From: Brenneria sp. hezel4-2-4
Lineage (GTDB): Bacteria > Pseudomonadota > Gammaproteobacteria > Enterobacterales > Enterobacteriaceae
DNA length: 64,000 bases
Direction of reading: 5' to 3'
Assembly (NCBI RefSeq): GCF_013155275.1
Contig: NZ_JABJXS010000007.1
Coordinates: 1 to 64,000, forward strand
Below, in pieces: positions 1-64,000 of the stretch. A program made the translations under genes and the position numbers. The notes below the pieces were generated by a model. It was not told the origin of the DNA, did no database searches, and worked only from the letters and a program-made list of their open reading frames with translations. How positions within the stretch are numbered: position 1 is the stretch's first letter; every line of letters begins with the position of its first letter.

Positions 1-38
1 AAAGCAATTTGCTCTTCAGTACAGCGGATCTTTTTCAT
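1..38 (-). pseudogene. 5' end of an IS3-family OrfA, cut by the window edge
   Basis: On the minus strand an ATG at 36-38 opens a frame reading MKKIRCTEEQIA to the window edge. This matches the usual N-terminus of IS3-family OrfA helix-turn-helix proteins (MKKSRFSEEQI-like). Only 12 codons are visible, so intactness cannot be judged. It abuts a degraded IS110-type element, which suggests an insertion-sequence cluster continuing to the left of the window. Confidence 0.55.
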
Positions 39-130
39 GGCCGGATTGCCTCTTTTTTAAGGAAAAGAAGGGCAGAAAACTCCAGTTTAGCCTGGTCCTG
101 TTTAATGGGAAGAGATCACAATGTGCGATA

Positions 131-1465
131 ATGAAATGGACACCTCCCCACAATCGGCTTCAATGAGTCATGCTGTCAGTGTGTGCCAACAGCAAAATGG
201 AAGAGGTGTCCAATGGAAAAAATTATCGGAATTGATCTGGCAAAGCGAGTTTTTCAATTACACATTGCCACTTTGCAAGGACAGATAAAAGCCAACAAAA
301 TGGTAACCCAGTGAAAAACTGATGGCTTTCATTGTTCAACAACCACCGTCAGGGATAGTCATGGAAGCCTGCGGTAGTGCAAATTACCGGGCTCGTCAGT
401 TCAGAAAATACGGACATGATGTTAAACAAATCAGCCCCCGGTATGTTGTCTCGTTCAGAATGGGGAATAAAAACGATAAGAATGATGCCATTGCCATCGT
501 TGAAGCTGATAGCCGTCCAGGGATGCGCTATGTACCGGGAAAAAGTCTGGAGCAGCAGGATATGTAATGCCTGCTCCGGGGTCGCCAGCGTCTGATGAAA
601 AACAGAACTGCTCTCATCAATCAAATACGAGGGTCAGGGCTGGAATACGGTATCGCCATACCGGAAGAGCCACACAAAGTGGCATCATGCCTGCCCGATT
701 ATCGGGAAGACGCAGAAAATGAACTGACGGCAATGAGCCGGCAGTTATTTCATGAGTTGTTGCAGGAGCTCAGGTAATATCAGCGGTGATTAAAAGAACT
801 CGATAAACGCCCTGAGCATATCGGGTCACTGAATGAGGATACAACCCGCTTACAAAGTTTACCGGGCATTGGTGTCTTGAGCGCATTCGCACTGACGATT
901 GCACCGGGGGACCGTTCCGATTTTTAAAACGGCCGGCATTTTGCCAGCTATTTGGGACTGGTCCCGAAGGAGTACAGCCGTGGTGGAAAAGTTAAATTGT
1001 TGGGCATAACAAAACAGGGTGATGCTTACCTGCGTGGTCTTCTTATCTATGGCGCTCGCTCAGTGGTGTACCGAATCGGTAACCTTCCCGATGAACGTTG
1101 TAACGGCCTGCAACACTGGCTCAGGGGGATAATAGCCCGAAGTTGCGTGAACAAAACCGTTGTCGCTCAGGCAAACAAGAATGCCCGAATGGCCTGGGCA
1201 GTGGTCAATCAGCAAACTATTTATGTACAGACGTGATATAAATTTTTAAGTAAAGTCAAAGAGCTGATGTGATGACAGGTAGAACCGACTCTCTGTGAAC
1301 CTGACAAATAATCTGGTTATAACAGACCATTGCGATAATGAGGCCAGAGAATACGGATGTTCATCAGGGCTCGTTGACGCCGAATATAGGTTTGTGACTA
1401 CATTGTCAGAGAAAAGGAACGCCCACGCTTGCATTGGGTCTGTGTCCATATGAGTTATTTAGGCG
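131..1465 (+). mobile_element. Degraded IS110-family (IS1111-group) insertion sequence
   Basis: This element aligns along its whole length with the better copy at 18490-19810. Both begin with AATGAAATGGACACCTCC, carry the transposase about 80 bp in, and have about 220 bp of shared non-coding sequence after the gene. The right end here is decayed (GGGTCTGTGTCCAT against GGAGGTGTCCAT in the other copy). Subterminal inverted repeats of this kind are typical of the IS1111 group of IS110 elements. No target duplication is seen, as expected for that group. Confidence 0.8.
213..1236 (+). pseudogene. IS110-family transposase, multiply frameshifted
   Basis: The start at 213 reads MEKIIGIDLAKRVFQ, the beginning of the RuvC-like DEDD domain. 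The frame then breaks near residue 34, at about 567, at 777 and at 927. Pieces of the DEDD domain (VMEACGSANY, KNDKNDA) and of the C-terminal Transposase_20 domain (FASYLGLVPKEYS, YLRGLLIYGARSVV) are recognisable in order. Compared residue by residue with the 340-aa transposase at 18574, the two are clearly copies of one element that has decayed here. Not expected to be functional. Confidence 0.85.
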
Positions 1466-1610
1466 TTAAATATCATGCCGACATTTCCCGGATATTATCC
1501 ACCGCAAGCGTATATCCAGAGAAACGAATTGATATCAAGCGTCATGGTGAAACCGCGACTGAGTCCAGCAATAACGTTTATCCGTTTGATGTGGTGTCCG
1601 CCGTTTTCCG
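1466..1610. other. Short gap with no recognisable gene
   Basis: Between the degraded insertion sequence and the DUF2145 gene I see no convincing coding frame. The small frames crossing it are the reverse of the DUF2145 C-terminus or lack family resemblance. It may be remnant sequence next to the insertion-sequence end. Confidence 0.4.
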
Positions 1611-2546
1611 TCAATCGACCAAGGCGACGACACGATCCCCTGCGCCCGGCTGACATTCTGCCGCAATAGGAGACCATCCGTGGCTCACGACGACTTGCTG
1701 GCCATCGAGGCAAACCTCCAGGCGTTCGCTGCCTGGAATTTTCTCCTGAATGAAGGTTTCGACAGTTTGCGGTAAACTGATTTTCAGGCGCATGGCCTCA
1801 CGATCCTCCTTGGGGTGATCGTCCAGATGTACCAATGGCACAAAAGTCGATGCCAACATCATCCAACGCGAGGGGATCTCAATGGGGTCAGGCGTATAGG
1901 GTGCCTTACGAAGCCAATCTTGCGCTCGCCCGCGTAAGTCCGCACCATCGGCAAGGTTTCCCCACGCCACAGCAAGCAACTCCATGACCCATTGGTTACA
2001 ATTCTGATAGTCTAGGCCAAAGGCATAGGCGTTGGCGCTGTAGTTCGCAGCCAGCAACCGTAAGGCCAGCCGCTTGTCGAGTGCCGCTGAACGCAACTTC
2101 CGTGCGGCTACCGGAGGGATCTTGATGATCGAGATATAACCGAGAGATGCATTTTCGGTTCCCATAACGAACCCAGCCAGCCCTTGATCATAGATTCGTG
2201 GGCGTCCTTCATCGCAGGCGTAATAGAGCTGGCGAGCGGTCCAGCGACCATCCTCGCCACGCAGCGCCACAGCAGCATGTGAATAGCGGATATTAAAGCG
2301 TGACAGGTCAAGACCGGAGCGACTAATCAATACCGTATCCCCGTCGGTTGCGGCGAGTTCTTCGTTCACGACCGCAGCGAATCGCAGCAAGCGATCCTGC
2401 TGAACCGCGGAAAACTGCTGTGTGCGATCACAAAAGTCTGACCCCACTGAAGTCTGGGGAGACGATGTGACAGGACGTTTCGCGCACCCGGTGGCGAGCA
2501 TGAGCACGGTTAGAATCCAAGCTACCTGGCAGCGCTTCCTCATCAC
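1611..2546 (-). CDS. DUF2145-family lipoprotein
   Basis: The 311-aa protein has a lipoprotein signal peptide: a positive N-terminus, a hydrophobic stretch and the lipobox LATGC with Cys at about residue 21, so the mature protein should be lipid-anchored. The body matches my recollection of DUF2145, with a conserved RYSHAAVAL segment near residue 88 and NCNQWVMELLAVAWG near residue 182. The conserved His and Cys recall a papain-like/NlpC-type fold, but that is inference and the family function is unknown. Its start overlaps the stop of the upstream secreted-protein gene by 4 bp (ATGA), so the two are translationally coupled. This block is richer in GC than the insertion-sequence remnants beside it and looks acquired from a Pseudomonas- or Burkholderia-like source. 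Confidence 0.75.
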   Translation of the reverse strand: MMRKRCQVAWILTVLMLATGCAKRPVTSSPQTSVGSDFCDRTQQFSAVQQDRLLRFAAVVNEELAATDGDTVLISRSGLDLSRFNIRYSHAAVALRGEDGRWTARQLYYACDEGRPRIYDQGLAGFVMGTENASLGYISIIKIPPVAARKLRSAALDKRLALRLLAANYSANAYAFGLDYQNCNQWVMELLAVAWGNLADGADLRGRAQDWLRKAPYTPDPIEIPSRWMMLASTFVPLVHLDDHPKEDREAMRLKISLPQTVETFIQEKIPGSERLEVCLDGQQVVVSHGWSPIAAECQPGAGDRVVALVD

Positions 2547-3007
2547 TGGGTAACGGCGCGCGCGGCGAGATCGTCATGCCAGTTGTCAGCAAGTACCAGG
2601 TAAAAAGCTTCCTGCGTATCGCCACGAGCGAATTCGAGACCATAGACCCTCTGCTGCGCAAGTACGATGTCGCCGGCCTCCAGGTCTTGCGTGTCGAGAA
2701 CCGCCTGGGGCAGATCTAGCACGAGATGCCGCTGAGCATTATTGCCTTGCATGGTGACACGGCGAAATCCGGTGCGGTCAGGCGCGTCAGCGACATCAAT
2801 GATGCGGTAGTTGCCGCCCGCCGTCTTTTCATCATCCTTTGAGCTGTCGCTCGATCCACTTAACGAATCCGATACGCTCCCACTGGATGCCGAGCCGGCA
2901 CTTGAGGCGGAGGATGCGGATGAAGCGAAGATTTCAGCCTGCGCGTGGAATGAAGCAGCGGTGATTGCCATGATACAGACAAGACGAAAAATCGTTAGAG
3001 ACGCCAT
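2543..3007 (-). CDS. Secreted serine-rich small protein of unknown function
   Basis: The 154-aa protein has an N-terminal signal peptide (residues 1-25, cleavage probable after SFHAQA). A low-complexity stretch rich in Ser, Ala and Gly follows (about residues 28-56), then a compact acidic C-terminal domain of about 90 residues. I do not recognise the C-terminal domain. It is the first gene of an operon with the DUF2145 lipoprotein, which it overlaps by 4 bp. A TetR-type operator lies about 220 bp upstream at 3227-3242. The low-complexity segment is probably a linker between a membrane-proximal end and the periplasmic domain; this is inference. Confidence 0.6.
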   Translation of the reverse strand: MASLTIFRLVCIMAITAASFHAQAEIFASSASSASSAGSASSGSVSDSLSGSSDSSKDDEKTAGGNYRIIDVADAPDRTGFRRVTMQGNNAQRHLVLDLPQAVLDTQDLEAGDIVLAQQRVYGLEFARGDTQEAFYLVLADNWHDDLAARAVTQ

Positions 3008-3226
3008 AGTGGCTCCTTAAGTAAAGCAAACATTGACTACGTTGCTCTTGCTAAGAAAAAGTGGCGGTTCAATGCCGACACCTTTCTTTATGCTTTATGA
3101 CAACCCCGCAGCAACGACTATTCCGGCTTAAGATTTGTGTCGTGCGCCATGGGTTTGTGGTCGATACGGTCAGCCCCAGAGTCTGATGCTCGAGGACGAT
3201 ATTGACTGTATAACGATAGATTACTA

Positions 3227-3242
3227 ATGACCGATCGTTCAT
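3227..3242. promoter_or_regulatory. Probable TetR operator, copy 1
   Basis: ATGACCGATCGTTCAT is a 16-bp near-perfect palindrome (one mismatched pair). The same 18-bp string TGACCGATCGTTCATTAT recurs at 4505-4522 in front of the mlaA-like gene. A second, weaker ATGATCGG half-site lies at about 3265. This copy is upstream of the secreted-protein/DUF2145 operon. The sites bracket a TetR gene, so it is the likely ligand. The remainder of 3008-3430 holds no gene. Confidence 0.65.
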
Positions 3243-3430
3243 TATCAATCTAATCTACTACCGAATGATCGGACAGTAAATACCCGAAGCGACAATATCA
3301 ACACATCTATTGGCGACAGACTCGGGGCCAGAGACAAAGAGATCGTATGGCCACTCCGAGTGCGAAAGGAGCAGGCAGCCCGCCCCTAGCGAGCTGCACA
3401 AACCGGGGAAGGAGACAACGCGGAGAGTAA

Positions 3431-4081
3431 CTATTCGCCAGGGCGTAATAATAAAGTCAACAGTTTGCGATGCGTTTCTTTGATTGCTTGCAGTTCGCTC
3501 TGTGCCTTCTCCTTACCCATTACCATCTGAGCCACGGCCGAATAGACAACGGGGGCCATCACAAGGTTGAAATTCTCGGTCAATGGACTGGACTTTACGA
3601 CTCCGGCCGCCACGAACCCATCAATAAGCGCTTGACGCTCCCTGCGCCCCTGCATATTCCCCGCATCCCATTTTGCGAGCAGGTGCGGCACTCGATGCCC
3701 TTCGGTGATGAGAAGTCGGGCAATCGCAATTGTGTCGTCGGTTAACCCGCCGTAGGCAAAATCGACAAGGCGCTCGACCAGCTCGTCAGCGTTCTCCACA
3801 TCCCGCAACAAGCTCCAGTTGCTTTCCGAGCGGCTCATCAATTGCTCAAGGAGCGTCTCGAATATATCGTCCTTGTTGGCGAAATGAACATAGACGTTGG
3901 CTTTGGATATGCCAGCCCGGCGAGCGATCCTGGCAATGCTGGCGGCGGTAAAGCCCAATGCACTGAACTCAATCAGCGCCGCTTCGAGGATCTGCTGGCG
4001 CCGAACCTCAAGGGGCAAACGTGTTCTTTTCTTTTTGGGAGCAACCTCGGCCAAGGAGGCTGATGGATTTTTTTTCTTCAT
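3431..4081 (-). CDS. TetR/AcrR-family transcriptional regulator
   Basis: This 216-aa protein has a basic N-terminal tail (KKKNPSASLAEVAPKKKRTR) and a classic TetR helix-turn-helix at about residues 25-75 (RRQQILEAALIEFSALGF, ISKANVYVHFANKDDIF). A mostly helical ligand-binding and dimerisation domain follows. TetR proteins repress by binding palindromes and release on ligand binding. Matching palindromes lie at 3227 and 4504, outside both ends of this gene, in front of the DUF2145 operon and of the mlaA-like gene. It probably represses both flanking units. The ligand is unknown; envelope or lipid stress would fit the targets, but that is inference. Confidence 0.85.
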   Translation of the reverse strand: MKKKNPSASLAEVAPKKKRTRLPLEVRRQQILEAALIEFSALGFTAASIARIARRAGISKANVYVHFANKDDIFETLLEQLMSRSESNWSLLRDVENADELVERLVDFAYGGLTDDTIAIARLLITEGHRVPHLLAKWDAGNMQGRRERQALIDGFVAAGVVKSSPLTENFNLVMAPVVYSAVAQMVMGKEKAQSELQAIKETHRKLLTLLLRPGE

Positions 4082-4711
4082 GCTGCCGTGTCATGTAAGC
4101 GCCGGATCGCAAGATCTGTGCGAAGCACCTAAACATATCCGACGAAATTAACGGGGCCAGGAGGAAAGCATTTCCCTCGCTTTGGCGTCGTTCAAGGCTG
4201 TCAACATTGAAACGAATGCAACGTCGCGCGCCATTTATCGCAGACCACTGCATCACTGACGGCGAGAAATGCGACTAAACGGGTATTGGCTAGCCGCCTC
4301 GTGGCCAACAAGCTATGGGCGCAGCCCTGGTTCGTCAGAGTGTAAAGCACGGGGGCGTCCAACGCTCTCTTTTATTGACCGCTCTCGCATACCGGGCGTT
4401 TTAAACCATCAATGAATAGCTCCCCAGCCCGGGGCAACCTATGTTTCCTCTCATCACAAAAAATCAGCAACTGAAGTTGATGAAACTTGCTGAAAAAGTT
4501 CTACTGACCGATCGTTCATTATGGTATAAGGTTTCTCACCCCCTACAGCACCGCCTGTTGCGGGAAGAACATGGCAAGCAGATGTGTTTTCCCGCTCCCT
4601 GCTGCATAGCCGGGCCACGTTGCTGAATGGGGGCGCGTCAGGCGGCCAGACTGCTTGATGATAATTCCGGCTTGACCAACGCCTTCTTCACAACAGGAAA
4701 GGAATACACTT
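4082..4711. other. Non-coding 630-bp region between tetR and mlaA-like gene
   Basis: I find no gene here; small frames lack family resemblance and ribosome-binding sites. The useful content is the operator at 4504-4519 and a possible promoter: TTCTAC (4499-4504) and TATAAG (4525-4530) with the operator filling the spacer. Distances suit sigma-70 only approximately. The mlaA-like gene has a strong AGGAAAGGA ribosome-binding site just before its ATG. Confidence 0.45.
4504..4519. promoter_or_regulatory. Probable TetR operator, copy 2
   Basis: CTGACCGATCGTTCAT repeats the palindrome of 3227-3242 with one changed end base. The identical core extends through TTAT to 4522. It lies about 190 bp upstream of the mlaA-like start and appears to sit between a weak -35 and a TATAAG -10 box, a position where a bound repressor would block RNA polymerase. 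Confidence 0.65.
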
Positions 4712-5620
4712 ATGAATGCATGCCGCTTCATCCTGCTTACCCTGGTTGTGCTGGTTACCAGCGCTTGCGCCGGCGATAACGTGCAGCAGAAAGCCGTCGC
4801 TTCAAGTTCCCCTACGCCGATTGTCGTTGGTCGGGCCGATGAGTCTTCAACCCCCGACTTGAAAGCCACCCGCGCAATGGGGATAGCGGGTTCCGCTAGA
4901 ACTGAGACGGCTGCGGCACCAGCCGCATCTCGGTCTGCGGGAGATGCGCCAGTCGCCCGGACGATGCCCCCCCTTATGTCGGCTAACGACACTATTCCGC
5001 CCGGCCCGAAAGGCTCCACGCGGGATCCGTGGGAGGGATTCAACCGTCGGATGCACAGTGTCAACAATGGCATCGACAGATACGTGACCCGTCCCCTAGC
5101 GATCACCTATGAGAAGATCACGCCAGAGTCGGTGCAATCAAGTGTGACGCGGTTCTTCAAGAACCTGAGCGAACCGACAACGGCGGTCAATCACACCTTG
5201 CAAGGCAGGCCGGGCCAGGGCGCCCAATCATTGGGGCGCTTTGTTGTCAACTCGACCATCGGGATCGGCGGCCTGTTCGATCCGGCGTCCCACATCGGCT
5301 TATCCAGGCAATCCAGTGAGGACTTTGGGCAAACGCTTGCCACATGGGGCTGGCGCGATTCCCGTTATCTCGTGATGCCTTTACTCGGCCCTCGTACCGT
5401 CCGCGACACCGTGAGCATGGTCGGCGACCAACCTCTGTCTCCCATCGGCTACGTGGAAAACAGCGGAGTGGTATACACGCTGCAAGTCATGAAACTGGTG
5501 GATGGGCGCGCGCGCGCGTTCCCCATGGACGAAGCCCGCAAGCAGGCGGAGGACGAATATGTGCTGGTGCGTGATGCCTGGATACAGCGACGCGATAGTC
5601 AGATAGCTCAGGATCCGTGA
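4712..5620 (+). CDS. mlaA: MlaA (VacJ)-family outer-membrane lipoprotein
   Basis: The 302-aa protein has a lipoprotein signal with lipobox VTSAC (Cys at about residue 19). A Ser/Ala/Pro-rich linker follows, then the MlaA core from about residue 108: RDPWEGFNRRMHSVNNGID, NLSEPTTAVNHTLQG, GGLFDPASHIG and EDFGQTLATWGW. MlaA works at the outer membrane with OmpC/F and MlaC in retrograde phospholipid transport. The long linker and the TetR/DUF2145 neighbourhood differ from the housekeeping enterobacterial mlaA, so this is probably an extra, acquired homologue. The start is fixed by an AGGAAAGGA ribosome-binding site. Predicted regulation is repression through the operator at 4504. Confidence 0.88.
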   Translation: MNACRFILLTLVVLVTSACAGDNVQQKAVASSSPTPIVVGRADESSTPDLKATRAMGIAGSARTETAAAPAASRSAGDAPVARTMPPLMSANDTIPPGPKGSTRDPWEGFNRRMHSVNNGIDRYVTRPLAITYEKITPESVQSSVTRFFKNLSEPTTAVNHTLQGRPGQGAQSLGRFVVNSTIGIGGLFDPASHIGLSRQSSEDFGQTLATWGWRDSRYLVMPLLGPRTVRDTVSMVGDQPLSPIGYVENSGVVYTLQVMKLVDGRARAFPMDEARKQAEDEYVLVRDAWIQRRDSQIAQDP

Positions 5621-5740
5621 TGAACGCCAGAGGGAGGGGTAAAAACAGCCACGGCGATCGGCATCTTTCGCCAGATTAATTAGTTACGAACATAACTCGC
5701 ACCACATTTAACTGTTAGGCCTTATTCCAAAATATTGAGA

Positions 5741-5763
5741 GGGAGCCTGGGGTTATGGCTCCC
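5741..5763 (+). terminator. Hairpin after the mlaA-like gene
   Basis: GGGAGCC and GGCTCCC pair around a 9-nt loop, followed after a C-rich patch by CTTTTCTCC. The T-run is weak, so this is a plausible but not strong intrinsic terminator. Confidence 0.45.
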
Positions 5764-5802
5764 CCCGACTTTTCTCCTGTTGCGCGGATAGGATATGAGT
5801 TA

Positions 5803-6196
5803 GGCTGTATCCCTTAGCTCAACAGCCTCCTCAAAAATAACTGGATCGTCCCCAGTTTGAGCATGCTCAGATAGTTTCTTGCTGTTTTTTCTGAACGTAT
5901 AGCGATCCGACGATTTTCTTTTAATGTTGCAAAGCAGCGTTCCACTACATTGCGTTTTTCGTACAACCGGATATTGAGTTTTCTGCGCCAGAACACAGAA
6001 CCCAAAATATGCCATTCATAACATGTCTGTGTGCAAGGTAAGGTCGCCCACCTCTGGAAGAGCCTCTCTCAGGAGGCAGCATGGGGGAAATTAGAAACCA
6101 TGCATCATCAGGAAAATCGTAACGAGCCAAATTAAAGGACTTTTTGTGGTTGAACCATGCTCCGTTTTGTACAAAAAATAGTTATGGGACACAGCC
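5803..6196 (-). mobile_element. Internally deleted IS5-family element
   Basis: Imperfect terminal inverted repeats GGCTGTATCCC (5803-5813) and GGGACACAGCC (6186-6196) bound about 394 bp. On the minus strand the frame joins the N-terminus of an IS5-type transposase (MARYDFPDDAWFLISPMLPPE, GRPYLAHRHVMNGIFWVL) to its C-terminus (YEKRNVVERCFATLKENRRI), so the central catalytic part is deleted. A frameshift follows near 6000. No clear target duplication. Size and retained ends resemble a MITE-like derivative that a full copy could mobilise. Confidence 0.7.
5814..6130 (-). pseudogene. IS5-family transposase remnant
   Basis: About 40 N-terminal residues are joined to about 55 C-terminal residues of an IS5-type DDE transposase. 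Most of the catalytic core is missing, and the two halves lie in different frames. The C-terminal part carries the conserved ERCFATLKENRRIA segment around the catalytic Glu. Non-functional. Confidence 0.75.
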
Positions 6197-6324
6197 TGGC
6201 AGCGACACAAGTATGATTATCAGTGCAAAAATGCCAAGCTAAGTGGATAGTCAGATTAGCTGCACAGAAAATCCGCTTAAGTTTCCTTTAGCGGCCTTTT
6301 TGCTACAGTAGGCGATTTGGCAGG

Positions 6325-7212
6325 TTAAAGCGAAAAGTATCGCTCGATATCCTGAAGCAATTCCGGATGGGCTGGGTGCCAGTCTAGGCGTTTCCGGGTC
6401 AGCGCACTTGATGCCCGCATATCCATCTGTGCAAACATCGCCAGCCAGCCAAAATGGGCGTTAGCGGCTTCCGAGGAGAGGCTGGCCAGCGGGACATCCA
6501 GGCCCACGCTAATCGCTTCCGCGATATCACGAAGAGGAATGCCTTCTTCTGCTACCGCATGGTAACGCAGCCCGGATTGCGGTTGTTCCACCACAAGCCT
6601 GTAAAGCGTAGCCACATCAAGAAGATGAGCGGCGGCCCACTGATTGGTACCCTCACCCACATAAGCGGATACCCCTTTCTCTCTGGCAAGCGAGATAAGT
6701 GAAGTGACGAACCCTTGTTTACACTCATTATGGACCTGCGGGAGCCGGACAATCGAAACGTTGACTCCATTGTCTGCTACGCGGGCCCCGGCCAGTTCGG
6801 TTGACTTACGCGGATTCCGCGTCGCGGGATCATAAAAATCTTCGGTAGCCAGTTGACCCGGCGCGGCACAGCCCATGGCTGCAACAGAAGTAATGATCAA
6901 GGGGCGTGTAGAGCCCTGTAGCCCTCTTCCCAGCGCTTTGATGGCCTGGGTTTCTTTTTTCACCATCTCTTCCGGATGGCTAAAAGTGTTGTCATAAGCA
7001 CAATGAATCACCGCATCGGCCTTTTGTGCCCCGTCAACCAGACTTTGAATATTTTCCAGCGCTCCCCGATGAGTTTCTGCTCCGACACGAGCAAGAAGTT
7101 GTTCGCCTTTATCCGAACGAGCCAGGCCCGTTACCCGATGGCCAGCCCGAATAAGTTCTGTGGTGATCGCGAGTCCAATAAAACCGGTGGCTCCCGTTAA
7201 AAATATATTCAT
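6325..7212 (-). CDS. NAD(P)-binding extended-SDR/epimerase-type oxidoreductase
   Basis: The 295-aa protein begins with a Rossmann fold: glycine motif GATGFIG at residues 7-13, AGHRVTGLARS as the second strand, and DAVIHCAY near residue 66. A Ser-based segment SVAAMG stands where an SDR active site is expected; a clear YxxxK is not obvious (the region reads NPRKSTELAG). It may therefore be an atypical NmrA/DUF1731-like member. Substrate unknown. It is divergent from an AraC regulator 120 bp away, a common pairing in which the regulator controls the oxidoreductase. Confidence 0.78.
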   Translation of the reverse strand: MNIFLTGATGFIGLAITTELIRAGHRVTGLARSDKGEQLLARVGAETHRGALENIQSLVDGAQKADAVIHCAYDNTFSHPEEMVKKETQAIKALGRGLQGSTRPLIITSVAAMGCAAPGQLATEDFYDPATRNPRKSTELAGARVADNGVNVSIVRLPQVHNECKQGFVTSLISLAREKGVSAYVGEGTNQWAAAHLLDVATLYRLVVEQPQSGLRYHAVAEEGIPLRDIAEAISVGLDVPLASLSSEAANAHFGWLAMFAQMDMRASSALTRKRLDWHPAHPELLQDIERYFSL

Positions 7213-7332
7213 AATTTCCCCCGGTAAGCAGTTCAGATTAACTATTTCACCCTTAAGTGTCAGTGTAAAAGAGGATGATCGGTACGGTCTCTGCTATAAA
7301 TTCGTTATTCTATGCAGATCGTACGGTATTTT

Positions 7333-8262
7333 ATGGATCCTCTTTCAGAAGTTCTGTCATTGCTCAAACTGGAGGCTTATATCTCCGGCGGTTTTCCCCT
7401 AACTGCGGGAACCGGGCTTGAATTCAGGCGACACCAGGGCATCAAATGCTACGTTGTTATCGACGGAAACTGCTGGGTCGCTGTCACCGGGAGCCAGGAG
7501 GCAATCTTTCTAAAATCGGGCGACTGTGTGTTTCTGCCTTCCGGCGCCCCCTTTTGTCTGGCGACCGCTCCCGACAGTCTACCGCAGCCTTTTATCCCGC
7601 CGGACAAGGAGACGGGCTCAGCGCTAACAATGCAAGCGCCCCGGGATGGGGCGTTTATTCTTGGTGGACGTTTTACCTTCAGCAGCGCCCATGCCGATAT
7701 CCTGCTGCATTCCCTGCCCCCACTGATACCGGTCACCGAAGGTATCGGGCAAAAGGTTATGCGTAATGCCATGGAATGTCTGCGAGAAGAGATGCGCGTG
7801 CCCCAACCGGGTGGTGATTTGATCGCGCAGCAACTGGTACAAATCATGCTGGTTCAGGCGCTAAGGGTATTCCTTCAGCAGAAAGGGAATGAACACGTTG
7901 GCTGGATGTTTGCCCTTTCCGATCCGCAGCTCAAAGCCGCGATTACTTATATGCACCAAGAGCCAGCTTTCCCCTGGACTTTGCAGGAATTGGCAAAGCG
8001 GGTTGGTATGTCCCGGACCGTTTTTACCGAACATTTTAAGCGCAAGGTCGGCATCACGCCGATGAAATATCTCTCCCAATGGCGAATGTTGCTTGCAGGA
8101 GAGCGCCTCAGAAATTCCCGCGATTCAATCACTCAGATCTCGCAGTCCGCCGGGTACAATAGCGATAGCGCGTTTGGTCGGGCGTTTAAAAAAGAGTGGG
8201 GATGTTCTCCGCGTGAGCATCGCCAACAACTTCTTCGCGCCTTTACCAGCCACGAACAATGA
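7333..8262 (+). CDS. AraC-family transcriptional regulator (cupin_6 N-terminal domain)
   Basis: The C-terminal 100 residues hold a double helix-turn-helix of the AraC/XylS type (WTLQELAKRVGMSRTVFTEHFK, then ITQISQSAGYNSDSAFGRAFKKEWG). The N-terminal half is a cupin-like ligand domain opening with MDPLSEVLSLLKLEAYISGG, the usual start of the AraC_N/cupin_6 subgroup. I therefore start at 7333 rather than at the ATG 21 bp upstream; length 309 aa. It is transcribed divergently from the SDR gene at 6325-7212 and is its likely regulator. Inducer unknown. Confidence 0.85.
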   Translation: MDPLSEVLSLLKLEAYISGGFPLTAGTGLEFRRHQGIKCYVVIDGNCWVAVTGSQEAIFLKSGDCVFLPSGAPFCLATAPDSLPQPFIPPDKETGSALTMQAPRDGAFILGGRFTFSSAHADILLHSLPPLIPVTEGIGQKVMRNAMECLREEMRVPQPGGDLIAQQLVQIMLVQALRVFLQQKGNEHVGWMFALSDPQLKAAITYMHQEPAFPWTLQELAKRVGMSRTVFTEHFKRKVGITPMKYLSQWRMLLAGERLRNSRDSITQISQSAGYNSDSAFGRAFKKEWGCSPREHRQQLLRAFTSHEQ

Positions 8263-8287
8263 CAGACCGTCGGTATCCGTTCAGGGT

Positions 8288-8341
8288 CTAGATTTTGCCG
8301 GTGGTGCTGGCCTGCCGGACGACGGCATTGGTTAATGCCAT
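8288..8341 (-). pseudogene. N-terminal stub of a P4-type tyrosine integrase
   Basis: On the minus strand a strong ribosome-binding site (AAAGGAGG) precedes an ATG at 8341 and the peptide MALTNAVVRQASTTGKI, then a stop. MALTDxxVRQAxxTGK is the usual opening of P4-type integrases with a DUF4102 N-terminal domain. The rest of the gene is absent. The stub lies 77 bp from the end of the virB4-like gene, marking a recombination junction between the conjugative element and the left-hand block. Confidence 0.55.
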
Positions 8342-8418
8342 GGAATATGCCTCCTTTAGGGGGAAAAGAGGTGTACCGCGTACAGGGAAGTAACTCAGCA
8401 AACTTCTAATCCCGCTCA

Positions 8419-11112
8419 TTATATTGTCATCAGCCCCCGCTTTTCATCCAGTATTTGGGCCACCAGAATAGCGGCGTCCAGTTCGCTGATCCCTTGCTCC
8501 CGCATCAGTTGAGCCCGTTGCGCTTTTTCGTGTTTTTCCGTCATCCCCAATGCCAGAAACAGGCTGGGCGGGACCACCCGAAACAGCGCTTCCACTTTGC
8601 TGGCTAACACTACGCCTTCGGTGTATTTACCGGGGGCTTTCTGCGCGGACAACAGCAACAGGCGCTGTTCTTCGGTCAGGATTTTGAAGCGCTCAAGTTG
8701 TTCTACTTCCTCGGGCGGCATAACCAGCAGTTCCCACCATTCAATCATGTTCAGCAGCTTTTTCGCGTCATCCGGAAAGTCAGCCAGGTTTTGCGTCGCC
8801 AGCCACAGCCAGATACCGAGTTTACGCCACATTTTTGAGCCTTTGGTTAGAAAGCGCGCCAGCAGCGGGTTGACGGTGATGATATGGCTTTCATCGGTAA
8901 TATTGACGATAGCGCGGGACAGGTGCTGATCGCGTTCACCGATATTGTTGATGTGATTAATCAATGAAATATAGGCGATGGCAAGCTGGGCCTCGTAGCC
9001 TTCGCGGGCGAACGTGGCCAGATCGACCAGAGTGATATCGGCATCGGGCCAGGGCTGTCCTTCCCGGTTAAACAACTCACCCTCGAAGCCGGAGCAGAAC
9101 ATGTTCATGGATTCCGCCATTTCATAGGCCCGGTTGCGGCGGGGTTCCGGCAGCGTGGCGTCGCGGGAGAGGTCGAACAGCGCATCGCGCACATCCTGCG
9201 TCAGCGTCTGACGCCCGACCCGGTGGCACGTCGTGGCGGCATTGATGATCGCCTGGCGGATCATGGCGCGGTCAGGGCGAGTGAGACGCGCGTCTTCCCG
9301 CGCTTCGCCACCGGTAATCATCAGTCTGGCGGTGATCTCCATCTCACCCAGGATATCGCGCTGGTCGTCATCGTCCTGTTTTTCCTCCTCGTCGCTATCC
9401 GGCAGGTCGGCGCTGATATCCTGCTCCGCCAGCCGCCATGCGTCGGCGAAGACCGGCAGGGTGAGCCCGCTGCCGGGTCTGAGGCTAATTTTGTTGACCG
9501 TCAGTCCGTGCCGTTTCGCATAGTCAGCGATCAACCCAAAACTGTTTCCCGCCTCGACGATAAACAGGCGGGGGCGGTGCAGCGCCATCAACTGGGCGAT
9601 TTTGCCATTCAGGGTGGCCGATTTCCCCGCCCCGGTCGGCCCCAGCAGCAACAGATGCGCGTTTTTGGCTCGATCGGCCGGATTCAGGGGATCAAAGTCG
9701 AACGGCGCGCCGCCCCGGTTGAAATAGCTGATGCCGGGATGCCCGGTGCCGGTTTCGCGTCCGAAGACCGGCAGCAGATTGGCGATATGCTGCACGAAAT
9801 TAAACCGGGTATGCAGATGACGCTTGTCGCGGCCCGGATCGAAACACATCGGCAGCCAGCGCAGGTAGCTGCTTAACGGCGCCACTTCATCACCGTCCTG
9901 TACCGGCACCAGTCCGGCGTTGAGCAATACGCTGTTCAGTTCCCGGCTTTGCCGGTTCAGTGCCGCAACGTCCGGGCCCGACAGATAGAATGCCAGCGTA
10001 CTGCGATACATTTTATGGCCTGCTTTCAGCCATTGTCTGACGTCCCGGCAGTCTTTCTTTGTGTATTCCGAATCGACATTTTCACCGATGGCGCGGTCTG
10101 CCAGGCGGTTCAGGTGCGCTTCCAGCCGGTCCTGCGGATAAACCACCATCGTCAGCGCCATGATGGCGGATTCTGGCAACAGGTCGAACAGGGCATTGAT
10201 GCCGTCGCCCTTGCGGTTTTCCCCGGTCAGATGGCCGATACGCGGTGGTTTGCGTAAACGATCAACCGTCACAATCTTGTGAGGCAGCCGGTCAAAGCAC
10301 CAAATCCCTTGACGCGCGTCGGAAACAGGTTCGCTGAACAGCAGTGACTCGGCAAAATCAGTCATGACCGGCGGCGTTGCTTCGTCGAGGGGATCTTGTT
10401 CCGGGGCCATGCCGTAAAATGCCTGGCGGTCGTCGCACGGCGGGGCAGGATTAAACCAGCGCGTCAGCCAGCGCTGAACGTCGGCGCCGGTCTGACGTCG
10501 TGCGTGAAGTCCGGCGCCCGCCAGCGCGGATACCAGCCTGTCGCCAGCATTATTCAGCGCCAGCTCCGGCGACAGGTCGCTGGGCTGCGTTCTGGCCGGC
10601 GAATAGCGGTAAATCACCAGCCGGGTGCGGCGAATTTGCCCCCGCCACGGCGTGCGAGTCACCACATCGTCAAAAAACAGACCGCCGGTGCGAGTGATGC
10701 CGTTCAGGTGCTTTTCCATTTCGCTCAGCCAGGCTTCGCTGAATGCCGACCCTTGCGCTGCCGGCGTCACATAGTCGCGTAGCTGTTGCAGATAGCCGCT
10801 GAAATCGTCCTCGTTCTGACAGAAAAACTGCACTACCCACGGACAGCTATCCAACTCCTCAAAGGTATCCTGAAGCGCGTCTTTGACGATATCCCGGATC
10901 TCGGATAAATGCTGCTGCGAGCGGCCTTCGGTGCCGACAGGGGTGATATTGTAAACAGCGCCCACCGAGCGGCCGTCGTCAAGCAGTAACGTCTGGCTGT
11001 CGTGCTGGTATTCTACCCACGGCAGCAAATCGACAAAGGAGGGGCCTTTCTGATACGCGGCGTTCGCCGCCTGTTGCGTGAGTTTCCCGGTACGAGGCTG
11101 TGCGGTCTGCAT
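8419..11112 (-). CDS. VirB4-like conjugative transfer ATPase (TIGR03744 type)
   Basis: The 897-aa cytoplasmic ATPase powers the type IV secretion channel in PFGI-1-class elements. Walker A is LLLGPTGAGKSATL at about residues 487-500. The Walker B region with the following Glu is IVNITDESHIITV near residue 737. The N-terminal half carries the VirB4-type domain (SFVDLLPWVEYQHD). Length is close to the usual 900-970. It is the last surviving gene of a tightly packed operon, starting 2 bp after the stop of the lipoprotein gene. Downstream partners normally found after it (TIGR03757, TIGR03756, TraG-like) are missing here. Confidence 0.92.
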   Translation of the reverse strand: MQTAQPRTGKLTQQAANAAYQKGPSFVDLLPWVEYQHDSQTLLLDDGRSVGAVYNITPVGTEGRSQQHLSEIRDIVKDALQDTFEELDSCPWVVQFFCQNEDDFSGYLQQLRDYVTPAAQGSAFSEAWLSEMEKHLNGITRTGGLFFDDVVTRTPWRGQIRRTRLVIYRYSPARTQPSDLSPELALNNAGDRLVSALAGAGLHARRQTGADVQRWLTRWFNPAPPCDDRQAFYGMAPEQDPLDEATPPVMTDFAESLLFSEPVSDARQGIWCFDRLPHKIVTVDRLRKPPRIGHLTGENRKGDGINALFDLLPESAIMALTMVVYPQDRLEAHLNRLADRAIGENVDSEYTKKDCRDVRQWLKAGHKMYRSTLAFYLSGPDVAALNRQSRELNSVLLNAGLVPVQDGDEVAPLSSYLRWLPMCFDPGRDKRHLHTRFNFVQHIANLLPVFGRETGTGHPGISYFNRGGAPFDFDPLNPADRAKNAHLLLLGPTGAGKSATLNGKIAQLMALHRPRLFIVEAGNSFGLIADYAKRHGLTVNKISLRPGSGLTLPVFADAWRLAEQDISADLPDSDEEEKQDDDDQRDILGEMEITARLMITGGEAREDARLTRPDRAMIRQAIINAATTCHRVGRQTLTQDVRDALFDLSRDATLPEPRRNRAYEMAESMNMFCSGFEGELFNREGQPWPDADITLVDLATFAREGYEAQLAIAYISLINHINNIGERDQHLSRAIVNITDESHIITVNPLLARFLTKGSKMWRKLGIWLWLATQNLADFPDDAKKLLNMIEWWELLVMPPEEVEQLERFKILTEEQRLLLLSAQKAPGKYTEGVVLASKVEALFRVVPPSLFLALGMTEKHEKAQRAQLMREQGISELDAAILVAQILDEKRGLMTI

Positions 11113-11114
11113 AA

Positions 11115-11510
11115 TTACAGCGCCTCCGTGCGTTCGCCGGGCATGGCGTACTGCACCCGCGTGTAGAAAGGAAATACGGTGGAATAGCCCGGCACCGGCG
11201 TGGGTTCGCCGTCCGTCAGGTGTGGGTAGACATACATCAACATATCGGGGTTGGGCAGGCGTCGGAACTGCGCCCGGATTTCGTTTCCGGCGGTGCGGGT
11301 ATAGGACTGCTGCTCTTGCGTCAGGGGCTGTTCCAGCGGGCGGCGCAGCAGGCTGCGCTGGTCATACAGCGTGCGGTTGTCGCCGGTTTGACGTCCCCAC
11401 AGGCTCAGCATGGTGGTGTTTTCATCCACCGGCAGCAGGGTTTCCTGCGAGGTGCTGCATCCTGTAGCTGCCAGCGTCAGCAGCAGAAGAGAAAGAAAGT
11501 GGCGTTTCAT
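11115..11510 (-). CDS. Conjugative lipoprotein, TIGR03751 type
   Basis: The 131-aa protein has the lipobox LAATGC (Cys at about residue 18). The mature domain has the family-like motifs ENTTMLSLWGRQTGDN and NPDMLMYVYPHL. In G-type secretion systems this small outer-membrane lipoprotein belongs to the mating-pair-formation core. Its ATG overlaps the preceding stop by 1 bp and its stop is 2 bp from the virB4-like start. Confidence 0.85.
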   Translation of the reverse strand: MKRHFLSLLLLTLAATGCSTSQETLLPVDENTTMLSLWGRQTGDNRTLYDQRSLLRRPLEQPLTQEQQSYTRTAGNEIRAQFRRLPNPDMLMYVYPHLTDGEPTPVPGYSTVFPFYTRVQYAMPGERTEAL

Positions 11511-12919
11511 CAGTCCAGTCCTCCTTTATTGCCGGTGGCCGGCGCGTATTTCACTTTGCGGCCCTGTTTTTCGTAATCAATGGCGAGTTGTTGCGTGATA
11601 TGTAAGGCGACCGGGTGGCCGGGTTGGACGTAAACGGCATCGAACATCTGACCGTAGCGCTGTTTGAACCAGTCGGCGGATTCTTTCAGGCCGCCGCCCA
11701 GCGCCTGCCCCAGGACATACTGTCCGCTGTTGCCGGTGACGGCGGAGGTGATCGAACCGTCTTCCACGGTGGAGGTGGTCTGTCCGTTGGCGAACGCGCT
11801 GGCGGCTGCGGACGATCCCGACAGTAAAAATTGCGACGACAGATACTCTGCGGCGTTGGATTTACGCTCACCGGGAATACAGGGCAGGCCGTGTGGATCG
11901 GACAGCCAGCCGATCCCGCTGCCGCTGTTTTGTGAACTGTTGCCGCCACGGCCTGATTGACCGGCGGCCTGCGGAACGGTACGCACGGTGCCGTCGCGAA
12001 AGACGAAGGTGATGCTGTGAAGCGTACCGCGCACACAGGAGAGCGTCCAGTCGCCGGATGCCGTACCGGAAACGATAGCGCCTTCGACGTCGGGCAGTTC
12101 GATGCCGTTGGCGGTCAGGTTATCGCGGCCGATCAATACCTTGAAGGGATACGGATCGCTGACCGTGCCGTTAATCGGGATCCGCCCCAGCAGCGCGGTC
12201 ATGGCGACCGAACCCGTCAGGGTGCTGTTTTCTGGCAGCGTGTAAATCGGCACAACCTCTTTAGCTGCACGTTTGCCTGACGTGTCCTCACCCTGAGCCT
12301 CCTTCTGCCGACCGTTCGCGCTATCTCCGGCTAAGCCGAACGGCATCGGGAACTGCACGCCGGAAACGGCGGGTTGACCGCGTTTGTCCACGGGCATGGC
12401 ATCGGCAGGCTCTATCCAGCGCAGGGCGCCAGCGGGAACCCCCTGATTTTCCAGCCCCAGTCCGAGAGGAATATCGTCCGCGGCGGCGGGCTTCTGCGTC
12501 AGCTGGCTGAGTTTCTCCTGAACGCTGTCCAGCAGGGTACTCTGCTGCTTTTGTAGCGCTGAACTGAACGTCTCGCGCTCCCGGCTGATGGCGTTATTGA
12601 TGCGGCTTTCCACATTCTGGTCGCGTTCACGTAGCCGCCGGTTCTCCTGAACCAGCGCGGCGCTGTTCTCACGCATTTCCGCCATTTCCTGACGGTACTG
12701 TTTCATCTGGCCGACCAGCGTGGCGACGGTATCCCGGGGCGTATCGCCGTCGATGCCCAGCGCGGTGAGCTCGTCGCCGCTTAAATCGGCCGCGGCATGT
12801 TCGTCCTGCTCGCTTTTTTCGCTGCCGGCGGGCTGGCAGGATTTCAGTCCGATAAATCCTGCGCCCAGCAGCAGGCAGGGGAGAAGCAGTTTCAACAGGT
12901 TGTTGGCCTGTAATTTCAT
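11510..12919 (-). CDS. TraB/VirB10-like conjugative protein, TIGR03752 type
   Basis: The 469-aa protein has one N-terminal transmembrane segment (LLLPCLLLGAGFIGLKSC), a long periplasmic coiled-coil (about residues 70-150, rich in Glu, Gln and Arg), a Pro-rich linker, and a C-terminal beta-rich VirB10/TraB-like domain. This layout fits the channel scaffold that spans the envelope in conjugative secretion systems. It overlaps the TIGR03749 gene by 4 bp. The C-terminal half is Gly/Ser-rich (SGRGGNSSQNSGSG), as in relatives. Confidence 0.88.
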   Translation of the reverse strand: MKLQANNLLKLLLPCLLLGAGFIGLKSCQPAGSEKSEQDEHAAADLSGDELTALGIDGDTPRDTVATLVGQMKQYRQEMAEMRENSAALVQENRRLRERDQNVESRINNAISRERETFSSALQKQQSTLLDSVQEKLSQLTQKPAAADDIPLGLGLENQGVPAGALRWIEPADAMPVDKRGQPAVSGVQFPMPFGLAGDSANGRQKEAQGEDTSGKRAAKEVVPIYTLPENSTLTGSVAMTALLGRIPINGTVSDPYPFKVLIGRDNLTANGIELPDVEGAIVSGTASGDWTLSCVRGTLHSITFVFRDGTVRTVPQAAGQSGRGGNSSQNSGSGIGWLSDPHGLPCIPGERKSNAAEYLSSQFLLSGSSAAASAFANGQTTSTVEDGSITSAVTGNSGQYVLGQALGGGLKESADWFKQRYGQMFDAVYVQPGHPVALHITQQLAIDYEKQGRKVKYAPATGNKGGLD

Positions 12920-13743
12920 CGTTTTGCCTCCTTGTTCCCTTTTTCGACAGCGGGCGGCTCCGGCAGTATGGCGCGATCCGCGCCGCCGTCTGTGACCAGG
13001 TACGCCACGGTGGTGTCTTGCGGCGTACCCTGTGCGCCGATCCAGTCGTGCTGAAACGTGGCGGCGACAAAGGCGCCCTGTAACGCGCGTGGATCGAGGT
13101 GAATACGGCCCGGACTGCGGTTTTGCAGCCTGATGGCCGTGACCGCGTAGCCGTCGAGTTGCCAGGCCGCCAGGGGCGTGGCGGTTACCGGCTCAGTCGG
13201 CAGCAACGTGGTGACGGTAGCGGGCAGACGCGCGGGAGCCTGGCGAATTCCTACTACCGGCTCGACGGTGCGCAACGGCGCATAGAGCATTTGCGCCGCA
13301 TAACGGGTGAGCGCGACCGGCACGGGGAAAGGCGTTTCCGCGACGCTATCGGCCGGGGCCTCGGTATCCGGCCTGTCGGGGATATCGTTACGGTAAACCG
13401 CTTCGTCGTAACGCAGTTCCAGCGGCTCCAGCGCATCGCCGTCAGCGGCGCGCACATCCAGTAAAATCAGCTCGCCGCTCTCCACGTCATGGAGCTGAAG
13501 ACGGGTATCGGTAAACGGTTTACTGGCCCGCAGGTAGACCGTTCCGCCGCTGCTCTGGATCCGTAGTTTGTCGCCGAGCTCGGCGGGGTAGCCGACGCGG
13601 ACGTTTTTGTTGATAAGCAGCACGCGTTCATGGCCGACATGCAGTTCAACCGGCAGAGGGATGCGTTGCCATTGCACCAGCTCTGTTGCGGTAGCGAAGA
13701 AAGGGCAGAACAAAAGCAGGAGAGGCAGGATGACCTTTTTCAT
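12916..13743 (-). CDS. TraK/VirB9-like conjugative protein, TIGR03749 type
   Basis: The 275-aa protein has a cleaved signal peptide (MKKVILPLLLLFCPFFATA) and a mature domain opening with ELVQWQRIPLPVELHVGHER, then beta-rich periplasmic sequence. Members are thought to be the VirB9/TraK-like collar component that contacts the outer-membrane lipoprotein. Overlaps of 4 bp with both neighbours indicate one coupled operon. Confidence 0.87.
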   Translation of the reverse strand: MKKVILPLLLLFCPFFATATELVQWQRIPLPVELHVGHERVLLINKNVRVGYPAELGDKLRIQSSGGTVYLRASKPFTDTRLQLHDVESGELILLDVRAADGDALEPLELRYDEAVYRNDIPDRPDTEAPADSVAETPFPVPVALTRYAAQMLYAPLRTVEPVVGIRQAPARLPATVTTLLPTEPVTATPLAAWQLDGYAVTAIRLQNRSPGRIHLDPRALQGAFVAATFQHDWIGAQGTPQDTTVAYLVTDGGADRAILPEPPAVEKGNKEAKR

Positions 13744-14378
13744 TTTTCCTCCGTTGCGCTCGTCGCTTCCAGTTTTTGCGGGGGGCGGGCAAAACAGTCG
13801 AGTGCGAGTCCCCAGGGATTTTTTTCAGCGTCCACGTCATAGCGCACGACGCTTAACGGGTAGCGTGCCAGCGCACGCTTGACGGGCTCCGCGCGATAAT
13901 ATTCATCCACGGTAAGATCGAGCGTGACCGTCCAGCGATCGCGATCCAGCACCTCCACGCGTTTGTGGTTAAAGCCGCGTCCGGGGATTTCATAAACGCC
14001 GCGCACCCGGTCGCGCAATTCTCCGGCGTCCCGGCGCTGACGGTAGTCTTGCTCCAGTTGCGCCCGGCAGGCGGGCGTCAGATAGGCGCTCAGTGCGGAA
14101 AGATTGCGCGGATAATCCCGATCGCCATCAACGGGCCAGCGGTTAATTTGCTGAAAGATGTAAAATGCGAAGGCGTAGACATTGCCCGGCGGTACCTCCC
14201 ACCACGGACGGGTGCTGCCGGCGCGCAGATCGGGCGGATTATGAATGGTCAGGTGTCGTGGCGCGCTTTGCCAGCCGTACCAGAGTGCGGCGATAATCAC
14301 CAGCAGCAGGCCCAGCGCCAGACGCAGGGTGATAATATGCGCATCGCGGGCGGCCAGCGCGTGTTTGAACTGGCTCAT
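13740..14378 (-). CDS. TraE/VirB8-like conjugative protein, TIGR03746 type
   Basis: The 212-aa inner-membrane protein has one transmembrane helix near residues 19-37 (LRLALGLLLVIIAALWYGW) and a periplasmic domain with the family pattern PPGNVYAFAFYIFQQINRW and YPRNLSALSAYLTPACR. This corresponds to the VirB8/TraE-like assembly factor. Overlaps of 4 bp join it to the genes on both sides. Confidence 0.88.
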   Translation of the reverse strand: MSQFKHALAARDAHIITLRLALGLLLVIIAALWYGWQSAPRHLTIHNPPDLRAGSTRPWWEVPPGNVYAFAFYIFQQINRWPVDGDRDYPRNLSALSAYLTPACRAQLEQDYRQRRDAGELRDRVRGVYEIPGRGFNHKRVEVLDRDRWTVTLDLTVDEYYRAEPVKRALARYPLSVVRYDVDAEKNPWGLALDCFARPPQKLEATSATEEK

Positions 14379-14734
14379 GATTTCACGCTCCTGCGGGTAG
14401 ACCAGACCGCATTGCTTTGCACCAGACGGGGATCGCCGAAACCCTGACGGGCCAGCCAGGCGTCCGCCGAGCGGTATAGCCAGGTATCCGGTCGCCCCCG
14501 TTTCAGGCGCGCCAGATAGCGTCCGCCGACCAGAATGGCGAGCGCGGCGCCTGCCAGTCCGCCGGTGGGGATCAGCGCCCAGACGCCGAGTAACAGCGCG
14601 GGTGGTATTCCGCCGGTTAGTCCCGACAGGAAGCCGGCAGCCAGCGAGATAAAAAGCTCGGAAGCCGTCATCCCGCGAAACACGACCGGTTCGCGATTGA
14701 GGCGGTCCGGCAGAAAATCGATCGTCAATGTCAT
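14375..14734 (-). CDS. TraL/VirB3-like conjugative membrane protein, TIGR03750 type
   Basis: I start at the ATG at 14734 (MTLTIDFLPDRLNREPVVFRG), giving 119 aa; the longer frame upstream runs through the previous gene. The protein has a hydrophobic hairpin (residues about 27-65, with GFLSGLTGGIPPALLLGVW) and a basic C-terminus, as in TraL/VirB3-like proteins that partner the VirB4 ATPase. The start touches the preceding stop (TGATGA). Confidence 0.87.
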   Translation of the reverse strand: MTLTIDFLPDRLNREPVVFRGMTASELFISLAAGFLSGLTGGIPPALLLGVWALIPTGGLAGAALAILVGGRYLARLKRGRPDTWLYRSADAWLARQGFGDPRLVQSNAVWSTRRSVKS

Positions 14735-15078
14735 CACAGCACCTCGCTGGCCTGCGTCAGCAGCCAGATGGTCACGACCAGCAGGATGGCGCCGACGCCC
14801 GCCATGGCGCCCAGATCCTTCCACTGTTTTTTACCGTTTTGGATCTCCGAATAGGTGGCGATGCAACTGTTGGCGACGACCAGAAAACCTACGGCGCAGA
14901 CGCCCAGCGACAGCAGGATCACGATGTCGTAGCCGTAATTTTTAAGCGTATCCATGATGCCGCTGCCCTTGCCGCGAGAGGGATCTTCCATCGTGGGTAA
15001 ATCGGCATAGGTGGAAAATGAACAGGCGGACAGCAAGACGGCGAAATAAAAACGACGGATCAGGTGTTTTGTAGACAT
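14734..15078 (-). CDS. VirB2-like conjugative membrane protein, TIGR03745 type
   Basis: The 114-aa protein has a signal peptide and two hydrophobic segments (DIVILLSLGVCAVGFLVVA and AMAGVGAILLVVTIWLL), the layout of a pilin-like VirB2/TraA subunit. The family usually follows a TIGR03758 gene, as here. Probable structural unit of the conjugative pilus; inference from position and topology. Confidence 0.85.
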   Translation of the reverse strand: MSTKHLIRRFYFAVLLSACSFSTYADLPTMEDPSRGKGSGIMDTLKNYGYDIVILLSLGVCAVGFLVVANSCIATYSEIQNGKKQWKDLGAMAGVGAILLVVTIWLLTQASEVL

Positions 15079-15117
15079 GGCACTCTCCGGATGAACGGCA
15101 TTAAAGAAGACGGGGTA

Positions 15118-15351
15118 TTAGCTGAGAACCAGCCAGAAGCAGACCAGAAGCAATAGCGTGGTGCGGGCGGCGATCCCGCCGAACTGGCGTAGCGTCAGCG
15201 CGTTGCCGGAATAAGCCTGCCAAGAGCGCAGCAGCACCCAGGCGGCCCACACGAAGAGCGCGGCGCACAATAATCCCAGCACCACCACGTTGACCTCGGC
15301 GGGCTGTGCGGAACTTCCCGCCTGAAACGCGGTGATTTGTTCAGACGTCAT
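15118..15351 (-). CDS. Conjugative membrane protein, TIGR03758 type
   Basis: The 77-aa protein has two transmembrane helices (VVLGLLCAALFVWAAWVLL and RTTLLLLVCFWLVLS). It starts with MTSEQITAFQAGSS, typical of this family, and overlaps the RAQPRD gene by 4 bp. Like its neighbour it may be a minor pilin-like inner-membrane component. A 39-bp gap precedes the TIGR03745 gene. Confidence 0.85.
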   Translation of the reverse strand: MTSEQITAFQAGSSAQPAEVNVVVLGLLCAALFVWAAWVLLRSWQAYSGNALTLRQFGGIAARTTLLLLVCFWLVLS

Positions 15352-15662
15352 TGCGCGGCATCCTCAAGCCGGTAACGGCCTGAAAGTGGGATGATGTGGC
15401 GAGGCTGCGCCCGGGCCGGCATCAGATAGTGCTCAATACCGGTACGGATAGTTCCGATATCCGCGTAGGCCTGCGTGTAATCGAAAAAGAAGCGTTCAGC
15501 CGGGGCCTGGGCGGCTTGTGTCTGCGCACATTGCAGGGTGGACTCGATATGATTGAGTTGCGTTAGCATCAGGGCAAGACTGGCCTGTTCCGTCGTCGGT
15601 GCGGCATAAACCGGACCGGCCAGCAGCATGGCGGATAAACACAGTCGCGAAAGAAAAGTCAT
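15348..15662 (-). CDS. RAQPRD-family integrative conjugative element protein (TIGR01690)
   Basis: The family is named for a C-terminal RAQPRD-like motif, present here as ARAQPRH near residue 83. I start at 15662 (MTFLSRLCLSAMLLAGPVYA), which gives a proper signal peptide and 104 aa. It is the first gene of the surviving mating-pair-formation operon. In related elements it directly follows TIGR03747/TraD; here about 14 kb of cargo separates them. Confidence 0.88.
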   Translation of the reverse strand: MTFLSRLCLSAMLLAGPVYAAPTTEQASLALMLTQLNHIESTLQCAQTQAAQAPAERFFFDYTQAYADIGTIRTGIEHYLMPARAQPRHIIPLSGRYRLEDAAQ

Positions 15663-15866
15663 TCTGGCCTCCAGAGACAATTGAGGGGAGGCTTGCAGCG
15701 TGCCAGAGCGGTTAAACGGTTTCCGCAATCAACTGATTAGCGGAAAAAAAGAAAATTCTTGGGGAAGGCGTTTGGAGCATCAGACTCTATTGTGCTGAAC
15801 GAGTAGTTCAGAATCCTGTCTCTCCTGTAAGATAACGCTGATTGATAACCATCAGGATGACGATAA

Positions 15867-16268
15867 ATGAGTGAAACTCTTAAGGTATTAAATAACATAC
15901 GCTCCCTGCGCGCTTTGGCACGCGAAACCGATTTGGCAACGCTGGAAGAGATGCTGGAGAAACTGACGGCCATTGTTGAAGATCGCCGCGAGGAAGACTC
16001 CCGAAATCAGCAGGAACAGACTGAACGGCAGGCTAAAATAGAGGCTTTACGCGCCAGATTGCTGGAAGACGGTATTGATCCTGCTGAATTGCTTGGCGAT
16101 GTAAAAAACCGGCCAGCCAAAGCCAAACGCACGCCTCGTCCCGCCAGATATCAATACACGGATGAAAACGGCAACGAGCGGACATGGACTGGGCAAGGCC
16201 GAACCCCTGCCGTCATCCGTGAAGCCATTGAAAAGGACGGCAAGACACTGGAAGATTTTGCCATCTGA
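15867..16268 (+). CDS. H-NS-family nucleoid protein
   Basis: The 133-aa protein has an N-terminal dimerisation helix region ([20 protein letters not shown]), a coiled-coil linker and the C-terminal DNA-binding motif [21 protein letters not shown], nearly as in E. coli H-NS. H-NS silences AT-rich horizontally acquired DNA. An element-borne copy next to an AT-rich PTS cargo (21.6-26.1 kb) would suit a stealth role; this is inference. The gene diverges from the RAQPRD operon across a 204-bp region. Confidence 0.92.
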
Positions 16269-16343
16269 AGTCTGGCTCAGATGTTCCCGGGCATGAGTGA
16301 CATCGATTACTGCGCCAAATACATTGTCAAATCATTCACCCGG

Positions 16344-16397
16344 CTACGATAATCGTAGTATCGGTAATTCTTCATAACTACGATTATCGTAGTTATG
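16344..16397. promoter_or_regulatory. Paired operators ending in the XRE start codon
   Basis: CTACGATAATCGTAG at 16344-16358 is a 15-bp palindrome. A 25-bp perfect palindrome at 16373-16397 has arms CATAACTACGAT and ATCGTAGTTATG around one central base. Its last three bases are the ATG of the XRE gene. The cores are 34 bp apart. The same core occurs at 17077 in front of the second XRE gene, so this is probably the autoregulatory operator. No Shine-Dalgarno sequence separates it from the gene. Confidence 0.7.
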
Positions 16398-16721
16398 AAT
16401 GCTCATCGATCGCACAGTGATATTTTCAGTAAACGTTTAAAGGATGCCCGTCAGCTTCGTGGGCTGTCCCAGAAAGGGCTGGGTATCGCCGCCGGGATTG
16501 ACGAGTTCGTTGCCAGTACGCGTATCAACCGGTATGAAAAAGGCGTACACGAAGCCAATATCGTGACAGCCGGCCATCTGGCGCTGGCTTTACAAGTCCC
16601 GCTGGCGTACTTCTATGCAGACGACGATAATCTGGCTAAGATGATCCTGAAATTTGCCGAACTATCGGCAGCTCAACAAAATGCGCTGCTTGCCTCGCTG
16701 GAAAATAAATGGATCAGGTAA
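16395..16721 (+). CDS. XRE-family helix-turn-helix regulator
   Basis: The 108-aa protein has an XRE/Cro-C1 helix-turn-helix at residues 12-66 (FSKRLKDARQLRGLSQKGLG, RINRYEKGVHEAN). A short C-terminal tail follows that may dimerise. The ATG lies inside a perfect 25-bp palindrome, so binding of the protein to its own operator would cover the translation start, and the transcript may be nearly leaderless. A frameshifted paralogue follows at 17094. Target range unknown. Confidence 0.85.
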   Translation: MNAHRSHSDIFSKRLKDARQLRGLSQKGLGIAAGIDEFVASTRINRYEKGVHEANIVTAGHLALALQVPLAYFYADDDNLAKMILKFAELSAAQQNALLASLENKWIR

Positions 16722-16731
16722 TGCGTTCGTG

Positions 16732-16992
16732 TTACTTAGCCCGCTTCCCTCTGATTTTTATCTTACGGTCGATTAATCTTCCCTCAGAATCATAGTAACG
16801 ACTTGGCCAGATCTCGGCAGGGTAAATGCCCAACTTCTCGGCGATTAACCATTCTCCTTTCGGCCAGGGACGTGTCAGAACATTTGCCAGCGTCGATGAA
16901 CTCAATCCGGCAGAACGAGAAAGCGCGGCCATGGTCGTACTCTGTTTGCGTAAGGCGGCGATGATATCCGCCTGATGCCAGTCGTTTTTCAT
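16732..16992 (-). CDS. Ner/SfsB-like winged helix-turn-helix regulator
   Basis: The 86-aa protein matches the Ner/Nlp (SfsB) family: MKNDWHQADIIAALRKQSTTM, AALSRSAGLSSSTLANVL and a PKGEWLIAEKLGIYPAEIWPSRYY segment. Phage Mu Ner is a repressor of early transcription. A basic tail (KIKIRGKRAK) extends past the usual end. It lies convergent to the intact XRE gene and divergent from the broken one, sharing the paired operators at 17041-17091. A paralogue is at 40885-41091. Confidence 0.85.
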   Translation of the reverse strand: MKNDWHQADIIAALRKQSTTMAALSRSAGLSSSTLANVLTRPWPKGEWLIAEKLGIYPAEIWPSRYYDSEGRLIDRKIKIRGKRAK

Positions 16993-17040
16993 GTAAATCC
17001 CCTAACTTTTCGTCGTAAAAGGAACATGTACCACCTGATG

Positions 17041-17091
17041 CTACATTATTCGTAGTATGACGTTCAAGCAAAAAAACTACGATTATCGTAG
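17041..17091. promoter_or_regulatory. Second pair of XRE-type operators
   Basis: CTACATTATTCGTAG (imperfect, 17041-17055) and CTACGATTATCGTAG (perfect 15-bp palindrome, 17077-17091) repeat the layout of the pair at 16344-16397 with a 36-bp spacing. The right site ends 2 bp before the ATG of the second, frameshifted XRE gene. It also lies upstream of the divergent Ner-like gene. Confidence 0.65.
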
Positions 17092-17093
17092 CC

Positions 17094-17365
17094 ATGAAGA
17101 GCAAACCCAATTACCACGCTATTTTCTATCAGCGGCTTAAGCAGGCGCGCCAGGGGAAGGGCTATCGCAAAAACAACTCGGCATTGAGGCCGGGATCGAT
17201 GAGTTTGTCGCCAGTCCCCGTATCAATCGCTATGAAAAGGGCGTGCATGAGGCCGACTCCGAGACGATTCAACGGCAAGCGGATGTGCTGGACGTGTCGT
17301 TAGCCTATTTTTATACCGCTGATGATGAACTGGCTGGCCTGAGCCTAAATAGCTGCGCGGAATAG
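17094..17365 (+). pseudogene. Second XRE regulator, frameshifted
   Basis: It begins MKSKPNYHAIFYQRLKQARQGKG, then a frame change is needed to read LSQKQLGIEAGIDEFVASP, RINRYEKGVHEADSET and LDVSLAYFYTADDELAG. The rest of the frame is clean to a stop at 17363. It is a paralogue of the XRE protein at 16395, with a similar operator pair. A single indel near 17160 explains the break, so loss looks recent (or a sequencing error). Confidence 0.8.
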
Positions 17366-17448
17366 TAGATCAATTTGTGGGAACTCCGTCCGGATTATGC
17401 GATCTGATCAATCACCAAACATCACAAATCACCAACCGGACTGAGCGA

Positions 17449-18478
17449 TGCCGAACATTGCACCAATACCCCGTACCGAACGGCGCCTGATGCAGAAAAC
17501 TATCCATAAAACACGTGATAAAACCATGCCCGCAGACTGACCGCCATGTTGATGTTACATTGGGGCGAACGTGTCAGCGACGTCGCCAGAACGCTCTGCT
17601 GTGCCCGCTCATCAGTGGGACGCTGGATTAACTGGTTTACGCTGTCGGGTATTGAAGGTCTCGTCTCTTTACCTGCGGGGCGCGGGCGTCAGTGGCCGTA
17701 TGAGCATATTTGTGCGTTGCTGCGTCGACTGGTAAAACACACGCCAGGCGATTTTGGTTATCAGCGTTCCCGCTGGAGCACAGAACTGATGGCAATAAAA
17801 ATCAATGAGATAACCGGGTTTTCAGGTGCATGCCGGGACACTCCGCCGCTGGTTACCCGCTATCGGACTGGTGTGGCGAAAAGCTGCTCCCACACTGTGC
17901 ATCCGCGACCCGCACAAAAAAGAAAGAATGGCGGAAATTCATCAGGCGCTGGAGAAATGCAGCACAGAAAACCCGGTGTTTTACGAAGATGAGGTGGATA
18001 TCCATCTCAACCCCAAAATCGGCGCGGACTGGCAGGTACGCGGCCAGCAGAAACGCATAGTGACGCCCGGTCAGAATGAAAAGTACTATCTGGCAGGGCG
18101 TTACACAGCAGCACAGGTAAAGTCAGCTATGCTGGAGGCAGCAGCAAAAGTTCAGTCTTATTTATCAGCCTGTTAAAGCATTTGAAGACAACGTACCGGC
18201 GGGCAAAAACGATCACCCTCATTGTGGACAATTATATTATCCATAAAAGCCGGGAAACGCAGCGCTGGCTGAAACAGAATCCGAAGTTCAGGGTGATTTC
18301 CCAGCCGGTTTACTCGCCGTGGGTTAACCATGTTGAGCGTCTGTGGCAGGCACTGCACGACACAATCACCCGCAACCATCAGTGCCGTTCAATGTGGCAA
18401 CTGTTGAATAAAGTTCGTTATTTTATGGAAACCGTCAGCCCATTCCCGGGAGGCAGGCATGGGCTGGCAAAAATGTAG
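17449..18478 (+). pseudogene. IS630-family transposase, several frameshifts
   Basis: The helix-turn-helix N-terminus (WGERVSDVARTLCCARSSVG), the first catalytic Asp region (FYEDEVDIHLNPKIG), and the later DDE parts (IVDNYIIHKSRETQRWL, YSPWVNHVERLWQALHD) are all present but lie in at least three frames, with breaks near 17530, 17825 and 18160. The element joins directly to the IS1111-type copy at 18490. Flanking inverted repeats were not resolved by eye. Confidence 0.82.
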
Positions 18479-18573
18479 CGATATTAGGCGCTAATGAAAT
18501 GGACACCTCCCCACAAAGGCCTCAGTGAGCCATGCTGTAAGTGCAAACCAACAGCAACATGAAGAGGTGTCCC

Positions 18574-19596
18574 ATGGAACAAATTATCGGAATTGATCTG
18601 GCAACGCGAGTTTTTCAGGTGAACATCGTGTCTGCGCAGAGCAGGAAGAAAGCGAACAAAATGATCAACCGTGAAAAACTGATGGCGTTCATTGCTCAGC
18701 AGCCTCCGTCCCGTATTGTAATGGAAGCGTGCGGCAGTGCGAATTACTGGTCTCGCCAGTTCAGGCAATACGGACATGACGTCAGGCAAATCAGTCCACA
18801 GTATGTCGCTCCCTTCAGGATGGGCAGTAAAAACGATAAAAATGATGCAGCGGCAATTGTAGAAGCTGACAGTCGCCCGAGTATGCGCTATGTGCCGGAG
18901 AAATCTCTTGAACAGCAGGATATTCAGTGTCTGCACAGGGTTCGCCAGCGGCTGATGAAAAACAAAACCGCGCTGATTAACCAGATACGGGGTCTGGGCC
19001 TGGAATACGGTATCGCCATACCGGAAGGGGCCCATAAAATCATGGCGTGCCTGCCAGATTACCTGGAGGATGCGGGAAATGAGCTCACCACGCTCAGCCG
19101 TCAACTGTTCCACGAAATGTTGCAGGAACTTCAGGGCAGTCAGCAGCGAATTAAAGAACCGGACCTGCGTCTTGCGCGTATCAGTCAGCAAAATGAGGAT
19201 ACTCTCCGGCTGGAAAGCATACCCGGTATCGGGCCACTGGGCGCTTCAGCCCTGACGGTGGCGCTGGGTGACAGCACAGATTTTCAGAATGGCCGGCACT
19301 TTGCCAGCTATCTGGGTCTGGTTCCGAAAGAGTACAGTAGTGGTGGTAAGGTCAGACTACCCGGGATAACAAAACGTGGAGATGGTTATCTGCGTGGGTT
19401 ACTTATCCACGGCGCTCGCTCAGTGGTTTACCGGATTATTAACCTCCCGGAAGAACGGTGTGGTGGTTTTCAGCGATGGCTGAAGGGTGTTATTGCCCGA
19501 AGTGGCGTGAATAAGGCTGTAGTGGCGCTTGCCAACAAAAATGCCCGAATAGCCTGGGCGCTTATAAACCAGAAGACAGCGTACATGATCAAGTAA
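18574..19596 (+). CDS. IS110/IS1111-group transposase (bridge-RNA-guided recombinase family)
   Basis: Start at 18574 (MEQIIGIDLATRVFQ), 340 aa; an upstream in-frame ATG at 18541 would add 11 residues without a good ribosome-binding site. The N-terminal RuvC-like DEDD domain shows IGIDLATRV, VMEACGSANYW and NDKNDAAAIVEA. The C-terminal Transposase_20 domain shows LESIPGIGPLGASALTVAL, ASYLGLVPKEYSSGGK and LRGLLIHGARS with a candidate serine nucleophile. IS110-family enzymes recombine using an element-encoded guide RNA; in the IS1111 group this is reported from the right-hand non-coding region. Confidence 0.9.
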   Translation: MEQIIGIDLATRVFQVNIVSAQSRKKANKMINREKLMAFIAQQPPSRIVMEACGSANYWSRQFRQYGHDVRQISPQYVAPFRMGSKNDKNDAAAIVEADSRPSMRYVPEKSLEQQDIQCLHRVRQRLMKNKTALINQIRGLGLEYGIAIPEGAHKIMACLPDYLEDAGNELTTLSRQLFHEMLQELQGSQQRIKEPDLRLARISQQNEDTLRLESIPGIGPLGASALTVALGDSTDFQNGRHFASYLGLVPKEYSSGGKVRLPGITKRGDGYLRGLLIHGARSVVYRIINLPEERCGGFQRWLKGVIARSGVNKAVVALANKNARIAWALINQKTAYMIK

Positions 19597-19790
19597 CTAA
19601 CTGATTTTAATAAGTCCCAAGAGTTGATGTGCTGACAGGTAGAACCGACTCTTTGTAAACCTGGCAAATAGCCGGGCTGTAACAAGCCATGGCACTAATG
19701 AGGGCAGAGAGTGCGGATGTTCATCAGGGCTCACGAAGCCGGATATATGTGTGTGGCTACTTTGTCAGAAAAAGATCTGCCCGTACTTGT
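19597..19790 (+). ncRNA. Candidate guide (bridge/seek) RNA region of the IS1111-type element
   Basis: The long non-coding stretch after the transposase is conserved in the degraded copy at 1246-1440, including GACAGGTAGAACCGACTCT and GGATGTTCATCAGGGCTC. Coding frames are absent. Conservation without coding potential, at the side where IS1111-group guide RNAs lie, supports an RNA role. The exact ends and secondary structure were not determined. Confidence 0.4.
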
Positions 19791-19810
19791 ATCGGGGAGG
19801 TGTCCATATA

Positions 19811-20285
19811 AGCTATTTAGCATTTCAGGTTCTATCGCCGGAGGACGAAACGGAAATTTTGGCGCTAGTAAAAAGTCGAATGGGTGGTGAACTATCAGTA
19901 ATTTAGCATCCTGCCGATTGCCCAGTGCTGTATCAATGGTACAGGGTATGGCGGTATTTTTCAGTTTTACTACCTCAGCGAAGGCGATAGAAGTGATCTA
20001 TTCGTGGGAAGATAGAAAAGCATTGTTGAGTGGCAATTTTGTGATGAAAAACCAGTCGCTTGTTCTGCCAGCTAGGGGCGTCAGTGTCAGTCTTGTTGAA
20101 GAGAATTTTGCCTAACTATAAACAGCTGAGAGTTATGGAGCGACGAGCACTTGATTTTGCGTGTTTGGTTGATAGATGGCGCAGGTAATGACGAACCAAA
20201 ACATTCTCATAAATTTCTCCGTATCGGTTAATCAATCGGAGCACAACACTGTTTTTCCCACTGACCAGTACGTCGGACTTTGAGC
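19811..20285. other. 475-bp gap holding an unrecognised ORF fragment
   Basis: A plus-strand 65-codon frame at 19918-20115 ends VLPARGVSVSLVEENFA and contains EVIYSWEDRKALLSG. This resembles the beta-sandwich C-terminal end of some glycoside hydrolases, but the match is weak and no N-terminal part exists. It is probably the 3' remnant of a gene destroyed by the neighbouring insertions. Nothing else recognisable. Confidence 0.3.
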
Positions 20286-20351
20286 TGTCTGATCCTACCC
20301 ACGAATAGTGGACACGCTGTTAAGCGAGTAAAATCGTTAACAAGGTGAACC

Positions 20352-20651
20352 ATGACGCAAGCAAAATCTGTGAAGAAGACATCCCGTAATCAATATACCC
20401 CGGAATTTCGCCAGCAGGCGCTGGCGCTGGCTGAGCGCATCGGTGTGGCCAAAGCTGCCCGGGAGCTCGGCCTGCACGACTCTCAACTCTACGTCTGGCG
20501 CAGTAAACAACGTCAGCAGGGCTCCACCTCTGAGCGTGAGCAGCAACAGGCAACAGAAATCGCCCGCCTCAAGCGCCAACTGGCCGAGCGGGATGAGGAA
20601 CTGGCCATCCTCCAAAAGGCGGCCACCTACTTCGCCAGACGCCTGAAGTGA
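20352..20651 (+). CDS. IS3-family OrfA
   Basis: The 99-aa protein has a helix-turn-helix (YTPEFRQQALALAERIGVAK, ELGLHDSQLYVWR) and a leucine-zipper-like helix (ATEIARLKRQLAERDEELA) ending LQKAATYFA. OrfA and the frameshifted OrfAB fusion normally direct transposition. OrfB begins at about 20648 with a 4-bp overlap. Confidence 0.85.
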   Translation: MTQAKSVKKTSRNQYTPEFRQQALALAERIGVAKAARELGLHDSQLYVWRSKQRQQGSTSEREQQQATEIARLKRQLAERDEELAILQKAATYFARRLK

Positions 20652-21501
20652 AGTACGCTTTTATACACCAACATCAGGCGGCGTTCTCAGTGAAAAGCCT
20701 GGCCCGGGTGTTGCGTGTCTCGCGCAGTGGCTGAAGCGCCGGCAATCCTCCTCGCTGCGGCAGATGCGCCGCCAGCAGTGTGATGAGCGGGTGGCGCAAG
20801 CTTTTATACAGGCAAAACAGCGCTATGGCGCGCCCCGTTTGACGCAGGCGTTGCGTGAAGCCGGCCATGGCTGGAACCGTAAAACGGTGGCAGCCAGTCT
20901 GTGACGTCAGGGATTACGGGCCAGAGCGGCGCGTAAGTTCAAAGCCACGACAAACAGCCGGCATAACCTGCCGGTGGCGCCGAACCTGTTGCAACAGGAC
21001 TTCAGTGCAACGGGGCCGGACCAGAAGTACGTTGGGGATATCACCTATCTGTGGACAGAGGAAGGCTGGCTGTACCTGGCGGTGGTTATCGACCTGTATT
21101 CGCGTCGGGTGGTGTGTTGGTCAATGTCGGAACGAATGACGGCGGAACTGGCGTGCAATACGCTGAAAATGGCGCTGTGGCGGCGAAAGATGCCGCGAGG
21201 CGTGATAGTTCATTCTGACAGAGGTAGCCAGTATTGTTCCCATGATTATCAGGGTGTTATAAAAGACAATGGACTGATATGCAGTATGAGCGCAAAGGGC
21301 TGTTGTTTTGATAACGCCTGTGCGGAAAGCTTCTTCCACAGCCTGAAAGTGGAGCTAATCCACGGAGAGAGGTTCAACACGCGGGAGGAGATGAAATCGG
21401 CGGTATTCGAGTATATCGAGATAGACTACAATTGGCACCGACGGCATAGTGCCAACGGCGGGCTAAGCCCGGTGCAATTTGAGGAAAGAAACCTCGCTTA
21501 A
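20648..21501 (+). pseudogene. IS3-family OrfB transposase, disrupted
   Basis: From the GTG at 20648 the frame reads KYAFIHQHQAAFSVKSLARV, stops after about 28 codons (TGG to TGA-type change or indel at 20732), and is interrupted again near 20902. From 20974 it is open for 175 codons and carries all three DDE positions: [17 protein letters not shown] and DNACAESFF. The gene therefore retains the catalytic core but lacks an intact N-terminus. Confidence 0.85.
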
Positions 21502-21612
21502 GGCTGTGTCCACCGTTGCTGGGCAAGATCAGTCAGGAGTAACGATACGCTTAAAGACGACAAACCAGATTACGTATAACCTTAATTCCTTGCAGTTGTT
21601 ATCATGTTCGAC

Positions 21613-22476
<864 letters not shown>

Positions 22477-22613
22477 TCAGGTTTACCTGCCAATAAAGTA
22501 ACAGATATGCATGCTAAAATAGCACTTTATTTTTTTAATTCAATATGAAGCAACATCCAGTATTTTCATTCAACTAAGCCGGGAGGTTAGAATAGTCGCA
22601 TAACGGAAAAATA

Positions 22614-22644
22614 GGAAATGAAGTGTTGAAAATAACTTCATTCC
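22614..22644 (-). terminator. Probable intrinsic terminator after the Gfo/Idh/MocA operon
   Basis: Read on the minus strand, GGAATGAAGT and ACTTCATTTCC pair around a short loop, followed by TATTTTTCC. It lies 12 bp beyond the stop of the oxidoreductase at 22656 and before the antiterminator gene, so the latter may have its own transcription. Confidence 0.6.
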
Positions 22645-22655
22645 CAAGATAACGA

Positions 22656-23690
22656 TTATTTTAGGTGAGCCGTTCCTTCCTCCAGGACGGATATTTGCAA
22701 TATCGTTTGTTCATCAGAAACAAATTTTTCTTTACCACTCACGATGGACTCATAAAGCATATCATAAATACGTCCATAATCGCCTACTTCGGAAGTGACT
22801 TTCTCTTCATGATAAGTACCTTCATCATCATAATAAATGATGGTTCCATAGTCGCTGGGATTATCTACGCCAAAGTCGTCGTGATCGGGTAAGTAAAAAA
22901 GTTTTAAATGTTCTTCCTGCCGATCTTTTTTCTCTTTGATGAACATTCCGTGTTTGCCATATACGACAAAACTGGGGCGTTCTTTTACTCTGAAGAAACT
23001 GGATTTTACCGATACTTTAACAATGCCGTAATATAAGTCCAGATCAAAGTAATCATTCATTCTGCCCTCGCCAAGCAACTGGCGAACATCATAATGAATA
23101 CGATCGGGATTACCAAAATAAGATAATACTTGATCTAATGTATGACATCCATGACCGTATAGGTAGCTATCGATCTGTGCATAATTTTTACATTGTTCCG
23201 GGAAGTAGGGACGATAATAGTCATAGTGCATTTCTACTTCCAGCAGATCGCCTAATTTTCCTGATTCAATGACTTTCTGGGTAGTAAGAAAATCACTGTC
23301 CAATCTTCTGTTTTGATAACATTGAATTACTCGATTTTTGTTTTTCGCCAATTCGAATAATTCTTTTGCCTGGCTGGTGGTGTGAGTGAAGGGTTTTTCC
23401 ACCAGACAATGCTTATTGGCATTAAGAACTTGTTTTGCCAGTTCGTAATGGGTGACGGCGGGCGTACAGATCACAATCAGATCAATATCGGCATCATTTA
23501 ACAGAACATTGATTTCGTTTGTGTATGTGACATCGGGGATCTCCACCCAGTCTTTTTTCCCTTTATTGGGGGAGTAAATCGTTTTTACATGAAATTTGTC
23601 TTTTCTCTGTAATACAAAGGGTAAATGGTATCTATTGGTACTTTTACCATTTCCGATATAACCGACGGTAAGCATCTTATTGCTTTTCAT
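22656..23690 (-). CDS. Gfo/Idh/MocA-family NAD(P)-dependent oxidoreductase
   Basis: The 344-aa protein begins with a Rossmann fold (VGYIGNGKSTNRYHLP) and has the hallmark CLVEKPFTHTTSQAKEL near residue 93, where the Lys of EKP binds cofactor and substrate. The C-terminal alpha/beta domain contains YLYGHGCHTLDQVLSYFG. Family members oxidise or reduce sugars and inositols. It is the third gene of a PTS operon, 2 bp after the second dehydrogenase, so it probably acts on the imported carbohydrate. AT-rich codon use sets it apart from the conjugative genes. Confidence 0.88.
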   Translation of the reverse strand: MKSNKMLTVGYIGNGKSTNRYHLPFVLQRKDKFHVKTIYSPNKGKKDWVEIPDVTYTNEINVLLNDADIDLIVICTPAVTHYELAKQVLNANKHCLVEKPFTHTTSQAKELFELAKNKNRVIQCYQNRRLDSDFLTTQKVIESGKLGDLLEVEMHYDYYRPYFPEQCKNYAQIDSYLYGHGCHTLDQVLSYFGNPDRIHYDVRQLLGEGRMNDYFDLDLYYGIVKVSVKSSFFRVKERPSFVVYGKHGMFIKEKKDRQEEHLKLFYLPDHDDFGVDNPSDYGTIIYYDDEGTYHEEKVTSEVGDYGRIYDMLYESIVSGKEKFVSDEQTILQISVLEEGTAHLK

Positions 23691-23692
23691 TC

Positions 23693-24658
23693 TTAATATC
23701 CCCCTTTATTGATTCGTGCGGAATCAATAATATCCAAGGCTTGTAAACTGACGTCCAACATAGCATGAGCGCGCTCATAATCCAAATTATCTATGATATG
23801 AGAAAATGTTTCAAACTCATAATATAGTCGGTGTTTGTTATCGTTACTATCAATTAACTCCGATTCACCCGTGTTTTTATTCAGAGTGAATGATTTAAGA
23901 ACGTTCATAGAGCTTTCTATAGTAATATTACCTTCAGTTCCTTGAATCGATATCATAATCGGCGCTTTACAATCTTTTGCGCCAATGCTGGACACTTTGA
24001 ATTTACCATAGTCTAAATAGAGAATCCCGCTGGTGTCGACGCCTTTCTCTACATTTGAAAAGTATTGCGATGCTTTTGGCGAACCGAATAATCCAATAAT
24101 GGAATGTATATTATAAATGTTCAAATCCATTAATGCGCCGCCATGCTTTTGCGCATCGAATGCTGGATGAATTATACCTTTCTTGAAATCTGCGTATCTT
24201 GATGAGTACTGGCTGTAATTAAATTGAGCGATTTTTATTTCACCCAATATCTTGATTTTTTCTTTCAGTAACGTAAATGCAGGAAGGTAATGAATATTCA
24301 TTGCCTCAAGAATTATCAGGTTGTTAGCCTGAGCGATCTGTTGCATTTCAATAAGCTCGGATTTATAAGGAACAATCGGCTTTTCAATAATGACGTGTTT
24401 TCCTTTTTCCAGCGCTTGTTTTGCAAAGACGAAATGTAAATGATTCGGGAGAGCGATATAGATAGTGTCGACATCGCTCTGTAGCAAGCTGTTATAGTCA
24501 ATAAAAACATGCTCAATTCCATAGGCATCGCTTAATTTACGACCTTCTTCAATCGTGGCTTCTGTTGCCAAAATAGCGACTAATTTGATATCCAACTCGT
24601 TGACCGTGGTCAGTAAATCATTAACGATCATTCCGGTGCCGATAATTCCAATTTTCAT
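23693..24658 (-). CDS. Gfo/Idh/MocA-family NAD(P)-dependent oxidoreductase
   Basis: The 321-aa protein opens with MKIGIIGTGMIVNDLL (GxGxxx nucleotide motif). It carries VIIEKPIVPYKSELIEM with EKP near residue 92 and a C-terminal substrate domain (KHGGALMDLNIYNIHSIIGL). It is a second, divergent member of the family adjacent to the gene at 22656; pairs of such enzymes often catalyse successive oxidation and reduction steps on one sugar. Position after the EIIBC gene supports a catabolic role. Substrate unknown. Confidence 0.87.
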   Translation of the reverse strand: MKIGIIGTGMIVNDLLTTVNELDIKLVAILATEATIEEGRKLSDAYGIEHVFIDYNSLLQSDVDTIYIALPNHLHFVFAKQALEKGKHVIIEKPIVPYKSELIEMQQIAQANNLIILEAMNIHYLPAFTLLKEKIKILGEIKIAQFNYSQYSSRYADFKKGIIHPAFDAQKHGGALMDLNIYNIHSIIGLFGSPKASQYFSNVEKGVDTSGILYLDYGKFKVSSIGAKDCKAPIMISIQGTEGNITIESSMNVLKSFTLNKNTGESELIDSNDNKHRLYYEFETFSHIIDNLDYERAHAMLDVSLQALDIIDSARINKGGY

Positions 24659-24701
24659 AGATTATCTCTGCTCTTTATTTAAAAATCTAAATGGATTTTC
24701 A

Positions 24702-26093
24702 TTAATCTTCAGGGTCATTCCATCCCAAAACTAATGTCATGGTAAAACATAGTATGAAAGACATTACCGCCGCAGTTACCGCGTAAATTAAATTGGCATA
24801 CTCGCTGCTTTTCATAAACATTAATATCGCTACCAAAGAGGGCACGCTGAATGCATATGCTTTAAGTGACACCACACCGATAAAGATACCCGTTATCCCT
24901 GACCCAATCATCGTTGCAATGAAGGGCTTGCGAAGTTTTAACGCCACGCCATAAATAACGGGTTCGGTTATGCCGGATATCGCTGCGGTGATGAATCCGG
25001 AAATCGAAATGGCTTTCAGATTGGTATTTTTAGTTTTCCAGGCGACGGCCGCACTGGCGGCGGAAAATCCGATATTTACCGCCAACATGGCCGGTAATAC
25101 AATGGACTCGTGTCCGCTTGTTCCCATTGAGCTAATCATATAGGGCACCATCGCCCAATGCATGCCGGTAACGATAAAAAACGGCAATACTGCTGAAAAG
25201 ATACCCAACGTCAGCCAACTGAAACTTCCCTGGCTGGCCGAAATAATTACCGACGCGATCCCCGAGCCAATAATATTTCCCAATGGCGCCAGCAGAATCA
25301 ATGAAACAGGGACGCAAACTAGCAGTATCAACATGGGTTTTAAAATTGTTTTAGCCCATCCTGAAATATACTTATCGGCAATAGGTTCTATGATAGATAA
25401 AAACCATACGATAAGAAAGGCGGGAATAACTGACGAAGCATAATGCGAAGCTACCACAGGAATGGTTAAAAATGACGAATTCCCTTGTGTAAACATCGAA
25501 ATAAGATCAGGATGAATAAGAATACTCACGGTGGCGACTGATAACAACGGGCTGCATTTCATCCTCACCGCAGCCGAATAGGCCACCATGATAGGCATAA
25601 AGTAAAATGCCGTATCACTGATAATGCTGAGGATCTTGATCGTGGGATATTCTGTCGATATATTGAATAAGTCCAAAAGCAGGATAACTATCTTAATCAT
25701 TCCGCAGCCAATAAGCACCGGCAGCAGGGAGCTCATGGTTCCGGTAATAACATCAAGGATTGCGTTGCCAATTTGTTTGATTGACAACGATTTGCCGCGT
25801 TCTGATAGGTTTTCTTTTGGCAGGACTAACTGGTCAGCATTATCATTTACTGATATTAATTTCATTAAATCGGCGTAAAACCGAGATACATCCGTCCCAA
25901 CTATTATCTGATATTGTCCGCCTCGGCGGGATATCCCCATTACGCCTGCGATATTTTTAACGCGTACATCGTCAATTGTATCGTCATTTATTAATACAAA
26001 TCTTAAACGTGTCATGCAATGGGATAGTGAAACAATGTTCTCGACTCCACCTATTTCACGCAGTATGGCTGATGTTGAGTCCACCGTTTTCAT
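24702..26093 (-). CDS. PTS EIIBC sugar permease, beta-glucoside type
   Basis: The 463-aa protein has an N-terminal EIIB domain with the phosphocysteine loop SLSHCMTRLRFVL (Cys about residue 26), then an EIIC domain with about ten membrane segments from about residue 105. EIIA is absent, so a chromosomal EIIA (for example Crr) must donate phosphate. It is the first gene of an operon with two Gfo/Idh/MocA dehydrogenases. A RAT/terminator leader lies at 26129-26202, making expression dependent on a BglG-type antiterminator. Low GC marks it as acquired separately from the conjugative backbone. Confidence 0.9.
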   Translation of the reverse strand: MKTVDSTSAILREIGGVENIVSLSHCMTRLRFVLINDDTIDDVRVKNIAGVMGISRRGGQYQIIVGTDVSRFYADLMKLISVNDNADQLVLPKENLSERGKSLSIKQIGNAILDVITGTMSSLLPVLIGCGMIKIVILLLDLFNISTEYPTIKILSIISDTAFYFMPIMVAYSAAVRMKCSPLLSVATVSILIHPDLISMFTQGNSSFLTIPVVASHYASSVIPAFLIVWFLSIIEPIADKYISGWAKTILKPMLILLVCVPVSLILLAPLGNIIGSGIASVIISASQGSFSWLTLGIFSAVLPFFIVTGMHWAMVPYMISSMGTSGHESIVLPAMLAVNIGFSAASAAVAWKTKNTNLKAISISGFITAAISGITEPVIYGVALKLRKPFIATMIGSGITGIFIGVVSLKAYAFSVPSLVAILMFMKSSEYANLIYAVTAAVMSFILCFTMTLVLGWNDPED

Positions 26094-26128
26094 AATAAAA
26101 ACCCGCCTTTATTTTTAGGAAAAAAAAA

Positions 26129-26176
26129 CCTGATTTGGAGAAATTCCTATTGAAATAGAAACTTCGCCAAATCAGG
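26129..26176 (-). terminator. Leader terminator of the PTS operon
   Basis: On the minus strand CCTGATTTGG and CCAAATCAGG form a perfect 10-bp stem around a 28-nt loop, followed by TTTTTTTT. It lies about 35 bp upstream of the EIIBC ATG and overlaps the 3' end of the RAT by two bases, the standard geometry of a mutually exclusive antiterminator. Confidence 0.85.
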
Positions 26177-26202
26177 TTTTGCCCGCTATGCAGCCACAAT
26201 CC
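26175..26202 (-). promoter_or_regulatory. RAT ribonucleic antiterminator site
   Basis: The minus strand reads GGATTGTGGCTGCATAGC followed by GGGCAAAACC, matching the E. coli bgl RAT (GGATTGTTACTGCATTCG, then CAGGCAAAACC) at nearly every position. A partial tandem copy, GGATTGTGACTGCAAAGC, lies just upstream (26203-26220). Binding of a BglG-type dimer here would prevent the terminator at 26129-26176. A TTGTCA -35-like box precedes it at about 26250. Confidence 0.85.
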
Positions 26203-26220
26203 GCTTTGCAGTCACAATCC

Positions 26221-26671
26221 ACATGTATAATTTAATAAAAAACTGGTATTGACAATGTAATCAACACAATATTGTGATCAAGGTCTCATCACTAACTGAA
26301 TATATGTAGATATCTGACTTACATCGATGTGGCTTCCGTGAAGGGCGTATTAAATAACTTAGTATATTGTGGTGACGACGCTAATTAATTGAATTTTATT
26401 GAAAATGAAAGATTTTAGGTTGAATGTGGAGAAGCGTATCTTGGGTCACTGTAGAGAACACATCCTGATTTTTGCAATCTGTATCAGATGAAGCCTTATC
26501 GGAATTTCGGGGATCATGACGTAATCACAGAAACAAATCTGTGGACTTCGATTTACTGTGTTGATGGATAACAGGAATACTCGCCTCCTTCGCTCGCCGG
26601 TCAGTCTCTATAGCTGGTCGTTCATAACGATTGGAGTGCCATTCATATCGAAGGAACGACATAAATATTGC
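26221..26671. other. 450-bp AT-rich region upstream of the PTS operon
   Basis: It contains the presumed PTS promoter (TTGTCA near 26250 with AATTAT/TTATAC downstream on the minus strand) and the small palindrome CACAATATTGTG at about 26265. No recognised gene is present. A minus-strand frame of about 44 codons (about 26663 down to 26529) is open and would join across the IS903 insertion to the frame at 27739-27900. Confidence 0.4.
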
Positions 26672-26746
26672 GGCTTAGTTGAATAAATCGAACTTTTAGG
26701 CAATTGGCGGATCTTATCACGAAAGTCGTTTCAACAGTGGGCTGCC

Positions 26747-27673
26747 ATGGCAAAGCAAAAGTTTAAAATTTCCAACTGGTCTGCCTACAACAATGCGCTC
26801 AGGCAGCGTGCCTCCCTGACTGGGTGGCTCGTGCATGGACTGATTGTGCTCACCCTGAAGGTCGTGGCCGACCGTTTCACTACACCGATATGGCCATCAC
26901 AACGGTTCTGATGTGTTTAACCTTTCGCTCCGCGCATTACAGGGCTTCATTGACTCTATTTTTAAATTAATGACCTGTATTATGTTGCCCGGATTACTCT
27001 CTGGTCAGCAAACGAGCAAACGAGCAAACGAGCAAACGAGCAAACGAGCAAAGGGCGTCAATATCAGTATAAAAATGCCTACCCGTGGCGAAATCTCCCA
27101 CCTCGACATTGACGCCACCGGACTGAAAGTCTTCGGCGAAGGCGAATGGAAAGTCAGGCAGCATGGGGCTGACAGGCACAGAGTATAGTGCAAGCGTCAT
27201 CTGGCCGCGGACAGTACAACGCATGATATTATCTGTGCCGATTTATCGCTCAGCGGTACGACAGATGCGCAGGCACTGCCGGGACTGATTAACCAGACCT
27301 ACCGGAAAATCAGGGAAGCATTAGCTGACGGTGCTTATGACACCCGTTACTGTCATGATGGGTTGCTGAGGAAAAAAATCAGGCCACTTATTCCGCCACG
27401 AAGCGGTGCGCACTACCGGCAGACAAGTACCAAGAGTGTAACCGCGCCGTGGCGAATCAGTATCTGAGCGGCAGTAATGATACCTGGAAAAATAAAGCTG
27501 GTTATCACCGGCATTCAGTGGCAGAAACGACGATGATTCCGAATCAAAACCCTCTGGGCGGTCATCTGAGCCTGCGGGATTATGACGCGCAGGCAGGCGA
27601 AGCGATGGCAATGGTTAAAGCGCTTAACCGGATGACGTTGTTGGGGATGCAGGACAGCGTCAGGATCGCATAA
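26747..27673 (+). pseudogene. IS903-type transposase, heavily degraded
   Basis: The N-terminus MAKQKFKISNWSAYNNALRQ and the C-terminus (NRMTLLGMQDSVRIA) match IS903 transposase, and pieces such as DATGLKVFGEGEWKV remain. Many stops and frame changes interrupt it, and a tandem octamer array at 27007-27054 has expanded within the gene. Non-functional. Confidence 0.85.
27007..27054 (+). repeat. Tandem octanucleotide repeat, 6 units
   Basis: AGCAAACG occurs five times in succession followed by AGCAAAGG. Intact IS903 transposase genes encode SKRAK here with about two such units, so the array arose inside the dead gene, probably by replication slippage. Confidence 0.9.
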
Positions 27674-27729
27674 CGAGTGCATCGGTGGGAACCCTGCTGT
27701 TGGCTGGCTCTGAATTATTCAACAAAGCC

Positions 27730-28384
27730 AGATATTGCATCAATTTTCTCGGAACAGCCATCAGGTAAATCAGAGCGTTGTTTGTTACGCAGAGACATAA
27801 TTGCAATACGTTTCATGAATATGTGATGTATCCAACCATAGGATAATATCTGCGGTCGGAAAACGTAGATCGAATGTTCTGCGATGATAACTACTTTCAC
27901 ATTTCCAGCGAGAATCTCTTATCACTCTGCTACTGAACTTACTTGCCATTAGTTTAGGCCAATTTTGCCCTCATGTCGCGATGGATCTCTGGGGACCGGC
28001 CTGTTTTCCCCTATTTGGTGCCTAATGAAGATCTTCCAATTTATGCATTTTATAAAATAACAATACGTTTTTTTGGGGGGAGCAACGTTATGAGTAGGTT
28101 AGTTGAAGAGAAAAGTCCAGAAAGGAACTTGTGTTTTCATGATGTAGTCATTCGTTGTCGCCAAATAAAAAAGGTGTATTACAAGGAGAACAATACCTGA
28201 ATAATAATTTTCCTTTGGTTTTTCTTGTTGTTATTAAATTGATGATATATGGAGACATCTTTAATGTCAAATGTATTCGATGTATTTTTGTATATAACAT
28301 TGTCCTTTATGAGTTTCATTACCTCATTAATTTTATCTTGTATTGAGTTGTTCTCAGTTACGTGAATTCAATGCTTAAGGTGAA
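27730..28384. other. 650-bp AT-rich region without a recognised gene
   Basis: The minus-strand frame from 27900 to the insertion-sequence boundary (MKVVIIAEHSIYVFRPQILS...) is unrecognised and may be chance. A plus-strand frame at 27973-28200 also lacks family resemblance. The region separates the IS903 insertion from a dehydrogenase pseudogene and probably contains remnants. Confidence 0.35.
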
Positions 28385-29045
28385 AATGAGGAAAATCAAT
28401 ATCAGGCCTCTCTTTCCAAAACGAAGGTGGAACACTCTAGTCAGATAAAAAACCATAATGAATGAATTGCCCTCCACGTTTTAGTGCATAAGATGTGCAC
28501 ATAGCATCATATCCACCCACACAATCAAGTACGGCGTCAACACCATCTGATTTTTTATTTAATTAAGTTCATTATAGTAGTTCCTATTGCCAAGTATTAT
28601 GATGCTGTAGACTGTGTAATTATTAATAAAACCTTTTTCAGGCCTATGTCTTATGATGGTTATTTGGTTTTTTTTCATGCAGTTGGCGATGCGAATAAGC
28701 ATTCTTCCAATCGATGAATTAGCCGCATTAATTATAAGATTTACGTTATCTCTAAGTGGTAATCTTTCTGACGTGATTAATAATGCTGTCATGGAATTAA
28801 TATGACCGATAGCTGCTTGTTGTTCTGATATATCATTGGGGATAGAAAAAAACATTTCGCCTAAATATTTCTACTGGTTTGCCAGGCCCCCATGCTGCCA
28901 ATAGGTAATATGAGCTATTTTATATTTAGATCCGTTGCCGATGAACCAATATTACTGATTCTACCTACCCCCTCAAAGCTAGGAGATAAGTGGGTTTATT
29001 CTCGATTTATATGCTCAGAAAATAGTGATTAAATCTGGTGAATTA
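28385..29045 (-). pseudogene. Medium-chain (quinone-type) dehydrogenase remnant
   Basis: Scattered minus-strand frames give, in order, SRINPLIS and a FEGVGRI-like stretch (about 29000-28960), SNIGSSATDL, IGSMGAWQTS, then a longer frame 28855-28559 with PNDISEQQAAIGHINSMTAL and LIINAANSSIGRMLI (the nucleotide-binding fold), then VDAVLDCVGGYDAM and YALKRGGQFIHYGFL. This is the expected order for a zinc-type or quinone oxidoreductase. Frames change at least four times, so it is dead. Confidence 0.7.
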
Positions 29046-29702
29046 ATGGTGAAGAATCATTCTCACTCGTTCCATATTCGGTAATATATCTTCACAGTTA
29101 CACGTTGATTCTATTTCCCGGGGTCTCTTACAATCGATCTTGTATACTCTTCTCTATACATATTAGTATCCTCCCCCATATGTTTGTTGATTTTAGCATT
29201 TGCTATAGTATGGCGGAATAGTCTTTTTATAAAAATCTGGTTGTTATGAATAGTAGGATACTCATTATTATATAATTCAATCTATTGGTGGTGATTATTT
29301 CTTATAATCATGTTCTCTGATGTTGAATATTTTGTTATAACTGGTATTGTCAGTGTTTTTATATGAAATATCCACTTCTATATATAAGGTGTGTTGGATT
29401 TTTTTTTCGCCAGAAAATAATGGCTCATCGCCTAATCCGGTTAATAACCAATTCAAATGTTATCATCTTTCCAGTTTCATCTGTAGGCTATGTTTATTTG
29501 TTTCGGGAAATTGTTGCCTGGAGCGGATTTCTGTTGGTGTGTGGCATTTTAATAGAAATAGATTGTAAGTTAGATGTTTCTCATGTTTGGTGCTCGCATT
29601 ATATTAAATAGCTTCGCATAATAGCGCTACACATGTAGATCATAACAGGTCTCGCACGATTAGACGTGAAGCATCAAGGTGAAAGTTATTTTATTTAGAT
29701 GT
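29046..29702. other. AT-rich 650-bp region, no supported gene
   Basis: Two overlapping plus-strand frames (29347-29568 and 29363-29611) contain hydrophobic stretches but have no recognisable domain or ribosome-binding site. I treat them as chance. The region forms the right edge of the AT-rich cargo next to the conjugative backbone. Confidence 0.4.
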
Positions 29703-30398
29703 TCACATGTATTTCTTAAACGCCCCCACTGTAATTGAAACCGTCACCCCCAGCAGAAATGCCGCCGGCAATAAAATCACGCAGGGATTGATGGAGGACG
29801 GCAATGAAAGATAAATCATCCACGCCAGAAAAAACGTCGGGATAATGGTTCTTTTGGCGTGATGATAGATAAAGCCGGACTCGTATCCACAGCCGAAACG
29901 GCGAATATCACGACGCACCAGTCCGTCAACGATCCCAGTCAGCGCCGCGAGGATAAAGAGTAGAGAGGTTAATAGCAGAATAAATACTCTCAGTACAAAG
30001 GTCAGCGTGATATAAATCGTTGCTTTGACATAACTGTCTAACCAGTAAAACCAGTCGCTGTCTTGTTTATGGCGTAGCTGTTCCAGCCAGGGAACGAATC
30101 CGGTATCCATAAATACCCACTGCCATGTTTTACCCAGAATAATATCCAGTTGGTTCACCGGATCCGACATTAGCAAACTCCGGGTGACATTTTCCGCAAA
30201 CCAGTTTAATTCCGTCTCCATCATTATACGGCTGTGTTCCGCGCCTTGTTCGGACCAAAGAAAAGCGATCCCCAGCCATTCAACAATCAGGCTGAAAAAC
30301 AACGAACCGATAAGCGCTGCGCAGATCTTTCCCAGACTCGACAACAGCGTGGAAAGTACTCCTTTTGGGTGGGCAACAGGCTGGTTCGGGGTCTCACT
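29703..30398 (-). CDS. Integrative conjugative element membrane protein, TIGR03747 (DUF4400) type
   Basis: Start chosen at 30398 (MSETPNQPVAHPKGVL), which overlaps the TraD stop by 5 bp; 231 aa. Membrane helices occur near residues 18-40, 117-150 and 190-225, with a conserved patch RRDIRRFGCGYESGFIYHHAK before the last pair. It is always adjacent to TraD in this class and likely works with the coupling protein at the inner membrane. Its usual downstream neighbour, the RAQPRD gene, has been displaced by about 14 kb. Confidence 0.88.
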   Translation of the reverse strand, partial: SETPNQPVAHPKGVLSTLLSSLGKICAALIGSLFFSLIVEWLGIAFLWSEQGAEHSRIMMETELNWFAENVTRSLLMSDPVNQLDIILGKTWQWVFMDTGFVPWLEQLRHKQDSDWFYWLDSYVKATIYITLTFVLRVFILLLTSLLFILAALTGIVDGLVRRDIRRFGCGYESGFIYHHAKRTIIPTFFLAWMIYLSLPSSINPCVILLPAAFLLGVTVSITVGAFKKYM

Positions 30399-32505
30399 CA
30401 TCCATTCCTTCCTGTAGTGTGGACAGCAAATCTGCATGATGGGGGACGGTATCGGGGAGTGTTGCGCTATTCCACCATTGCTCCCCGGTACGATAACTAG
30501 CTTTCATATATTCCGTCAGTTGCAGGACACTGTCTGGCATAAAGGTGTCGTCAATTGCTGCGGGTAGCGGCATCCTGATTTTCCATAATTGCCCGCCTTC
30601 CAACAGAGCGAAAGCTTGTCCTTTCGGAAGCTGGATCAATGCAGCCGGGTCGATAAGCGGCACGCTGACGGCACTGACGCGATCCTGAGTATTGCTGATA
30701 AAATCCGATTCATGATCGGGATTGGAGGAATCAGTGACGCCCGAGATGACCGTATTGGTCAGCACGTCCACATTGTGTAACTGCGCGGTCATCAGCTCTG
30801 CAGTGGCGGTTTCGCGCACGCGCAGCATGATCAGATTGTTGAAGTTGCCGATAACCTGCCGGGCTTTTGCCGCATTGCCGAGACGAGCTTCAATATCACT
30901 CAGCGTTTGGGTGTAAGCGGTGACCTGGATATTTGCGCCGCCGCCTTTGTTAATCAACGGAATAAATTCATCGCCCATCAGTTCGCTGAATTCGTCGCAA
31001 TGGAGATTAATCGGGACTTTTGTCTGGCTTTCATCCTCAGGCAGGCCATCATTGACGCCGAATTTATAAATATATCCGGCAACGCTGACCAGATCGGCGA
31101 ACATACTGTTACCCACGGCGGCGGCTACGTCGGTATCGGATAATGCGTCCAGCCCCACGTACACAATACCGCGCTTACGGATGATCTGCTGCCAGTCGAA
31201 TATCGGGCGGGGATCGTCCAGATCGCTGTACGAAGGGGCCAGTAATTGCGCCGTTTTCCCGGTAGTCAACTTTTCTAATAACGGCAGTAATGAGGCCACG
31301 ATTTTATCAAAATACGTCTTATCATAACGCACCGCTGAGCGCAGACCGTCCAGAATGGGATCATAGAGCCGTGTTGCGGCCAGATACTGCTCCAGCGCCA
31401 CGACATAGTTATCCCGACCCTGTAGATTACGCGGCGTATTTTTGTCGGTCACTTTCCCGGCTATCTGCGCAATAACATCCCAGGCTTTGGGTTCATGTTT
31501 TGGCAGGTAATACTGCGCATAGCGGATAAACAGATCGTCGATATTGATAACGTGCCGGGAGATTTGCAGGTAGTCCGGTCGATGACCCAGTTCAATCAGG
31601 GCGCGAGCGATAATATTTACAAATCGCCACGCAAACTCTTTAAATGCGGCGCTATCCCCCTCGCTGGAAAGCTGTCCAGCGATACGCCCGGCCACTTCAG
31701 AGATACGGCCAAATCGCCCGATGGCGTTATAGCGCGCGCTGATATCCGGCCAGCCGAGATGGAAGACGTAAAATTCATCTTCGCGACCGGCGCGTTTCGC
31801 TTCAGCGTAAGTCCGGCGCAGTAAATCCGCGTCACCTTTCGGATCAAAAATGATCACGACCTCGCCACGGCGGATATCTTGCGTAATAAACAGTTCTGCC
31901 AGCCGGGTTTTGCCCACGCGGGTGGTGCCCATGACCAGAGTATGACCGACACGCTCGCCCAGCGGCAGGGTGACGTCGGTTTCATGCAGTTCGATGCCGT
32001 GCAGCAGGGGGCTGCCGCCAACCGGGGGCAGCGGGCGTACCGGGTTCAGCCAGTGGTTGTGGGAGAGACAGCGTCGGACAATAGGAAATGGCGCATCGCA
32101 GACTTTTTCCAGTTTCCGGGCCTGTTGATACAACCAGTGAGGATGCACGTATTTGGAGACTTCCGGTCGTCGGCAGGTATGCAGGCGCTGGGTGTGTTTT
32201 TGCTCCCAGCGAAATCCGCGTCCGATAAACAGCAGGTGGCGGCTGACCGGCACCCGATCGCTGGACATTACATAACACGGCAGCCGGCGAATATTGCGTC
32301 GATAGCGCAAAATGGTCAGCCCTTGCCGTCCTCTGAATCCGGCAAACAGCAGAAAGCCCCCGGCCAGCGGATAGCTGACGGAAGGCGAGAGCATCAGTGA
32401 CCACGGCGCGACCAGACAGATGGCGCCTGCCGCCAGACCCGCTGCGGCGCTGTAGAGTTCCACTGCCGGACGCAACAGGGTTTCGATGACGTGACGGTCG
32501 CTCAT
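30394..32505 (-). CDS. traD: Type IV coupling protein TraD (TIGR03743 type)
   Basis: The 703-aa protein has two N-terminal membrane segments (about residues 16-36 and 41-58), Walker A VMGTTRVGKTRLAELFI near residue 190, and Walker B VPINLHCDEFSELMGDEFIP near residue 500 followed by the ring-ATPase core. It delivers the relaxase-DNA complex to the channel. Overlap with both neighbours (4 to 5 bp) marks an operon. No relaxase gene is seen in this window, so its cargo is not encoded here. Confidence 0.93.
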   Translation of the reverse strand: MSDRHVIETLLRPAVELYSAAAGLAAGAICLVAPWSLMLSPSVSYPLAGGFLLFAGFRGRQGLTILRYRRNIRRLPCYVMSSDRVPVSRHLLFIGRGFRWEQKHTQRLHTCRRPEVSKYVHPHWLYQQARKLEKVCDAPFPIVRRCLSHNHWLNPVRPLPPVGGSPLLHGIELHETDVTLPLGERVGHTLVMGTTRVGKTRLAELFITQDIRRGEVVIIFDPKGDADLLRRTYAEAKRAGREDEFYVFHLGWPDISARYNAIGRFGRISEVAGRIAGQLSSEGDSAAFKEFAWRFVNIIARALIELGHRPDYLQISRHVINIDDLFIRYAQYYLPKHEPKAWDVIAQIAGKVTDKNTPRNLQGRDNYVVALEQYLAATRLYDPILDGLRSAVRYDKTYFDKIVASLLPLLEKLTTGKTAQLLAPSYSDLDDPRPIFDWQQIIRKRGIVYVGLDALSDTDVAAAVGNSMFADLVSVAGYIYKFGVNDGLPEDESQTKVPINLHCDEFSELMGDEFIPLINKGGGANIQVTAYTQTLSDIEARLGNAAKARQVIGNFNNLIMLRVRETATAELMTAQLHNVDVLTNTVISGVTDSSNPDHESDFISNTQDRVSAVSVPLIDPAALIQLPKGQAFALLEGGQLWKIRMPLPAAIDDTFMPDSVLQLTEYMKASYRTGEQWWNSATLPDTVPHHADLLSTLQEGMDE

Positions 32506-32999
32506 TGCGACAGCCCGGACGCCGTGATGAGCACCGGATACGCAGCCAGTTGCAGACGCTGCGCCAAATCGTCGCCGTTGACGGGGAGCAGCGTAAGATC
32601 GCCCGCTTTTTCACGCAGTGCGCGTAAACGTTCTGCGGACGCCACGCTGACGACCAGCCCGGTGGCGTTCAGTGATGTCAGCTTCGTTTTGTTTTTACCC
32701 AGCCATTGCACAGAAAGGGGGTCGTCGCCGATTAAAAACAGCGGTGTCATGCCCGGCAGCGACAATCGGCGCGGTGTGACGGGGCCGGGATGCAGACGTG
32801 AGGAAAGAACGGGGAAAACGGCTTCCGGTAAAGGAACAGGAAGTGCGGAAGAAGAGGCGGGTGCGTCCGGTTCAGGCGCAATGGCGCTGAATAGCGGGGC
32901 GGTGGATTCGCCGCCAAGATCGGCGATGACGATCGGTGACGCGCCAGCCTGAAATGTGGTAGCAAGCAGAACGATGGTTGGGGAAAAGGCTTTCAGCAT
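32502..32999 (-). CDS. Integrative conjugative element protein, TIGR03765 (PFL_4695) type
   Basis: The 165-aa protein has a signal peptide and the family signature SSRLHPGPVTPRRLSLP, then PLFLIGDDPLSVQWLGKN and LNATGLVVSVAS. It is a periplasmic accessory protein of unknown function that sits between the transglycosylase and TraD in this element class, as here. Its stop overlaps the TraD start by 4 bp. Confidence 0.88.
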   Translation of the reverse strand: MLKAFSPTIVLLATTFQAGASPIVIADLGGESTAPLFSAIAPEPDAPASSSALPVPLPEAVFPVLSSRLHPGPVTPRRLSLPGMTPLFLIGDDPLSVQWLGKNKTKLTSLNATGLVVSVASAERLRALREKAGDLTLLPVNGDDLAQRLQLAAYPVLITASGLSQ

Positions 33000-33044
33000 G
33001 GCATGAATTCCTTATTTTCTGATTTCATGAGTTCATGGCGGAGA

Positions 33045-33560
33045 TTACAGGTGACGGAAAACCTGCTGGCGATAGCGTTGCGCCGGTTTTCCGCCTGCCG
33101 GGCGGTGGTAGCGTCCGACGGCTTCGGGCCAGCTCTGCCATTTGTCGTAGTGGCGGCGCAGCAACGTAGCGGTGAGGTGCAGATTGGGATACGGCGCAAG
33201 CGCCTCACAGGGATGGGAAAAATGGTGGCCGTTCCAGCCGAGATTGATTTGTCCCAGTCCGGCATCAATGCGCTTTGGGCTGGTGGTGCGCAGGAACCGG
33301 TGCAGGGCGGCGCAGGCTTGCTGTCGGGTGGCATAGCGGTAACCTTTTCCAGCTACGTTGAGCGTCCATGGCCATGGTCTGACGTCCTGCGCCAGGCGGG
33401 CGCCGCTTTCCGTCAGCGCGACGGCGTAGAGAAGATCAGCCGGAACCTTGTTCAGCCAGGCGACCTGCCGGTAGCCATAGGGAATATCCGGCGCCGCATG
33501 GACGGACAGCGCGAACGGCAGCAAAAACAGGGATATCAGGGTGTGGTAACGGGCAGCCAT
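33045..33560 (-). CDS. Lytic transglycosylase-like protein (SLT domain)
   Basis: The 171-aa secreted protein has a signal peptide cut near VHAAPDIPYG. A catalytic Glu lies in AVALTESGARLA (about residue 52), GLGQINLGWN contains the second SLT motif, and ATRQQACAALHRFLR stands between them. It would open the peptidoglycan for assembly of the conjugative channel. It overlaps the TIGR03759 gene by 25 bp. Confidence 0.88.
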   Translation of the reverse strand: MAARYHTLISLFLLPFALSVHAAPDIPYGYRQVAWLNKVPADLLYAVALTESGARLAQDVRPWPWTLNVAGKGYRYATRQQACAALHRFLRTTSPKRIDAGLGQINLGWNGHHFSHPCEALAPYPNLHLTATLLRRHYDKWQSWPEAVGRYHRPAGGKPAQRYRQQVFRHL

Positions 33561-34222
33561 GCGTCCCCCCGGCGTTCGAGTACCGCAGGCATTTTCCCCT
33601 GGCCATTTTGCATCCAGCGCCCGCCGTCATGGTTGAGGGTAATTTCCCTGCGCTTCACCCGCGTAATATCAATACGTTTGCTGATGGCCCAGCGCCGCAG
33701 GCGGGCATCATCGTTGTTGCTGTCGACCAGATAGAGGTCGAGCGGATGGTCGGATTGAAGCAGGACGCTGAGCCGGGTATCGCAGGCCGGACAGTTTTCC
33801 GACACAAAAACCGCCAGACGGCTGTCTTCATGCGCAGTCGGGAGCGAGGCTGCGGCTACCGGCAGCACATCCGGGAAGCGGCGTTTCCACGCAGCGTCGT
33901 AGGCGCGTTGAAACGCCAGCTCTTTTTCCACCCGCTGAAACTCTTTTTCGACCAGCAGGTCGGCGTATTTACGGCGCTCGGCATCGGTGGCGGCCTCCAC
34001 GCCGAGTGTGGTGAGCGGATCGAGATCCGGCGACCAGATGCCGCGTTCGCCGCGTTTGAGTTGTTCGTAGCGCGTCCATTCTTCCGGCGTCAGTCCCCAG
34101 CGTTGTGCGCCTGAGAGCGTGGACAACGGTTTTTCAGCGCTGCGGGTGGTGTCCGTGGCGGTTTCGGTGGCGGCCTGCGCCAGTGGTATGGCGCAGGCGA
34201 ACAACAAGGGCAGGATTTTCAT
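33536..34222 (-). CDS. Integrative conjugative element protein, TIGR03759 type
   Basis: The 228-aa protein has a signal peptide, a helical middle (RRKYADLLVEKEFQRVEKEL), and a C-terminal thioredoxin-like part with SENCPACDTRLSVLL, a CPAC pair as in disulphide handlers. It may assist disulphide chemistry of secreted conjugation proteins, but that is inference. The start is preceded by GGGAGGCGACAT, a strong ribosome-binding site. Confidence 0.87.
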   Translation of the reverse strand: MKILPLLFACAIPLAQAATETATDTTRSAEKPLSTLSGAQRWGLTPEEWTRYEQLKRGERGIWSPDLDPLTTLGVEAATDAERRKYADLLVEKEFQRVEKELAFQRAYDAAWKRRFPDVLPVAAASLPTAHEDSRLAVFVSENCPACDTRLSVLLQSDHPLDLYLVDSNNDDARLRRWAISKRIDITRVKRREITLNHDGGRWMQNGQGKMPAVLERRGDAWLPVTTP

Positions 34223-34233
34223 GTCGCCTCCCG

Positions 34234-34725
34234 TCAGCTCATCAACCGGTCGGTGGGCGCGCGTTGAAAACAGACGGTGCGGGTCACTTCATCCGTGTTC
34301 ATAACCCATGCCTCTCCGGCAATCACCCGGAGCGCATCGTCTATTCGCATTGGTCCCATTGAACGCTGGATATCGGGCAGGGGGCTGGCAAATAGCTGCC
34401 GCGTGTCACGGGTCACGGGCAGACACAGTCCGTAGCCGGTGCCGGAAAGCCAGGCGCGCAGCGCATCGCCTCGGGTGGCGGTCGGCCGGTTTTTCTTTGG
34501 CGCGGGAAGGGCATGGCTTGTCACCTGACGCAGTGGAAATGTCAGTGTTTCATCCGGCGTCAGACTGACCAGCGTGTATCGTGCGGTATGCACGACTTCA
34601 ATGGGCGCGGGAGTGGCGGAGATGCTCTGGGTGTGGGTTTCGGAGGGCGTAACGGTGGCCGTCTTTGCTGTACAGGCTGACAGGATAAGGATTACGGTGA
34701 TGGGCCATAAACGGGATTTCTTCAT
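34234..34725 (-). CDS. PilL-like conjugative lipoprotein, TIGR03748 type
   Basis: Start at 34725 (MKKSRLWPITVILILSAC) gives a lipobox (ILSAC) and 163 aa; the longer frame adds a non-signal extension. The body has HTARYTLVSLTPDETLTFPL and GDALRAWLSGTGYGLC. The family is related to the N-terminal part of PilL in element-encoded type IV pilus loci. The rest of the pil cluster normally found beyond it is absent here. Confidence 0.82.
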   Translation of the reverse strand: MKKSRLWPITVILILSACTAKTATVTPSETHTQSISATPAPIEVVHTARYTLVSLTPDETLTFPLRQVTSHALPAPKKNRPTATRGDALRAWLSGTGYGLCLPVTRDTRQLFASPLPDIQRSMGPMRIDDALRVIAGEAWVMNTDEVTRTVCFQRAPTDRLMS

Positions 34726-34870
34726 GATATGCTCCGGTAGTGGGAAAGGCCGGGACAGAATGAAAAAAAACGCGGGGAAAAGCGGCAAGAAACTAAAATC
34801 CTGACGTTGGACATTTTATCCTTTGAACTAAACTAATATGACTTAGTCCGTTAGTTCGTCTGGAGGTATT

Positions 34871-35116
34871 ATGCAAACAGTGAACATTCATGAGGCGAAA
34901 ACCCATTTGTCCCGGCTGGTTGATATGGCCGCGAAGGGGGAGTCCTTTATCATAGCCAAAGCCGGTAAGCCGTTGGTCAAAGTAACGGCATTGAGCGCGC
35001 CGGAGCCTCAGCAGGAAAGGCGGTTAGGGTTTATGGCGGGCAACATCAACGTGCCCGATGACTTTGACCGGATGGGCGAAGGGGAGATTGAGCAGCTTTT
35101 CGGCGGTGACAAATGA
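34871..35116 (+). CDS. Phd/YefM-family antitoxin
   Basis: The 81-aa protein has the Phd fold: MQTVNIHEAKTHLSRLVDMA, GESFIIAKAGKPLVKVTAL. The C-terminal 25 residues (NVPDDFDRMGEGEIEQLFGG) form the toxin-neutralising tail. It is the first gene of a pair with a PIN-domain toxin whose start it overlaps (ATGA at 35113-35116). The ribosome-binding site GGAGG lies at 34861. Confidence 0.88.
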   Translation: MQTVNIHEAKTHLSRLVDMAAKGESFIIAKAGKPLVKVTALSAPEPQQERRLGFMAGNINVPDDFDRMGEGEIEQLFGGDK

Positions 35117-35491
35117 AATTTTTACTCGACACCCATGTGTTGCTGTGGGCATGCCGGAAAAACTGTCTTCATCAACAGCGAAGTTGCTGGGTTCGCCGGA
35201 AAATGAGCTTTTTTCAGCGTAGTCAGTCTTTGGGAAGTCGTCATTAAGCGCGGGCTGGGACGTGACGATTTTCAGGTCGATGTGCGATTGCTGCGCAGGG
35301 GGCTGCTGGATAATGGTTACAGCGAATTACCTATCGCCAGCGAACATGTTGTTTCGGTCGAGAGTCTGCCTGCCGTTTACAAAGATCCTTTTGATCGTCT
35401 GTTGGTGGCGCAGGCGACAATGGAGGGCATTACGCTGTTGACCACCGATGCGCTGGTTGCACGGTATCCCGGCCCAATACAGCAAATTTAG
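35113..35491 (+). pseudogene. PIN-domain (VapC-like) toxin, twice frameshifted
   Basis: The start reads MKFLLDTHVLLWA, with the catalytic Asp of a PIN RNase. After a lost base near 35150 the frame continues MPEKLSSSTAKLLGSPENE. After another near 35215 it reads SLWEVVIKRGLGRDDFQ, and the final 69 codons contain KDPFDRLLVAQATMEGI with the last acidic residues (TTDALVARY). The enzyme would be an RNase paired with the Phd antitoxin at 34871, but it is inactivated, leaving a solitary antitoxin. Confidence 0.85.
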
Positions 35492-35644
35492 GCGACGTCT
35501 TTCACCTGTAATGGCTATGGAAACCTTTACTGAATCATTATTTTTTCATGTCATGACGCATCATAAGAATGACGTCCGTTAAGACGTAATGGGGTTACAT
35601 TACGGGATATACGAATTCAGGATTGATTTTGCGCAGCGAAGTAT

Positions 35645-35833
35645 TCAACGCATAATGGATGCGCCGGTTGCTGTTTTAAGAGAACGGGGAATTAGCTTTC
35701 CAATAATATCGTCAGGCATCCAGCTTTCAATAATCACTATGCCGGCGCAGCTGCGCAGTTGAGCATGACGTACAGCAACTTCCTCTATGCTATTGATGTT
35801 GATCGTGGTATCGCTGCCACATGATTTTTCCAT
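35645..35833 (-). CDS. Small hypothetical protein
   Basis: A 62-aa frame starts with MEKSCGSDTTININSIEEVA behind a GAGGAGC ribosome-binding site. It is acidic to neutral, with no signal peptide and no known domain. It may be an element accessory gene. Uncertain. Confidence 0.4.
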   Translation of the reverse strand: MEKSCGSDTTININSIEEVAVRHAQLRSCAGIVIIESWMPDDIIGKLIPRSLKTATGASIMR

Positions 35834-35878
35834 CGTTGCTCCTCAGGTGTTTATGTTGTCGAAGTCATGACGGCTATT

Positions 35879-36163
35879 TCACTTATACCACCATGTATCA
35901 AATTGTTCGGCGAAATTTGCCGCCTGCTGGAGATCTGCACCGAAATGTTGTGTGAAATAACCTTCGGGCGTGGCGTAATTTACCCTGCAGCCATTGTTAT
36001 GGCACTCCATTACGGCTGCGTTGGTCTGGTATTTTTGGGCCAAACGAATGAGATCATCAAGCTGGAAGCCATGTTGCAGCGCGGTGACCAGCATGGTCTG
36101 TACCGCCTGCATTTCAATATTGTACAGGCACTGGGTCAGGTTCTGGATGTTGGTGTCGGTCAT
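35879..36163 (-). CDS. Small hypothetical protein
   Basis: I start at the ATG at 36163 (MTDTNIQNLTQCLYNIEMQA), giving 94 aa, because a GGGAGCCC ribosome-binding-like stretch precedes it. An upstream extension to 36310 is possible but looks like intergenic sequence. The protein is helical, with HGFQLDDLIRLAQKYQTNAAV and NNGCRVNYATPEGY. I do not recognise its family. Likely an accessory gene of the element. Confidence 0.5.
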   Translation of the reverse strand: MTDTNIQNLTQCLYNIEMQAVQTMLVTALQHGFQLDDLIRLAQKYQTNAAVMECHNNGCRVNYATPEGYFTQHFGADLQQAANFAEQFDTWWYK

Positions 36164-36331
36164 GGGGGCTCCCGCAGGGATAATGAAAAGAGGATTTCCG
36201 GTTTGCGCTCTCTGCTTGGAGGAAATAGCAGAGATAGGGACGCTGTCAGCGACAGCAGACTGCCGGCGTAGTGAATCTATTCCGGGAACAACGCTGAATA
36301 AAAAACTCACATTCGGTTAAATAAGAAAACT

Positions 36332-36348
36332 GCCTGCTTTCGGCAGGC
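36332..36348 (-). terminator. Terminator after the C5-methyltransferase gene
   Basis: GCCTGC and GCAGGC form a tight hairpin, and on the minus strand the sequence continues AGTTTTCTTATTT. It lies just past the methyltransferase stop at 36358. Confidence 0.7.
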
Positions 36349-36357
36349 GGCTTATTA

Positions 36358-37593
36358 TTAAAGAGATGCTGACAGATAATTACTGATCCGTGCTCCCAGC
36401 CATTTTATAACCGGAACCGGCATTGAATTGCCCAGCGCTTTATAACGCGGAGAATCTGGACAGTCCTGCGTCGTTTTCCCCCTCCAGGGAATACGCGTGT
36501 ACTGATCGGGAAAGCCCTGCAAACGTTCATACTCCACAGGCATCAGGCGGCGAACCGCATATTCACTGATGACGGCATGCAGGGTATGCGACGTATTATA
36601 CAGGGGGTAGCACAATTCAGCCGAGAGGCCCGTATGATGCCCGCTATTTTTTGGGGTACGATGAATAATATTGCTGGCAATACAGGTCGCCGGAAAGACA
36701 ACCAGATCATGCGCATCTTTATAATCGCAGGCATTACAGGTGCTGCTGATAGGGCTGGCTTTGTATTCACCTAATCGCTGTTTGTTATAGACGATCGCGG
36801 ACATGCATTTCTCGTCAGTACCTGCCGCAGAGGTTGGGGTAATCGTCGTCCGGACGCATCTGCCCGGCGCAGGATCCCTGCGCACGCTCGGTAACTCAAA
36901 CAATATTTCGGCGGGATCGACGTGTTCTCCAGCACTTGCGATAACAAACAAACGCTTGCGGCGCTGGGCGAGTCCGAAATGTTGGGCATCGAGCACTCGC
37001 CATGCAATGGCCCTGTGGGCGCCATACACACAACCTGCGCGGGGCCATTTGGGAATATGCCGACGGTATTTTTTCGACCAGCGCCAGAATGCCGAAGATT
37101 TTTGCGGCGTGGGTGGGAGACCGGGTCTGAATGGTATATCCGTGCCAGCCAGTCCGGCAAGGAAATGCCCAAAGGCGTTGGTGGCGTCACTGAGGACTCC
37201 GGGAACATTTTCCCACAGGATGAGTGCGGCATGTTTATTGTTCTCCTCTCGTTTAACATCAATGGCGTCAGCCAGCCGGATATACGCCAGAGTAAGTTGT
37301 CCACGCGGATCGGCCAGACCCCGTCTCATGCCGGCCACGCTGAAAGACTGGCAGGGTGTGCCTCCAACCAGAATATCCGGGGCGGGAATATCACCACTCG
37401 CGATCCTGTCGGCGAGCAGCGTCATGTCGCCGTGATTAAGGATGCCGGGCCAGCGATAAGCTAATACTGCAGAAGGAAAAGGCGCTATTTCACTAAACCA
37501 GAGTGGTCTGGAGTGCAGGTTCTGCCATGCAACACTGACAGCTTCAATGCCACTACAGACAGATCCGTACGTTAATGTATTGTTTAATGTCAC
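36358..37593 (-). CDS. DNA (cytosine-5) methyltransferase
   Basis: The GTG at 37593 follows a GGAGGGG ribosome-binding site and gives VTLNNTLTYGSVCSGIEAVS (motif I) at the N-terminus, 411 aa. The ATG at 37623 is weaker. Motif IV with the catalytic Cys is VGGTPCQSFSVAGM, motif VI is ALILWENVPGVLS, motif VIII is LAQRRKRLFVIAS and the C-terminal motif X region contains ALGNSMPVPVIKW. No restriction endonuclease is adjacent, so it is an orphan of the phage type. A Com-like zinc protein lies 48 bp upstream and may control its translation. Confidence 0.88.
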   Translation of the reverse strand: MTLNNTLTYGSVCSGIEAVSVAWQNLHSRPLWFSEIAPFPSAVLAYRWPGILNHGDMTLLADRIASGDIPAPDILVGGTPCQSFSVAGMRRGLADPRGQLTLAYIRLADAIDVKREENNKHAALILWENVPGVLSDATNAFGHFLAGLAGTDIPFRPGLPPTPQKSSAFWRWSKKYRRHIPKWPRAGCVYGAHRAIAWRVLDAQHFGLAQRRKRLFVIASAGEHVDPAEILFELPSVRRDPAPGRCVRTTITPTSAAGTDEKCMSAIVYNKQRLGEYKASPISSTCNACDYKDAHDLVVFPATCIASNIIHRTPKNSGHHTGLSAELCYPLYNTSHTLHAVISEYAVRRLMPVEYERLQGFPDQYTRIPWRGKTTQDCPDSPRYKALGNSMPVPVIKWLGARISNYLSASL

Positions 37594-37641
37594 TGTTCCC
37601 CTCCGTATGGCTGGGATGCTCATGGCATTCGGTTAGGCAGC

Positions 37642-37779
37642 TCAGTGGCTGTGGGTGAAGTGATTGATGGTTTTACAACGCGGACACTTGATATGAAGGC
37701 TGGAGAATGGACCTGCAAAGGCCAGCAGGCGCTGACATTGCCCACACCGCAGGGGGTGTTCAGTTTTCTTTTCCGTCAT
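37642..37779 (-). CDS. com: Com-like zinc-finger translational regulator
   Basis: Start at 37779 (MTEKKTEHPLRCGQCQRLL) gives 45 aa. Two CxxC pairs (CGQC, CPRC) with the spacing of phage Mu Com make a small zinc knuckle. In Mu, Com binds the translation start region of mom mRNA and exposes the start codon. Here it lies directly upstream of a C5-methyltransferase gene, a recurring arrangement in phages and elements. Confidence 0.78.
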   Translation of the reverse strand: MTEKKTEHPLRCGQCQRLLAFAGPFSSLHIKCPRCKTINHFTHSH

Positions 37780-37982
37780 GACTCCTCTCTTCGATAAGGA
37801 TATGAAGTTGCATGATGAGACCATGCAGAGAAAAGAGGTACTAGAAATTCAGACTGCCGGCGCGATAAATATGGAAAGCGCCCGTTAAGGGCGCTGACAG
37901 GTGTTTGCCTGGAAATATAAGTGTAATAAATTCCCGGATATGATCTTACCAATCATACCGATCCGCATATGAGGAAGCTCAC

Positions 37983-38102
37983 ATGGAAATGATGCTGTGG
38001 TGGTCGGATTATCTGGACATCAGCCGCGAAGGATATGTCGCGCCGTATATTTTTGCGCGACAGCATAAGGCCGCGGGTACAGCCTGGCGGTTAATTCTCT
38101 GA
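37983..38102 (+). CDS. 39-aa small ORF with ribosome-binding site and terminator
   Basis: The frame reads MEMMLWWSDYLDISREGYVA to ARQHKAAGTAWRLIL. It has an AGGAAG ribosome-binding site 6 bp upstream and is closed 5 bp before a strong terminator (38107-38133), so it is framed like a real transcription unit. No known family. It is the only plus-strand gene in this stretch. Confidence 0.5.
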   Translation: MEMMLWWSDYLDISREGYVAPYIFARQHKAAGTAWRLIL

Positions 38103-38106
38103 CAGG

Positions 38107-38133
38107 AGCAGATCCTGACGAACGGGATCTGCT
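38107..38133 (+). terminator. Strong intrinsic terminator
   Basis: AGCAGATCC (38107-38115) and GGATCTGCT (38125-38133) form a perfect 9-bp stem followed by TCTTTGCTTTC. It follows the 39-aa ORF. Confidence 0.7.
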
Positions 38134-38180
38134 TCTTTGCTTTCTGAAAGGTTTTACCTTCGTATTTTCAACGATTAATC

Positions 38181-38227
38181 GGGAAACGTCTAAAATTATT
38201 CCGGCAGAATATTTTTAGGTCGTTACC
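38181..38227. repeat. Degenerate copy of the 47-bp palindrome at 56267
   Basis: GGGAAACGTCTAAAATTATT then CCGGCAGAATATTTTTAGGT matches the perfect palindrome at 56267-56313 over most positions, and both are followed on one side by a CCTATCAATA-type string. It lies 185 bp beyond the end of a tyrosine-recombinase gene. See findings. Confidence 0.7.
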
Positions 38228-38411
38228 TATCAATACGGGAAGTTTTTTAAAGGAAAACTTATCGTCATAGCGACGATAAAAAATCTGCACCATAGGATGG
38301 TTTTCTGCCGACACGACACTGCGCCAGAACCCGATATTCCGGCTAACTGCACCAGTTGCCATCCGTCGGGAAAACGCAAGGTTGCACCAGAGACAAGAAT
38401 CATCCATCGTT

Positions 38412-39281
38412 TCAACACCCATAAACCTGCGCCACATAACGCCCGCGCCCGTCGCCGTGGCCCAAATCCATCGCCGTCAGCGCCAGCGCCTCTTTTTCAC
38501 TGAATCCCTGCGCCAGATAATGACGAATGGCATCCTGCGCCCAGGCGTAGCGCAATGAATGCGGGGAATATGCGCCGGTCAAGCCGATACGCGACGCCTG
38601 ACCGTGCCAGTATTTCATCGCAGTTTTCAGGTCGGGCCTGTCAATCAGCTTGCCGTTGCGGCTCTCTGCCACAGCCAGCGCATTTTCCAGCGCTTTTCTG
38701 ACTGCGCCAGCATCCAGAATTACCGTTTCGCGAGGCCGTCCGCCTTTAGTGCCGAACACCACGGTAAGCCGGGTTTCGCCGCGCTCCAGCGCCTGTTTCC
38801 ACGTCCTGAGCGATTGCGCACACTGCACTGCTTCCTGAGAGCGCAATCCCATCAACCTTGAAAGCTCCAGCGCCGCTGCCATCCCGGTGTTTTTTTCACG
38901 AGCGGTTTCCAGCGCCTGCCGGTAATGCTCCGCAGTAATGGCCTGCCGGGTGCCGTTACGGGATGCGCCGGATAAGCCGAGAGATTTATTGGACAGCCGT
39001 TCACTGGTGGCTAATCGATCACGCCCGGCTTGCTTCAGCAGACAGCGGAGCGCCGCCATTTCGTTTTGCAGGCTGCGTTTCTTTATGCCCTGCTCCAGTC
39101 GTTCCCGAACGTAATTCTCAATATGTCGGGCTTTCAGTTGCTCCACCCGGCGGATCTGTACATTCTGTTCCAGTAAGCGCTCACAAAATCGCTGCGCCAG
39201 CGCCATGCGATCGTGGACGGTTTTATGACTGCCGCCCGCCTGCCGCGCCAGCGTTTTCATTTCCTGCTCCAGAATGCCCAT
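38412..39281 (-). CDS. Tyrosine recombinase-like 'integrase domain' protein
   Basis: The 289-aa protein has an N-terminal helical SAM-like domain and a C-terminal catalytic domain with the full set: Arg in LSRLMGLRSQEAVQ, HxxR in YSPHSLRYAWAQDA, a His in AMDLGHGDGRGRYVAQ and the nucleophile Tyr near the end in VAQVYG. It is a conserved accessory recombinase of this element class, distinct from the terminal integrase, and could act on a site inside the element. The inverted-repeat tract at 39605-39642 lies upstream. Confidence 0.85.
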   Translation of the reverse strand: MGILEQEMKTLARQAGGSHKTVHDRMALAQRFCERLLEQNVQIRRVEQLKARHIENYVRERLEQGIKKRSLQNEMAALRCLLKQAGRDRLATSERLSNKSLGLSGASRNGTRQAITAEHYRQALETAREKNTGMAAALELSRLMGLRSQEAVQCAQSLRTWKQALERGETRLTVVFGTKGGRPRETVILDAGAVRKALENALAVAESRNGKLIDRPDLKTAMKYWHGQASRIGLTGAYSPHSLRYAWAQDAIRHYLAQGFSEKEALALTAMDLGHGDGRGRYVAQVYGC

Positions 39282-39774
39282 TTTCTCTTTCCCCTTTTCA
39301 TGATTGCCGCAACTCCAAAATCTGATACAACTTTTCCCCGGCGCGTAGGCCGATAGCCCCTGATATTCGTCGGGGCTGCGAACGATACCTGAGCGCCGGG
39401 GCGGCAGCCGTTGAGGTGTTGCGGGGCTTCGGTTGTGCTCTCTGAGCAGCCGCCAGCGTTAGCTGGTTATCCCCCGGATCGTCCTGATCCCCCTCCGGTA
39501 TCGGTTCAAGTTCTCCTGTGAGTGAAAGTGGGTTGAATCACGGTGTCAGAATCCCGCCGTGCGTTGGCGCAGTTGAATTGTCTGGTGCAGTAACATGGCG
39601 CTGGTGCGTCACTTTCCCGCTCGGCGCGGTTAAAGTGACGCACTGGACTGGCGCAGTGAGTGAAAATTGAAATTTTGGTGCAGGATTGCGGTCACGCGAC
39701 AGCAAAGCCTACGTCAATGCAGGCCGCAGCCCGTTATAAGGGAGCTGACGCTCCGGTTCAGGGAGCGTCAGTAT
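39282..39774. repeat. Non-coding tract with an inverted repeat, upstream of the recombinase
   Basis: TGCGTCACTTT (39605-39615) and AAAGTGACGCA (39632-39642) form a perfect 11-bp inverted repeat with a 16-nt loop. Copies of TGGCGCAGT flank it at about 39565 and 39649. No coding frame is supported. The structure could be a recombination or transfer-origin-like site, or a terminator; the sequence alone does not decide. Confidence 0.5.
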
Positions 39775-40077
39775 TTACAGTACAAATCCGTAGTGAGAAC
39801 CATCCGGCAGTTCAACATCAAGGCGCAGTTTGCCGCCGGTCGCCTCAACGTAACGTTTAAGCGTGGACAGTTTCAGGTCGCGGCCCGGTTTTTCCATACC
39901 GGCAACGGTAGGCTGCCTGATGCCCAGAGCCTGCGCCATTTCAACCTGTGTTTTTTGCACTATCTCACGCAGTTCGGCAAGGTGGATGTTGAGCAGGATG
40001 TCCGCCGACATCGCCTGAGCGTCGGCCACGACTTCCGGTTTTTCATCCGCAAGAAGCTGTTCGAGCGTTCTGCCCAT
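39775..40077 (-). CDS. higA: HigA-like XRE antitoxin
   Basis: Start at 40077 (MGRTLEQLLADEKPEV), which follows AAGGAGT at good spacing, rather than 40095. 100 aa, with an XRE helix-turn-helix (VQKTQVEMAQALGIRQPTVA, LKLSTLKRYVEATGG). It follows the toxin gene, whose stop it slightly overlaps (stop at 40082, SD inside the toxin end), the HigBA order. It should bind the palindrome at 40464-40473 and repress its own operon. Confidence 0.88.
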   Translation of the reverse strand: MGRTLEQLLADEKPEVVADAQAMSADILLNIHLAELREIVQKTQVEMAQALGIRQPTVAGMEKPGRDLKLSTLKRYVEATGGKLRLDVELPDGSHYGFVL

Positions 40078-40081
40078 CGCG

Positions 40082-40435
40082 TTACTCCTTATCATCTAAT
40101 GTCTTCAGATAATTCGTGAATTCCCGGTCAGCAACCGGGATCATCTGGTCATAAAAACGTTTTTCATTGCCGACCTTGTTACCGCCGCAAAGCAGAATGC
40201 CGGTTAGGTAAGGATCGAAGGCGAAAAACACCCGTATCGGATCGCCCCGGCTCTGAACGCGTAGTTCTTTCATGTTGCTGTAGCGAGAGCCTTTAATCGT
40301 ATCGGCATAAGGTCTGGGCAAACCCGGCCCTTTTTGCCGCAGAACGATAAGCGACGCCAGCACGTTGGTTCGATCGATGGTACTGAGTGAACTGAACCAG
40401 CCGTCAAATATGTCCGTTGTTTTAATCGTCCACAC
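40082..40435 (-). CDS. higB: HigB/RelE-type mRNA interferase toxin
   Basis: The GTG at 40435 follows AAGGAGG; 117 aa. Typical RelE-superfamily features are DGWFSSLSTIDRTNVLASLI, KELRVQSRGDPIRVFFAFDP and KRFYDQMIPVADREFTNYLK. It would cleave ribosome-bound mRNA. The toxin is first and the antitoxin second, and both appear intact. Confidence 0.87.
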   Translation of the reverse strand: MWTIKTTDIFDGWFSSLSTIDRTNVLASLIVLRQKGPGLPRPYADTIKGSRYSNMKELRVQSRGDPIRVFFAFDPYLTGILLCGGNKVGNEKRFYDQMIPVADREFTNYLKTLDDKE

Positions 40436-40449
40436 AGGACCTCCTTATT

Positions 40450-40478
40450 AATATAGCGTAAAGCCTATATAGGTACAA
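40450..40478 (-). promoter_or_regulatory. higBA promoter with embedded operator
   Basis: On the minus strand TTGTAC (40473-40478) and TATATT (40450-40455) are separated by exactly 17 bp. The perfect palindrome CCTATATAGG (40464-40473) fills part of the spacer, so a HigA dimer bound there would block the promoter. The rest of 40479-40884 holds no supported gene. Confidence 0.65.
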
Positions 40479-40884
40479 AGCGATAATGAAGAGACTGAAG
40501 TCGCCCAAGGCGAAATGCATTCCTCTTTACCGGGAAACTAAAGGCGTATTCCAGTCATCATTACATGTTGTGTAAATGCGTCTTCGCTTTGCGGCGCAGG
40601 CCTCAAAAACAGCGGGAAGGTGAAGCAGAGTAGAGAATGACCTTAACCGCAATGCGGTCCGGCATTTTCAAAGGTTGATGCCGGTAAAAAGGCGACCATC
40701 CTGATACATCAGGCGCTTCTCTCAGGTCATGAAGCATTTTGTGCCGGTGGGATATTACTGCTCAGCACAAGGTGCAGATAAGAGAAAACTGTTTTTCCCT
40801 TTTAAAGGATTATTGGTCGATTTTTGGCAATCTGATAAACAGGAAACGGCGCAGAACCCGTATCGGATCTGCGCCGGTGGAACA

Positions 40885-41091
40885 TCAATGGTAGCGAGAA
40901 GGCCAGATTTGCTCAGGCGCGACGCCCAGCGCTTCAGCAATCAGCCTTTCCCCTTTGGGCCAGTGTTTTGTCAACGCATTCGCCAGCGTGGAAGAGGCCA
41001 ACCCTGCGTTACGCGAAACCGCTGCCATCGACGTTCCGCGCTTTTTCAGCGCCGCAATAATATCGGCGGGATGCCAGTCCTGTTGGTTCAT
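40885..41091 (-). CDS. Ner-like helix-turn-helix regulator
   Basis: The 68-aa protein begins MNQQDWHPADIIAALKKRGT and is a paralogue of the protein at 16732, with the Ner signature MAAVSRNAGLASSTLANALT and PKGERLIAEALGVAPEQIWP. It overlaps the upstream gene by 4 bp, so the two are coupled. Confidence 0.85.
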   Translation of the reverse strand: MNQQDWHPADIIAALKKRGTSMAAVSRNAGLASSTLANALTKHWPKGERLIAEALGVAPEQIWPSRYH

Positions 41092-41549
41092 GCGGTCACC
41101 TCATCAATGCATTTCACGCCGTCAGCAGTGCGTATCCAGCGCGGAGCTTTCAATTCAGCGGCAAAGTAATCAACCAGTTCTGCCAGGAGCCAACACAATT
41201 GTTCTTCCGCTTGTGGCGGAAACATCCGGCAAAGCAGAAGCTGAGTCAGGGTAAAACAGTAATCGCAAAGCGTATCCGCATCAGGGGCAAAACGAGGAGA
41301 GTTTGTGGGCAAGGTATCAACGGTCAGACAGTCTATCAGGTGAGGCGGAATAGGATCGCGCAGGCCCGGTTTTAACAGCGCAAGCGCGGCGGCGAGCCTT
41401 CCGCACAGTGCCATTTTTAGCGCCGGATCGTAGCTTTCTGCCTGAGTCTCTGCGAGCTTTTCGCAGCGGTCTGCCAGTACGGTGAAATCCGTGGCGGCGC
41501 TGAAAGGAACGGTAAGTAACGGGTGAGTCTGGGTGAGGATTGTAGCCAT
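41088..41549 (-). CDS. Hypothetical protein under a structured-RNA leader
   Basis: The 153-aa protein (MATILTQTHPLLTVPFSAAT) has no transmembrane segment and no known domain that I recognise. It is helical and Leu/Cys-rich. Its ribosome-binding site AGGAGG at 41555-41560 (CAGGAGGCTGCCAATATGG on the minus strand) abuts the last arm of a strong folded leader (41561-41646), suggesting that structure controls access to the start. A start of this type (MATxLTQTHP) and such a leader are familiar from Icd-like phage genes. Confidence 0.6.
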   Translation of the reverse strand: MATILTQTHPLLTVPFSAATDFTVLADRCEKLAETQAESYDPALKMALCGRLAAALALLKPGLRDPIPPHLIDCLTVDTLPTNSPRFAPDADTLCDYCFTLTQLLLCRMFPPQAEEQLCWLLAELVDYFAAELKAPRWIRTADGVKCIDEVTA

Positions 41550-41554
41550 ATTGG

Positions 41555-41650
41555 CAGCCTCCTGTAACGGGTAATAAACCCACCACCGAAGAGACCAATC
41601 TTGTGGGTGGTGGACTGGACGGAGTTGGTCTTACCGGCGTTACAGGAACC
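41555..41650 (-). ncRNA. C4-like structured RNA leader
   Basis: On the minus strand an outer stem of CCTGTAACG with CGTTACAGG encloses an inner 8- to 9-bp stem CCACCACCC with GGGTGGTGG. GTAAGACCAACTCCGTC and GATTGGTCTCTTC stand in the loops. Such paired repeats and leader text precede Icd/Ash-like genes of enteric phages, where C4 antisense RNA acts on the neighbouring message. The transcript probably starts near 41750. The boundaries are estimates. Confidence 0.5.
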
Positions 41651-41759
41651 GGCGCATCTTTCGATGCCCCCGCCCAGCCCACCATAATTCAATAGTTGTG
41701 CTGGATTTACGGTATAAAAAAAGACGCAAGGCGCGTCATATACCGCCTGTAACAATTCG

Positions 41760-42192
41760 GGAGACCAATCCCGGCACCTGATTTTGCAGATGCGCTTAAA
41801 AGATACTGCTTTCTGTTAGCAGTAGCAAGCGGGGTTTTTAGAGATAGATCGCAGAAAATAAAAACGTTATTGATGAGTCTATAACCAGCTAATAAATAAC
41901 GGTTTGAGTGACGATGTAGCCTATCAAAAATATAAAAAAACGCTCATAATACCTGACGTCAGGTTCTCTGTGTTTTCTTGTTACTATGTTTTTTTTGATT
42001 GCTGCTCATGTTCATAAATGTCGATGGCTCTATATGCAAATATTCCTTACAAGAAATTAATAGTGACATTTTGAGTTTTTTTGAGGATCTCTGTGTAGCC
42101 AGAAAGACAGATTGGTGACATTATCATTCATTCAAATAAAAAGATACTTATGATTATAATAAAAATATGAAATATTAGTTCTGCAAGAGCAA
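41760..42192. other. AT-rich 430-bp region without a supported gene
   Basis: A small hairpin occurs at about 41807-41822 (TACTGCTTTCTGTTAGCAGTA). No ribosome-binding sites or recognisable frames were found. It separates the C4-like locus from a small ORF. Confidence 0.4.
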
Positions 42193-42369
42193 ATGATTAA
42201 GATTATGGTGTCCGGATTTGCGGAACAGATTGAAACATATCCCGAACTGAACGATTTCATCTCAATACAGAGCTATACAGCTTTATCTTATGCGGCACAC
42301 TTAATTGTGTGCGATGGTTTTCCGCAATTTCCAGCGTTGAATAATATACTGCGCGATTATTTAAAATGA
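42193..42369 (+). CDS. 58-aa small ORF
   Basis: The frame reads MIKIMVSGFAEQIETYPELN and then FISIQSYTALSYAA. The only ribosome-binding-site candidate is AAGAG. The start could be the downstream GTG. Function and reality are uncertain. Confidence 0.3.
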   Translation: MIKIMVSGFAEQIETYPELNDFISIQSYTALSYAAHLIVCDGFPQFPALNNILRDYLK

Positions 42370-42414
42370 TTATCCAGCGCTATTTCCGAGGAGACAATAA
42401 CGCTTGTCCGTACA

Positions 42415-42918
42415 TTAAAACATGCCGTTCTGGTTGGCACTGGTTTGCGGCACGGGCTGCACTACGTCCCAATGTTCTACAATCTTCCCGTTGTCAACGC
42501 GCAGGATATCGACAACAGCATTTCCAGTATCTTGCGGATCGTTTTTAGCGAAAACATGCAGATAGACCAGATCGCCGTCGGTCGAGGTGCGAATGATGTG
42601 GCTTTCAGCATTCGGATAACTTGCAAAATAGTCCCGGAGCGTGGTTATAAGCGCTTCCCGGCCTGTCGCGATGAACGGATTATGCTGGATGTAATCTTCG
42701 CTCAGATATTGATACGCCAGATCCACATTGTGGTTGATTAAAACGGCGGTATAAAACTCAATCACCAGCGCCCGGTTTTGTTCTTCCTGAGCCAGGTTTC
42801 TTTGACTGCTTTGCGTTAACTCCGTCGGGGCAGGTGACTGGGCTTGCCTCTGGGTACAGGCAGACAGCGACATCGTCAGGCAGAACACGCAAGCAATAAC
42901 AATAAATCGTGGTTTCAT
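42415..42918 (-). CDS. SnoaL/NTF2-like lipoprotein
   Basis: Start at 42918 (MKPRFIVIACVFCLTMSLSAC) gives a lipoprotein signal with lipobox SLSAC; 167 aa. The mature part has the SnoaL-like cone fold pattern: NRALVIEFYTAVLINHNVDL, YLSEDYIQHNPFIATGREAL and HVFAKNDPQDTGNAVVDILR. Such proteins are often small periplasmic binding or isomerase-like domains. Substrate unknown. It lies in a region otherwise made of insertion-sequence debris. Confidence 0.78.
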   Translation of the reverse strand: MKPRFIVIACVFCLTMSLSACTQRQAQSPAPTELTQSSQRNLAQEEQNRALVIEFYTAVLINHNVDLAYQYLSEDYIQHNPFIATGREALITTLRDYFASYPNAESHIIRTSTDGDLVYLHVFAKNDPQDTGNAVVDILRVDNGKIVEHWDVVQPVPQTSANQNGMF

Positions 42919-43270
42919 CTTGTTCGCTCTCCAGTTCGACAAAAATATCGGCTTTCCTACCGGAATCATACCAGCATCGTGGCCAATTCCGTCGTATATA
43001 TTTGGCGGCGTCTTCCTGTCAGGATAGAAAGCCAAGCCTGGTCAGATGGTTGACGGGGGAATGTACGTTTTCTTCATGGTGCGAAATTCGCCATGACCAG
43101 GTGTCCGAGGCCTACTTCGGTATAGATACGCCGTGGGGGCGCATAACCGGGAGGCTGGGCGGGACTCATCAATTCATCGATGGCGGCGTTGCGGCGCACA
43201 CCTCGGTGTGATCTATCCTTGATTTAGCACCCATCTTGTTTTCAAATCAATTAACGAAAGCGAGGTCACT
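42919..43270. other. 350-bp gap with no recognised gene
   Basis: I see fragments of open frame on both strands but no family resemblance. An 11-bp direct repeat is not apparent. The adjoining IS3 fragment begins at 43271. Confidence 0.4.
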
Positions 43271-43423
43271 ATGGCAAGACAACAATATACCCCGGATTTC
43301 AAGTGCAGCGTCGTGGCATTACTGTTCGAAAGCGGTAAATCCGTTGCGCGCATGGTACAGGAGTTCGATATCAAAGAGAACACATTCTACATCTATGGAC
43401 TATCTCCGTTTTGCAAGTACTGA
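43271..43423 (+). pseudogene. IS3-family OrfA N-terminal fragment
   Basis: A 50-codon frame reads MARQQYTPDFKCSVVALLFE and ESGKSVARMVQEFDIKENTF, an OrfA helix-turn-helix. It then ends out of frame (SPFCKY). Remnant. Confidence 0.75.
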
Positions 43424-43604
43424 ATCTAGTTTTGGGTTGTTGCTTACATCTATCCGGCATAAGGAAAGCCTGTGCCCAAATGGGTAATCCGCACACAATC
43501 TCCTCAACAACTGGACGGCCTCTAAGGCCAGTGTAAAAATCAGGTTCCGATTGTGCAGGTGCAACCTGTCACCATTTATCAGTACGCAGCAACTTTTCTG
43601 GCTG

Positions 43605-44423
43605 GGTATTAACTTCCGGCTGCTTGATATTCGGTATCATTTCTCAGCATCGACCAGATTATTCTCGCGTTCTTGTTAGCTAGTGCCACTGTCGTTTTAT
43701 TAAACCCTCGCCGTTCCTTTACCCACTGATGCTGATAGCCATCATTGTTATTCTTGGCAACCCATGGCGCCATGAATAAAAAGTGTCCGTAAATGCTTGT
43801 CGTCTTTTTTAGTCATATTCATTAGCACTTGCCTGTCGCCACTTGAGTGCTGTCGAGGAACCAGACAAAGCCATGCGGCAAAGTGACGACCATTTTTAAA
43901 TTCAGTTCCTTTGCCAATCGCGGCAACAACAGCCTTGGCCGTTTTAGGACCAATACCTTTAACTTTGGCAATGCGCTGACAGGCATCTGATTGCCTGAAT
44001 ACAGCATCGATTTCTTTATTAAAAAAGTTTATATGACGCCCAATATAGTTAAAGAGATCATAGAGTTCTGCAATTGTTCTGCGTATTCTTGTACTGAGTC
44101 CATTTTCTGCATCGTTGGATGCATCAGAGACACTGCTATGGCCCGTGTTTCATTACCGTCATTTTTTGCCCACGGATAAAGGGTTTTACATATGAAGGGT
44201 TGATGACCTTTACTTTATGCCCCAGTTTTTCAAACTCTCGCTGCCAGTAAAATGCCCCTGTGGATGCTTCAATGGCAATCAAACAGACCGGAATATTAGC
44301 CACCGTCTGGAGTAATTCTTTTCGGCCGATACGGTTTGAATAAACCGGCTTACCGACCTGGTTTAACCCGCAGAGCTGAAAGACATTTTTAGCCAGATCA
44401 ATACCCGGAAATATGATATTCAT
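43605..44423 (-). pseudogene. Second type of IS110-family transposase, frameshifted
   Basis: The start at 44423 reads MNIIFPGIDLAKNVFQLCGL, then a frame break near 44136, PKTAKAVVAAIAKELNLKMV-like sequence out of frame to about 43800, and the end NKNARIIWSMLRNDTEYQAA at 43606. It is a different IS110 subgroup from the IS1111-type copies. Non-functional. Confidence 0.8.
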
Positions 44424-44569
44424 GGTAACTCTCCTGCTGAACGTATTTCGTACAGTTAACCGCAATGGGGGAGGAGGTAGTCCATCCCATTGACTGGAAA
44501 AAAACGTTATCAGGATCAGAAGGATGTTGCTTTTTCTAATTCGCCCCACCTATCCGAACAGAAACGAGG

Positions 44570-45172
44570 AATTCGCCGTCTTATAAGCCAAAATTTCCGA
44601 ACTGGAAGAGGATAAACCTATCCTGAAAAAAGTGGCGGTGTTCCTGGCGCGGGAAAGCTGCTGAGATACGCTATGGTCGCTCAGTTACCAGCTTTCCATG
44701 CCGCAACCTGTGGACGGCGGAAGGCTGGCTGTATCTGGCGGTGGTTATCGACCTGTATTCACAGCGGGTGATTGGGGAGCGATGTCGGAACTGATGAAAG
44801 CGGAACTGGTGTGTTATGTGCTGAAAATGGCGCTGTGGCTGTGGGAGATGCTGCGCGGAGTGATAGTGTACCCAGTACTGTTCCCATGACTATCAGGAAG
44901 TTATGAATGATAATGGTCTGACATGCAGCATGAGTGCTAAGGGGGGCGGCTATGACAACGCCTGTGCGGAAAGTTTTTTCCATAGTCTGAAAGTGGACGC
45001 TATCCACGGGGGAACAGTTCAACACGCGGGAGAAGATGAAATCGACGGTATTCGACTATATTAAGATTGATGACAACCGGCATCGGCGATATAGCCGCCA
45101 ACGGCGTGCTAAGCCCGGTGCAATTTGAAAAGAAACCTCGCTTAAGGCGATGTCCACCGTTACTGGGCAAGA
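44570..45172 (+). mobile_element. Degraded IS3-family element related to 20286-21535
   Basis: Sequence such as GGCTGGCTGTATCTGGCGGT, CGACCTGTATTCACAGCGGG, GACAACGCCTGTGCGGAAAG and GTGCAATTTGAAAAGAAACC matches OrfB of the intact element. The right terminus (about 45146-45172) carries GTCCACCGTTACTGGGCAAG. The 5' part is deleted and frames are broken. It abuts the truncated topB. Confidence 0.8.
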
Positions 45173-45177
45173 TCACT

Positions 45178-45529
45178 GACTTGCATCCAGTATCTCGCGG
45201 GCGATCATTTCCCCTTCTCGGTCGGCGTCGGTGGCGATAACCATGGATGAGGATTTCTTCAGGAGTTTCTGGATGACGGTAAACTGTTTTTTTTGCATCT
45301 GCTTTCACCGCCAGTTTCCACTGAGCCGGAATGACTGGTAAATCTTCAAGCGCCCGTTTTTTATATTTGCATCATAACGTTCGGGTGGCTCCATCTCCAG
45401 CAGATGACCAAATCCTCAGGTGACGGCAATATTTTTGCCGGTGAGGCAGCCATTACCTTTTTGCGTCGCGCCGAGGATACGGGCGATATCACGGCCCTGG
45501 GACGGTTTTTCACATAAAAACAATTTCAT
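45178..45529 (-). pseudogene. topB: DNA topoisomerase III, N-terminal fragment
   Basis: The start reads MKLFLCEKPSQGRDIARIL, with the TOPRIM opening. A TGA sits where a Trp is expected (NIAVT*GFGHLLEME), then after a frame change MVIATDADREGEMIARE carries the DxD metal motif. About 117 codons remain; the active-site Tyr region and Zn fingers are gone, cut by an IS3-type remnant. Element-borne topB normally acts with SSB in replication or transfer. Confidence 0.85.
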
Positions 45530-45549
45530 CGTCGCTCCTGAAAAAAAGC

Positions 45550-45570
45550 GGGCATCAGGGGATGATGCCC
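45550..45570 (-). terminator. Hairpin with T-run directly upstream of topB
   Basis: GGGCATCA and TGATGCCC form an 8-bp stem. On the minus strand it continues GCTTTTTTTC, and then the topB ribosome-binding site (CAGGAGCG). It may terminate transcription or act as an attenuator. Confidence 0.65.
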
Positions 45571-45834
45571 GAACGGGCGGGGAACCCATGTATTACGGGA
45601 AGGAAAGTCGTGTCAGAGTAATAACGACAGGATGTGCGCTACAGGGGAAACTCAGTTTGGGATAGAGATGAAAAATGCCGGGAACGGTCTGCGCGAGTTT
45701 AGCGTCATCAACAGGCAATGGTTCCCGGCTCTGGCAGACAAATAGATAGGGTGTTATCAATCATGTTGGAGAGATTTCTCGACAGCAGAAGGTCATAATA
45801 AGCTCAGCAAACTTCCAGCAAAGGGGGACACCCT

Positions 45835-46096
45835 ATGAGCAATAATTTCAATCTCGGGGGATTTATCTGCTGAGGCGCGCGACAAAATTAATGTCGATCT
45901 TGCTGCGAGCGGCGTCGCATACAAAGAGCGGTTGAATTTGCCTGTCATCCCGGCACTGGTCGAAGCGGAACAACCCGAGCAATACAGAGCCAATTTGCGC
46001 GAGCGATTACTGCACTACAGGGAGATCAGCAAAACGTTGCCTAAAGGTACAGATCTCGCCTATCAGAAAATGGCGGAGACCAACAATAAAACGTAA
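45835..46096 (+). pseudogene. HolE-like (DNA polymerase III theta) gene, frameshifted
   Basis: The ATG at 45835 reads MSNNFNLG, then the frame shifts in a G5 run at about 45860. The next frame gives [40 protein letters not shown] and [16 protein letters not shown], matching E. coli theta ([20 protein letters not shown]). Theta stabilises the epsilon proofreading subunit; plasmid and phage homologues exist (Hot of P1). A single indel breaks it. Confidence 0.75.
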
Positions 46097-46133
46097 TCAC
46101 TGATTTCGACGCATGTATAAAAGAGAAAAAAAG

Positions 46134-46156
46134 AACCCTGCCGGAATGGCAGGGTT
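46134..46156 (-). terminator. Terminator after the helicase gene
   Basis: AACCCTGCC and GGCAGGGTT make a 9-bp stem with a 5-nt loop, followed on the minus strand by CTTTTTTTCTC. Confidence 0.8.
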
Positions 46157-46166
46157 AGTGTGAGTA

Positions 46167-48404
46167 TCAGGCAACCAGTTGTTTAGCTAAAGCAATTTCA
46201 ACCGAATCACCGTCAGCGTTGAGAATATCCAGGCCGGACTCCGGCACATCGCCCGCGGTGCTTTGCGCTACGGCGATTTTTCGTGCCATCAGGTCGAGAC
46301 AGGCGATTTGCGACGTCGCGGCATAGCCGAGATAAATCACTTTTACCGCCCGTTTCTGCCCGATGCGCCATGAGCGGCGCGCCGCCTGAAGCAGGGTATA
46401 GACGTTAAATCCGGTCTGCATAAACACGATGGTGGGAAACTCCAACAGGTCGAGCCCGGTTTTTACCAGCTCCGGGTTCGATACCAGCACGTCGATGCCC
46501 TTGTCTACCTGTTCAGCGACCCAGTCCTCCCGTTGCTCCGGGCTGACGGTGGCGCGCAACACGGCGACTTTTAGCCCGGCTTGCGTCAGCAGGGCTTTCA
46601 GCCGCGAGGTGGTATCGCGGGTGCCGCTGTAGGTGGAGTACGCCAGTACCTTACGGCCTGCGGCTTTCTCCGCCAGACAAAGAGCAATCAGTGCCTGCTC
46701 TTTGGGCGTCGCCTCCGTGGCATCGAACAGCGCGGGTACGAATGCCAGCGTGTCGCGGGTACGCGGATGTTTCACTACTTCCGGGCGGAAGCAACACTCC
46801 GGCCAGGCCAGCAGCACATTGAGCACCACGCCCAGCAGGGTGGTATCCCGCTTTGCCAGCGCCTGACGCAGCATCGTCGTCAGCGAGACGGACAGTTTCG
46901 TGTAAGCATCGCTTTGCGTCTCCGTCATCGCCACTTCCCGGAATTCTTCATGATAAGGCGGCAGCACGTCGCGGCCCAAATCACTCAGTTTCAGAAAAAC
47001 GGTATAGGGCAGCAGGCAACGCAGCACGCCTTTTGGGCCGAATCCCGGCGCCTTGGATACCCGGACAGCGGTTTTTTTCCCTCTGGCGGTTTTATGCGCC
47101 TCACGGTTGTTTTCGGAGAGAACCTCCTTTAACACGCCGTGATCGTGCATAAACCGCATGCCGGCGGCGGTCAGGCTGCCGTTGCGGCCGGGGCGATAGC
47201 CTTCTTCCAGCATCCTCCGGGTCAATATGCGAAACAACAGATAAAAAATGTCGTCCGCATATCCCCCCATCAGCGTGCCGGTCAGCAGCAGGATTTTTCT
47301 GACGTGACTGGCCAGAACGCCCATCGCCTGTCCCTGTGCCGAACTTGCGCCCTTGTACTCATGCCCTTCGTCCACCACCATCAGGTCGAACGTGTTTTTC
47401 GGTAAATGGCGCTTGATGTATTCACTGGCCTGGTAATTTCCTTCGCCGAAGCCGAATTCAACATTGGCCATCGCACGCTCCATACGCTGAGCCTGCCGGT
47501 CGGAAAACACCAGTTCGCCGCTGTTGTCCATCAGGTTGATGAACTCGTAGAGGTTATCGCCGAGCATGGACGCCAGAAACGCGTCGCCAAAGGCATTTTT
47601 CAGTTTTCTGGCCGTCGCATCGCCAATGGTCGGGATGCGTTTCAACGCCTTATTCACCATCTGAGACTGTAAATCATCAGGCAGGGCATTCGGGCGCATC
47701 AGCGTCCACAGCGGCGTCTGGCAGTGCGAGCATTTGCGGGGTTTTTCTTCCTGTTGCAGGTGGTTTACTGCAAGCCAGTTGCCGTCCGTATCGGTAATGC
47801 GCTGACCGCAGTCGGGGCAAACGCCTAAGGGGATGCCCTGCCGGCGCCGTACCGCGCAGGCGGGTTTCCAGTGGTAGCCCATGCGCATCCGTACCCGGCC
47901 CAATATAAAAAACTCCGGGCCGGTAGCGGGAACGTGAAGCTGTTCGCGCAGCAACATCAGCTTGATGAGCGTATCCGGGCCGTTGAGCACCCAGATACGG
48001 GCATTTTCAATGGTCTCCAGTATTTCCCGCCGCCACTTGTAAACCAGATGCGGCGGCGAGAGCACCAGCGTGCGGCGGTAGCCTTCGCGGTACAGCACCG
48101 CCGCCGTGGCTATGGCTAGCAGCGTCTTCCCGCAACCCATTTCGCCATTGATGATGGCGGCATGTTCGTTGCGATCGACCAGCAGTTTTACCACCGCCTG
48201 TACGGTATCGGCCTGTGCCGGGAACGGGCGGCGTTTCAGCGCGTCCATGACGGCCTGCCTTTTCAGATCGGGCGTGCCGTCATAAACGGGGGGAAGGGAC
48301 TGGTTCAGCGATGCCAGCAGGCTGTCGCCGAATTCGTCGATAAACTGGTTCAGTGGAAAAACAACGGGCGAAGTCGTTGAGGGAGAGGTCTCGGTCATGG
48401 TCAT
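46167..48404 (-). CDS. DEAD/DEAH-box (SNF2-type) helicase of the element
   Basis: The 745-aa protein starts at 48404 (MTMTETSPSTTS; the ATG at 48398 is equally likely, having better spacing to AAGGA). Motif I is NGEMGCGKTLLAIA (about residue 88), motif II is MVVDEGHEYKGAS (about 340), and C-terminal motifs V and VI are NPELVKTGLDLLEFP and ARRSWRIGQKRAVK. A Zn-binding-like CxxC pair set (CPDCGQR, CSHCQT) lies near 220-270. It is conserved in this class of elements, probably for replication or DNA processing. Confidence 0.85.
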   Translation of the reverse strand: MTMTETSPSTTSPVVFPLNQFIDEFGDSLLASLNQSLPPVYDGTPDLKRQAVMDALKRRPFPAQADTVQAVVKLLVDRNEHAAIINGEMGCGKTLLAIATAAVLYREGYRRTLVLSPPHLVYKWRREILETIENARIWVLNGPDTLIKLMLLREQLHVPATGPEFFILGRVRMRMGYHWKPACAVRRRQGIPLGVCPDCGQRITDTDGNWLAVNHLQQEEKPRKCSHCQTPLWTLMRPNALPDDLQSQMVNKALKRIPTIGDATARKLKNAFGDAFLASMLGDNLYEFINLMDNSGELVFSDRQAQRMERAMANVEFGFGEGNYQASEYIKRHLPKNTFDLMVVDEGHEYKGASSAQGQAMGVLASHVRKILLLTGTLMGGYADDIFYLLFRILTRRMLEEGYRPGRNGSLTAAGMRFMHDHGVLKEVLSENNREAHKTARGKKTAVRVSKAPGFGPKGVLRCLLPYTVFLKLSDLGRDVLPPYHEEFREVAMTETQSDAYTKLSVSLTTMLRQALAKRDTTLLGVVLNVLLAWPECCFRPEVVKHPRTRDTLAFVPALFDATEATPKEQALIALCLAEKAAGRKVLAYSTYSGTRDTTSRLKALLTQAGLKVAVLRATVSPEQREDWVAEQVDKGIDVLVSNPELVKTGLDLLEFPTIVFMQTGFNVYTLLQAARRSWRIGQKRAVKVIYLGYAATSQIACLDLMARKIAVAQSTAGDVPESGLDILNADGDSVEIALAKQLVA

Positions 48405-48492
48405 GTTCCTTGAAATAAAAAACATCGGGAATGTTTTTAACGCCGCTTGCGGCGGCCCGCAGGGTGGCCTACAGGGAGGTAGGCCATAAAAA

Positions 48493-48530
48493 ACGGGACA
48501 GACCATTCCCCGTCGGGAACGCTGTCCCGT
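48493..48530 (-). terminator. Hairpin after the 100-aa gene
   Basis: ACGGGACAG and CTGTCCCGT form a 9-bp stem, followed on the minus strand by TTTTTTATGG. It lies between the genes at 48554 and 48404. Confidence 0.7.
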
Positions 48531-48553
48531 CAGAGTGAGTGAAGTGATAAAAC

Positions 48554-48856
48554 TCAGGGGTGAACGGAAATCACGGTCTCGCTGCGATCGGCGCAGGTAT
48601 TGATGACCACCATGCGGATGCCATTAAACGGGTGGAAATAACAGGACAGCAGGCTGTTGTCATATTCCAGCGCATAGTGATTGGTCAGGCGTAATTTTCG
48701 GGGAACGTCGCCCCAGTCGCCTGACGTATGACGGCGAAGCAGCCTTTGCAGGTTTTCCGTACTCAGTGCGTTTTTATCGTCATTGAGCAGAGCGTTGCCG
48801 CAGGGAAAGACGGTTTTGTGCGTGAAAGCCGGAAGGCTCAGTAATCGATGTGTCAT
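48554..48856 (-). CDS. Conserved small protein of elements and plasmids
   Basis: The 100-aa protein starts MTHRLLSLPAFTHKTVFP. Its second half resembles a family I know from plasmids by the pattern GDWGDVPRKLRLTNHYALEY, NTCADRSETVISVHP (compare WGDLxxEDxxxN, TEADRSxTTxLLP). Function unknown. Located between the helicase and the DUF6094 gene, as is common for such families. Confidence 0.6.
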   Translation of the reverse strand: MTHRLLSLPAFTHKTVFPCGNALLNDDKNALSTENLQRLLRRHTSGDWGDVPRKLRLTNHYALEYDNSLLSCYFHPFNGIRMVVINTCADRSETVISVHP

Positions 48857-48890
48857 GATGAAGTTCCTTAAACGTATTAATGGTGGCGGG

Positions 48891-49994
48891 TTAACGAATG
48901 GCGATCAGTTGTCCGAACGTTTCTGATCCCGGCGTCATATCCCAGGCGGAAATAGCCGGAATGAAACGATCCGTCATCGTGATGGTCTCGGTAATCTCAC
49001 CCTCGTCGTTTTCAGTGAATTCGGTTTTACGGTCTTTCACTTTGTAGGTGTCGCCGCGAACAACCAGGGTGCGGCCCGATGGCGAGGTGATCACGCCGGT
49101 GATCGCGCCCGCGGCCAGCGCCAGTGCGAGATGCCAGCGGGAAAGTTGTTTTGCCGGTGGTCGTAGTGGCTGTGGCTGGAGGCAAAGCTCGGTGGAGAAC
49201 GCAGGCCATAGCCCTTTCAGTTGGCTCATTTCCTCTTCGAGTTGAACGGGTTCGAGCGTGACGCGGTAAAAATGTTTCAGTGTCTGTCGGACGGTGGGGA
49301 CGCGGTAGGGTACTGACCAGGCATCGGGCAGCGCCGGTGCGGTCTCCTCACCTTGCCCGACACGCAGCAGACGTCGCTGGAGTTGCTTTACGGCATTGGT
49401 ATGTTGCTGATGCTGGCGGATCCGGCGGCCAAAAATCACCACCTGCTTAAACTGATCCGTGGCGGCGGAAAATAGCCGCACATCCGTAAAGCTGTTTGCC
49501 AGCCAGCCCGCGAATTCGCGATCGAGCGTGTAGTACGGGATTATCAGCACCAGAATGCCGCCATATTGCAGATTGCCCAGGGTGCGCTGATAAAACAGCT
49601 TTTCCAGCCGGGCGCGGCCTTTGTGGTCGGTTTCCTGTTTCCCATTGACCAGATCGCCGTAGGGTGGGTTAAGAAACAACAGCGAAAAGGCCTGTTGAGA
49701 GATAACCGTGTCCATCAGATCGCCGTGCAGTGACAGATCGGCCAGGGTGGCGCAGTGCGCGGCACGCTCTGCATCGTATTCCACGGTACAGGCCTGGACA
49801 CGCTCTTCGTCCAGATGGCAGGCGATCTCCGTAATGGCGACGCCTTCGCCGGCGCAGGGATCCAGCAACCGGAGCGTACCGGTGGGACTATCCGGCGTCA
49901 GCGCGGTGAGAATACGCTCCAGCGTGGCCTCGTCGGTGGGGAAGTAGCCGTTGCGCACAAAATTGCGCGCCAGGCGGGGGAACATAAGCGCCAT
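48891..49994 (-). CDS. DUF6094-like protein, probable DNA methyltransferase fold
   Basis: Start at 49994 (MALMFPRLARNFVRNGYF), which has AAGGAAA 7 bp upstream; the ATG at 50021 lacks one. 367 aa. A SAM-binding motif LRLLDPCAGEGVAITEIAC lies near residue 45 and the catalytic-type NPPYGD near 116, as in adenine-N6 methyltransferases. Family function is unknown; modifying element DNA is an inference. The C-terminal third holds a separate domain ending in SAWDMTPGSETFGQLIAIR. Confidence 0.8.
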   Translation of the reverse strand: MALMFPRLARNFVRNGYFPTDEATLERILTALTPDSPTGTLRLLDPCAGEGVAITEIACHLDEERVQACTVEYDAERAAHCATLADLSLHGDLMDTVISQQAFSLLFLNPPYGDLVNGKQETDHKGRARLEKLFYQRTLGNLQYGGILVLIIPYYTLDREFAGWLANSFTDVRLFSAATDQFKQVVIFGRRIRQHQQHTNAVKQLQRRLLRVGQGEETAPALPDAWSVPYRVPTVRQTLKHFYRVTLEPVQLEEEMSQLKGLWPAFSTELCLQPQPLRPPAKQLSRWHLALALAAGAITGVITSPSGRTLVVRGDTYKVKDRKTEFTENDEGEITETITMTDRFIPAISAWDMTPGSETFGQLIAIR

Positions 49995-50030
49995 AGAGGG
50001 TTTCCTTGTGATAAGTGACATGTTGATAAG

Positions 50031-50058
50031 GAGCGTACCCGGCAGGGAAGGTACGCTC
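50031..50058 (-). other. Intercistronic hairpin upstream of the DUF6094-like gene
   Basis: GAGCGTACC and GGTACGCTC form a 9-bp stem with a 10-nt loop, with no T-run. Confidence 0.55.
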
Positions 50059-50067
50059 GTGGCGTCA

Positions 50068-50691
50068 TCAGGCCGCGAGAGGCGGGGCGGATGATAAAGG
50101 CGAGTCGGATGAAGTCCGCAGTTCCCCTCGTGAAATGGCCTGACTCATCAGTTCAGTCAACAGGGGGATATCGACGGACAACCGCCAGCCGGACAGGCCG
50201 CCATAGCCGCCGGGCAGCGGGGCGAGCATCTGTGAGGTTTGCAGGATGTCCAGCACGATAGTCTGCCAGTGGTCCAGGAGCGGCACTGAGCAGGTTTCCC
50301 GAAGCAGCGCCCAGGCGCGCTGGCGCCACAGAGGATCGTCTTTGGCGGTCAATAAAATGGCCTGATGGTTAGCTCTGTCGGGGATCCGGCAGCGTTTATC
50401 GAATAACCAGAGATGCACCAGCGTGCCGAAGCGTGTCTGGCCGTGTCGTGACGTCCGCTTGTCCAGATTATCGGTATTGCCGGGAAACAGCGTATGTTCA
50501 TGAAGGGCGACATCGGTCAGCGTCAACTGCGTCAACGCCTCTTCATTTTTGAGCGTCATCCGCGCCAGCAGTTCCTGAATCGCGGTATCGCGTCCCCAGA
50601 CGGACAGGAACGCCAGTGAACGCCGTTCGTCGCAGACGTAAGCGTCAGCCATGATGTGGGGACATTCGTTAAGTCGTAGCAGAGATGCCAT
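50068..50691 (-). CDS. Element-associated hypothetical protein
   Basis: The 207-aa protein begins MASLLRLNECPHIMADAYVC. No domain is recognised. The helix-rich body contains KRCRIPDRANHQAILLTAKD, and the C-terminus is Ser/Pro-rich. It lies between DUF3275 and DUF6094 genes, in the position of conserved but uncharacterised genes of this element class. Confidence 0.65.
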   Translation of the reverse strand: MASLLRLNECPHIMADAYVCDERRSLAFLSVWGRDTAIQELLARMTLKNEEALTQLTLTDVALHEHTLFPGNTDNLDKRTSRHGQTRFGTLVHLWLFDKRCRIPDRANHQAILLTAKDDPLWRQRAWALLRETCSVPLLDHWQTIVLDILQTSQMLAPLPGGYGGLSGWRLSVDIPLLTELMSQAISRGELRTSSDSPLSSAPPLAA

Positions 50692-50719
50692 GGGAAAACC
50701 CTCCTTTCGGTTGTTAACA

Positions 50720-50744
50720 GGGTTTTCCCCAGTCGGGAAAACCC
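50720..50744 (-). other. Intercistronic hairpin upstream of the 50691 gene
   Basis: GGGTTTTCCC and GGGAAAACCC form a 10-bp stem with a 5-nt loop, 20 bp from the AAAGGAGGG ribosome-binding site. Confidence 0.6.
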
Positions 50745-50769
50745 GACAGTGGGTGAGATAATGCGGAAA

Positions 50770-51411
50770 TTACGACGTGGTTTCTTCTGCGGGAACAGCC
50801 GTTTTAATAAAATGCTGCTCCTGAGCCCTGAAATCGTAGCCGAGCCGGGACAGCCGAGCCTTCTGCTGGCGCAGCACCTGCCGGGGGGCGGTGGCATCGA
50901 GTTTAACGATGTCGCCCAGCGGCCAGAGCGGGCCAAACAGTTTCTGGTCATCGTCTTCCTGCTCCGCCGACGTCGGCACCACGAATTGCGGGCGTCTGGC
51001 GGCGGTGTTTTCTGCTGGCGTCGGTTCGATTGCTTTTCCCGCGGGCGTTTCCGGTTGCGGCGACTGCGCAGGCTCTTCTTCATCCAGCGGATCGTTAACT
51101 GGCGGAGTGAGTTTCTGTTCGTCGCCGGGCGTCAGCGCCTCATCGGTGGCAATATTCATGGCATCAAGGCGAACGCGCATTTCAAAACCGGAGTTTGCGC
51201 CGTAGCTCCATGAATGCAGGTAAATTTTGCCGATCACAAACTGGCCTTCATAAATACCGGCGGTATATTGCTCCAGTTCGCGGTTTTTAACGGAAAAGCT
51301 GCCGATGGCGGTTTCCAGCAGGCCAACGTTAAAATCGCCGTTTCGCCCGTGAATGGTTCTGACCACCAGTTTCCCGGCAACCATCACCGGGGCGGTTGAG
51401 GTGTTGTTCAT
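50770..51411 (-). CDS. DUF3275-family protein
   Basis: The 213-aa protein (MNNTSTAPVMVAGKLVVRTI) has the DUF3275 pattern GKLVVRTIHGRNGDFNVGLLE and GIYEGQFVIGKIYLHSWSYG. A long acidic, Pro-rich linker (about 95-135) and a C-terminal tail (FGPLWPLGDIVKLDATAPRQ) follow. Conserved in integrative elements next to DUF3577, of unknown function. Confidence 0.85.
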   Translation of the reverse strand: MNNTSTAPVMVAGKLVVRTIHGRNGDFNVGLLETAIGSFSVKNRELEQYTAGIYEGQFVIGKIYLHSWSYGANSGFEMRVRLDAMNIATDEALTPGDEQKLTPPVNDPLDEEEPAQSPQPETPAGKAIEPTPAENTAARRPQFVVPTSAEQEDDDQKLFGPLWPLGDIVKLDATAPRQVLRQQKARLSRLGYDFRAQEQHFIKTAVPAEETTS

Positions 51412-51435
51412 AGTCAGTCCTGATAGTGGTTAATG

Positions 51436-51459
51436 GGGAGAATAAAACGTTATTCTCCC
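51436..51459 (-). other. Intercistronic hairpin between DUF3577 and DUF3275 genes
   Basis: GGGAGAATAA and TTATTCTCCC pair perfectly (10 bp) around a 4-nt loop. No clear T-run. Confidence 0.6.
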
Positions 51460-51478
51460 GATAGGGTTGGTGAAGGGA

Positions 51479-51892
51479 TCAGGCGGCGGCGGGTTGGCTT
51501 TCTTCAGCGTTTTCCCGGTAGACTTCAAAGCCGTCAATCTTGATGGTGGTGATTTTGATCAGACGGCCTTTAATCGAGCAGCCTGACTGGCCGCTTTTCG
51601 CGCCTGACTGGTAGGTGAAAACTTCAGGGTAAATATCGCCGACAGTAAAAGCGATAAGCACCTTCTGTTTTTTACTCAGCGCATCCTGGCAACTTCCCAG
51701 CAGGGAGGCGGCTTTTTCGTTATAGACTCGAACGTCAATATAACTGTATTCAGGGGAGTCCTTCGTACCGCGCAGGGCGGCAATGGTGCATGCCATAAAC
51801 GGATCACCGCGTTTGGGCGTCACGGTGCGCAGACGGTTGACATAGCCAATGCCTCGGGTATGCAGATCAAAATATTTGTTTTCGGTGGTCAT
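51479..51892 (-). CDS. DUF3577 (STY4534-type) element replication protein
   Basis: Start at 51892 (MTTENKYFDLHTRGIGYVNR), 137 aa. The family signature is MACTIAALRGTKDSPEYSYI, DVRVYNEKAASLLGSCQDAL and KKQKVLIAFTVGDIYPEVFT, with an SSB-like OB-fold feel. The STY4534-type family is annotated as replication-associated in SPI-7-like elements. The alternative start at 52027 would run through a hairpin. Confidence 0.85.
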   Translation of the reverse strand: MTTENKYFDLHTRGIGYVNRLRTVTPKRGDPFMACTIAALRGTKDSPEYSYIDVRVYNEKAASLLGSCQDALSKKQKVLIAFTVGDIYPEVFTYQSGAKSGQSGCSIKGRLIKITTIKIDGFEVYRENAEESQPAAA

Positions 51893-51917
51893 GGTCTGTC
51901 TCCATAAATATAGATAT

Positions 51918-51948
51918 GGGAGACAGCCCCGCTGGGGAGTTGTCTCCC
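51918..51948 (-). other. Hairpin upstream of the DUF3577 start
   Basis: GGGAGACA and TGTCTCCC form an 8-bp stem, 26 bp from the start codon. It may act on translation or transcript stability. Confidence 0.55.
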
Positions 51949-52178
51949 GGCGGGGGTAAGGATATGAGTGAAGGATGACGACGATATGCTTGCAGGCATA
52001 TTGCTCATTTTCAGTCGTATTGAGCATCAGGCGAGCATCACCAGAGGTGGACAGCTTGCAGCTCTGCTGTACGGGCCATCGCAGGGATGGGTAAAGCAGG
52101 CACAGTAAACAACGGCAGAGATTATTCGGGAAGAAAAAACTGTTTTTCGAAATGAAAAATTAAATGCCGCATAAAAAA

Positions 52179-52201
52179 GCCTCGCTGAATAATAGCGAGG
52201 C
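52179..52201 (-). terminator. Terminator after the first DUF3085 gene
   Basis: GCCTCGCT and AGCGAGGC form an 8-bp stem with a 7-nt loop. On the minus strand TTTTTTATG follows. Confidence 0.75.
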
Positions 52202-52214
52202 AATGAACTTTTAA

Positions 52215-52544
52215 TTATTTTAATGCGGTGATGGCGATTTCTTTATCAGAAAAAGAGACTGCAATATCGCTGCGGTCATTAATGGCGGACTGTAATGCGC
52301 TGTGCTGTGCGGATATCTCTTCGACGCGATCATTTTCGCCGCATAGCGTATTTAAGCGCTCACGCCATTCATCGGACTCCTGCCTGTCAGGGCTGAATCC
52401 TTCGGCATAACACAGTGTAATCCCGCGTATTGGCATCATATAAAGTCCCTGATCTTTTACCAGAAGGACTGAACAGTTATATTTTATTGCATCCTGAATG
52501 ACGGGAATAAGCGTTTCAGATTTGAAGATGATGTTTTCTTTCAT
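52215..52544 (-). CDS. DUF3085-like protein, copy 1
   Basis: The 109-aa protein (MKENIIFKSETLIPVIQDAI) shares YNCSVLLVKDQGLYMMPIRG and TLCYAEGFSPDRQESDEWRE with the protein at 52693. This fits DUF3085. Function unknown. The two copies lie in tandem and probably arose by duplication inside the element. Confidence 0.75.
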   Translation of the reverse strand: MKENIIFKSETLIPVIQDAIKYNCSVLLVKDQGLYMMPIRGITLCYAEGFSPDRQESDEWRERLNTLCGENDRVEEISAQHSALQSAINDRSDIAVSFSDKEIAITALK

Positions 52545-52655
52545 GAAGAATTCCTTATGAATAAGATGGAATGTGTTTGTGACGGTAAGCCAAATAAGGG
52601 GAGCGCCTGTTTAAACCGCATCAGGCGTACAGGGGAGAATTAAACAGTATGAAGT

Positions 52656-52683
52656 TCCCTCTGCCGTTGTGTTGACAGAGGGA
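52656..52683 (-). other. Intercistronic hairpin between the DUF3085 genes
   Basis: TCCCTCTG and CAGAGGGA form an 8-bp stem around a 12-nt loop, directly after the stop of the gene at 52693. Confidence 0.55.
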
Positions 52684-52692
52684 TGTCGTATA

Positions 52693-53052
52693 TCATTTTT
52701 TACGTGCTTTTAACTCAAATTGCGTGTCGGTGAACGTCACGACAAGATGACTTCGGTTATCTGTCACGGCTGAGAATACGGAGCTGTTTATATCAATAAA
52801 TTCTCCGAAGTCATCTCCGCCGCAGATAGCGTTTAATTCATCGTACCATTGGTCAAATTCCTGTATGTCGGGATTAAATCCCTCTGCATAGCACAATGTT
52901 TTTTGTCTTCCTGTGCCTGTGTCTCTCTCGCCTTTTTCAGCCATCATATAAAGACCATGATCTTTTACCAGAATAATACGGCATTTGTTTTTTCTGGCCT
53001 CCTGAATAACCGGGCTGAGTGTTTCTGATTTAAAAATGACGCTTCTTTTCAT
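52693..53052 (-). CDS. DUF3085-like protein, copy 2
   Basis: Start at 53052 (MKRSVIFKSETLSPVIQEAR), placed 8 bp after AAGGAAA; 119 aa. It aligns with the copy at 52215 (KSETL-PVIQ-A, LVKDHGLYMM, LCYAEGFNPDIQEFDQWYDE) but has an extra loop (GERDTGTGRQ) and a different C-terminus. Conserved acidic and aromatic positions suggest a shared fold. Confidence 0.75.
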   Translation of the reverse strand: MKRSVIFKSETLSPVIQEARKNKCRIILVKDHGLYMMAEKGERDTGTGRQKTLCYAEGFNPDIQEFDQWYDELNAICGGDDFGEFIDINSSVFSAVTDNRSHLVVTFTDTQFELKARKK

Positions 53053-53280
53053 GGTGATTTCCTTCATAAATTAAATGGAGTGTGTTTACGGCAACGATGC
53101 AAATTAATTGCACCGCCTGTTTTCAGTTGCATCAGGCGTAGGGGATGAACATCGTATTGCTACGGGTAACTTCCAGTTCGCGTTACCGGGCGCCATAAGG
53201 CGATGTTGCCGGGAAATTAAACCGGCGAAGCAGAAAAATCGACAGAAGAAACCCTATTCAGGCAGGCGTAAATTATTCAC
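53053..53280. other. Gap between DUF3085 and PP-loop genes
   Basis: It contains a small hairpin (GGTAAC 53165-53170 with GTTACC 53182-53187). The 64-codon frame at 53108 on the plus strand shows no family resemblance and I treat it as chance. Confidence 0.4.
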
Positions 53281-54288
53281 TTATTCGCAGATCCCGGTGT
53301 AAATACTGTGGCAGGGTTTACCATCATTTAATGCGGCAATATCATCAAACAGCTTTCCGCCGTGTTTTGAAAACGCCCAGCCGCGGTATGTCTGGATACC
53401 GTGGCTGTCGAGGCTGATTTTATAGGTATCTTTTTCCGCTTTTCCCGGATCGCGGGTGGAAGGGAAAAAGGTCGAGTTGCCGCGCGTGGAGCAGGCTGCG
53501 ACAATCCGCTCCCACTGCGCTACGCGTTCGATCTGTTCCGGAAAACGGCGGAAAATCACGCCCAATTCTTTTTTTCGAGCATGGATACAGGGCATGCAGC
53601 CCACTCGTGCGCACCCCAGTTGGTAGAGCGGATTCGGCGGAATGCCGTGACGTCTTGCCAACGAAAATACGTCCTCATGCGTCCAGTGCAGTAAAGGACG
53701 ATAGACGTGCAAGCCCATTTTATTGCCCACATCCTGTTCCAGTTCTGGCAGTCTGGCGCGGAATGCGGATTCCTGGGCGCGCACGCCTTGCCAGCTAATC
53801 ACATCGTCATACCGGGCCAGCAATGGGGTGATTATTTGCTCGTCAATGGGGCGATGCTTCAGTTCAAATGTGCAAAACCGGGCGCAGGTGCTGGGAAAGC
53901 GGCCTTTCAGAATACATAAATCAAGGAAGGGAATATGACGCGGATACATTTCTGCCAGGGCATAGTGAATACGTTGTTCCGCTTCCTGCGGCGTAAAATG
54001 ATATTTTTCAACCAGCTTTTGCGGCCAGATTTGCTGAATATAATGGCGCTTGTTGATGATACGTTGCCGAAAATCAGCCCTGACGCGCATCACGACGCCC
54101 AATTTTTGCTCCAGCACAGAGAGATAGTCATAAGTATAAGGATGTTCATGACCCGTATCGGCAAAAACGACGGTCGCGTTTATGCCCTGTTCGCGAGCCA
54201 ATAACCACAATGCCAGCGAATCTTTGCCGCCCGATAAGCTGATAACATGCCGGACTGAATCTGTTGGAAAATTTTTATGTGATTGCAT
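53281..54288 (-). CDS. PAPS-reductase-family PP-loop protein
   Basis: The 335-aa protein has the PP-loop VISLSGGKDSLALWLLA at residues 15-31 and a following strand VVFADTGHEHPYTYDYL. Cys-rich clusters CARFCTFELK (about residue 133) and LGCARVGCMPCIHARKK (about residue 224) are fit for an iron-sulphur or zinc site. PP-loop enzymes activate substrates by adenylation; CysH itself reduces PAPS, while phage and element members include DNA-modification or tRNA-thiolation-like enzymes. It has no dnd partners nearby, so function is open. It stands alone between hairpins. Confidence 0.83.
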   Translation of the reverse strand: MQSHKNFPTDSVRHVISLSGGKDSLALWLLAREQGINATVVFADTGHEHPYTYDYLSVLEQKLGVVMRVRADFRQRIINKRHYIQQIWPQKLVEKYHFTPQEAEQRIHYALAEMYPRHIPFLDLCILKGRFPSTCARFCTFELKHRPIDEQIITPLLARYDDVISWQGVRAQESAFRARLPELEQDVGNKMGLHVYRPLLHWTHEDVFSLARRHGIPPNPLYQLGCARVGCMPCIHARKKELGVIFRRFPEQIERVAQWERIVAACSTRGNSTFFPSTRDPGKAEKDTYKISLDSHGIQTYRGWAFSKHGGKLFDDIAALNDGKPCHSIYTGICE

Positions 54289-54380
54289 GTAGGTGACCTC
54301 ATGGAGACGAATGAGATCGGTTAATTAACCGCTGCGAACCGGCACGGTCTCGTATCAATTCAATACGGTAAAAAAAGAAT

Positions 54381-54398
54381 GACGCCCGTCAGGGCGTC
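54381..54398 (-). terminator. Terminator after ssb
   Basis: GACGCCC and GGGCGTC form a 7-bp stem, followed on the minus strand by ATTCTTTTTTTAC, just past the ssb stop. Confidence 0.8.
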
Positions 54399-54409
54399 AC
54401 CAGAGCGAG

Positions 54410-54811
54410 TTACTCGTTATTTTCCGTTTCAGGAGAGGATCCCGGTTCTTTGTCTGTATCAGGTTTACTGCTCAGCATGTGCAGCGTGCCGTTAATATCG
54501 ATAACCACCTCGGTGGACAGCCGCTCCGCGCCCAGGTTGTCCTGCCATTTTCTGACTTGTAACCGTCCTTCCAGATACACCTGCGTTCCTTTTTTCAGGT
54601 GTTTTGCCGCGATTTCCGCCAGTTTGTTGTACACTACAATCCGGTGCCATTGGGTGCGTTCTTTGGTTTCCCCGGTTTCCTTGTCTTTCCAGATATCCCC
54701 GGTGGCGATCGAAAAAACGGTGACTGGCTGCTTATCCGCTGTATAACGCACCTCCGGATCCTGTCCCAGAAAACCGATCAGGCAGACTTTATTCAATCCA
54801 CGTTGGGCCAT
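54410..54811 (-). CDS. ssb: Single-stranded DNA-binding protein
   Basis: The 133-aa protein starts at 54811 (MAQRGLNKVCLIGFLGQDPE), after AGGAT. It has the OB-fold with TQWHRIVVYNKLAEIAAKHL and KGTQVYLEGRLQVRKWQD, and a short acidic tail (SSPETENNE) that lacks the canonical DDDIPF tip. Element-borne SSBs protect transfer strands and work with TopB. A longer frame reads upstream into the frameshifted DUF3158 gene and would give a 347-aa fusion from 55453. Confidence 0.92.
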   Translation of the reverse strand: MAQRGLNKVCLIGFLGQDPEVRYTADKQPVTVFSIATGDIWKDKETGETKERTQWHRIVVYNKLAEIAAKHLKKGTQVYLEGRLQVRKWQDNLGAERLSTEVVIDINGTLHMLSSKPDTDKEPGSSPETENNE

Positions 54812-55312
54812 ATTGATTATCCTCGTATTGATATGTTGCAGGGGAGGCTGACGCCGATAGCGCGGCTGAACGGGCGTCAGCCATTTTGAGGGAGCATTCA
54901 CGGATCTGGCACAGCAGAAGGTGGTTATCGACATCTGCATGTTGAAGAGGATCCGAGCCTGTTCGATCGCCAGCAGCGCGTCCCTGATTTGCGGCGGTTG
55001 TGAGGCGTCCTGTAGCAGCGCGCGCCATGCCGGTGTGCCGGAGCGATTGTTCTGCTGATTGCGCCAGCGCAGAAAATTTGCACCAGAGCGGGCTGGCCCA
55101 CGGCATAACAGCAAGGGTAAGTTTCGTAACGGCCAGCGCCAGGCACGGTGAATGATCCGCGTCTGTAGCTGGTGCAGGGTCGCCGCCGCGTCTGCCGCAG
55201 ATTGCGCTGATAATTGCGGCTCCCTTACCCTTAAAAGGCCTTTTAGACAGCTTTCGTAAGCAAACCAGTCCTCGCGGGTCAGCGCCTGGTATATGGAGGC
55301 TGGATCAGTCAT
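54789..55312 (-). pseudogene. DUF3158-family gene with a late frameshift
   Basis: The start at 55312 reads MTDPASIYQALTREDWFAYE, and the body has QTRIIHRAWRWPLRNLPLL and IRDALLAIEQARILFNMQMS. The family normally ends with a RECxxK helix, which appears here as LLLCQIRECSLKMADAR but in another frame, ending at 54789. In the actual frame the protein runs without a stop into ssb. One indel near 54930 accounts for it. The start overlaps the TIGR03761 stop by 8 bp. Confidence 0.65.
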
Positions 55313-56126
55313 CGTCGTCTCCGGGCTCTGTCGCAGTAACCGTCGATACGTCAAGGTCTGGCCCATCGGCGGAAGGTTCATCTGGCGCAGAGGCCGGAAT
55401 ATCAGCCACAGGTTCAGGTCTATCCTCTGAGGCAAACCGGAGCGGTGGCGCATAGGCCGAGCGTCGGGAGCCCTTAAAGATATCGTCCGGCACGGGACCG
55501 GCTAATTCTTCCGCCGCCTGTGCGCGGGCATTGCCGTCACGGATATCCTGCCGGGTAACGGGAATACGCCGGTATTTCTGGGCCAGCACAAAAATACTGC
55601 GGATCAGGTTGCCGCCGCGCTGACGAATGTCGTTGAGCTCCACGCGGTTAATCAGCGCCATGTGATTCGCCAGCATCAGGTTGCGCATCAGCTTGTCGAA
55701 ATCGGTCAGCAGATAGACGGCAATAAACCCTAACTGGGAAGCGGCAAACACCGGGAACCGCGCAGGCTGGATACTGAGGCAGCTTTCAACGGTCATCATT
55801 TCCGGGATCTGGGCGAATACGGCGTCCATACTGCCGATTAATGCGTTCATTTCCTCCCGAGCGGACAGTAACCGTTCTTCCAGCCTCAGCATCCAGATAT
55901 CGGCATAGGGGTTGTCGGTGATGGCATCCAGGCGGAGGATATTCATGATATTAAGGAAACGCGGCATCCCGATGATGCCGTGGACATCTTCTTCCGGGTT
56001 TGCCTGGCGCCCCTGCCACAGCTGGGTCGCCAAATGGGTGTGCAGTTCAATGGTGATGGCGCTGCGTAACGGGCCGCTGGTGAGACGGTAATTATCCCGG
56101 CTGCTTTGCTGTTCGTTTTCGTTCAT
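55305..56126 (-). CDS. Integrative conjugative element protein, TIGR03761 (PFL_4669) type
   Basis: The 273-aa protein starts at 56126 (MNENEQQSSRDNYRLTSG), behind CAGGAGCC. The family pattern GPLRSAITIELHTHLATQLW, GIIGMPRFLNIMNILRLDAI, NPYADIWMLRLEERLLSARE and DRPEPVADIPAS fits. The tail is acidic (EPGDDDD). Its role in the element is unknown; it sits upstream of DUF3158 and ssb as usual. Confidence 0.88.
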   Translation of the reverse strand: MNENEQQSSRDNYRLTSGPLRSAITIELHTHLATQLWQGRQANPEEDVHGIIGMPRFLNIMNILRLDAITDNPYADIWMLRLEERLLSAREEMNALIGSMDAVFAQIPEMMTVESCLSIQPARFPVFAASQLGFIAVYLLTDFDKLMRNLMLANHMALINRVELNDIRQRGGNLIRSIFVLAQKYRRIPVTRQDIRDGNARAQAAEELAGPVPDDIFKGSRRSAYAPPLRFASEDRPEPVADIPASAPDEPSADGPDLDVSTVTATEPGDDDD

Positions 56127-56266
56127 GAGAGGCTCCTGCAAATGAAGGAGCGGACAGGGTGTTACAGTTTATTCTAGGGTGATATTGCAAAACCAATTAT
56201 AAAAATGAAGGAAATGGGCTGGCTGGTTTGATAGGCTATAATTTTGACTTTCTTATTATTGATAGG

Positions 56267-56313
56267 AAACGGTCTAAAAATATTCTGCCAGAATATTTTT
56301 AGACCGTTTCCGT
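56267..56313. repeat. 47-bp perfect palindrome
   Basis: The left arm GGAAACGGTCTAAAAATATT then CTG, a single central C, and the exact reverse complement form a 23+1+23 palindrome. It lies between the TIGR03761 start (56126) and the TraR-like stop (56415). A related degenerate copy, in the opposite orientation, is at 38181-38227. It is too long for an ordinary terminator and is not followed by a T-run. Confidence 0.85.
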
Positions 56314-56414
56314 TTGAAAGTGAGATATTAATCGGTAAAAACTATGTCTATCGATTGCACTGATAAGAAAAACACGCAGAGAAAGAAACTCCCCGCCTTT
56401 GGGTCGTCTTATTC

Positions 56415-56624
56415 TTAGCGCAGCTGGCGCTCAAGCTTTGCCTGGCAATCAATACACGTTGTTACGCCGGGCAATGTCCCACGCCGTTTGTCTGGAATGC
56501 GTTCACCGCATAGCCGGCAGTAAGACAATGATGGCGTTGCAGCAGGTCTGAAACGGTTTTTTTCGATAAGCTTTTCCAACTGCTGCTCATTGAGTTCCTG
56601 ATCGCGATCGATTTCATCTGGCAT
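56415..56624 (-). CDS. TraR/DksA-type zinc-finger protein
   Basis: Start at 56624 (MPDEIDRDQELNEQQLEKLI), preceded by AGGAGGAAAT; 69 aa. The C4 zinc finger has YCRLCGERIPDKR and TTCIDCQAKLE, with a short N-terminal helix as in TraR. TraR and DksA bind the secondary channel of RNA polymerase and change promoter choice. It overlaps the upstream DUF2857 gene by 11 bp. Confidence 0.87.
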   Translation of the reverse strand: MPDEIDRDQELNEQQLEKLIEKNRFRPAATPSLSYCRLCGERIPDKRRGTLPGVTTCIDCQAKLERQLR

Positions 56625-57198
56625 GTGATTTCCTCCTGTCCGATGCTTCTTTTTCGCAAAGCGTGATGCGGTTCCAGACCACGGTGAGCGACGGGCCCTC
56701 ATCTTGTGATGAGAGTTCTTCGGTAACTTGCATCATGATGTCCAGCGCGTTGAGCGAGTCGATGTTTTCCGGGCGTCGTTTTTGCCAACGAACCCAGATT
56801 TCAGCATCGGTATCTTCATCCGGGATTTGCGTCCGGCCCTGAGAAATAGATATACCTAGCAACCGGCGTCGGGCGCTGATTTCATTAGACGACAGGCCAA
56901 AATACTGGTTCAGAAGCTCAATTGAACCGCCCAGACAGATGGCCCGGTTAATCTGTTGTTGCAGGAGTACCTCCTGACGGGACTGAGCCAGGATCTGGCG
57001 TAGAACTTCGTGTTGGATCGTGACATTCATAAACTGCGCGGACGCCCGGCTGACAATGAACAGCTCGTCTAGGGATAACTGATTGATGGCGTTCATTTCG
57101 TCGTAAGTGAAACCCAGCGCTTCGCAGTAGCGAATGTTGCCTTCTTTCAGCGCATGCAGTACGTCAGTCAATACCGCGTAGTTCAGTGACGGGATCAT
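56614..57198 (-). CDS. DUF2857-family protein
   Basis: The 194-aa protein (MIPSLNYAVLTDVLHALKEG) has the family-type text YFGLSSNEISARRRLLGI, which resembles an FlhC/XRE-like helix-turn-helix, and EIWVRWQKRRPENIDSLNAL. The gene starts 4 bp inside the end of parB. Unknown function; it accompanies ParB in these elements. Confidence 0.83.
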   Translation of the reverse strand: MIPSLNYAVLTDVLHALKEGNIRYCEALGFTYDEMNAINQLSLDELFIVSRASAQFMNVTIQHEVLRQILAQSRQEVLLQQQINRAICLGGSIELLNQYFGLSSNEISARRRLLGISISQGRTQIPDEDTDAEIWVRWQKRRPENIDSLNALDIMMQVTEELSSQDEGPSLTVVWNRITLCEKEASDRRKSHAR

Positions 57199-58643
57199 GA
57201 TGATGCCTCCTCCCGTTGTTTCTCATGCAGGCGGCGCAGCAGACGGATCAACTGGAAAATATTTATGACCACATCGTCGCCAAATCCGGCTGACGTCATC
57301 GCGGAGCCCAGTAATAAATGCTGCCACAGTGACGCGGCTCCCCCCATTTTTTGCGCCAGAAAAGACAGAAGTTGCCAGTAGGTACGAGCCTCATTCGACA
57401 ACGGGCTGTCTGGCTCTGCCAAATCAAAGCCGTTTTCCTGCGAGGGTTGTATCAGATGTTCCAGACCGGCTTTTGCCGCCAGCCCCCATGCCGTTTGTTC
57501 GGCAAGCGATGGCAGATTTTCGGTAGTGTCAAAGACAGGCTCGATATCCCATCCAGCCTCCGGGCGTTCCAGGGGCGATATCTCCGCCGGATCAGTATCG
57601 GTGATATTCCCGCTTTCGCTTTCCTGTTCCTCTTTCCCTGCAGCATGGGGCTTGACAGAAGGGGCGGATCCGGGTTTTGCGTGAGAATCATAAAAAGGTT
57701 CGTCATTTTGTTCCGGTACTTCGTCCGCCGTATTTCGGGGTGTTGAGAGGACCGTTCTGACCTCTGGTTGATAACGGCGTTGCTCGTTGATCTCAGGGAG
57801 TGTTGGGGTTGGTGATCCCAATAGCGCTTGGCGTTTCTGAGCCCCGGCATCGGTGATCAATGCCACGGCATTGTAATCGATCTCCAGCGCCTGGCTGATA
57901 AGTCCCGTTAGTTCGTCCCGAATACCGTCATACGAGAAACCCGCCAGCGGGCCATTAAAGGGGATAAGAGCCATAGCGAAGACATCATTAAAGTCAGGTT
58001 TGCCAGCGACAGATTGATACTGGGTATCCCAGAATTTTGATGTGCAGGCGCGCAGCATTAACAACCTTTCAATGGTGGTTTTAGGCAGGCCGCTGTACAG
58101 CAAATCCGGAATATGAGGCAGGAGATAGTTAATCGTCGCTGTCATTCTGCTGTATACCGACTGGTGGATTGCATAGCCGGCCTGATCAAGTTTCTGGAGT
58201 AATTCTGTTTGGGACATCGCGCCATAGAGCGACAGGCAAATATCAGCCGCTTTTTGTACGGCCAGGGATTTTTCAATAAATGTCAGCGAACCGCGCAGAT
58301 CATTCTCGACCAGATGACCGAGCAGACAGTGTAAATTACCGCGCTCTACAGGACCGGACAGCCATTTGTGGAACAGGCAGGTGATATCCCAGAATACTTT
58401 ATCCTGCGTCTCCAGCCAGAGTTCATTCAGAATAGACAGTCGGGTATTCCCGCCATTGAATACAATATAATGGCTTTCGCCTGGTCGTTGGGTGATTTTC
58501 GGAGGATGGTCGAGCCCGCGGTTTTTAATTGATGTCTTGATTTCCTCATAATAGGGATTCCGGATAATTCTGGGATCGAGTTCAAAGGCCCTGAGTTGGT
58601 CCAGTTTCACGGATAAAAGGGTACCTTGATTATCTTTCATCAT
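57195..58643 (-). CDS. parB: ParB-family partitioning protein, TIGR03764 type
   Basis: The 482-aa protein has the ParB/Srx-like N-terminal domain (LDQLRAFELDPRIIRNPYYE, ITQRPGESHYIVFNGGNTR), an arginine-rich nucleotide-handling motif GGNTRLS, a central DNA-binding helical domain, and a long acidic, disordered linker (about 290-390). In this class parB lies near the terminus with a parA (soj) gene and dnaB. Neither is present here; an AlpA gene and an unknown gene take their place. Confidence 0.88.
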   Translation of the reverse strand: MMKDNQGTLLSVKLDQLRAFELDPRIIRNPYYEEIKTSIKNRGLDHPPKITQRPGESHYIVFNGGNTRLSILNELWLETQDKVFWDITCLFHKWLSGPVERGNLHCLLGHLVENDLRGSLTFIEKSLAVQKAADICLSLYGAMSQTELLQKLDQAGYAIHQSVYSRMTATINYLLPHIPDLLYSGLPKTTIERLLMLRACTSKFWDTQYQSVAGKPDFNDVFAMALIPFNGPLAGFSYDGIRDELTGLISQALEIDYNAVALITDAGAQKRQALLGSPTPTLPEINEQRRYQPEVRTVLSTPRNTADEVPEQNDEPFYDSHAKPGSAPSVKPHAAGKEEQESESGNITDTDPAEISPLERPEAGWDIEPVFDTTENLPSLAEQTAWGLAAKAGLEHLIQPSQENGFDLAEPDSPLSNEARTYWQLLSFLAQKMGGAASLWQHLLLGSAMTSAGFGDDVVINIFQLIRLLRRLHEKQREEASS

Positions 58644-58664
58644 CCTTTTCCTCTGAAAAAATGA

Positions 58665-58850
58665 TTAACGGTTGGCTAATTTAATATTGATCCATTCATC
58701 AATTTCAGATTCGAGCCAGGCTACGCTGGCCGGACCTATTTTGACCGAATGAGGAAAGTTGCCGCTTTTCATATACAGATATATTTGCGAGCGTTTTAAA
58801 CCGGTTTTTTCTTCAACCTGCTTTAGTCGTAATAGCTGATGTGATGTCAT
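58665..58850 (-). CDS. AlpA-like excisionase/regulator
   Basis: Start at 58850 (MTSHQLLRLKQVEEKTGLKR), 61 aa. It has the winged helix pattern LLRLKQVEEKTGLKRSQIYL and MKSGNFPHSVKIGPASVAWLE typical of AlpA/Xis. P4 AlpA activates integrase expression, and related proteins act in excision. Its position at this end of the element suggests control of excision or of the parB operon. Confidence 0.88.
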   Translation of the reverse strand: MTSHQLLRLKQVEEKTGLKRSQIYLYMKSGNFPHSVKIGPASVAWLESEIDEWINIKLANR

Positions 58851-58928
58851 AGTATCCTCCTGTGGCAGAAATGGGTTATGTCCGGAAATGACACGACAAC
58901 ACAAACAGGAGCAGGGATAAAGTTAATG

Positions 58929-58968
58929 AACCCGTATTAAGGATTGGAAAACCCTTAATACGGGGTTC
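58929..58968 (-). terminator. Hairpin between the 59917 gene and alpA
   Basis: CCGTATTAAGG and CCTTAATACGG form an 11-bp stem with a loop of about 10 nt, following the stop of the gene at 58982. The T-run is poor (GGGTTCATT). Confidence 0.55.
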
Positions 58969-58981
58969 AGTCAAATAATGC

Positions 58982-59917
58982 TTATCTTGATGATGTTGAT
59001 ACCCCAAGGAAAGATGGTGAGCCACGCTCAAGAGCAGTTTTTAGTGTCTCGCCGCTTAGACGATCCGTTATACCGTCGGCTAATGCCCATTGTTCAAAGA
59101 TGGACAGCAGCTTGTAAGGCTGGTTAACCAATGGACTGATGGCCTCATTATGCTTGCAGGAGAGCCAGAACAAGCGCGATAGCGGGGTGGATATCCGTGT
59201 TGTAGAAGTTGATATAGTTTTATTTTTCGCCAGTATCTGGATTAATTTTTCAAGCTCAGTATGGCGGAGAACGAAACAGGCATCTAGAGGTAGGGCGTGG
59301 AGCGGAAAGTGTTCTTTTCGACAATATTTATTTATGTTGTGAAAGATAATGCGATCGTGAATTTGGGGGGCGATGTTTTTAGGTAGTAGTTTTATTTGTT
59401 TTTTCATCCTTTCTTGCCATGTGATTTCTTCAAATACCTGAAATATTTCTCCTGAAATGATAGTGGAAAAACCGTAGTTTATTGTGTTTTTCTCTGTCAT
59501 CGGCGATGGAATACTCAACGATTGAGCTAGTAAATGTTGTATTAAAATATATTCGTATCCTATTAATGGTGTGTCAAGGATTTTGTTTTTAGAAAGAAAG
59601 TACTCTCCCTCAGTGTCGATAATTAAATCTCTTTTATTAATGAAGCAATCTTTTTCAAGCAAGCAAAGTCTATGGGTAAGTTTGTTTTCTGCTTTTTTTA
59701 ATTTTACTTTGTTATTTAAGGTTTTTACTTTTCTTAACCTAACAGGAGACTGAAAATAAATGGAGAGGTGTATTTTCCCACATAAGGCATCTCGATAAAT
59801 ATCTCTTTTTTTTATTTTTATATTCGTCGATAGAGTAGCTATTTTGACTGCTTCTCTTATTGTAACCCAGTCAGGTATTCTACTCATTGAATAAAATGGT
59901 TTGTCGTGTTTTTTCAT
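58982..59917 (-). CDS. Unknown 311-aa protein of the element end
   Basis: The protein starts MKKHDKPFYSMSRIPDWVT. It is basic and Lys/Ile/Asn-rich (AT-rich codons), with no signal, and contains VTIREAVKIATLSTNIKIKK and LCGKIHLSIYFQSPVRLR near the N-terminus. That part recalls a winged-helix or helix-turn-helix element for DNA binding, but I do not recognise a family. GC is much lower than in parB next to it, suggesting separate acquisition. It replaces the parA/dnaB genes usually found here. Confidence 0.7.
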   Translation of the reverse strand: MKKHDKPFYSMSRIPDWVTIREAVKIATLSTNIKIKKRDIYRDALCGKIHLSIYFQSPVRLRKVKTLNNKVKLKKAENKLTHRLCLLEKDCFINKRDLIIDTEGEYFLSKNKILDTPLIGYEYILIQHLLAQSLSIPSPMTEKNTINYGFSTIISGEIFQVFEEITWQERMKKQIKLLPKNIAPQIHDRIIFHNINKYCRKEHFPLHALPLDACFVLRHTELEKLIQILAKNKTISTSTTRISTPLSRLFWLSCKHNEAISPLVNQPYKLLSIFEQWALADGITDRLSGETLKTALERGSPSFLGVSTSSR

Positions 59918-60605
59918 AATGCTTCTCCTTCTATATTACGAGGCTAACTGTTTTGATAGTCATCAATTCCCTGTTGTTTAATGATGTTAGAATGTATTTT
60001 TTTCTAGAAAAATAATTAAACTGAGTGAAAAATTGTCTTGTTGACGGTAGTTTTCTTTAATTGGATAACAGCTGATTCGTTGGAATATCAACATGGTAAT
60101 GTATTATACGTTCACGTTATCAGTGAGTATTTTCTAACGAGGATTTAGGAGTTTAATTTCATATATAATAATTGGTTATGTTGATTTTTTGCATTTTTTC
60201 CTGTTAGAGCTTCCCTCTCGATTGCTGCGTATTGACAACAATGAAACGAAACAGTATCGTTTCGTTATTGTTGATCTATCTCATACTGTATGTAAATAAC
60301 AATGTGACGATCTGTACGAAGGTGCGTTACCGGTGAATTGATTTCATCCTGTCTGAGGCGCTTTGGCTAGGCGGAATATGCCCTCCCGTAACGGAGCGAT
60401 CTGATGTATTTTTTGTGCTAAATATCATGATGTTAGGTTGATCTTAAGTGCGTGGTGCAGCCTGTTGAGTGTTCGCTCGAACGGGTTCACAAAGAGGGGG
60501 CGGGTCACTACAGCACGAATGATGGATGTGTTTTTCTGGCTCCAGGGACGATTCAAGATTGACGGCCCTTGAGCTTCCTCACTTACGTTAAAAAAGGACT
60601 ATGCA
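59918..60605. other. AT-rich 690-bp region at the right edge of the element
   Basis: It has no supported gene. It contains the palindrome AACGAAAC-AGTATC-GTTTCGTT at 60245-60266, typical in form of a TetR-family operator, and possible promoter elements for the MipA gene. No attachment repeat could be seen within the window because the other end lies outside it or has been lost. Confidence 0.45.
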
Positions 60606-61406
60606 ATGAAGCACCCCACCGATTCTTTCAGATTGACCAGCTGTTCCGTATCGGCGGCATTGGCGATGTTTACCGTTTCGCTGTCCTGGGCGCCGATGGC
60701 GGCTGCGCAAACTGCCAAGCCCGACGGAGATGGATCTTCAACATGGGCATTAGGCGCGGGCGTTGCCGTTGTTCAGAAGCCTTATCGCGATATTGATACT
60801 GATGTTGTTCCCTTACCGCTATTTTCGTACGAAAACAGATGGATTAGCGCTTCTGTTCCAAAGCTGGACTTAAAACTCCTTTCCAATGAATCCGTTACCC
60901 TGAGCCTGAGGGCCAGATACGCCGGGGACGGCTATGATGCGGACGACTCCCCGTTCCTTGCCGGCATGGATGATCGCAAGGGCAGTATATGGGCAGGGGG
61001 GGCAATGATGTGGAAGACGGGCATCGTCGATCTTTCGGCGGAAGTTCTCGGCGACGTTTCCGGCAATAGCAAGGGCTCTCGTGCAAAATTGCAGGCGGAG
61101 CGGCGTTTTTCCTCCGGCGCTTTTGGCATAACGCCGAGGTTGGGCGTTGCGTGGGTGGATAGCAAATTCGTTGATTACTATTATGGCGTGAGGCGTTCAG
61201 AAGCGCGTCCAAACCGCGGTTTTTATGAGGGGGAGTCTGCCACCAATGTTGAGGCGGGGGTGCGCATGGATTACACTCTGGCGCGGCGTCACACCTTGTT
61301 TCTTGATGCGAGCGCCACCCGGTTCGGCAGCGCCATCAAAGATAGCCCGTTAGTCGACAGTTCAAGCCAAACGATGGTGAGCGTCGGTTATCTCTATCGT
61401 TTTTAA
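60606..61406 (+). CDS. MipA/OmpV-family outer-membrane protein
   Basis: The 266-aa protein has a signal peptide cut near APMAAAQTAK and the MipA/OmpV beta-barrel repeats (WALGAGVAVVQKPYRDIDTD, FSYENRWISASVPKLDLKL, VSVGYLYRF at the C-terminus with final Phe). MipA links MltA and PBP1B; OmpV-like members are porin-like. AAAGGA lies 8 bp upstream of the ATG at 60606. It is outside the element backbone. Confidence 0.88.
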   Translation: MKHPTDSFRLTSCSVSAALAMFTVSLSWAPMAAAQTAKPDGDGSSTWALGAGVAVVQKPYRDIDTDVVPLPLFSYENRWISASVPKLDLKLLSNESVTLSLRARYAGDGYDADDSPFLAGMDDRKGSIWAGGAMMWKTGIVDLSAEVLGDVSGNSKGSRAKLQAERRFSSGAFGITPRLGVAWVDSKFVDYYYGVRRSEARPNRGFYEGESATNVEAGVRMDYTLARRHTLFLDASATRFGSAIKDSPLVDSSSQTMVSVGYLYRF

Positions 61407-61472
61407 TCAAACTTGATTTATCGCTCATGGCGGGCCGTCGCCGTGAGTCTCTTCCTGAGAGCGGTTGACAAA

Positions 61473-61493
61473 TACGCCCTGTCTATACAGGGC
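61473..61493. terminator. Short hairpin between mipA and the lepA-like gene
   Basis: CGCCCTGT and ACAGGGCG form an 8-bp stem with a 4-nt loop in the gap between the two convergent genes. A second GC-rich palindrome (GCCGCCGTATCCGGCGGC) follows at about 61510. They may terminate both sides. Confidence 0.55.
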
Positions 61494-61535
61494 GATCTGT
61501 GTGCTTCGGCCGCCGTATCCGGCGGCGATGGATAA

Positions 61536-63335
61536 TCAGCCGTCAATCGCCAAAATCGCCATAAACGCCTCGCGTGGGATTTCCCGTTTTGAAAACCCGA
61601 TGTTGTGTTTCTTATTTTCGCGTTGCTTGCGAATGAGCCGTTTTTTCTGCGAGAGGCTGCCCTGAAATCCTTGTGCCAGCGCGCTTTTGCGCAACGGTGG
61701 GATATCTTCCCGCGCGATGAAGCGGTTTTCCACTTTTGCTTGCACCGGCACCGGATACAGCTTGCGCGGGATGACGTACTTCAGCGTTTTCACGATTTCG
61801 GACGCCCGCGCCCAGGCTTTTTGTCGGGCGATGATAAAAGAAAAGGCGTCCACCAGTTGGTTATCGAGATAAATATCGCAACGCACCAGATCGGCGCGGC
61901 GATAGCCTGAGAGTTCGTAATCCAGCGTGGCGTAGCCCTGGGTGAGGGATTTGAGCGTATCAAAAAAGCCGAAAACCATCTCATTAAGCGGGATCGCCCA
62001 GGTCAGACGCACGGCGCCGCCGTCCAGATAGCGCATATCCACAAACTCGCCGCGCCGGGAGGCGCAGAATTCCATCATGGCGCCCACATAGGTATCCGGG
62101 GTATGAATGGTGCTGACGACATAAGGCTCTTCGACGTAATTCAGCACGTCTTCGCCCGGAAAATGAGCCGGATTATCGACGCTCAGGCATTGGCCGTTAT
62201 GTAACCAGACGCGATATTCAACGCTTGGCGCGGTGGCAATCACCGAGATGCCGTATTCCCGCTTCAGGCGCTCGCGGACGATATCCATGTGCAGCATCCC
62301 CAGAAAACCACAGCGGAAGCCCGCGCCCAGCGAGGCGGAGACTTCCGGTTCAATGTGCAGCGCCGCATCATTAAGAGACAGTTTATCCATGGCGTTGCGC
62401 AATCCTTTCAGATCGTCATCCGCATCGGGATAAAGCCCGGAAAACACCATCGGTTTCATCTCCTGATAGCGGGAAACCGCTTCGGTTGCGGGATTCGCCG
62501 CCAGCGTCAGGGTATCGCCGACGCGGATCGCGCCCGCATCTTTAATTCCGGCGGCGATATAGCCCACTTCTCCGGTATCCAGTTTTTCACACGGCTGGCG
62601 TGCGGGTAGGAAAGCCCCGGTTTCAGTGACCTCAAAGCGAAAACCGGATGACATGAAACAGAGAGCATCGCCGGTGTTGATGCTGCCGTCCACGATACGC
62701 ACATGCATGATGGCGCCGTGATAAGGATCGTAATGGGAGTCAAACACCAACGCCCGGAGCGAGGTGTGCGATTCGCCGAGCGGGGAGGGGAAATGCCGAG
62801 CGACGAACGCAAGCACGGCGGCCACACCTTCCCCGGTTTTTGCCGATACCGGCAACACCGTGCTGATATCCAGGCCGGGAATGTCGGCCAGTTGCTGCAT
62901 CACGCCGGCGATATCGGCTTGCGGACTATCAATTTTGTTCAGGACCGGCAGTAGGGTCAGGCCATGTCGTCGAGCCAGATTGAGATTGGCGATGGTCTGA
63001 GCCTGAACGCCTTGCGCGGCGTCAACCAGCAGTATCGCGCCTTCGCAGGCGGCCAGGCTGCGCGAAACTTCCGCGGAAAAATCGACGTGTCCCGGCGTAT
63101 CCACTAGATTGAATTGATACTGGCGGCCCTCATCGCTCTGATAGCGCATACGCACCGTTTGCAGTTTGATGGTGATGCCGCGTTCACGCTCAATATCCAT
63201 GGAGTCGAGCAGCAGTTCCCGCATGTCCCGCCGGGCCACGGTAGAGGTGAGTTCAATAAAACGATCGGCCAGCGTGGATTTACCGTGGTCGATATGGGCG
63301 ATAATGCAAAAATTGCGAATGGAGGAAAATGACAT
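61536..63335 (-). CDS. LepA/EF4-like translational GTPase, divergent paralogue
   Basis: The 599-aa protein has the GTPase motifs G1 IAHIDHGKSTLADR (residues 12-25), G2 region ERERGITIK, G3 VDTPGHVDFSAEV and G4 VLNKIDSPQADI, then the LepA-specific C-terminal domain (SALAQGFQGSLSQKKRLIRK, KHNIGFSKREIPREAFMAIL). It differs widely from E. coli LepA (for example FSSIRNFCI at the start and MRYLDGGAVRLTWAIPLNEM) while keeping all catalytic motifs. It is therefore probably an additional EF4 paralogue rather than the housekeeping copy, which would be part of a lepA-lepB operon. Signal peptidase lepB is not adjacent here. Confidence 0.85.
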   Translation of the reverse strand: MSFSSIRNFCIIAHIDHGKSTLADRFIELTSTVARRDMRELLLDSMDIERERGITIKLQTVRMRYQSDEGRQYQFNLVDTPGHVDFSAEVSRSLAACEGAILLVDAAQGVQAQTIANLNLARRHGLTLLPVLNKIDSPQADIAGVMQQLADIPGLDISTVLPVSAKTGEGVAAVLAFVARHFPSPLGESHTSLRALVFDSHYDPYHGAIMHVRIVDGSINTGDALCFMSSGFRFEVTETGAFLPARQPCEKLDTGEVGYIAAGIKDAGAIRVGDTLTLAANPATEAVSRYQEMKPMVFSGLYPDADDDLKGLRNAMDKLSLNDAALHIEPEVSASLGAGFRCGFLGMLHMDIVRERLKREYGISVIATAPSVEYRVWLHNGQCLSVDNPAHFPGEDVLNYVEEPYVVSTIHTPDTYVGAMMEFCASRRGEFVDMRYLDGGAVRLTWAIPLNEMVFGFFDTLKSLTQGYATLDYELSGYRRADLVRCDIYLDNQLVDAFSFIIARQKAWARASEIVKTLKYVIPRKLYPVPVQAKVENRFIAREDIPPLRKSALAQGFQGSLSQKKRLIRKQRENKKHNIGFSKREIPREAFMAILAIDG

Positions 63336-63523
63336 GGGAATGGCCTTTTACATCACTGTTCCGCTTATCAACCAGCACGGTTAATCAAGCGAACAAAAAA
63401 ATCCCACTGAAGATTGACTCAGTGAACGCATAATCAAAACGATGTAAAAGTAGATAGCCGGGGCGGATGATAACGCATTTCACTTTTGCCGCGCAAGCGC
63501 GCGGCAAAAGTGAACGCCGACGG

Positions 63524-64000
63524 TTATGACGATGCCGGCTTGCCGACCGGCATGGCGAGATCGCAGGTGTGCGCCGCGGATGTCTCTGCATAGGGCGCCG
63601 ACCAGGCGGACAGCGGCAAAGGCGGTTGCTGATGAAAAATACGTTTCATCATCAGCTTCAATTCCGTCAGGCTGGGCATGCCGCTTGACCAGGCGGAGGG
63701 AACCACGGTGACCCACTTCCCATCGGCGGCGCATTCGGCCATTTTGAAACGAAAGGTGTACTGCCCGGCAATCCCCATTCGTAAGTCGCTGACGACCAAC
63801 GCGTTACCGATGATGTCGTAACGCAGCCAGTCATTGGTAAACCAGCGCAGCCTGTCGTGCAGCGGTACGCCGTTTACGATGTGCGCGATATCGGGATGAA
63901 GCGGAAGACGAATCCATTCTGGTGGTCTATCGTCAAACCAACTGCTTACGGATTCGTAGTAGTGGCCGTCCGGGGTTTTGGCGATGACGCGCCATATCAG
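63524..64000 (-). CDS. C-terminal part of a DUF457-like metal-dependent hydrolase
   Basis: The frame is open from the window edge to a stop at 63524 and contains LIWRVIAKTPDGHYYESVSS, LRWFTNDWLRYDIIGNALVV, SDLRMGIAGQYTFRFKMAE and TELKLMMKRIFHQQPPLPL. This fits the C-terminal cytosolic tail of DUF457 (YdjM/YbcI-type) membrane hydrolases. The catalytic N-terminal part lies outside the window. Spacing to the lepA-like start is about 190 bp. Confidence 0.65.
   Translation of the reverse strand: MIWRVIAKTPDGHYYESVSSWFDDRPPEWIRLPLHPDIAHIVNGVPLHDRLRWFTNDWLRYDIIGNALVVSDLRMGIAGQYTFRFKMAECAADGKWVTVVPSAWSSGMPSLTELKLMMKRIFHQQPPLPLSAWSAPYAETSAAHTCDLAMPVGKPASS

Follow-up and report, generated by a model that had tools for sequence, protein, structure and literature searches.

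The 47-bp perfect palindrome in the window (here, the whole 64,000-nucleotide stretch of DNA that was analyzed) looks, as judged from its sequence, like an orphan copy of a family of elements of about 65 bp, lying outside the module to which that family belongs. Mirror symmetry tended to persist in these elements while their sequence changed, which suggests an unrecognized DNA site used by islands. The best explanation, which is put forward tentatively, is that the elements are hairpin or cruciform sites of P4-satellite-like integration modules, most likely used by a tyrosine recombinase of the Integrase_1 family, and that the window copy, termed W1, is an orphan that owes its perfect symmetry to template-switch correction. 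A search of titles and abstract openings, with partial coverage of the literature and thus no proof of absence from print, found no description of these palindromes.

The palindrome and its relative in the window

The perfect inverted repeat (23+1+23) was located at 56265-56311, two bases below the coordinates of the preliminary description (56267-56313). Its arms were the longest perfect arms in the window (loop of 0 to 4 bases), and the maximum per shuffle in 30 dinucleotide-preserving shuffles was 7 to 11. The repeat lies within a complete element between a traR-like gene, the stop of which is 94 bp from W1, and an acaB homologue, with the following features:

55305-56141, minus strand: AcaB/PFL_4669-family gene, on the other side of W1 from traR (PF08900, TIGR03761)
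56256-56320, plus strand: W1, the complete 65-bp element containing the palindrome (cmsearch with covariance model R1; length and frame as in other copies)
56265-56311, no strand: perfect 23+1+23 inverted repeat within W1 (sequence)
56321-56343, no strand: flank of about 23 bp resembling the integrase-side flank of an element in island L035 (blastn)
56376-56396, minus strand: terminator-like stem-loop 3' of traR, before W1 (terminator prediction)
56415-56702, minus strand: traR-like gene (TIGR02419)

The resemblance to L035, an island of a genus mate, covered 88 bp at 77% identity (L035 9644-9731 versus window 56343-56256; blastn). Two terminator-like sites were found in the 600 bp scanned, against 0.5 expected. 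An intrinsic terminator (GC-rich stem plus T run) was called after traR and not at W1, and this candidate was rejected for the palindrome.

W1 was the only strong copy found outside the module formed by the integrase and Integrase_1 genes. A third copy in the window's own assembly (32 contigs) was found neither by nucleotide search nor with R1 (150 of 1,635 first-look candidates scored). Nucleotide searches with W1 gave no match in E. coli genomes and plasmids and chance-level matches in 29 phage records (E values of 2 to 8 for the 20 listed). The same search gave matches in 11 of 295 genomes of the family, 10 of them weak (E values of 7e-5 to 9e-3), mostly in small genomes, and taken as chance. 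The exact W1 pattern occurred in 11 stretches of genome contigs from organisms that were unrelated by title.

The preliminary description had anticipated the palindrome in other PFGI-1/SPI-7-class elements, and this expectation was not borne out at the loci compared. From traR to beyond 59 kb, the window resembled a block in two Klebsiella records, beside yersiniabactin genes, that contained traR and AlpA and, in one of the two, DUF2857. R1 gave only chance-level matches in both records (14.5 bits, E value of 0.64) and none at the acaB-homologue loci of four genus mates (0/4), the AcaB proteins of which were 31 to 36% identical; no close sister integrative and conjugative element (ICE) was among the records compared. 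A conserved feature of sister ICEs was rejected on these comparisons, and because no credible match was seen at these loci, W1 is, as far as seen, an orphan copy; it may be inert at its present location. Nothing was found to link the element to ParB, which the preliminary description had named as a protein to assay for binding. Two further inverted repeats were observed in the window, one in AT-rich sequence (26125-26180), its 27-base arms being 89% complementary, and a nested set around CTACGATAATCGTAGT (16344-16410).

A diverged relative in opposite orientation near 38.2 kb, close to a tyrosine recombinase gene, had also been described, and all three particulars were confirmed. Positions 38182-38235, on the opposite strand, aligned with W1 at 89% identity over 55 bp, and the full 65-mers of W1 and this relative, W2, had 52 of 65 bases in common in the same orientation. 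The surroundings of W2 were annotated as follows:

37983-38090, plus strand: 3' remnant of a P4-type integrase gene (residues 398 to 440 of the L035 integrase)
38107-38133, no strand: terminator-like stem-loop (AGCAGATCC/GGATCTGCT) 3' of the integrase remnant, separate from the palindrome (sequence; also in relatives)
38172-38236, minus strand: W2, an imperfect palindrome related to W1, in its native place between the integrase remnant and the Integrase_1 gene (R1)
38319-38390, minus strand: direct repeat CTGGYRCAR, three copies (starts at 38319, 38347, and 38382; sequence)
38412-39281, minus strand: Integrase_1-family tyrosine recombinase (PF12834 and PF12835)
39379-39509, minus strand: EFASI RNA (RF02957), upstream of the Integrase_1 gene (115.9 bits)
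41603-41689, minus strand: C4 antisense RNA (78 bits)
41717-41793, minus strand: isrK RNA (76.4 bits)

The strands of W1 and W2 are given in the direction from Integrase_1 to integrase; R1 scored W1 at 73.2 bits on the minus strand versus 62 bits on the plus strand and W2 at 71 bits on the plus strand versus 49.6 bits on the minus strand. Positions 37983-38355 aligned with genus-mate islands L035 (88%) and L036 (92%), in which the integrase gene is full-length; the rest of that gene was not found at the window locus. W2 has native neighbors on both sides, so the opposite orientation of W1 and W2 is no sign of inversion, and an inversion between them was rejected.

ICE genes (TraD, TIGR03759, AcaB, and ParB) occurred elsewhere in the window. 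Because C4, isrK, and EFASI RNAs were found at this locus, the region from 38.2 to 41.8 kb was regarded as P4-satellite-like and not as ICE core. The features expected of a P4-like module, a P4-type integrase at a tRNA gene together with C4, were present in L035 (integrase, tRNA-Phe, C4, and isrK) and in part in the window (integrase remnant, C4, and isrK, with no tRNA gene). Among genus-mate islands, L035 and L037 lay at tRNA-Phe and L038 lay at tRNA-Asn. The islands resemble the integration modules of P4-like satellites in their integrase at a tRNA gene and their C4 and isrK RNAs but differ from them in also carrying Integrase_1, EFASI RNA, and the region of palindromes and direct repeats.

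Two side observations concern these loci. An Rfam search of six loci placed EFASI RNA immediately upstream of the Integrase_1 gene in every one (window 39379-39509, L163 6884-7013, L035 10983-11113, L134 7467-7596, L158 1360-1488, and L131 4869-5004), a pairing that may hint at a role for EFASI. A ParA-like gene (L036 6848-8011) directly preceded the 3' part of the tRNA-Phe homology and the integrase in L036, an arrangement resembling the junction in a tandem or circular ICE.

Frame and symmetry of the element family

The elements had a constant length of about 65 bp, conserved ends, and cores that differed between copies yet were self-complementary. Loosely written patterns for the end boxes were found in 44 (left) and 41 (right) of 47 curated elements, and copies within one array were homologous to one another. 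In E. coli islands at asparagine tRNA genes, the frame was unchanged but the cores were very different; an element of these islands (L158 3660-3725) was palindromic over 31-base arms with one mismatch.

Seventeen copies were aligned, and R1 was built as a covariance model for genome searches. Over 17 inner pairs of these copies, 82.4% of cells were paired, versus a shuffled mean of 71.7, and the covariation score was 0.370. Shuffled alignments scored 0.192, with none of 500 reaching the observed value, and sliding the partner gave no more than 0.124. Two measures were unexceptional: 33 of 500 shuffles equaled or exceeded the 10 pairs with changes in both partners, and 248 of 500 did so for the number of further pair types. 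With 29 pairs, which included the poorly paired outer part, both-side changes (10 versus 11.8) and pair types (21 versus 25.9) fell below the shuffles, while paired cells, changed cells, and the covariation score were still above all 500 shuffles.

Pairing between the two arms of one element was also compared with pairing between arms taken from different elements. From 71 elements taken, 66 unique elements were greedily clustered to nine representative cores, which were compared over 16 inner positions. With the center set by each core's own pairing, own arms paired at 0.78 versus 0.48 for cross combinations (0 of 10,000 permutations as high); with the center reoptimized for each combination, the values were 0.667 for own and 0.538 for mixed arms (1 of 10,000 permutations as high), and all 66 elements gave 0.686 and 0.552, respectively. 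Setting the center by a core's own pairing favors its own arms, and the own-arm excess is therefore real but smaller than the first comparison indicates. Among 15 E. coli alleles that were aligned and read by eye, paired substitutions were found in one core (CCATGATT/AATCATGG and CCGTGATT/AATCACGG), and an unmatched combination of these substitutions was present in L158 and L174.

Symmetry that outlives sequence in this way points to selection on DNA shape. It argues for selection on the family and not necessarily on W1, which is best viewed as a W2-type imperfect element made symmetrical; W2 and the genus-mate copies are imperfect. The preliminary description had taken the long perfect arms as a likely sign of selection on this copy, a conclusion that is weakened here, since template-switch correction of an imperfect palindrome during replication makes such arms, and perfection alone is therefore no proof of selection on W1.

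Arrays and their distribution

Islands of E. coli and related bacteria carried one to five copies between a P4-type integrase gene at a tRNA gene and a convergent gene for an Integrase_1 (PF12835) recombinase, with CTGGYGCAG direct repeats between the elements. In the 26 loci for which an integrase stop and an element were both available (coordinates entered by hand, with a few stops estimated), the nearest element was 83 to 99 bp from the integrase stop in 19 and 141 to 1,102 bp from it in the remaining 7 (L130, L131, L138, L139, L159, L162, and L164). On the Integrase_1 side, the nearest element was 24 to 25 bp from the stop in 9 of 22 loci, 132 to 136 bp in 5, and 175 to 850 bp in 8. Arrays were in register across several islands: the first three elements were spaced 69 to 70 and 174 to 175 bp apart in L126, L127, L128, L130, and L131, which are tRNA-Asn or tRNA-Met islands, and units were missing from this pattern in L134, L140, and L163. 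Five elements were seen by eye in L158, where R1 called three strongly and one weakly.

In four E. coli islands (L161, L171, L172, and L174), one 70-bp unit had been lost by fusion of two neighboring elements, with a switch point within about 3 bp (read by eye). This loss shows that recombination within an array is possible without revealing its mechanism, and slippage could also explain it. Neither inversion nor cassette shuffling was seen. An IS200C transposase gene was observed between array and integrase in E. coli LF82 (L139 8846-9304).

R1 matches were found in 4 of 9 genomes of the genus, 11 of 295 of the family, and 3 of 394 of the order, in samples that overlap; two of the 11 family genomes (G189 and G299; 33 to 35 bits, genomes of 0.4 to 0.6 Mb) were set aside as chance. 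In these searches, every strong R1 place except W1 adjoined a P4-type integrase gene, and every one except W1 and a pair at a contig end in G027 also adjoined an Integrase_1 gene or remnant. The cores from which R1 was derived were AT-rich, other E. coli cores scored weakly with it, and the large searches scored part of their candidates, so the copy counts are lower bounds. Among 49 Integrase_1 loci scanned, a set that included fragments and distant relatives, 8 had strong matches and 41 did not. Six of the islands without elements (L141 to L144, L147, and L148) carried an Integrase_1 90 to 93% identical to that of the window and kept the CTGGYGCAG repeats, so Integrase_1 needs no elements there.

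An E. coli array (L158:3270-3740) used as a query matched 449 of 5,426 E. coli genomes, 359 of them with at least 80% coverage. The LF82/EC28 array type matched 38 of the 5,426, and the complete L131 intergenic region matched 579 genomes, many only in part; the three counts may overlap, and most of the matches were uninspected. Among 40 E. coli array matches listed, 37 had no annotation at the array. In the plasmid collection, the L131 region matched 1 of 72,556 records (Salmonella enterica serovar India). One IMG/VR contig had Integrase_1 and three elements, with a gene of integrase length at its end; searches of viral contigs for the frame pattern gave nine stretches, none confirmed by R1, and a further pattern search recovered the L164 contig again. 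Cargo of the defense type was observed in array-bearing E. coli islands, including Avs3a (L138 1-2844) and NACHT and HEPN genes (L163 1-4407).

Candidate functions

The Integrase_1 protein matched an N-terminal SAM-like family (PF12834, residues 1 to 91) and a catalytic family, and residues R147, K179, H241, R244, H275, and Y287, catalytic by motif, were invariant in 12 of 12 sequences. A domain search found no arm-binding domain in this protein. Elements also occurred 183 bp from an integrase only 34% identical (L131), and they are therefore not tied to one integrase type. Because the catalytic residues are present, no arm-binding domain was found, and the elements accompany more than one type of integrase, the likeliest role of the elements was considered to be in DNA processing by Integrase_1. 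The islands that have an Integrase_1 of 90 to 93% identity yet lack elements count against this role, and the distances to the gene stops have the exceptions given above. In such a role, the elements would act as DNA able to fold into a hairpin or cruciform, would be recognized by their conserved ends and paired stem, and would serve a processing step of the island, either recombination or the initiation of transfer, with the neighboring Integrase_1 protein as the most likely user. W1 would be a copy made, or left behind, away from the module, and template switching would have corrected an imperfect palindrome like W2 into its perfectly symmetrical form. The interpretation in the preliminary description was supported in part: the family sits next to genes for tyrosine recombinases and has remained symmetrical while its sequence changed, but W1 was not supported as a conserved part of PFGI-1/SPI-7-class elements.

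Searches with a single Integrase_1 sequence and with a 12-sequence profile matched no PDB chain, and an AlphaFold model from two sequences (mean pLDDT of 48.7) was left unused. A second class of palindromes was observed near many Integrase_1 genes; these are GC-rich and perfect or near perfect, with 19- to 21-base arms of the type TCTCCCG..CGGGAGA or GCTCCT..AGGAGC, and are often next to a CTTCGCTTG-like motif (L055 577-619, L060 752-794, L065 497-540, L071 234-275, L078 4005-4047, and others).

Integron attC sites, as described in PMC8946536, are imperfect palindromes with an unpaired spacer and variable terminal structure that are recognized as folded strands. The elements share with such IntI substrates an imperfectly palindromic form in which the ends are conserved, the spacer pairs poorly, and the core varies, as well as a tandem arrangement beside a tyrosine recombinase gene; recognition of their structure is suggested by analogy only. 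The attC R box pair, which has the consensus RYYYAAC and GTTRRRY at the ends, was absent from all 47 elements, and membership among integron attC sites was rejected. Furthermore, the recombinase here is of the Integrase_1 family, and the units are too close for gene cassettes: the 70-bp spacing leaves about 5 bp and the 175-bp spacing leaves about 110 bp. The annotation of two arrays includes a small gene for a hypothetical protein (L157 3129-3326 and L172 95-394), and both genes overlapped the elements and did not lie between them. The more specific proposal that the arrays might be cassette-less, structure-recognized recombination or transfer sites of a distinct tyrosine recombinase class (Integrase_1), read as hairpins or cruciforms by way of their conserved ends and having interchangeable self-complementary cores, is conceivable but unlikely.

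A second comparison is with MpsA (SGI1), MobK (pIGRK), and TcpM (pCW3), which are described in PMC6414798 and PMC8152469 as tyrosine-recombinase-like mobilization proteins with repeat-rich oriT regions. A tyrosine-recombinase-like gene near several inverted repeats is common to those accounts and the present loci, as are direct repeats in the case of pIGRK; the Integrase_1 locus had the catalytic residues in 12 of 12 sequences and palindromes and CTGGYGCAG repeats beside the gene. PMC8152469 describes the three proteins as lacking a core-binding domain; in Integrase_1, the PF12834 match is a candidate for one. The SGI1 oriT repeat IR1 is 7 bp and GC-rich, whereas the present palindromes are rich in AT and much longer. 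An oriT of Klebsiella asn-tRNA islands is placed near virB and mob genes in several groups by PMC4891358, and PMC6035254 concerns another island family.

Among the alternatives to a site served by Integrase_1, a replication origin of the P4-like island survived best, although it was judged improbable. The elements and CTGGYGCAG repeats would then be the palindromes and iterons of an AT-rich region to which an initiator, encoded by the island or the host, binds. The intergenic regions contained iteron-like direct repeats in up to seven forward copies at 37 to 43% GC (11 loci measured), and the presence of C4 and isrK RNAs connects several islands with P4-type satellites; however, islands exist that have the repeats without the palindromes. 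Whatever likeness the region bears to P4 replication repeats is presumed here.

Slightly less likely than an origin is a role in which the elements serve the P4-type integrase, or its directionality factor, as accessory sites that set excision and integration at the tRNA gene. The recurrence of one element 83 to 99 bp from the integrase stop would fit such sites, but elements were also found with the divergent integrase of L131 and were not found beside the tRNA-Phe-type integrases of L141 to L148, and they lie at the 3' end of the integrase gene, whereas the tRNA gene is on its 5' side.

A transcription barrier between convergent genes, either a bidirectional terminator or a roadblock, was thought quite improbable. 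The elements do lie between convergent genes in the islands and, at W1, after traR, but their stems are AT-rich, W1 was not called as a terminator, and several tandem copies would be superfluous. Terminator-like stem-loops lie nearer to traR and to the integrase gene than the elements do, between stop codon and element, and the preliminary description was probably right in preferring a site other than a terminator.

No more probable than a barrier is a selfish palindromic repeat, MITE- or REP-like, that resides in the module by chance. W1 is a copy at a new place, the copies within an array are homologous, and REP/BIME and MITE sequences are likewise short palindromic intergenic DNA. The elements differ from these in being confined to one kind of module; no dispersed copies were found in the genus, family, or order genomes searched, on which ground a dispersed MITE or REP repeat was rejected, and the recurring distances to gene ends and the arrays in register between several islands also speak against it. 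A structured RNA or small RNA encoded by the element was considered the least likely of all. Covarying pairs and an excess of G-T over A-C mismatches in the outer stem (38 versus 20) would agree with an RNA, and some strand preference may exist in the outer stem, but the inner stem had no such excess (30 G-T versus 43 A-C) and so gave no sign of a folded RNA strand. No Rfam family reached its gathering score over the elements of five loci and the window region (best match at W1, 26 bits against a gathering score of 74), and a known structured RNA was rejected.

In common islands, some of them with defense genes, the element family picks out a short stretch of the integrase module. If that stretch is the recombination, replication, or transfer site of the island, it would offer a handle on how such islands move, and it would also test whether structure-recognized tyrosine recombinase sites exist beyond integrons. 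Should the more specific proposal of sites of a distinct Integrase_1 class hold, the arrays would represent a second attC-like system, or an oriT driven by a tyrosine recombinase, and about 8% of complete E. coli genomes would contain it within the integrase modules of their islands.
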